In this document: piece after piece, positions 1 through 20,925 of the stretch | Position numbering within the stretch: the first letter of the stretch is position 1 | How the letters are laid out: every line of letters begins with the position of its first letter | Virus record (IMG/VR): IMGVR_UViG_3300047673_000048 | Span: 1-20,925 of that record | Length of the DNA: 20,925 nucleotides | Strand: one strand, 5' to 3' | Source of the DNA: a virus | Translations under genes and position numbers: made by a program | Notes under the pieces: generated by a model | The model's database searches: none | What the model was told of the DNA's origin: nothing | The model's input: only the letters and a program-made list of their open reading frames with translations

Positions 1-2270
1 CCTTCGTCGCACGGCTCAAGCACGCCCGGGAAGAACCCCGCTAGCGCGTCGCTGGTCTCCCGGTATTCCTTCGTAGCCTCAGCGATCACGGACGGGTCTT
101 GCAGCCCACCCGCGAACCACTCGACCGCACCGCGCACCGCCCATGCGGCAATGCCCTCAGACTCGGCCAGTAGCTTTTGGTCAAGGGTGTGGTCCCGCTC
201 TTCCGGCGCAAACCAGCGCTTGAACGGGATCATTTTCACACGCCGCCACAACCCCTCATCCTGGCCCCGAAATTTGGGCTTGTGATTTGTGGCCAGCATG
301 AGAAGAAACGTGGGCTTGAACGTGAAGAACTCTTGCCGGAGAAAGCGCGCCGCTATCTCGTCCTTTCCGGTCACGCGCTTGAGCACCGCTTCGGACATGG
401 GCTTGCCGGATTCGCCTTCGGACGCCATGACGAAGCGCGCGCTCCGAAGTGCCGCTAGGTCGTTCGGGATTCCGCCGCTGGACTTCTCCTCAAACGTGGC
501 GAAGGGCGTTGTCTTGGAAATGGGCCGGAACACGGAAGTGAGAGTGTCCGTCGCTACCGACTTGCCGTTAGCTCCCTTGCCCCACAACACGGCGAAGCAC
601 TGTTCAGCGACGGAGCCCGTTACGCCGTACCCGCACAACCGGCGGAAGTAGTCGGCAAGCTCCGGGTTGCCCGGGAAGATTTCCAAGAGGAACTGTTCCC
701 AGCGCGGACACGTGGCGTTCGGGTTGTAGTCGAGATCCAGGGCGTACGTGATCATGTCCGCCTTATCGTGGTCCCGCAGTAGGCCCGTGCGGAGATCCAC
801 CGTGCCGTTACGGAAGCTGAGAAGGTGCTCCCGCGCGTCGAATGCGTCCGCCTCAACGGCCACGCTGGGCACGGCGCGAAGCTCCCGCATGAGTGAGTCA
901 ATGTTCCGGGTGAGCGTGAACCCCTTCGCTATCTTGCGTAGCTTCTCCCCCGGGTCATCCTTGCCCGGGTCGCCACCCTTCGCCCGGTGCTCCGCCGACT
1001 TCTCAGCGGCAGCCACCGTGAGCGCTGCCCCCATGTAGTGGATTGCCTGCCGGACACGGGTCTCTGACTTCTCCCAGGTGGCACCCGACCACACGTAGAA
1101 GCCAAGCCCCGGGGCGTACTTGATCCGGCCCCCGGTGAACGTCACCAGCGCGTGAGCGTTGAGCACGTCCGAAGACCCGTACCGCTCCATAAGGTCCGTG
1201 ACCATACGAACGGCCCTACGCGCTTCGTCAGCGTCCGGGACAAGCGCCCCGGTGTCTCCGTCCGGAGTGGCTATGCCGTGCGCCCCAGGGACCGTCTGAG
1301 CCCCCTTGACAGCCTCATGCAGCAGCACCGGGAACGCCCGGGGTCCGACCCGCTCACGCCAGTCCGTAAGGTCCGCGCCAGCGTAGGGAACCTCAAGGGT
1401 CGCCACCGGCACACCGTGAGCGGCAAGCCCGTCCGCGAGACGCTTCGTGAAGCCGTTACCGGCAGCGTCGTTGTCGCCACAGATGATGACCTGAGACCCG
1501 CGCACACCCGCCGCAAGCTCAGCGATCAAGTCCGGTGACGTCGCCAGCGAAGCGCCCCGGATGGCTACCGCGTCGTACCCGCAGGAAACCGCTGTGAGCG
1601 CGTCTCCCGGCCCCTCAGTGACCAGGACAACCCCATAGCCACCCTGCCCGCGAAACACGCCGTACGGGGTCCACCGGTAGCCCTCAGGGTTCATGAGGGA
1701 CACCCACCGGCCCGGACAGTCCCCGGACAGGTCCCGCCCCTGTAGTCCGCGCGGCTGTCCGTCGAAACCACGGAGCGGCACGGTAAGGCGCGGGTACGCA
1801 AGGAACGTCCGGGACAGGAACGGCAGCACGTCCGAAGGCGGTCCGCCAGCGTCCAGCCCGATGCCAAGCTCTGACGCCGTATCGTCGTCCAGCCCGAAGC
1901 GCCGGAGCATGTACCCGCGTGCCCGCTCCGCAAGTTCAGACGTCCAGTCGAACAGTCGCAGCGACGACATGTCTACGTACCGCGCAAGCATCTCTGAATG
2001 CGTACCGGTCACAAGCTCCGCGCGCTCCGCCGGAACCGTGAGGCTGTCACCGGTCGCCTTGAACATGTCGTTCCACGTGAGGCCCACGGCCTTGATCACG
2101 TCTTCGGTCTCACACCCAACCCGGCATGTCATCCGGACCTTATCGTCTCGCCCGCGCCAGATACGGAGCGACGGACGGGAGTCACTATGCGCCGGACACA
2201 GCGCAAGATATCCCCCGTCCGTCTCTTCGCTCACGTCAGTGAAGCGGTCGAGAATGTCAACGAACTTCAT
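1..2270 (-). CDS. Phage DNA primase-helicase (CHC2 zinc, Toprim, D5/SF3), 3' end cut by window
   Basis: Translating the minus strand from the ATG at 2270 gives an open frame of about 756 codons that reaches position 1 without a stop, so the C-terminus is missing. A CHC2-type zinc motif is visible at about residues 25-53 (C25, H28, C49, C53), then a Toprim core (EGPGDAL near 219, GDND near 265) as in primases. The second half is a D5/P4-type superfamily 3 helicase: Walker A GKGANGKS near 564-571, an acidic Walker B-like segment (FVMASEGE near 613), a sensor ATNHKPKF near 660 and a paired-arginine LWRRV near 674. It should prime and unwind DNA at the phage replication fork. The ribosome binding site AAGGGGAGCC precedes the ATG. 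The gene follows the HNH gene across a 48-nt gap that holds a copy of the asymmetric intergenic repeat. Confidence 0.93.
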   Translation of the reverse strand, partial: MKFVDILDRFTDVSEETDGGYLALCPAHSDSRPSLRIWRGRDDKVRMTCRVGCETEDVIKAVGLTWNDMFKATGDSLTVPAERAELVTGTHSEMLARYVDMSSLRLFDWTSELAERARGYMLRRFGLDDDTASELGIGLDAGGPPSDVLPFLSRTFLAYPRLTVPLRGFDGQPRGLQGRDLSGDCPGRWVSLMNPEGYRWTPYGVFRGQGGYGVVLVTEGPGDALTAVSCGYDAVAIRGASLATSPDLIAELAAGVRGSQVIICGDNDAAGNGFTKRLADGLAAHGVPVATLEVPYAGADLTDWRERVGPRAFPVLLHEAVKGAQTVPGAHGIATPDGDTGALVPDADEARRAVRMVTDLMERYGSSDVLNAHALVTFTGGRIKYAPGLGFYVWSGATWEKSETRVRQAIHYMGAALTVAAAEKSAEHRAKGGDPGKDDPGEKLRKIAKGFTLTRNIDSLMRELRAVPSVAVEADAFDAREHLLSFRNGTVDLRTGLLRDHDKADMITYALDLDYNPNATCPRWEQFLLEIFPGNPELADYFRRLCGYGVTGSVAEQCFAVLWGKGANGKSVATDTLTSVFRPISKTTPFATFEEKSSGGIPNDLAALRSARFVMASEGESGKPMSEAVLKRVTGKDEIAARFLRQEFFTFKPTFLLMLATNHKPKFRGQDEGLWRRVKMIPFKRWFAPEERDHTLDQKLLAESEGIAAWAVRGAVEWFAGGLQDPSVIAEATKEYRETSDALAGFFPGVLEPCDE

Positions 2271-2292
2271 TGGCTCCCCTTAAAAGTCTCTT

Positions 2293-2319
2293 CACTGACG
2301 GGGTAGTGAGTCGATTGCC
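2293..2319 (-). repeat. Asymmetric intergenic repeat, copy 1
   Basis: On the minus strand this reads GGCAATCGACTCACTACCCC followed by GTCAGTG. It begins at the stop codon of the HNH gene and ends about 23 nt before the primase start. It matches copies at 5075, 6257 and 9597, and partly 7493. Confidence 0.8.
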
Positions 2320-2744
2320 TAGAACGGCAAATCGTCCGGGCCGAAGGTTTCCGCCCATTCGGCCAGCGTCTTAGCCCCCTTCCGGAGATTGCACGTGCGG
2401 CAGGCAGGCACGATGTTGTGTTCCGCGTCCGCCCCACCCTTGGACAGCGGGTGCACGTGATCTAGGTGGGTTGCCGTGGCCTGGCAGTAGCAGCAGCGCC
2501 CATGCCAGCGCCGGAGAATCGCCGTGCGCGAATACTCGACGTGCTCAACCCCGTACGCCTCAGCGCGCCGCTTGTGCGTGACCGTGTGACGCTTGTCCGG
2601 CGGCAACTTCCGGTAGTAGTCCTTACGGTGCTGAGCCTGCCGTTTCCGGCGACACGTGGCACACGCGGAAGACTCTTTCTTCGCCTTACCGGCTAGGAAC
2701 TGTTCAGCGGGCTTTCCCCGCCCGCATAGTCGGCACACCTTCAC
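2319..2744 (-). CDS. HNH endonuclease with N-terminal zinc motif
   Basis: This is a 141-aa protein starting at GTG (2744), two nucleotides after the stop of the upstream gene. The N-terminus carries two CxxC pairs (C4/C7 and C28/C31) that suggest a zinc knuckle. The C-terminal half is a classic HNH nuclease: CYC near 85-87, LDHVHPLSKGG near 94-104 with the D-H pair, N110, and a second CxxC at 115/118. HNH proteins of this size in phages serve as packaging-associated nickases or as homing or free-standing endonucleases. Here it lies beside the primase-helicase rather than the terminase, so a packaging role is less obvious. The family assignment is firm; the biological role is inference. Confidence 0.92.
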   Translation of the reverse strand: MKVCRLCGRGKPAEQFLAGKAKKESSACATCRRKRQAQHRKDYYRKLPPDKRHTVTHKRRAEAYGVEHVEYSRTAILRRWHGRCCYCQATATHLDHVHPLSKGGADAEHNIVPACRTCNLRKGAKTLAEWAETFGPDDLPF

Positions 2745-2746
2745 GG

Positions 2747-2989
2747 CTACGCCTTCCCCTCAATCGTGTCCGCCGCTTCGCTGAGCGCTTCCCACACGCG
2801 GTAGCAGTCATCGCAGCACCGGGGCGCGTTGCCCTTCGGCCGGATCAGGTCGGCAAGCTCCCTCGCGTGCTTGGCAAGGATTCCGTCCGCCACCTGTCCG
2901 GCGATCCGCCCTAGGCGCGGTGACGGGTCATCATCCGCCCACCCGGTACCCGCGATCATGCCGCCGATGTCCTGTCGCGCCGTGGTCAT
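2747..2989 (-). CDS. Small unknown protein with CCxxC motif
   Basis: This 80-aa protein starts at the ATG at 2989, which overlaps the TGA of the upstream hydrolase gene as ATGA, implying translational coupling. The frame stays open further upstream, but that extension lies inside the hydrolase gene in another frame and is not credible. The visible motif is RCCDDCYRVWEAL near residues 57-69, one cysteine pair that could bind metal, preceded by a helix (HARELADLIR). I do not recognise a family. The next gene (HNH) begins right after its stop. Confidence 0.75.
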   Translation of the reverse strand: MTTARQDIGGMIAGTGWADDDPSPRLGRIAGQVADGILAKHARELADLIRPKGNAPRCCDDCYRVWEALSEAADTIEGKA

Positions 2990-3486
2990 GCGCGCCCCCG
3001 AATCAGCCGGTAAAGGTCGCCCGGGGTCACGTCTCCCGGTGCCCGTCCGTCGCTGTAAAGGTGAACCCCAGCGCGCCGGTAACACTCGTCCACTAGCTGA
3101 CTGCACATCATGTGCCCGCTGTCGCGCACGTACCCGCGTAGCCACCGGGAAAGCGGCCACAGATGAAACCGCATGGCGGCAAGTGCGAAGTAGTCGGCAA
3201 AGCTGTACGGAGTGCCCACCAGCGCAAGCGCGTTGCGGACAATCTCGAAATTGCCGGAGCGCACCGGATACCACTGGATATCGCAACCGTCGTACCGGGA
3301 CAGCGGAGAGAGCAGGGCACCACCGGGCTCCGCCTCAACGATCTCCCCCGCCCCGACGTAGACGAAGGCGTGTTCGTAGTTCCCGAACCCGTCCCCGTTG
3401 AGCCACTGGCCAAAGCGAATCAGTCGCCCGACTACGCCCCGGATTTGCGTAACGCCGAAGTCACCCGGCATCGGCTGATATGTCAT
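2986..3486 (-). CDS. Permuted NlpC/P60 (YiiX-like) papain-fold hydrolase
   Basis: This is a 166-aa protein. The order of likely catalytic residues is that of circularly permuted papain-like enzymes: an early histidine in NYEHAFVYVG (H39), an acidic residue in the following strand (EIVEAEPGGA), and a late cysteine in MMCSQLVDECYRRAG (C128). Permuted NlpC/P60 proteins act as amidases, peptidases or lipid-directed acyl hydrolases. No signal peptide is visible, so it is probably cytoplasmic unless it is held by the 28-aa membrane peptide encoded just upstream, whose stop overlaps this start as ATGA. It is far from the lysis genes, so a role other than host lysis is likely. The substrate cannot be read from the sequence. 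Confidence 0.78.
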   Translation of the reverse strand: MTYQPMPGDFGVTQIRGVVGRLIRFGQWLNGDGFGNYEHAFVYVGAGEIVEAEPGGALLSPLSRYDGCDIQWYPVRSGNFEIVRNALALVGTPYSFADYFALAAMRFHLWPLSRWLRGYVRDSGHMMCSQLVDECYRRAGVHLYSDGRAPGDVTPGDLYRLIRGRA

Positions 3487-3569
3487 CGGTCCACCCGCTC
3501 AACGATGGCCACGGCCACCACGTAGATAGCCACGGCGATAGCCCAACCCACGATGAACCACCCGGTCAT
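3483..3569 (-). CDS. 28-aa single-pass membrane peptide
   Basis: This very small frame (ATG at 3569, TGA at 3485-3483) encodes MTGWFIVGWAIAVAIYVVAV followed by AIVERVDR. Nearly the whole peptide is one hydrophobic segment ending in a charged tail, as in a single-span membrane peptide. It overlaps the upstream stop as ATGA and overlaps the downstream hydrolase start as ATGA. It is preceded by a strong site (GTGGGGGACGC). That coupling argues it is real despite its size. It may anchor or regulate the hydrolase, or act as a small holin-like or immunity peptide; the function is unknown. Confidence 0.7.
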   Translation of the reverse strand: MTGWFIVGWAIAVAIYVVAVAIVERVDR

Positions 3570-3751
3570 GCGTCCCCCACCCATCGAACCTCAGCGCCAC
3601 GGGCAACGGCGTGCCTCACAGCGTCCGTGAACCGGTGCCACTCCGCCCACGTGCGAAGCCCGGTGTCCAGCCAAAGCACGTCACCAGCGCCCAGCGCCCG
3701 GACGTCTCCCAGGGCAGGCGTGTTGCCCGCCCGCACAACTCGATCGGCCAT
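3566..3751 (-). CDS. Small unknown protein, first gene after terminator and palindrome
   Basis: This is a 61-aa protein starting MADRVVRAG. The ATG at 3751 is chosen because AAGGGGGCC lies just upstream; a longer frame from 3775 would start inside the 22-bp palindrome. The sequence is mixed alpha/beta with a tryptophan-rich centre (LWLDTGLRTWAEWHRF) and I do not recognise a family. It heads a coupled gene cluster (28-aa membrane peptide, permuted hydrolase, CCxxC protein, HNH) that begins directly after a terminator hairpin and a copy of the palindrome. Confidence 0.7.
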   Translation of the reverse strand: MADRVVRAGNTPALGDVRALGAGDVLWLDTGLRTWAEWHRFTDAVRHAVARGAEVRWVGDA

Positions 3752-3764
3752 ACGGCCCCCTTCC

Positions 3765-3786
3765 GACCTACTCAATTGAGTAGGTA
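3765..3786. repeat. 22-bp palindrome, copy 1 (one terminal mismatch)
   Basis: Arms GACCTACTC and GAGTAGGT around AATT; the last base is A where other copies have C. It lies between the terminator at 3794-3826 and the ribosome binding site of the gene starting at 3751. It is a probable operator or processing site. Confidence 0.92.
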
Positions 3787-3793
3787 CGACAAA

Positions 3794-3826
3794 GGGCCGG
3801 ACGCTCCGTGATGGAACGCCCGGCCC
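3794..3826 (-). terminator. Rho-independent terminator after the 102-aa gene
   Basis: A GC-rich hairpin with GGGCCGG and CCGGCCC outer arms and a partly paired interior; on the minus strand it is followed by TTTGTCG. It sits 8 nt after the stop of the gene ending at 3834. Confidence 0.75.
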
Positions 3827-3833
3827 CTTCGTG

Positions 3834-4142
3834 TCACTGCTCTTCCGGCACCACCTGAGAGTGAATCAGCCGGACGTGTTCCGCTGAGATCCACTGGGGC
3901 CGCAGCGTCTTGCGCTTCGTCATGCCGTACCCGGACTCTGTGCCGGTGGGCTGAACGAGAAGCATGGGCCGGAGCCTGCCCCCCGACACCCGCGCGGTTA
4001 CCTTCCGGATTACAGCGTCAGACATGCGCACCCGGTTACCCGAACGCGTGCCGTAGGTGATCAGGTCACCCGCGTAAAGCGCCTCCCCGTAGTAGTCCGA
4101 AACAACGCCACGCTTACCCAACGGACAACCCCTCTTCGTCAT
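3834..4142 (-). CDS. Unknown 102-aa protein, SH3/KOW-like strand pattern
   Basis: The longest frame starts at ATG 4142, overlapping the end of the upstream 54-aa gene by 29 nt. A TTG at 4121, seven nucleotides after a GAGGGG ribosome binding site, is an alternative start that would give about 95 residues. The sequence is basic and strand-rich (GDLITYG near 25, VIRKVTARV, MLLVQPTG), compatible with a small beta-barrel fold, but I recognise no specific family. It is the last gene before the terminator at 3794-3826, in a unit led by the recombination directionality factor. Confidence 0.75.
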   Translation of the reverse strand: MTKRGCPLGKRGVVSDYYGEALYAGDLITYGTRSGNRVRMSDAVIRKVTARVSGGRLRPMLLVQPTGTESGYGMTKRKTLRPQWISAEHVRLIHSQVVPEEQ

Positions 4143-4278
4143 CCCACCCGAAGCGCCTACGCCGCTCGTGAATCACGGCCGGACGCTCAGCGGGAGTGAA
4201 CTCCCATAGGGGACGCTTGATATCGACATCAGGAAGCGCCCGGAGCACAGCGGCGAAATCCCTCACGGTGTGGTTCAT
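4114..4278 (-). CDS. Small unknown 54-aa protein
   Basis: The ATG at 4278 comes two nucleotides after the stop of the directionality-factor gene. The frame MNHTVRDFAAVLRALPDVDI continues to VHERRRRFGWDDEE-type charged sequence (more exactly VIHERRRRFGWDDEEG) and stops at TAA 4116-4114. It has an amphipathic N-terminal helix and a basic then acidic C-terminus. It fills an otherwise empty interval between two genes with short overlaps, which supports it. I know of no family for it. Confidence 0.65.
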   Translation of the reverse strand: MNHTVRDFAAVLRALPDVDIKRPLWEFTPAERPAVIHERRRRFGWDDEEGLSVG

Positions 4279-4280
4279 GC

Positions 4281-4988
4281 TCAGCGCTCATCGGCAATGG
4301 CATCGTTGTAAGAACCGATCACCTCAATTACCGGCTTGCGGTAGGAAACCTGTCCGTACTTCTCGGACACGAACTCGACAAGCTCAAGGTTGAGCTTGCA
4401 CAGCGCCGGACCGTCCACGTGATCCAGTGCGTCTAGGACTTCGTGAATGGTCTCCGCGAACTTCCAACCGGTAGACGTCAGACGCGCGGTGCCCAGGTCG
4501 TAATCCTCGGCAAGGCGGAAGTCCACCGTGATGTGAGGCGACGGACCGCGCTTCTTCGCGGCAAGCGCCTTCCGCTCAGCGAGCAACTTCGGGCAGCCGC
4601 ACGGCTCTCCCTTGTCCTCCGGCGGAGACAGGAAGTAAATCCCGTCGCACTCATGCTCCGGGCCGTTAAGCCCCCACTTGATCATGCGGTCATCTACGGC
4701 CTTCGCGCCGTCAATGACGATTTCCACGGACTCCGCCGAAGTGAGGACCTGGAGATAGTCCTCCTTCGTGGTCTCCCACTCCGTGACCTCACCGCCGAAG
4801 AGCTGAGCGACAGCCTCAGCCGAAGCCTTCTCGGCCGTGGTCACGCGCCATGCCGGAAGGGACATGGGCTTGCCGGTGGTGGGGTTCTTCATGCCGGTAC
4901 GGAAGATGAGATCCGGAGTCTCGTAAGTGACCTTCTCGCGCTTCTCCGGCTTAGCGTCGGGGTCGGTAGCGAAAATCTGAAGTGCCAT
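4281..4988 (-). CDS. Recombination directionality factor, phiC31 gp3-like
   Basis: This 235-aa protein opens with MALQIFATDPDAKP and carries the hallmarks of the actinophage gp3 family: WRVTTAEKASAEAVAQLFGG near 47-66, a central WGLNGPEHECDGIYFLSP segment (H112, C114) and GEPCGCP (C130, C132) that together resemble a zinc site, then a PHITVDFRLAED strand region. In phiC31, gp3 binds the serine integrase and switches it from attP x attB integration to attL x attR excision. The family assignment implies that the phage encodes a large serine integrase outside this window. The start is the ATG at 4988 with AGGAGAG upstream. The gene follows a hairpin leader and leads a small unit ending at the 3794-3826 terminator. 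Confidence 0.88.
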   Translation of the reverse strand: MALQIFATDPDAKPEKREKVTYETPDLIFRTGMKNPTTGKPMSLPAWRVTTAEKASAEAVAQLFGGEVTEWETTKEDYLQVLTSAESVEIVIDGAKAVDDRMIKWGLNGPEHECDGIYFLSPPEDKGEPCGCPKLLAERKALAAKKRGPSPHITVDFRLAEDYDLGTARLTSTGWKFAETIHEVLDALDHVDGPALCKLNLELVEFVSEKYGQVSYRKPVIEVIGSYNDAIADER

Positions 4989-5024
4989 GCGGTTTCTCTC
5001 CTGTTTTTGGGCAGCGCGAAGACA

Positions 5025-5073
5025 GGGGGACGGGCGGGGTTGGCATCGGATGCTTCCGGCCGCTCCGTCCCCC
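5025..5073 (-). terminator. Hairpin in the leader of the directionality-factor gene
   Basis: Nine-base perfect arms GGGGGACGG and CCGTCCCCC enclose 31 nt that contain a second small palindrome (GCATCGGATGC). It lies between the lipoprotein and directionality-factor genes. It lacks a good T-tract on the minus strand (TGTCTTC), so it may be a weak terminator, an attenuator or an mRNA structure. Confidence 0.55.
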
Positions 5074-5074
5074 T

Positions 5075-5101
5075 CATTTACGGGGTAGTGAGTGGATTGC
5101 C
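5075..5101 (-). repeat. Asymmetric intergenic repeat, copy 2
   Basis: Minus strand GGCAATCCACTCACTACCCC then GTAAATGA, five nucleotides after the lipoprotein stop and just before the hairpin leader of the directionality-factor gene. Confidence 0.8.
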
Positions 5102-5106
5102 AGCGG

Positions 5107-5379
5107 CTAGCGGCAGGTGGGATCGCCCTTGACGACAGCCGGAGCGCCGTACGCGGAATCGCCGTGATAGGTCACGTAGACGCGGTTCCCGTGATCACAC
5201 TTCGTGGCCAGGTTGTTGAAGCCATCCGGCATTTCGATGACGTCCGCCGGAGCGTTGTTCGTGGTGCGGGAGCGCGGAGCATCCCGGAACGGCTCGCTGT
5301 ACTTGTCACCGCACGCGGACAGGGCCAGTAGCCCCACGGACACGCCAGCGACGGACAGCGCGATACGACGTCGGTTCAT
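5107..5379 (-). CDS. Secreted lipoprotein
   Basis: This is a 90-aa protein with a textbook lipoprotein signal: basic MNRRRIAL, hydrophobic stretch, then the lipobox LSAC with the lipidated cysteine at residue 23. The mature part is about 67 residues, with two further cysteines (C61 and C89) that could form a disulfide, and a compact region MPDGFNNLATKCDHGNRVYV. It should be anchored on the outer face of the host membrane. Phage lipoproteins of this sort often act in superinfection exclusion by shielding receptors or blocking DNA entry; that role is inferred. The ATG at 5379 follows the nuclease stop by three nucleotides. Confidence 0.85.
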   Translation of the reverse strand: MNRRRIALSVAGVSVGLLALSACGDKYSEPFRDAPRSRTTNNAPADVIEMPDGFNNLATKCDHGNRVYVTYHGDSAYGAPAVVKGDPTCR

Positions 5380-5382
5380 GGC

Positions 5383-6222
5383 TCACTTAGCCCTTCGCTG
5401 AGTACCGGTGGTGATGCCCTGAGTACCGCCCTGGGCAATGGGCTTGCCAATGACCGTCTTGGACAGCACGCGGTCCCAGTCGAACGCGCCCCGCAGCATC
5501 AGGAACGCGTTATAGACGTCCTGGTCAATGCGCACGGGCTTGAATGCCCACTTCTCGTCAGTGATGTGCAGCACCACAGCGCCGTCAAACTCCGGCATGG
5601 GCTCAGAGTTGCCGTCCGGGTCAATGATCCGGTCAGCGTGCGCATAGGCGGACATCTGCAACGCTACGTCCGGGTAGGTGTCCTTAGACGTTTTCCAGTC
5701 CGCGACGACTAGGGCAGGCTCCCCGGAACGGTCCGGGGTCGGTCGCTGGTTTTCGTCCAGCCAAATCCGCAGCATGGCGTCAAAGGAACCCGCGTACTGG
5801 TGAGTGTCCGACCATGCGACGTCTTCCGCCCGGACAAGCTCCGGGTTCACGGCGTCCAGGAAGTCAGCGAAGTTGGCCCGGTACGGTTCCATGTCCCGCG
5901 ACACGCGACCGACGTACTCACCGCGAATCATGCGCTCAAACAGGTCGTGGGCTTCGCTGCCGACGTCCGCGCGGATCTTCGTGTATCGGCGCGCGGCACC
6001 CTTGAGGTAGTCGATTGCGCCTTGCCGGTCCCGCTCCGCCATCTGCTGTACGAAGTCGAGTGAGTCAACGGCAAGTTCCGCAACCATCTTCGCATTCCAG
6101 AATGCGAGGAACGGCTTTGCGAGCGTGCCGATTACCGACGTGACACCCGGGACAGTGATGTCCGGTGCGTCAGTGTCGAAATAGAAGCGGCTGCCGCCCT
6201 TACTTCGGGTACGGATAGTCAT
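5383..6222 (-). CDS. PD-(D/E)XK exonuclease, RecB/Cas4-like
   Basis: This 279-aa protein shows the RecB-type nuclease motifs in order: GSEAHDLFE near 88-96 (H92), YAGSFDAM near 143-150 (D148), VVADWKTSK near 172-180 (D175, K177) and QMSAYAHAD near 189 (Q..Y). These are the histidine, aspartate, D-x-K and Q-x3-Y signatures of the PD-(D/E)XK superfamily. It most likely processes DNA ends in phage replication or recombination. No iron-sulfur cysteine cluster is visible, so it is not a typical Cas4. The ATG at 6222 has AGGGAGGCACC upstream. It is preceded by a 245-nt non-coding segment containing iterons, and followed by the lipoprotein gene. Confidence 0.88.
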   Translation of the reverse strand: MTIRTRSKGGSRFYFDTDAPDITVPGVTSVIGTLAKPFLAFWNAKMVAELAVDSLDFVQQMAERDRQGAIDYLKGAARRYTKIRADVGSEAHDLFERMIRGEYVGRVSRDMEPYRANFADFLDAVNPELVRAEDVAWSDTHQYAGSFDAMLRIWLDENQRPTPDRSGEPALVVADWKTSKDTYPDVALQMSAYAHADRIIDPDGNSEPMPEFDGAVVLHITDEKWAFKPVRIDQDVYNAFLMLRGAFDWDRVLSKTVIGKPIAQGGTQGITTGTQRRAK

Positions 6223-6256
6223 CCGGTGGTGCCTCCCTGGGCTCCGTATGTGGTCT

Positions 6257-6283
6257 CACTTACGGGGTAGGGAGTCGGTTGCC
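6257..6283 (-). repeat. Asymmetric intergenic repeat, copy 3
   Basis: Minus strand GGCAACCGACTCCCTACCCC then GTAAGTG. Its first base touches the left iteron cluster, and it precedes the exonuclease start by about 35 nt. Confidence 0.78.
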
Positions 6284-6389
6284 AGTGACGAAGTGACGGA
6301 GTGGCGCACCGGTCCGGTTGTGCCTACAGCTCTTGTATCTCTTCTATGGGTGGTTCCCAGAGATACGTCAAACCGTCACTTCGTCACTG
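6283..6389. repeat. Iteron clusters in inverted orientation with nested hairpin
   Basis: Plus strand 6284-6307 holds three tandem 8-mers AGTGACGA, AGTGACGG, AGTGGCGC. The minus strand of 6365-6388 holds AGTGACGA, AGTGACGG, TTTGACGT. The two clusters form a perfect 17-bp inverted repeat separated by 73 nt. Between them, GTATCTCT (6335-6342) pairs with AGAGATAC (6359-6366). A replication origin, initiator or regulator binding array, or a structured RNA are possible. Confidence 0.8.
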
Positions 6390-6413
6390 TGCGCCCCGCT
6401 GAGGGCATGAAAG

Positions 6414-6446
6414 AGCCCCGCCCGACCACTGGGGCCGAACGGGGCT
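6414..6446 (-). terminator. Terminator after the 55-aa zinc-type gene
   Basis: Arms AGCCCCG (6414-6420) and CGGGGCT (6440-6446) with an inner CGGCC/GGTCG pairing; on the minus strand it is followed by CTTTC. It ends the unit that begins near 7455. Confidence 0.72.
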
Positions 6447-6467
6447 GAGAGGGACGCTACGCCGCGC

Positions 6468-6635
6468 CTAGGGCTTCCTAGGGGGCAAGCGCCCGAAGAG
6501 CTTGAACGACACGTGCGCCTGAACCTCTTCGGGTTCGTGTCCGTCGCATATGAACTGTCCTAGGCACTCGAACATCTCGGCATCGGGCTTGCGCGTCCCG
6601 CACAGGCAGCACGGGACGCCATCGCTCAGAACCAT
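6468..6635 (-). CDS. 55-aa protein with zinc-binding cysteine motif
   Basis: The ATG at 6635 lies inside the last codons of the upstream gene, overlapping its TGA by a few bases in another frame. The protein starts MVLSDGVPCCLCGT and continues with cysteines at 9, 10, 12, 24 and 30 and CDGH, then ends in a basic tail KLFGRLPPRKP. The CCxC...C...CxxH arrangement fits a small zinc-ribbon fold. No strong ribosome binding site precedes it, so translational coupling to the upstream gene is likely. A longer overlapping frame in another phase (start 6738) is arginine-rich shadow sequence. Confidence 0.68.
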   Translation of the reverse strand: MVLSDGVPCCLCGTRKPDAEMFECLGQFICDGHEPEEVQAHVSFKLFGRLPPRKP

Positions 6636-7387
6636 TCCGGGTGCGCGCGGTCGAACGTCTCACGGGACAGCGGGCCGAGTGTCGCCCGGAAGTTGAGCGC
6701 CCATGCCGGAACCGGGCTAACCCACCCGTCATCCGCACGCACGTCCCGCAGCAACTCCGCCCAGTTGCACCCGTTCAGTTCCGCCGAAGTGACTTCGGTA
6801 CGGTCCCCTAGCAGGCTCCGCGCGGCCCCCTCAAAGTCTGCCGGGTCGTTCAGCGGCAGGGACTCCGCGTAAGTGCCCCCGGTGGTCTCGTTCGTGTTGC
6901 CGAGTAGGCCGTAAATGCGGCCCGTGGTGTCCGTCATGCTCTCTCCCTTTGCAGCTTCCCGCCGCTCTTCGTAGGTGACGCACGTCTTGCACGTGAGGGG
7001 CGCATCCGTGGCGCGGAACTTCGTAAGGTTCTGGTTCATCCCGCCACCACGGCACAGCGGGTACGGGTGCTCTTCCTGGCCCGGCATCATCGTGTGCACC
7101 TTGCCGCCGTTGTAGCTCACCACGTTGGCAACGGGCTCCGCCGGGGCTTCCTCGGTCTCCGCCGGGGCGGGCTCCGGGGTGGGCTCCGTGGTGCTGGTCT
7201 CCACTACGGCAATCGGCTTGATGCCGTTGGAACCCTTAGCGGCAGCAGCAGCGGAACCGTGGAAGGAACCAACGAATTCCGCACCCGCGCTGTTGCGGTA
7301 CACGGCAGCGTGCGTGTAGGTGCGCGCGGTCCCCCGGGTGTAAGTCTCGCCGTTCCACACCGCGTAGTAAGTGACCTTCGCCGCCAT
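6626..7387 (-). CDS. Unknown protein with zinc-type module and internal in-frame start
   Basis: This 253-aa product begins MAAKVTYYAVWNGETYTRG. Residues 1-60 are a small strand-rich domain, 62-88 a Thr/Pro/Glu linker, and 98-136 a module with H98, C112, C133 and C136 (H..C..CxxC) suggestive of zinc binding. At residue 151 an ATG (6937) is preceded by AAAGGGAGAGAGC, a strong ribosome binding site, so a 103-residue C-terminal protein (MTDTTGRIYGLLGNTNETTG onwards) is probably also made. I do not recognise either part. The gene sits behind a terminator (7463-7488) and a predicted promoter (7426-7455), and shares its leader style and first codons with the gene at 8846. Confidence 0.75.
   Translation of the reverse strand: MAAKVTYYAVWNGETYTRGTARTYTHAAVYRNSAGAEFVGSFHGSAAAAAKGSNGIKPIAVVETSTTEPTPEPAPAETEEAPAEPVANVVSYNGGKVHTMMPGQEEHPYPLCRGGGMNQNLTKFRATDAPLTCKTCVTYEERREAAKGESMTDTTGRIYGLLGNTNETTGGTYAESLPLNDPADFEGAARSLLGDRTEVTSAELNGCNWAELLRDVRADDGWVSPVPAWALNFRATLGPLSRETFDRAHPEWF
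6938..6953 (-). promoter_or_regulatory. Internal ribosome binding site for start at 6937
   Basis: GCAAAGGGAGAGAGC directly precedes the in-frame ATG at 6937 inside the 253-aa gene. It would permit separate translation of the last 103 residues. Confidence 0.55.
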
Positions 7388-7425
7388 GACCCCTGCCCTT
7401 CGTTGCCGTGTCCCTGCCGGTGCTA

Positions 7426-7455
7426 AATCTAGGGTGCGCGCGCCGCGCGGGTCAA
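7426..7455 (-). promoter_or_regulatory. Predicted sigma70-type promoter for the gene at 7387
   Basis: Minus strand TTGACC (7455-7450), 18-nt spacer, TAGATT (7431-7426), then 38 nt to the ATG. It lies directly downstream of a strong terminator, so transcription must restart here. Confidence 0.65.
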
Positions 7456-7462
7456 GCCAAGA

Positions 7463-7488
7463 AAGGCCCCGGATCTCTCCGGAGCCTT
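7463..7488 (-). terminator. Strong rho-independent terminator
   Basis: An 11-bp stem (AAGGCTCCGGA with TCCGGGGCCTT, one G-U pair) and GAGA loop, extended on the minus strand by TCTTGG. It separates the gene ending at 7533 from the gene starting at 7387. Confidence 0.82.
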
Positions 7489-7492
7489 CCCT

Positions 7493-7507
7493 AGTGTGTC
7501 GATTGCC
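7493..7507 (-). repeat. Asymmetric intergenic repeat, partial copy
   Basis: Minus strand GGCAATCGACACACT, the first 15 bases of the asymmetric repeat. It stands between palindrome copy 2 and the terminator, and its 3' half is replaced by the terminator stem. Confidence 0.55.
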
Positions 7508-7512
7508 CGCCG

Positions 7513-7534
7513 GACCTACTCAATTGAGTAGGTC
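7513..7534. repeat. 22-bp palindrome, copy 2
   Basis: Perfect copy. It overlaps the TGA stop of the upstream gene by two bases. Confidence 0.95.
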
Positions 7535-8846
7535 AGACAAGCTCAGCGAGGATGTCCTTTAGGACCCGCATCTGTGCCTCAAGGTCCGCCTTGACCTTCT
7601 CGGCCGTTTCGCTGTCCAGCTCAGCGAAGATACCCGGGCGGGCACCCTTGTTCGCGCGCTTGAGCTTCGCCACGTAGGCCCCCGCGTACTCCACCGGGTC
7701 CGTGATCTCTTCGGGCTCAGCGTCGCCCGCACCCTCGCCGGAACCCTCACCCTCGCCTTCGCTGTCACCCTCGCTGGGGCCAGCCTCAAGGGCACGTGCC
7801 GCACGGGCAGCCTTCTCCCGCGCCTTCTCGGCCGCAAGCTCAGTGCGACCCTTCCGGGGAAGCTCAATGCCCTTCTCCGCGTACAGGGCGTACACGGCTT
7901 CCGTGTAGGACTCTTCGGCCCCCTTCTCGTCCGCAACCTGAATGGTCGGGAACACGCTGCGGATCTCTTCCGGGGTCTGCACGGTCTCAAGGTCCCGCAG
8001 GAACTTGACCAGGACATCGGAACGGCGGTTCTGAGTGGCTTTCATGATGCTGGCGTGCATGGCCTGAGACTCGACGTCATCCGGGGCAAGCTCCGCCGCC
8101 ACGATGCCGTAAGTGTCCTTCGACGCGTCCTTAGCCGGGCGGGTCACCGCGTTGAGGTCCGGCAGCCCGGTCTTCGGGTCAGTGATGCGGAGACGCTGAG
8201 CGAGCTGGATTTCCCCCACGGAGCGGGCAAGGTCCACCATCTTGAGGCCCACCGCGATACCCTCGCGGATCTTCTTTGCGCCTTCGTCCACCAGCGCGGA
8301 GACACCCTCAATCTCGCGGTAGTCGGACGGGATGGCGACCTCAGCGGACTTCGGGGCCTCAACCTCGTTCGCCTTACGGAGCGCGTCCCTGGCGTCCTTC
8401 TTGGCCTTGATCGAGTTTTTACCGGCAAGCGCCGTGATCATGGTGTCAGTCTCGACGCTCAGGGCTTCGGCACCGTCCGTGTTGCCCTCTGCCCGCAGGG
8501 AAGCCACGCGCTCAGTGTTCGCGGCAATGGTCTCAAGCGCCGCCTTGCCTTCGTCAGTGTTGACGTCGTACTTGACCTCAGCGGTAGCGCTGTCGTTCTT
8601 CGCGCTGCTCTTCGCTGCCATGGTCTTCCCCTTGGTCTCGGTCTTCGTGGTGGACTTGCGGGACTCACTGTAGCAGCTAGGGCACATCTCCGCGCCCGTT
8701 TCGGAGGCAAACACGGCGTCAACCGTGAAGCGTTCGGCACCCTGGGAGAGAAGATCCGGAGAGCACAGCGTGTTGAACCCGTCCGGGAACGCGTGCCACT
8801 CCTCTTCGTCGCCCGCCGTGATGATCTCCCAAACCTTCGCGTCCAT
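7533..8846 (-). CDS. Unknown 437-aa protein with zinc-type module and acidic linker
   Basis: The ATG at 8846 is chosen because GAAGGGGCGGGACC lies directly before it; the frame extends to 8915 but that part overlaps the predicted promoter. The start is MDAKVWEIITAGDEEEWHAF. Residues 18-58 contain H18, C28, C55 and C58 (H..C..CxxC). A second in-frame ATG at 8621 (residue 76, MAAKSSAKND) has its own AAGGGGAAGACC site, so a 362-residue form is likely. The main body is helical and Lys/Glu/Ala-rich, with a DPKTGLPDLNAV segment, a basic helix (AAEKAREKAARAARALEA), an acidic Gly/Glu/Ser linker and a final helical domain ending LKDILAELV. I do not recognise it; a nucleic-acid-binding or scaffolding role would fit the charge pattern but is speculation. 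Confidence 0.8.
   Translation of the reverse strand: MDAKVWEIITAGDEEEWHAFPDGFNTLCSPDLLSQGAERFTVDAVFASETGAEMCPSCYSESRKSTTKTETKGKTMAAKSSAKNDSATAEVKYDVNTDEGKAALETIAANTERVASLRAEGNTDGAEALSVETDTMITALAGKNSIKAKKDARDALRKANEVEAPKSAEVAIPSDYREIEGVSALVDEGAKKIREGIAVGLKMVDLARSVGEIQLAQRLRITDPKTGLPDLNAVTRPAKDASKDTYGIVAAELAPDDVESQAMHASIMKATQNRRSDVLVKFLRDLETVQTPEEIRSVFPTIQVADEKGAEESYTEAVYALYAEKGIELPRKGRTELAAEKAREKAARAARALEAGPSEGDSEGEGEGSGEGAGDAEPEEITDPVEYAGAYVAKLKRANKGARPGIFAELDSETAEKVKADLEAQMRVLKDILAELV
8622..8636 (-). promoter_or_regulatory. Internal ribosome binding site for start at 8621
   Basis: ACCAAGGGGAAGACC directly precedes the in-frame ATG at 8621. It is as strong as the site of the upstream start at 8846, so two products are plausible. 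Confidence 0.62.
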
Positions 8847-8886
8847 GGTCCCGCCCCTTCGTCGCTGCCGTGTGCTTGCAGAACCG

Positions 8887-8915
8887 AACCTACGCACTTC
8901 GGTAGGTGCGCGCAA
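8887..8915 (-). promoter_or_regulatory. Predicted promoter overlapping a degenerate operator
   Basis: Minus strand TTGCGC (8915-8910), 17-nt spacer, TAGGTT (8892-8887), 40 nt before the ATG at 8846. The -10 hexamer and spacer are covered by the degenerate palindrome at 8888-8907. Confidence 0.6.
8888..8907. repeat. Degenerate copy of the 22-bp palindrome
   Basis: ACCTAC and GTAGGT arms with exactly the same 8-nt separation as the perfect copies, but a different centre (GCACTTCG). It is centred 32 bp from perfect copy 3, about three helical turns. Confidence 0.7.
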
Positions 8916-8918
8916 CCG

Positions 8919-8940
8919 GACCTACTCAATTGAGTAGGTC
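8919..8940. repeat. 22-bp palindrome, copy 3
   Basis: Perfect copy, immediately upstream of the -35 box at 8910-8915 and downstream of the terminator at 8955-8973. Confidence 0.95.
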
Positions 8941-8954
8941 GGGAACGACGAAAG

Positions 8955-8973
8955 CCCCCCACCCGGTGAGGGG
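8955..8973 (-). terminator. Terminator after dNMP kinase gene
   Basis: Minus strand CCCCTCAC, loop CGG, GTGGGGGG, followed by CTTTCGTCG; one G-T wobble in the stem. It lies 15 nt after the kinase stop. Confidence 0.68.
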
Positions 8974-8987
8974 TGAGGGGCAATGGT

Positions 8988-9569
8988 CTAGGGAAGCTCC
9001 GTGAGCATGTCCGCGCGTCTGTGCAGCTCAGCGAGGCTTGAGGCGTTGAGTAGGGCCACGTCTGGCACCCACCGGTCTAGGCCGCGCTCCGACTCATGCC
9101 GGTCCGCCGGTGTGTCCGTCGTCACAGAGTCCGGGCGGATGACGCGGACCATGCGGAACCCACGGGCCTTGAGCGCTTCGGCCTCATTGCGGTACCGGAC
9201 GTCAGTCACCACTACGGGCAGGTTCCACTTATCCGCGTTGTCCACCTTCGCCAGCAACAGGCGCACCCAATAGTCAGGGTCCACAGCGCGGATACTCTGC
9301 CCCATGCTTTGCAGGATGCGCCGCACTTCCGGGAATCGGTCCTTCGCCTTTTCCCATCCGCCGTGACCCTCAAGCACTTCCGACAGCCGGAGTCCGGGCA
9401 AGTCCCAATCGTCTTCGTCGGACGTGACGAAAGGGTTCAGCATCTCCGCCATAACCTTGAGCGGGTCGGCAAATGCAACGCGCGTGTAGCTGTGCTCAGT
9501 CACCAGCCGAAGCGCCACGGTGTCTTTGCCGCTACGCATCCGGCCCATTAGTGCAATGTGCTGGGGCAT
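8988..9569 (-). CDS. Deoxynucleoside monophosphate kinase
   Basis: This is a 193-aa P-loop kinase. Walker A is GRMRSGKDT near residues 9-17; FADPLKVMAEML near 34 is the substrate-region signature of phage dNMP kinases; VVVTDVRYRNEAEAL near 118-132 holds the Walker B-like aspartate; and a RHESERG segment near 157 fits the lid. It phosphorylates dNMPs to dNDPs to supply phage DNA synthesis, as in T4 gp1 and phiC31-type phages. The start is ATG 9569 after AGGGAGAGCGA. It follows the holin gene and one asymmetric repeat, and is closed by a terminator. Confidence 0.9.
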   Translation of the reverse strand: MPQHIALMGRMRSGKDTVALRLVTEHSYTRVAFADPLKVMAEMLNPFVTSDEDDWDLPGLRLSEVLEGHGGWEKAKDRFPEVRRILQSMGQSIRAVDPDYWVRLLLAKVDNADKWNLPVVVTDVRYRNEAEALKARGFRMVRVIRPDSVTTDTPADRHESERGLDRWVPDVALLNASSLAELHRRADMLTELP

Positions 9570-9596
9570 TCGCTCTCCCTACTCGCCCGGGGCTGT

Positions 9597-9622
9597 CATT
9601 TCGGGCTAGGGAGTCGATTGCC
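9597..9622 (-). repeat. Asymmetric intergenic repeat, copy 4
   Basis: Minus strand GGCAATCGACTCCCTAGCCC then GAAATG, beginning at the last base of the holin stop codon and lying upstream of the dNMP kinase gene. It marks the late/early boundary. Confidence 0.78.
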
Positions 9623-9825
9623 TACGGCTTGCGCTTCGCCACCGGCACCGCCTTAGCAATGTTCTTCGCCGCACGCTGGGCAGCCTCGCCAACGCCTAGC
9701 AGCGCGCCAGCGCCAGTGAGAACGGCGTCCACCGGGATACCCGGGCGGTAGTGCGCGCCGACCACCAGGGCCACGGACAGCACCGCGTATAGGCGCGTGG
9801 CGTGCGCCTTGATCCAAACCTTCAT
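9622..9825 (-). CDS. Holin-like small membrane protein
   Basis: This is a 67-aa protein from the ATG at 9825 (CACGGAGCG upstream). The frame is open for longer, but the extra N-terminal part is low-complexity translation of the endolysin end and intergenic DNA. It has a basic N-terminus, a hydrophobic segment RLYAVLSVALVVGAHY near 11-26, a second AVLTGAGALLGVGEAA near 34-49, and a lysine/arginine-rich tail. Two short membrane spans, a charged tail and position directly after the endolysin fit a holin that permeabilises the membrane. The class is inferred from context. Confidence 0.75.
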   Translation of the reverse strand: MKVWIKAHATRLYAVLSVALVVGAHYRPGIPVDAVLTGAGALLGVGEAAQRAAKNIAKAVPVAKRKP

Positions 9826-9914
9826 TGTCACGCTCCGTGAATTTTGAGCCCGAAGCCGGCACGGGGTGTATCCCCTAAAAACGGACACATCACCCGCGCC
9901 GACACCACGGACGG

Positions 9915-10760
9915 TTAGCGCGGAACCTTGAGCTTGTCCCACGTCGTCTTGCCGGGCGGCCACTGGGCAGCCTTGCCCTTGAACCCACACTTACGCTGCC
10001 AGGCTTCGTAACTCGCCACGTCGCCCGACCCGATCACGTCCGTGTTCGTGTGGGACTTGTACTTGTTACAGCCCACGGCCACTAGGCGCGCGTGCATTGC
10101 CTTGACAATGGGCGACCGGCGACCCTTGGAGAACCATGCGGAACCCGGGAACGGCTGATACGTGACCGGCTTCGGCTTGACCACAACCGGGGGCTTCGGC
10201 TTCGGAATCAGCGCGCTAGCCCACGACTTGAGCGCACCGGGCGACGCGAAGTTACCCACGTTGCGGTCAGTGCCACCCGCTGAGCTGTACTGGTGGAACA
10301 CCCATGCGTGCGTCACGTCCGGGTGTCCGGCGGGGCTATTGGGATCGGCTATCCATAGGCCATCGGCCGCGTAAGACTCCGTGTCCCGGGTGCGCCAAAA
10401 CGACTTGTTGCAGTACAGGACAACCCGGTACGTCGGAGCCTTCGCCTTAACGCGCTTGATCCACGCGTCTCGGTCAGCCTGAGTCGTCTTGGACTCTTCC
10501 CAGTCATACGCGATGACGTCGCCCGGCTTTAGCTGAGCGTGCGCTAGGAAGTAATCGGCCTGAGCCTCAGCGTTCCCGTGGTGCGCGAAGTGGTAATGCC
10601 CCACGACTAGCCCCGCAGCGCGACCGTGCGCCACCTGAGCCGCGTACTTCGGGTTTACGTAGCCGGTGTTCTCCGTCGCCTTGACGAAGACGAAGGACAG
10701 CCCCGCAGTGCTGTAGTTCGTCGCCTGATACGAAGCGACGTCGATTCCCTGAACGGTCAT
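9915..10760 (-). CDS. Endolysin, GH25 lysozyme with C-terminal cell-wall-binding domain
   Basis: This 281-aa protein starts at ATG 10760, behind GGGAGGAATC; a start four codons earlier would overlap that site. Residues 1-185 are a glycosyl hydrolase 25 domain: GIDVASYQ (D7), FVKATENTGY (E30), VIAYDWEES (D86, E88) and WVFHQYSS near 180. These enzymes cut the MurNAc-GlcNAc bond of peptidoglycan. A proline/lysine linker (PKPKPPVVVKPKP) near 191-205 leads to a C-terminal peptidoglycan-binding-type repeat (SPIVKAMHARLVAVG, GDVASYEAWQRKCG). It lies after the tail genes across a terminator hairpin and is followed by the holin. Confidence 0.93.
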   Translation of the reverse strand: MTVQGIDVASYQATNYSTAGLSFVFVKATENTGYVNPKYAAQVAHGRAAGLVVGHYHFAHHGNAEAQADYFLAHAQLKPGDVIAYDWEESKTTQADRDAWIKRVKAKAPTYRVVLYCNKSFWRTRDTESYAADGLWIADPNSPAGHPDVTHAWVFHQYSSAGGTDRNVGNFASPGALKSWASALIPKPKPPVVVKPKPVTYQPFPGSAWFSKGRRSPIVKAMHARLVAVGCNKYKSHTNTDVIGSGDVASYEAWQRKCGFKGKAAQWPPGKTTWDKLKVPR

Positions 10761-10778
10761 GATTCCTCCCATGGGAAA

Positions 10779-10803
10779 GCCCCGCCCGATAGGTGGGCGG
10801 GGC
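10779..10803 (-). terminator. Terminator between tail and lysis genes
   Basis: Perfect 9-bp stem GCCCCGCCC / GGGCGGGGC with a 7-nt loop, followed on the minus strand by TTTCCC. There is no room for a promoter before the endolysin, so read-through is needed or expected to be partial. Confidence 0.78.
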
Positions 10804-10813
10804 CGTATTGCTG

Positions 10814-12205
10814 TTAGTCAGTGGTCCAGTTCGTTCCGCCGCCAAAGCCGATCCAGTTGGACCCCAGGGCCACGCCGCTACCGATGATGAAATCACCAGT
10901 AGTGCGGACCTCGGCCCGGACAGTTCCCGTGTACGCCGGAGCGACAGCGCTAGTGGAGCACTGCGACTCGACGTAGCCACCGGACGGACCCGCCGGACGG
11001 AATCCCACGGGAATGAGCCCGGTAAGGGTCTCGGCCGCCGGGATGTTGCCAGCACTTCGCGTAATGCGGCCCTTGAGCTGAACAAAGGTGCCGGTCCGGC
11101 GAATGGCCAGAGCAGGGGCGTTCGTGCTGAACCACACATAGCCCGTGGGCATGGTGAGGGGAACCCACCCGGTGTCGTAAACCTGCCACGCGGACCCGTC
11201 CCAGCGCTCAAGGGTTCCGGGTATCGCGCCGTCCCGGTACTGGCCCGTGTACGCGCCGGAAACCGTGCTCGCAGCAGCAATGCCGGTCCCCAGGGCAACA
11301 GACTTGCCGTCGCCACGCATAGCCCATGCGGTCCCCGAAACGGAGTAGAGCTGAACACTGTTCGCGTCTACCGCCGGAGCACCCGTGTTCTTTAGCGCGA
11401 ACGCGCCCGCAACGGTGAGCTTGGACGAAGTAACCGGCCCCGTGGTGTTCACGGCTACGGCACCCGTCGCCCGGTCCATGTACATGCACGTGTACTTGAA
11501 CGCTCCCGCGTCATCTCGCGCGCTCAGCCGGAAGTTTGAACCTACGCCGCTTCCGGTCTCCGCCGCGTCGTCCACCTGAATTTGCCAGCGGTTCACCCCG
11601 GCGGTTTGCAGGTTGAACGACCGGTAACCGCCCGCAGCACCCGTGACCGCAATCCCGGTGTTCGTGGCAGGCATAGCCCCGACGTCGGAAGCGGCAAGCG
11701 TCACGCTGGCAGTCGTCTTGCCGTTGACCGACTGGATAACGCCCGGGTCACCCTTGAGCGTGGCAAGCCACTGAGCCTCAGTGCCAACGAAGCCGTTCGA
11801 CACGGCAATGTCGTACGCCGTAAGCCCCTCAACGGGGACGTAGTTCGGGGTAGACGGATCAGCCGGAGCGACGTCCGCTAGGTCAATGCTGCCCATGGCC
11901 GAAGTCAGTAGCAGCGCGTACGTGCGCGACCCGGTAACCCCGGTTAGGTTTTCCTTGACCGTGTAAGACCAGCCGTTAGGGTTCATGTCCGCGTAATCAG
12001 TCGCGGGGAGGATCACCTCAAAGCGGCCGTTGTAATCCAGCTTCGCCGATATGGGGCCAGCGACGAACAGGTCAGAGTTTGCGAACGTCAGCAACCCCGG
12101 ACCCGTAAACGTCACCGTGCCCGCCAGCGGAGTACCGTCCGGCGCAACGTACGTGCCGTGAACGTGAACGGTAGGGATCTCCGCCGGGAGCGCGTAAGTG
12201 GTCAT
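10814..12205 (-). CDS. Receptor-binding-type minor tail protein
   Basis: This 463-aa protein starts at ATG 12205 behind GGAGAGGG. Residues 1-115 form a strand-rich domain (VHVHGTYVAPDGTPLAGTVTF) like the N-terminal domains of siphovirus baseplate/upper tail proteins. Residues 127-155 (GLTAYDIAVSNGFVGTEAQW then LATLKGDPG) are the connector seen in many Gram-positive phage tail proteins. A Ser/Thr/Ala/Gly-rich fibre-like middle follows, then a beta-rich C-terminal head (GTLERWDGSAWQVYDTGW near 340 onward, with repeated aromatic and glycine residues to GFGGGTNWTTD). Adsorption to the host surface is the probable role. It is the last gene before the lysis cassette. Confidence 0.8.
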   Translation of the reverse strand: MTTYALPAEIPTVHVHGTYVAPDGTPLAGTVTFTGPGLLTFANSDLFVAGPISAKLDYNGRFEVILPATDYADMNPNGWSYTVKENLTGVTGSRTYALLLTSAMGSIDLADVAPADPSTPNYVPVEGLTAYDIAVSNGFVGTEAQWLATLKGDPGVIQSVNGKTTASVTLAASDVGAMPATNTGIAVTGAAGGYRSFNLQTAGVNRWQIQVDDAAETGSGVGSNFRLSARDDAGAFKYTCMYMDRATGAVAVNTTGPVTSSKLTVAGAFALKNTGAPAVDANSVQLYSVSGTAWAMRGDGKSVALGTGIAAASTVSGAYTGQYRDGAIPGTLERWDGSAWQVYDTGWVPLTMPTGYVWFSTNAPALAIRRTGTFVQLKGRITRSAGNIPAAETLTGLIPVGFRPAGPSGGYVESQCSTSAVAPAYTGTVRAEVRTTGDFIIGSGVALGSNWIGFGGGTNWTTD

Positions 12206-12220
12206 CGCTTGACCCTCTCC

Positions 12221-12242
12221 GACCTACTCAATTGAGTAGGTC
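12221..12242. repeat. 22-bp palindrome, copy 4
   Basis: Perfect copy between the stop of the 80-aa membrane protein and the ribosome binding site of the minor tail gene at 12205. Confidence 0.95.
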
Positions 12243-12244
12243 CG

Positions 12245-12487
12245 TTAGCGGGCAAGTAGTTCGTCAATCTTGGCCCGTAGCTTCTCGTTCTCTTCGCTGA
12301 GTCGCCGCACTTCGGCAGTGAGCGCGTGCAGCTCTTCGTCTAGCCGCTCAGCGCGCGACTTGTACGCTTCCGCCTCTTCGCGCCACGTCTCCCGCATACC
12401 GGTCTTCCACCGCTGTAGCGAGTAGGCAGCGAAGACCAGGACCGGAGCGGCACCCTCAGCGGCGGCAATTAGGTGGGCTAGGTTCAT
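12245..12487 (-). CDS. Small membrane protein with C-terminal coiled coil
   Basis: This is an 80-aa protein from ATG 12487. A hydrophobic segment near residues 14-24 (APVLVFAAYSLQRW) is followed by a long charged amphipathic helix (residues 32-80) with heptad leucines and EELHALTAEVRRLSEENEKL. This architecture resembles small phage membrane proteins that act as holin partners or spanin-like factors, but its position among the tail genes leaves that open. It may instead be a tail-associated or membrane-contact protein. It lies 10 nt after the preceding minor tail gene, in the same transcript. Confidence 0.7.
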   Translation of the reverse strand: MNLAHLIAAAEGAAPVLVFAAYSLQRWKTGMRETWREEAEAYKSRAERLDEELHALTAEVRRLSEENEKLRAKIDELLAR

Positions 12488-12496
12488 GGGGATTTC

Positions 12497-13306
12497 CTAG
12501 AAATAGGCTTCCGTGACGTCGCCCGCGCGACCCCAGGAAGACGAAGAGCCGTTCACGATTGCGAAACCGGCAGTAGTGGCGTCCGGGATTCGGTCCGCCG
12601 GGAGTCCAACGCAATATTCCATTGCGCTGATGGCGTATGAGCCGTTCAGCACGTTGTCTTGCAACTGAAACGGCGGAATGTTGACCCATCCGGCTTGCGG
12701 AGTCTGGTCATTCGTGGCCACGGTCCAATGCGCCGAGCCGTCCGCGTCCGCGAACAGTAGGCCGGGGTCCGCGTCCTTCTCGTTCTTCCAAAGCGCGCCG
12801 ACCTGAACAAGGTTCGACACGTACGGCTCAGGGCCAACCTTGTACCGGTGCTGTAGCTCAATCGTGTAAATGTTGGTGTCGTTGGCGTAGTCCCACCCGA
12901 AGGGGATTCCGTGAATCCAGCGGAGAAGGACCGTGCCGATTGAGCGCGTTGCGTTGCCGGAGAGGTTCAGCACGCTGGACGCGCTCACGCACTGCTTTTG
13001 TAGGCTGCCGTAATGCCGGAATGCCGCTAGCCGGATCTCCGCCTCACGCTTCCCGGTGTAGAGAAAGTCCGTGATGAACTTGCATTCCATCCGGTCGAAC
13101 GTGAGGCCCGTTGCGTCCGCGATGCTCACGGATGACCAGACGTTTCCGCCGACTAGCGGCCGGTCAATTGCCTGCCACTCCGCGCACGGGTAGCGGTCGA
13201 ACTTGCTTAGCGGTTCCGGCTTGCGCTCAATAGCGGTCAGCCGTCGCTTCATATCGTTTAGGTCAGCCACCAGCGAAGGCGGTAGCGCGTTAGCCTGAAT
13301 CGCCAT
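12497..13306 (-). CDS. Minor tail protein
   Basis: This 269-aa protein starts at ATG 13306, overlapping the end of the upstream tail gene by 17 nt. The N-terminus has a short helix (LPPSLVADLNDMKRRLTAIE) followed by a beta-rich, aromatic body (YPCAEWQAID, GIPFGWDYANDTNIYTIELQ, AHWTVATN) typical of baseplate accessory proteins in Gram-positive siphophages. I assign it by position between the hub-like protein and the receptor-binding protein, not by a diagnostic motif. Confidence 0.72.
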   Translation of the reverse strand: MAIQANALPPSLVADLNDMKRRLTAIERKPEPLSKFDRYPCAEWQAIDRPLVGGNVWSSVSIADATGLTFDRMECKFITDFLYTGKREAEIRLAAFRHYGSLQKQCVSASSVLNLSGNATRSIGTVLLRWIHGIPFGWDYANDTNIYTIELQHRYKVGPEPYVSNLVQVGALWKNEKDADPGLLFADADGSAHWTVATNDQTPQAGWVNIPPFQLQDNVLNGSYAISAMEYCVGLPADRIPDATTAGFAIVNGSSSSWGRAGDVTEAYF

Positions 13307-14369
13307 TCAGAAACAGTCCCTTGTTAGCGAGCGAAAGCGTCACGGTCTCAGTGCCGTTCACGTCGATTCCGACCGTGCGCTCTGTGACTACAAACTCGTC
13401 TAGTAGCGCCACATAGCCGTAATCGGCCTCAACGTTCAGGCTGTCGCCGTTGCGGAAAGTCGTTGGGTCGTACTGCCCCGGGTACAGGGTGAGCGTCGGA
13501 ACGGCAATCGGCATTTGCCCCACGGCAGCCGCAGCGTTCGCCTTATCTAGAAGCGTCTGAGTTTCCTTGACGTCCGCATAGGTGAGAACGACGTCCTTAG
13601 CCGGAATGGTGTTCCAAAGCGGCAGGTTGATTGCGGAGCCCATGAGCTTTTCGCCGTTGCCGGTGTCCGCGCCGAATACGTAAACGTTGGTCGCCAGCGA
13701 AGATGAGTCGTACGTAACCCCGGTCACGTTGCAGTTCACCCGGTGGGTAAGCGTGATGCCCAGGTCTGAGCCACCGCGCGGAGTCACCACCAGCCGGTTA
13801 CCGATTGCGGTGTGCGTGCTGTCGGTCCAGTACGGCTCAAAGCGGAAGTTGTACCCGCCGATGTCGTCCGCCATTTCGGCGATTGCCTCGCCCAGCGACT
13901 TGAATTCGTACTTCGTCCATGTGCGCGTGCGGGTCTGCCCCATGTCGGCAACCCCGGTGGTGTCCGTGGCTATGCCGTCGCTGCCACCCTGGTTCGCAAG
14001 CGCGATCCATGCCCGGAGCATTGCGCCTTGATCCATCGTGCCCGTGTACCCGGCGGACAGGTGAACGTTCGTGTAGTGGGACAGGTAGCCGGAGCCTGCC
14101 AGAGTGAGCGTGCCCGCCGACAGGTCCGCCGACAGGCCCCACAGAATCCCACCCCACACGGGCACGTCGTCCCGCGTGACCACCAGACCGGAACCACCCG
14201 GGTTCAGGTCCGTAGCGTTCGCCTCAGGTGCGTCTAGGGGGATCACCACGGACACGGACCCGGCAGCGTTCAGCGTGTCCGTGTAGGACAGCCCCGCTAT
14301 GGGCAGGGTGCTGATTACCGCGCGGGTCCGCGTGTTGTAGTTCACCACCTTGTAAACGGCGGCAGTCAT
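13290..14369 (-). CDS. Tail hub-like minor tail protein (Tal/gp37-like)
   Basis: This is a 359-aa protein. The start is the ATG at 14369 (MTAAVYKVVNYNTRTRAVIS), because its A overlaps the upstream TAA stop as TAATG and AGGTGGGTG stands before it; a frame from 14390 would overlap the upstream gene. The sequence has the strand-rich hub pattern of siphovirus tail proteins that follow the distal tail protein: GLSYTDTLNAAGSVSVVIPL near 23, VPVWGGILWG near 68, a helix EAIAEMADDIGG near 174, and FRNGDSLNVEADYGYV near the C-terminus. It should form part of the tail tip. No peptidase or lytic domain is visible. Confidence 0.78.
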   Translation of the reverse strand: MTAAVYKVVNYNTRTRAVISTLPIAGLSYTDTLNAAGSVSVVIPLDAPEANATDLNPGGSGLVVTRDDVPVWGGILWGLSADLSAGTLTLAGSGYLSHYTNVHLSAGYTGTMDQGAMLRAWIALANQGGSDGIATDTTGVADMGQTRTRTWTKYEFKSLGEAIAEMADDIGGYNFRFEPYWTDSTHTAIGNRLVVTPRGGSDLGITLTHRVNCNVTGVTYDSSSLATNVYVFGADTGNGEKLMGSAINLPLWNTIPAKDVVLTYADVKETQTLLDKANAAAAVGQMPIAVPTLTLYPGQYDPTTFRNGDSLNVEADYGYVALLDEFVVTERTVGIDVNGTETVTLSLANKGLFLNGDSG

Positions 14370-15145
14370 TACACCCACCTGTCTTGCCACGTGATGACAG
14401 CGCTACCGCTCGAAAGGTGCAAGCGCCGTTCCCCGTTGGCGAATTCGGGCCAGACGGAACCGGCCGTGATAAGCCCCGTGATGTCCGCTCCGCCGGAAGC
14501 CGTGACCTTCTGAGCCACGCTGTCCGCCGTAAAGTCCCCCGTGTACGTCACGCCGAAGTAATCGCCCGTGGTCTCATCCGTGAGAACGGGATTCGTCCCG
14601 CCCGTGAACGCGATTGAGGGAAGCGCCGGAACACCGCCCGACTGAGTGAACACGGTGAGAACGTCCGGGTCAGAGTCGCCGGTAACCGTCTCCGTGCGGG
14701 TCGCCTGCCCGTAGATGTACGGATCGGTAGCGAATAGCTCAACCACGATGTTGCACACCCGGTAGGCGAAGTTCAGGTCAAGCGGGCCGGAGCGCTTGCG
14801 CGGACGCGCGTTCACAACGGCCGTGAGATCCCCCGCAAGCCCCGGAAACCGGAAGGCGAAGGGTAGTTCAGCGCGACCGGGCCGAAAGGCTGTCTGTACG
14901 GCACTCAGGGCCGCCGTGAAGTCCTCTTGCGTCTCCCCGTAGACCTCAAGCGTGAGCGTCACGGTTCGACCGTTCATGTAGTCGTCACCCGCCCAAAGCC
15001 CGTCCCGCTGAATCAGGGTGAGATCAGCGGAGCGGACTTCGGGCAGCACTAGCAGGCCGTCAACGCCTACGATCGAAATGGCGGAACTAGGGTCCCCCAT
15101 GACCAGTCCGTCATACGAACAGGTCCACTCATCTAGTTCCGCCAC
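14369..15145 (-). CDS. Distal tail protein (Dit-like)
   Basis: This 258-aa protein starts at GTG 15145 (MAELDEWTCSYDGLVMG) after AGAGGGAGGGAACGAC. Features of the phage tail Dit/siphovirus tail component family are an N-terminal beta domain with a VDGLLVLPEVRSADLTL segment, LTLEVYG near 65, and a second half with FATDPYIYGQATRTETV near 138 leading to a galectin-like C-terminal domain. The position immediately after the tape measure is diagnostic for Dit, which joins the tail tube to the baseplate. It is preceded by a palindrome copy. Confidence 0.83.
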   Translation of the reverse strand: MAELDEWTCSYDGLVMGDPSSAISIVGVDGLLVLPEVRSADLTLIQRDGLWAGDDYMNGRTVTLTLEVYGETQEDFTAALSAVQTAFRPGRAELPFAFRFPGLAGDLTAVVNARPRKRSGPLDLNFAYRVCNIVVELFATDPYIYGQATRTETVTGDSDPDVLTVFTQSGGVPALPSIAFTGGTNPVLTDETTGDYFGVTYTGDFTADSVAQKVTASGGADITGLITAGSVWPEFANGERRLHLSSGSAVITWQDRWV

Positions 15146-15162
15146 GTCGTTCCCTCCCTCTG

Positions 15163-15184
15163 GACCTACTCAATTGAGTAGGTC
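15163..15184. repeat. 22-bp palindrome, copy 5
   Basis: Perfect copy. Its end coincides with the last base of the tape measure stop codon, and it leads into the distal tail gene. Confidence 0.95.
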
Positions 15185-17370
15185 TAGTGAGCCGTGCGCA
15201 GTGCCCAGGACACTTCACGGCCGATTGCGAACGGGTCAGCGTTCGTCTGTACGTTGACCGTCACTCCCCCACCCGCGCCGCGCGCATGGTTGGGAACCAC
15301 CGTCGATCCGTTCGGAAGAAAGACGTCTTCCTTGCCGCGCTCACCCACTGTGGTCCAGCCGCTAGCCGGGCCACCCATGGCGCGGATCTTCGGAATCGGG
15401 TTAGACGGGATGCTGATAGCAACCGGACCCCAACCAAGCTTGTCCGGGATAGCCCAGTTCATCAGGTCAATTACGTGGTTCATCGCGCCCTTAGTCGCGT
15501 TCGTCACCACAGCGCCCAGCGAGGCAGCGAAGCCACCCAACCGCCCTAGCCCGTTCTTGATTCCGTTAATGATGTTCGAGCCGATTTTGTCGCCGGAGCT
15601 AACCAGCGCACCACCGGCCGAAGCGATCCGCCCGGGTAGCCCCTTGACGAAGTTCACAACGGCGTCAAGCCCCGCCTTAGCCTTGTTCTGCACGTAGGTA
15701 AACGCGGTGTTCGTGAAATTCATGATGTCCCGCCAATGGCTGATGATCAGCCCAGGACCCGTGAAGTTCTTGAACAGGAACAGGATCAGGTCGAATACCT
15801 GCTTTACCTTGTTCCATATCCACGTGAATACCTTCTCGGTCCAATCCTTGATGGTGGACCAATTGAGGATGATCAGCGCCACCAGCGCGACAATGGCCGC
15901 GATGATTAGCGGGATCGGCCCCATGGACAGCAGCCACGCCGCAGCGATGATGGCAGCGTTCGCCATCGACTCAACGGCCATGCTGACCCATGCGGCAACC
16001 GTGATCGCTGCCGAAATGACAGCCTGTCCGGCTTGCTTGAGCCACCCGCCGACCACAAGCCACGAAGCGGCCACCTGAGTAGCAGCACCGCCCGTTGCGG
16101 ACGCCGTGCTAGACAGCCACGCCGCTACGTTGGACGCTGCGGAAATGGTTGCTGTGACACCCCACTGAACCAGCGCGGGCAGCAGGATTGCCGTAATGAC
16201 TCCGGCCACGATGGACAGGGGCTCACGGTTGGCAATGATCCACTTAGCGGACTGCATAGCCCAGGACACAACCGGCTGTAGCCCCTTAGACAGGGCCGTA
16301 AGCGCCGGAACAACCTTCGTCCCGATCACCTCAACAATGGATTGCGTCAGCGCCCGCTCAAAGTGCTTGATGTTGCTTGACGCCGTGTTCGACATTTGGT
16401 CACCGGCAGCCTTCGCCGCTCCGTCCACCTGCCCCAGGCCGTCAACCGCCGTGTTCACGTTCAGCGAATAGAGCGCCTGCCCCATGTCCTCAGCCTGAGT
16501 GCCGAAGAGTTCCGTTGCCGCAGCAGCGCGCTTAGCCGGGTCCTCAATCGCCCGGAGCTTGTCTAGGGTCTGCCCTAGGGCTTCCTTTGCGGCGGGGCCG
16601 CCCGCAGCAATCTTGTTCTTCATGTCGTTCGCGTTCAGGCCAATGGCCTTGAAACCGGCAATCGTGGTTGCGCTGCCGTCAATAGCGCGAATCGAAAATT
16701 CCTTGATCGAGTCCGCCACTAGGTCCGCGTCTCGCGCACCACCCTTGAGCCCCTGAGAAATCAGGCCCATGGCGTCCTTACCGTCAAGCCCCACCTTCTT
16801 GAACTGAACGCTGTATTCGTTGAAGGTGTCTAGAAGGTCTTCGGCCTTATTCCCGCCGACCTGGGCACCGCGCGTCAGAATGTCGAACGCCTCTTGTGCG
16901 TTCTTCGCCATGCCGGTTTTGAGCATCTGACCGACAGCGTTAGCGGTAGGGCCGACGTCTTCGCCCAGGACCGTAGCCACGCTCATTGCAGACTCAGAAA
17001 TTTTGGACATCTCGTCTGCCGTCGAACCGGCCGGAACTAGACCCTGCTGCCAAAGGTTCTTTAGCGCCTCATTCGCCGACTCGATCGAATCGCCGTACCC
17101 GTCGCTGTAAATCTTTCCGGCAGCCGCGCCCAGCTTCTTTGTCTGATCCGGATTCGCGCCTAGCTGAGCGGCAAGGTTCGCCGTCGCCTGCTGCTGATCC
17201 ATCGCTTCGTCTAGGCCACCGAGTAGACCAGCGGCAATCGTGCCACCGGCCACCGCAGCAATCTTCGCGGCCTTACTGCCGAAGCCCTCAACCTCGTTCG
17301 ACGCTTCGTTAAGCGAGTCCACCAAATCGGAGACGTCACCTAGCAGCGTGATCGTAATAGGACGGGCCAC
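15184..17370 (-). CDS. Tape measure protein
   Basis: This is a 728-aa protein from GTG 17370 with AAGGGGGAACC upstream. The N-terminal third is alanine-rich and helical (LVDSLNEASNEVEGFGSKAA near 16, ATNLAAQLGANP-type TMP repeats), typical of phage tape measures. Hydrophobic spans near the middle (SIVAGVITAILLPALVQWGV and PLIIAAIVALVALIILNW) resemble the membrane-inserting segments used during DNA entry. The C-terminus MGGPASGWTTVGERGKEDVF LPNGS-type motif is common to Streptomyces and Gordonia phage tape measures. Length implies a tail of roughly 110 nm if the usual 1.5 angstrom per residue holds. It follows the frameshifted chaperone gene. Confidence 0.93.
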   Translation of the reverse strand: MARPITITLLGDVSDLVDSLNEASNEVEGFGSKAAKIAAVAGGTIAAGLLGGLDEAMDQQQATANLAAQLGANPDQTKKLGAAAGKIYSDGYGDSIESANEALKNLWQQGLVPAGSTADEMSKISESAMSVATVLGEDVGPTANAVGQMLKTGMAKNAQEAFDILTRGAQVGGNKAEDLLDTFNEYSVQFKKVGLDGKDAMGLISQGLKGGARDADLVADSIKEFSIRAIDGSATTIAGFKAIGLNANDMKNKIAAGGPAAKEALGQTLDKLRAIEDPAKRAAAATELFGTQAEDMGQALYSLNVNTAVDGLGQVDGAAKAAGDQMSNTASSNIKHFERALTQSIVEVIGTKVVPALTALSKGLQPVVSWAMQSAKWIIANREPLSIVAGVITAILLPALVQWGVTATISAASNVAAWLSSTASATGGAATQVAASWLVVGGWLKQAGQAVISAAITVAAWVSMAVESMANAAIIAAAWLLSMGPIPLIIAAIVALVALIILNWSTIKDWTEKVFTWIWNKVKQVFDLILFLFKNFTGPGLIISHWRDIMNFTNTAFTYVQNKAKAGLDAVVNFVKGLPGRIASAGGALVSSGDKIGSNIINGIKNGLGRLGGFAASLGAVVTNATKGAMNHVIDLMNWAIPDKLGWGPVAISIPSNPIPKIRAMGGPASGWTTVGERGKEDVFLPNGSTVVPNHARGAGGGVTVNVQTNADPFAIGREVSWALRTAH

Positions 17371-17379
17371 GGTTCCCCC

Positions 17380-17646
17380 TTACGTCATAACCGGGGTTCG
17401 TCGCTCACCAGCGGCCCCACCAGACCGGCCACGGGACGCGCGCCGGTGTTCATCGTTCTGAGCCTCAACGTCCTTCGTCATCTGCTCAACCAACGCGTTA
17501 AAGTCCCTCAGCTCAAGGGAACGAACGTCCCGCCACGTCAACCCCTCAAAGTGGCCGATTAGGCGGGCGCACGTAACTACGCGTTGGTCTCGGTAGGGTC
17601 CGCCTTCGGCTTCGTCTTGAGCTGAATACGGAGCTTGCCCGCATCC
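17380..17646 (-). CDS. Tail assembly chaperone, -1 frame extension
   Basis: No gene start is visible here. In the frame -1 relative to the preceding chaperone gene, translation is open from just after 17647 to the TAA at 17382-17380. It contains ARLIGHFEGLTWRDVRSLEL, the aromatic W-R-D pattern typical of the second chaperone domain, and ends in a basic tail. It would be joined to residues of the upstream gene by a -1 ribosomal frameshift, as in most siphophage chaperone pairs before the tape measure. The overlap in which slippage must occur is 17646-17580. No canonical slippery heptamer stands out; GGACCCT near 17596 is a weak candidate. Confidence 0.72.
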   Translation of the reverse strand, partial: GCGQAPYSAQDEAEGGPYRDQRVVTCARLIGHFEGLTWRDVRSLELRDFNALVEQMTKDVEAQNDEHRRASRGRSGGAAGERRTPVMT

Positions 17647-17852
17647 TCAATCGTGAAGTCCGGGTTATCGCGCCGCTTGATCACGAACGCCATGGCCTTG
17701 AGTAGCTTCGCCTTCCGCATACCCGGCTTGGACAGGGTGTCTAGGGGCGCGTCGATGATCTCTTCGATAGCGTCGATTTCGTCCAGCGTGAGACTGTCGA
17801 TGTTCAGCGAAAGAACCTCGGACATGTCGTCAACAGGCTTGCGTGCGGGCAT
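17577..17852 (-). CDS. Tail assembly chaperone, upstream frame
   Basis: This 91-aa acidic, helical protein (MPARKPVDDMSEVLSLNIDS; then LTLDEIDAIEEIIDAPLDTL) starts at ATG 17852, overlapping the last base of the gp10-like gene stop. It has the size, acidity and position of the first tail assembly chaperone gene, which binds the tape measure before tail polymerisation. The last part (KTKPKADPTETNA) is replaced by the -1 frame product in a fraction of ribosomes. Confidence 0.8.
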   Translation of the reverse strand: MPARKPVDDMSEVLSLNIDSLTLDEIDAIEEIIDAPLDTLSKPGMRKAKLLKAMAFVIKRRDNPDFTIEDAGKLRIQLKTKPKADPTETNA

Positions 17853-18286
17853 TAGTCGCTCTCCAAACGTTCGCGCAGAACGGTCTCAATCTCACGTTCG
17901 TACGTCTCGGAAACTTCGTCTGACTTCCGGGCCATCGCGCGGAAAAGGAATCGGTTAGGCCGAATGTGACGGCGAGGGAAACCGAAGTGAATAGCTCCCG
18001 CGTACGGCACGCGAGACGCTGAACCGGCTTTCACGGCAGCGCCCTTAGCGGACGCCACAACCGTGATGGACTTTTCCAGCTTGCCGGGCCGGTACCGGCG
18101 GGAAGACTTTGCGTCCCGGTGCCCCTCAGGCGCGGTACGTCTCGCTTCCGGCTTGACGACTTCCGCCGCCATCTTGTTGACCTCACGAACCTTCCGGTTT
18201 AGCTCCCGGTCGCGTAGCGCCCGAAGGTTGCGGTTTAGTTCGTTCAGGCCATCGACTTGAACCGTGAATTGCGAGCGTTGCGCCAT
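17852..18286 (-). CDS. HK97 gp10-like neck/tail completion protein
   Basis: This is a 144-aa basic protein from ATG 18286. The FTVQVDGLNELNRNLRAL opening helix, the VPYAGAIHFGFPRRHIRPNR segment near 104-123 followed by FLFRAM, and the C-terminal helix (ETYEREIETVLRERLESD) are characteristic of the HK97 gp10-like family, which completes the head-tail junction. It is odd that it stands after the tail tube gene here; the usual order places it before. A palindrome copy lies in front of it. Confidence 0.85.
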   Translation of the reverse strand: MAQRSQFTVQVDGLNELNRNLRALRDRELNRKVREVNKMAAEVVKPEARRTAPEGHRDAKSSRRYRPGKLEKSITVVASAKGAAVKAGSASRVPYAGAIHFGFPRRHIRPNRFLFRAMARKSDEVSETYEREIETVLRERLESD

Positions 18287-18301
18287 GAGGGGACACCTTC
18301 C

Positions 18302-18323
18302 GACCTACTCAATTGAGTAGGTC
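18302..18323. repeat. 22-bp palindrome, copy 6
   Basis: Perfect copy between the tail tube stop and the ribosome binding site of the gp10-like gene. Confidence 0.95.
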
Positions 18324-18331
18324 CAACGTCG

Positions 18332-19330
18332 TTACGGGGCGACGAAGGCCGGGTCAGCCTCAACGTAGACAACCTTGATGGCTGCCGTAACGTCGTCGCC
18401 CGGGTCCAGCACGCGGAACGGCAGGGTGATCTTCGTAAGGTCATCGACCGACGCCACCGGAGACTCACCCGTGAACTGAATCGCGGGAGTCGTAACCGTG
18501 ACCGACGCGCCCGGAGTAAGCCCCGTAAGCGTGGCGGTCAGCGTGACAATCTCGCCCGCTAGGAACGCCTCATAGAGCTTCACAGCGTCCCCGCCGAAGT
18601 CACCTTCTAGGCTGCCTTGGTAGGTCGGCACAGCGGCACGGACGGGCTTCTTCTTTAGCGAGGAACCCCGAAGGAACCGGCGCTCAGTGTTCAGCCCCAG
18701 GTCTCCCGTAAGGCTGAACTTGGACGCGTCCAGGACTACCGCCGAGTTGTCCGCCCGCTTGAGGGACAGGCTTACCGCCGTCCAGTCGTACGCCCGTGCG
18801 TCCTCCGGGTACACAACCGGCAGGAAGCTAGCCTCAGTGGACGTGTGCGCGACGTCCTGGAAATCGAACTTCGCGTCAAACATGACCGGCTTTTCGGTCT
18901 CCGCCGTGAGCGTCCAGCCGGTTGCCATGCACCCAACGTGCGTGTAGGCAACAAGCGTGTTGTCCGTGGTCGGGCGGATCATCTGAGCCGTAAAGCTAGG
19001 GGCCGTGGTGTGAGTGGACGTCGTGAACGTGTGCGTGATGTGTCCCGCACCATCGTTAACCCCACCGTCGTACACGTCGAACACACCGGACAGCAGCGCG
19101 GAAGCGCCAGCGTCTAGGAGGTCAACCTCAAGTTCACCGTCCCCACCCATGTTGACGATATTCCGGCGGTCCGCGCGGGCAGTCTGTAGCCCCTTCCGGA
19201 AGCCCACGGATTCGATGAAATCGCGGGTAGTCTTCCAAGAGTCCGCGTGACCCTCGTAACCCTTGACAGTGGTTGCAGCGGTACCGTACGCACTCTCAGC
19301 GCCGATACCGATAGAAGCGTCAAGCGACAT
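18332..19330 (-). CDS. Tail tube protein (major tail protein)
   Basis: This 332-aa protein starts MSLDASIGIGAESAYGTAAT, the opening common to the siphophage tube family in which a short strand follows an AYGT motif. FIESVGFRKGLQ near 38, GDGELEVDLLDAGASALL near 63, a repeated thrombospondin-like strand pattern and the C-terminal Ig-like part (LTATLTGLTPGASVTVTTP near 270) fit a tube protein with a decorative extra domain. The size, abundance-type ribosome binding site (CGAAGGGGGCTAGCGC) and position before the chaperone support the call. Confidence 0.85.
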   Translation of the reverse strand: MSLDASIGIGAESAYGTAATTVKGYEGHADSWKTTRDFIESVGFRKGLQTARADRRNIVNMGGDGELEVDLLDAGASALLSGVFDVYDGGVNDGAGHITHTFTTSTHTTAPSFTAQMIRPTTDNTLVAYTHVGCMATGWTLTAETEKPVMFDAKFDFQDVAHTSTEASFLPVVYPEDARAYDWTAVSLSLKRADNSAVVLDASKFSLTGDLGLNTERRFLRGSSLKKKPVRAAVPTYQGSLEGDFGGDAVKLYEAFLAGEIVTLTATLTGLTPGASVTVTTPAIQFTGESPVASVDDLTKITLPFRVLDPGDDVTAAIKVVYVEADPAFVAP

Positions 19331-19347
19331 GCGCTAGCCCCCTTCGG

Positions 19348-19776
19348 TTAGGTGATTCGCCCGCGCACATGCACGCGAACAACAAGCGCCGAGTAAGCGC
19401 CGTCAGTGGTTTCCCCCGTGTCGCAACTTCCGGACTCCGGGCGTATGTCTTGCAGCCCCTCAACCGACGCGCGAGGCAGGGACCGGCAGGCTTCGGCAAT
19501 CACCTCACGAAGTCCGTACACGGCCCGCTCAGCGTCTATCGGCTTGCCCGGGGTAACCACCAGCGCGTGAGCCTCAATCGTGCCGCTCACGTTCGTTGGC
19601 TTGCGTGTCCCCTGCCGCATACCCGCGACTTCGTCGTCATCATCCGTAGTCGCGCCTAGAAAGATTTGGTGACGTCGGTCCGCTTTACCGGTCTCCGCAA
19701 ACGTCACTTGAGTACCCGCCGGGGCGGCAGCCACCAGCGCGTCAAACAGGGCTGACTTCACGTTGAACATGAACAC
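19348..19776 (-). CDS. Probable tail terminator protein
   Basis: This is a 142-aa protein. The frame starts at GTG 19776 (M-F-M-F-N-V-K) with AAGGGGCTGG upstream; ATG 19770 is an alternative. A N-terminal helix (VKSALFDALVAAAPAG), a strand region and a central helix (ERAVYGLREVIAEACRSL near 85-102), and the C-terminal ALVVRVHVRGRIT strand match the fold pattern of gpU-like tail terminators, which cap the tail before joining the head. The assignment rests on pattern and position, between the adaptor and tail tube genes; a neck protein is the alternative. Confidence 0.65.
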   Translation of the reverse strand: MFMFNVKSALFDALVAAAPAGTQVTFAETGKADRRHQIFLGATTDDDDEVAGMRQGTRKPTNVSGTIEAHALVVTPGKPIDAERAVYGLREVIAEACRSLPRASVEGLQDIRPESGSCDTGETTDGAYSALVVRVHVRGRIT

Positions 19777-19787
19777 GCGCCAGCCCC

Positions 19788-20156
19788 TTACATCAGAATG
19801 AACGGCACCCGTGCGCGGTACCGGTTAAGCCGTGCGTTCACCTCAGGCAGCGCGGTAGGCCGCCAATTTCCGCCCGCTTGCGCAAGCTGAATCGAACCGA
19901 ATTCGCTTTGTAGCTGTAGCGCCCGGTCCGGGATACGAGAAACGGCGTCAAGGCAGAGTTGCCGCGCCATCATCCGCACGCACCACCGGATGCCCTCAGG
20001 GATCGGCGAAATGAGCCCGTCCCACGACTGCCCGCAATAGACCTCAACGTCTTCGCTAGCAATGTCAATCGCTTCGCTGAGCACGTCATCGGGGAACACC
20101 CCGGAGTCTTCTAGGCCGTCCAGCGCGCGAAGCTCATCTATCGTCGCGTATGTCAT
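19788..20156 (-). CDS. Head-tail connector (adaptor) protein
   Basis: This 122-aa protein is helical: MTYATIDELRALDGLEDSGV, then DVLSEAIDIASEDVEVYCGQ near 25-43, PEGIRWCVRMMARQLCLDAV near 53 and a C-terminal LNRYRARVPFILM. This is the pattern of gp6/gp15-type adaptors which sit below the portal ring. Position immediately after the capsid gene is typical. The ATG at 20156 has GGGAAGGCGC upstream. A palindrome copy separates it from the capsid gene. Confidence 0.85.
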   Translation of the reverse strand: MTYATIDELRALDGLEDSGVFPDDVLSEAIDIASEDVEVYCGQSWDGLISPIPEGIRWCVRMMARQLCLDAVSRIPDRALQLQSEFGSIQLAQAGGNWRPTALPEVNARLNRYRARVPFILM

Positions 20157-20183
20157 TCGTGCGCCTTCCCGGGAAAGGGGCCG

Positions 20184-20205
20184 GACCTACTCAATTGAGT
20201 AGGTC
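20184..20205. repeat. 22-bp palindrome, copy 7
   Basis: Perfect copy in the gap between the capsid and adaptor genes. Confidence 0.95.
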
Positions 20206-20224
20206 CAACCCCAACCCCTACGCC

Positions 20225-20925
20225 TTACGCGCCAGTGACGGTAAGGACCTTCGCCGACAGCTCATCGACTAGCAGACCGTCAGCGCGCTGAATGAACCGG
20301 TACACGACCTGATCACTCTTGAAGTTGACGTCTAGCGAACGCTCGACACGGAGCGGACCCGCGAACCGAATGCGGTACTTGGACAGGTCCGCAAACAGAA
20401 CCTTGTCATCCGGCACGCCAACGTCGGTCAGAACCGGGCGACCGTTGAAGGTGTCCGGAGCGCCGAGCGTTACCGCCGACTGCCACAGGTACTGACCGTA
20501 GCTGTCCTTTAGCTTGCGCATCTGAGCGGCCGACTTGTCGGAGACCACGAACGAAGCGTTGCCCCGGTACTGAGGCTGTAGCTCATAGAACAGGTCGATA
20601 AGACCGTCAGAAACCGTGTTGTCCTTCGCCGTGGCGACGTACGTAGCGGTTGCCGGAGTAGCAGCGGTCAGGATGCCCGTAGGCTGCCCGGTGCCAGTAC
20701 CGGTCAGGAAGTGCAGACCCATACCCGCGCCGATAGCCGGGCCAGCGTCGCCCACCAGGAAGCCGACTAGGTCTAGCTTCTGATCCTGGATTAGCTCACT
20801 GGAGAACGTAGACGCGTAGCCGTACTTGAACGCGCCCATGCTCCGCGTAACCGTGGTGCCGGTGGACTCGCCTAGCGGCTGAGCCTCGCCCACGATGGTT
20901 GCAGCAGCGCGACCCGTGACGACCG
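20225..20925 (-). CDS. Major capsid protein, HK97 fold, N-terminus outside window
   Basis: The frame stays open to the right edge, so the true start is beyond 20925; a GTG at 20893 is not the real start. About 233 residues are visible. HK97-type signatures are the E-loop/P-domain-like region (YGYASTFSSELIQDQ, near the start of the visible part), GLHFLTGTGTGQPTGIL, the A-domain segment (FVVSDKSAAQMRKLKDSYGQ, LGAPDTFNGRPVLTDVGVPD) and the C-terminal DQVVYRFIQRADGLLVDE. It forms the capsid shell. Any scaffold or protease domain upstream cannot be seen. Confidence 0.92.
   Translation of the reverse strand, partial: VVTGRAAATIVGEAQPLGESTGTTVTRSMGAFKYGYASTFSSELIQDQKLDLVGFLVGDAGPAIGAGMGLHFLTGTGTGQPTGILTAATPATATYVATAKDNTVSDGLIDLFYELQPQYRGNASFVVSDKSAAQMRKLKDSYGQYLWQSAVTLGAPDTFNGRPVLTDVGVPDDKVLFADLSKYRIRFAGPLRVERSLDVNFKSDQVVYRFIQRADGLLVDELSAKVLTVTGA

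What the first reader, a model, noticed from the sequence alone, without database searches (positions are those of the whole stretch)
6283..6389. Iteron-like inverted array with nested hairpin in a non-coding gap
Two clusters of three 8-mers (AGTGACGN type) face each other as a perfect 17-bp inverted repeat 73 nt apart, enclosing a second 8-bp inverted repeat. It is bordered by a terminator and by an asymmetric repeat copy, and lies between a zinc-type gene and the exonuclease, upstream of the primase-helicase. The array could be a replication origin, a regulator binding array, or encode a structured RNA. No listed gene explains it.
Basis: partly seen in the sequence, partly recalled or inferred. 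Interest (0 to 1): 0.72.

Follow-up and report, generated by a model that had tools for sequence, protein, structure and literature searches.

The report
phiC31-family phage replication origin candidate
A non-coding stretch in a phiC31-like Streptomyces phage carries facing arrays of short repeats around an AT-richer centre; nearly every relative examined has this element, usually twice per genome, and its repeat sequence changes in step with the DNA-reading domain of the phage's own primase-helicase, so it is probably where the phage starts copying its DNA.

Summary
In detail: a perfect 17-bp inverted repeat (arms 6283-6299/6373-6389, 73 nt apart) built of 8-nt GTGACGNN units, the only one of its kind in the window (0 of 200 shuffles reach 17 bp). 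The window is a phiC31-like phage. The same element stands upstream of the exonuclease gene in phiC31, phiBT1, TG1 and about two dozen relatives, and nearly all complete genomes carry a second copy just after the integrase. Unit sequence and spacing agree between the two copies of a genome but differ between genomes. Among 2187 16-residue windows of eight phage proteins, iteron sequence tracks best the C-terminal winged helix of the P4-family primase-helicase (rho 0.67; partial 0.53-0.69 after controls). AlphaFold puts that part in a winged helix that aligns with the phage P4 origin-binding domain. The layout, two facing iteron sets around an AT-rich core, is that published for PICI/SaPI origins. 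Best reading: a P4/PICI-type replication origin. RNA stem rejected: non-core arm positions pair no better than chance. Not shown: binding and replication initiation. I found no description of a phiC31 origin in the open-access library.

The parts
6283..6308 (+). iteron array A: GTGACGAA GTGACGGA GTGGCGCA (two perfect units, one degenerate)
6366..6389 (-). iteron array B, inverted: GTGACGAA GTGACGGT TTGACG
6309..6365 (.). AT-richer centre, proposed melting region; holds nearly all of the nested inverted repeat GTATCTCT/AGAGATAC (6335-6342/6359-6366)
   Evidence: spacer AT 0.45 against window mean 0.37, a mild excess reached by 9.5% of the window's 65-mers; family mean core AT 0.55
6255..6285 (-). 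early-promoter-like repeat upstream of the exonuclease gene; other copies at 2291, 5073, 9594
   Evidence: repeat family D2; promoter role inferred from position only
6412..6448 (-). terminator-like stem after the small zinc-type gene; conserved in relatives
   Evidence: I6; Rowa 89% identity over 6387-6458
5383..6222 (-). Cas4-type exonuclease gene (phiC31 gene 1 homologue), directly downstream
1..2270 (-). P4-family primase-helicase gene (phiC31 9a homologue), proposed reader of the iterons; its C-terminal DNA-binding domain is cut off by the end of the contig

Best explanation
The element is a replication origin (or one of a pair of origin-type sites) of the P4/PICI kind. The phage's P4-family primase-helicase binds the two facing iteron sets with its C-terminal winged helix, chiefly through the wing; two oligomers facing each other then melt the AT-richer centre, load as helicases and prime synthesis for the phage's own DNA polymerase. 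A second, matched copy behind the integrase gene serves the same protein, in the way P4 uses ori and crr, or as a second start point. Shown: conservation in place, two copies in most complete genomes, agreement of the copies, covariation with the winged helix, winged-helix fold by prediction. Inferred: physical binding, melting, initiation, the number of oligomers and the role of the second copy.
For: (1) Same place in about 25 phiC31-like phages. (2) Second copy in phiC31, Rowa, RemusLoopin, Shady and 19 of 23 further relatives; a motif-free finder recovers both copies as the top pair in the four named genomes and in Curtobacterium phage Moss and Microbacterium phage Honk, and gives Dubu a pair in the expected places at rank 2. 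(3) Arms of the two copies of one genome are 0.95 alike against 0.73 +- 0.03 for permuted partners, maximum 0.835 in 5000, so one trans-acting reader is the simplest account. (4) Blind scan of 2187 windows in 8 proteins: the best is primase residues 774-789, and 15 of the top 16 lie in 763-792; partial correlation 0.53-0.69 given exonuclease, polymerase, dNMP kinase, RDF, gp4, gp7 or primase 1-650, while those lose all or most of their signal given the winged helix. All 16 TGAC-class genomes in that test have the wing [KR][KR]K[TS]xxGI, none of the 9 others. (5) The protein is P4 family (TIGR01613, D5_N, Toprim). (6) AlphaFold: winged helix at residues 71-135 of the C-terminal 150 (pLDDT about 72-89); aligned with 1ka8, the phage P4 origin-binding domain, Z 7.7 over 75 residues. 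[quoted passage not shown] SaPI Rep reads iterons with its C-terminal domain (PMC7581432). (8) Element core AT 0.55 on average.
Against: No binding or replication data. Cumulative GC skew in four complete genomes shows no turn at either copy. Polymerase (rho 0.22) and gp4 (0.18) keep a small partial correlation; one N-terminal RDF window scores 0.66 in a half-size subset. Mantel tests only partly correct for shared descent. Copy 1 is missing in L016/G012, copy 2 was not found in L012/G009, and neither in phiSASD1. The simple wing rule does not carry over to Curtobacterium phage Moss (GTGAC iterons, wing TRKRSTGGK; primase only 46% identical). The origins published for PICIs lie directly 3' of the rep gene; here the element is several kb upstream of it. 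RFX domains align better than 1ka8, so the fold match is generic. In the window itself the core is only mildly AT-rich and the primase C-terminus is cut off.
Confidence: 0.74

Rival explanations
1. A regulatory array: the same primase-helicase winged helix, or another phage DNA-binding protein, binds the iterons to switch the early promoters that follow each copy.
For: A promoter-like repeat follows copy 1 at once, and similar sequence follows many second copies; copy 1 heads the early operon.
Against: Other copies of the same promoter-like repeat in the window (2291, 5073, 9594) have no array. The symmetric layout with a fixed length (89-96 or 103-115 nt for 49 of 50 elements) and AT-richer core is not needed by an operator.
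Confidence: 0.13
2. A structured RNA: the arms pair as a long stem in a transcript.
For: The arms are complementary in nearly every genome although their sequence changes.
Against: Between arms of one element the non-core NN positions agree in 34/88 cases, 0.39, against 0.36 +- 0.05 for arms of different elements; a stem would need them to pair. Shifting the register by one unit costs little (0.80 against 0.85). No Rfam family fits.
Confidence: 0.04
3. Binding sites of the main phage repressor (CIR-type operators).
For: phiC31 is known to carry many repressor operators in intergenic gaps (own knowledge).
Against: The window has a separate, sevenfold 22-bp palindrome GACCTACTCAATTGAGTAGGTC in its intergenic gaps that fits that role far better; the iteron array is a different sequence and occurs once in the window.
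Confidence: 0.03
4. A recombination, partition or packaging site, or a mobile repeat element.
For: Copy 2 follows the integrase gene closely (about 65-440 bp in six genomes).
Against: Copy 1 lies many kb from the integrase gene and sits at one fixed place; the sequences are diverged and class-specific, unlike a recent mobile element.
Confidence: 0.06

Closest known systems
PICI/SaPI replication origins with Rep/Pri-Rep initiators (PMC6092414; PMC7581432)
   Same: Two iteron sets facing across an AT-rich region; initiator helicase with a C-terminal DNA-binding domain (SaPI5 Rep and Cch2 share the Primase_Cterm/D5 type).
   Different: Here in full-size phages with their own DNA polymerase, several kb from the initiator gene instead of directly 3' of it, usually in two matched copies per genome. 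The 2018 paper says the layout is found in 'no other known bacterial replicon'.
Satellite phage P4 ori/crr and alpha protein (origin-binding domain 1ka8)
   Same: Toprim primase plus helicase of the P4 family; winged-helix C-terminus; two cis sites per genome read by one protein (ori/crr from own knowledge).
   Different: P4 iteron sequence and layout differ (own knowledge); P4's crr is required, while the role of copy 2 here is unknown.
SCCmec Cch2 and its putative origin (PMC7581432)
   Same: Primase_Cterm/D5 helicase whose isolated C-terminal domain binds short AAGTG iterons in an intergenic gap.
   Different: Only three iterons in a direct-repeat block, no two facing sets around a core; the primase is a separate protein pair.

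Membership tests
P4-family primase-helicase (initiator) | TIGR01613 / D5_N helicase with Toprim primase | tested here: met
   TIGR01613 E 6e-79 (265 bits, cut-off 108.7), D5_N 3e-32 in phiC31; D5_N 4e-31 and Toprim in the window's protein
P4-family primase-helicase (initiator) | C-terminal winged-helix DNA-binding domain | tested here: met
   predicted winged helix, aligns with 1ka8 (Z 7.7); a prediction on relatives, as the window's copy is cut off
[quoted passage not shown]
   50 elements, core AT 0.46-0.64; window mean 0.37, window spacer 0.45-0.47
PICI/SaPI-type origin | lies directly 3' of the initiator gene | tested here: not met
   element lies upstream of gene 1, about 3-5 kb before the primase gene, and a second copy lies behind int
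PICI/SaPI-type origin | specific binding by the initiator's C-terminal domain | not testable with these tools
   only covariation seen
PICI/SaPI-type origin | supports autonomous replication with its initiator | not testable with these tools
   needs experiment
P4 ori/crr | two cis sites per genome with the same iteron type | tested here: met
   (relatives; the window fragment lacks the second region)
structured RNA | matching (compensatory) changes between the arms at non-core positions | tested here: not met
   0.39 against 0.36 +- 0.05 expected

The most novel reading that the evidence does not exclude
phiC31-type phages of several actinobacterial genera (Streptomyces, Curtobacterium, Microbacterium) replicate from a matched pair of distant PICI-type origins, one before the early operon and one behind the integrase, both read by the wing of a P4-family primase-helicase, whose few wing residues form a readable code for origin choice; phages of different iteron class therefore cannot fire each other's origins.
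Probability: 0.4. Interest if true: 0.75.

Novelty: new variant of a known kind. Interest (0 to 1): 0.62.

Why it matters
phiC31 is the source of a very widely used serine integrase and of Streptomyces vectors, and I found no described origin for it. The element gives exact coordinates to test. It extends an origin layout reported only for phage satellites to complete phages, which bears on how satellites and phages exchanged replication modules, and it offers about eight natural iteron classes paired with wing sequences from which to learn how P4-type initiators read DNA.

Tried and rejected
RNA stem and Rfam families (one sub-threshold chance match). Sigma-70 promoter inside the array (none). 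Repressor operator (the 22-bp palindrome fits that role). GC-skew as origin evidence: uninformative, no turn at either copy; skew probably follows the one-way gene direction. Other phage proteins as readers: exonuclease, dNMP kinase, RDF, gp7 carry no independent signal. L016 looked like a clean absence but has a copy behind int of its own class (GGTGAAAC). The wing rule was tried on Moss and Honk and could not be extended at 46% identity. Searches of the open-access library found no earlier description; subscription papers, including the phiC31 genome paper and the SaPI origin papers, were not readable. The solved-structure sequence search gave 7ola (a DNA primase) as best relative, E 4e-9.

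Full report
What is there. The window is 20.9 kb of a phiC31-like Streptomyces phage, with its recognisable genes on the - strand. In the gap between the small zinc-type gene (6468-6635) and the exonuclease gene (5383-6222) lie two facing sets of 8-nt units, GTGACGAA GTGACGGA GTGGCG on the + strand from 6285 and the same kind inverted up to 6389. The outer 17 bp are perfectly complementary with a 73-nt loop. No other inverted repeat of the window comes near (next 12 bp) and none of 200 dinucleotide shuffles exceeded 14 bp.

Relatives. The gap upstream of the exonuclease gene was read in 15 IMG/VR loci (several are near-identical) and 18 named phages including phiC31, phiBT1 and TG1. Nearly all have facing arrays of 7-8 nt units around an AT-richer centre. 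The total length is tightly held: of 50 extracted elements (both copies), 41 are 89-96 nt, 8 are 103-115 nt and one is 79 nt. The centre often carries a TATAAGA/TCTATAG type dyad (read from the sequences). The unit sequence is not conserved across the family: GTGACGNN (phiC31, window), TGACGA at 7-nt spacing (L014, L015), CTGACRA (L010), GTGCAGNN (RemusLoopin, Heather, Sebastisaurus), GTGTAGAA (Rowa), GAGTGTCG (Sycamore, Shaeky, Shady, L017), GGTGAATG (L012).

Second copy. Whole-genome scans of phiC31, Rowa, RemusLoopin and Shady found a second element behind the integrase gene, and 19 of 23 further relatives have one. A search that knew no motif, only 'two distant inverted repeats with similar arms', ranked this pair first in all four, and likewise in Curtobacterium phage Moss (19962-20066, 33002-33106) and Microbacterium phage Honk (19324-19434, 39867-39987), where the places are again upstream of the Cas4-type exonuclease and directly behind the serine integrase. 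For Dubu the pair in the expected places (19675-19753, 37263-37344) ranked second. The window is a 20.9-kb fragment without this region, so its own second copy cannot be seen.

One reader in trans. The arms of the two copies within a genome are 0.95 alike, against 0.73 for shuffled partners with a maximum of 0.835 in 5000. Unit spacing (7 or 8 nt) also agrees within a genome. Two sites some 19 kb apart that change together suggest a common reader, though common descent of both copies adds to the agreement.

Which reader. Pairwise iteron distances of 25 genomes were compared with distances in every 16-residue window of eight phage proteins. Of 2187 windows the best is primase residues 774-789 (phiC31 numbering), and 15 of the best 16 lie within 763-792, which the structure prediction assigns to the end of the recognition helix and the wing of a winged helix. 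Controlling for any other protein leaves rho at 0.53-0.69, whereas exonuclease, dNMP kinase, RDF, gp7 and the rest of the primase fall to about zero once the winged helix is controlled; polymerase and gp4 keep about 0.2. These Mantel tests reduce but do not remove the effect of shared descent, and I had looked at the domain alignment before running the scan. By eye, all 16 TGAC-class genomes in the test have wing [KR][KR]K[TS]xxGI and none of the nine others has. In Moss, at 46% identity, this rule does not hold.

The protein. It is a P4-family primase-helicase: Toprim, D5_N, TIGR01613. The C-terminal 150 residues of an IMG relative were folded from ten sequences; mean pLDDT is only 67 but the winged helix is at about 72-89. 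VIA-align puts RFX domains first (Z 9.4, 8.5) and the phage P4 origin-binding domain third (1ka8, Z 7.7, 2.7 A, 75 residues). These Z values are modest and the fold is common. RFX domains read DNA largely through the wing (own knowledge), which fits the place of the covariation signal.

Why an origin. Fillol-Salom et al. [quoted passage not shown] P4 alpha binds origin repeats with a winged helix (PMC4234260). Layout, protein family and covariation all point the same way. What is not shown is binding, melting or initiation, so origin function is an inference.

RNA or regulator. If the arms formed a stem, non-core positions of the arms would pair within an element. They agree in 0.39 of cases against 0.36 for mixed elements, so the arms most likely face each other because the same site is used in both orientations. 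A regulatory role is possible, since a promoter-like repeat follows copy 1, but three further copies of that repeat in the window have no array.

Limits. Absences: phiSASD1 (none found), L012 (no copy 2), L016 (no copy 1, but a copy of its own class behind int). GC skew gives no support. The open-access library held no account of a phiC31 origin, but the subscription literature could not be read, so priority is uncertain.

Noticed in passing
window 3765, 7513, 8919, 12221, 15163, 18302, 20184: Seven copies of a 22-bp palindrome GACCTACTCAATTGAGTAGGTC (the first with one end base changed) in intergenic gaps: probable operators of the phage repressor, like the conserved inverted repeats of phiC31.
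   Followed up: partly
window 2291-2321, 5073-5103, 6255-6285, 9594-9624: Four copies of a 31-nt repeat (- strand GCAATCGACTCACTACCCCGT type) upstream of genes; looks like a phage early promoter of a non-sigma-70 type.
   Followed up: partly
L110 33002-33106; L111 39867-39987: The second element directly follows the serine integrase gene also in Curtobacterium and Microbacterium phages; in Moss the integrase is not near the genome end, so the copy tracks the integrase, not the tRNA genes or the right end.
   Followed up: partly
L051 40448-40536 and second copies in L075-L088: A TGACCTGGG-like motif stands just before the second copy in most Streptomyces phages and before copy 1 in the phiC31 group; unexplained.
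   Followed up: no
L107 (G003 27513-27649): Another relative has a different perfect palindrome, ACCTCCCAAATTTGGGAGGT, probably its own operator class, which would allow the same co-variation analysis with the repressor.
   Followed up: no
window 1-2270: The window's primase-helicase gene is cut by the contig end, so its wing, predicted to be of the [KR]KKTxxGI type, cannot be checked.
   Followed up: yes
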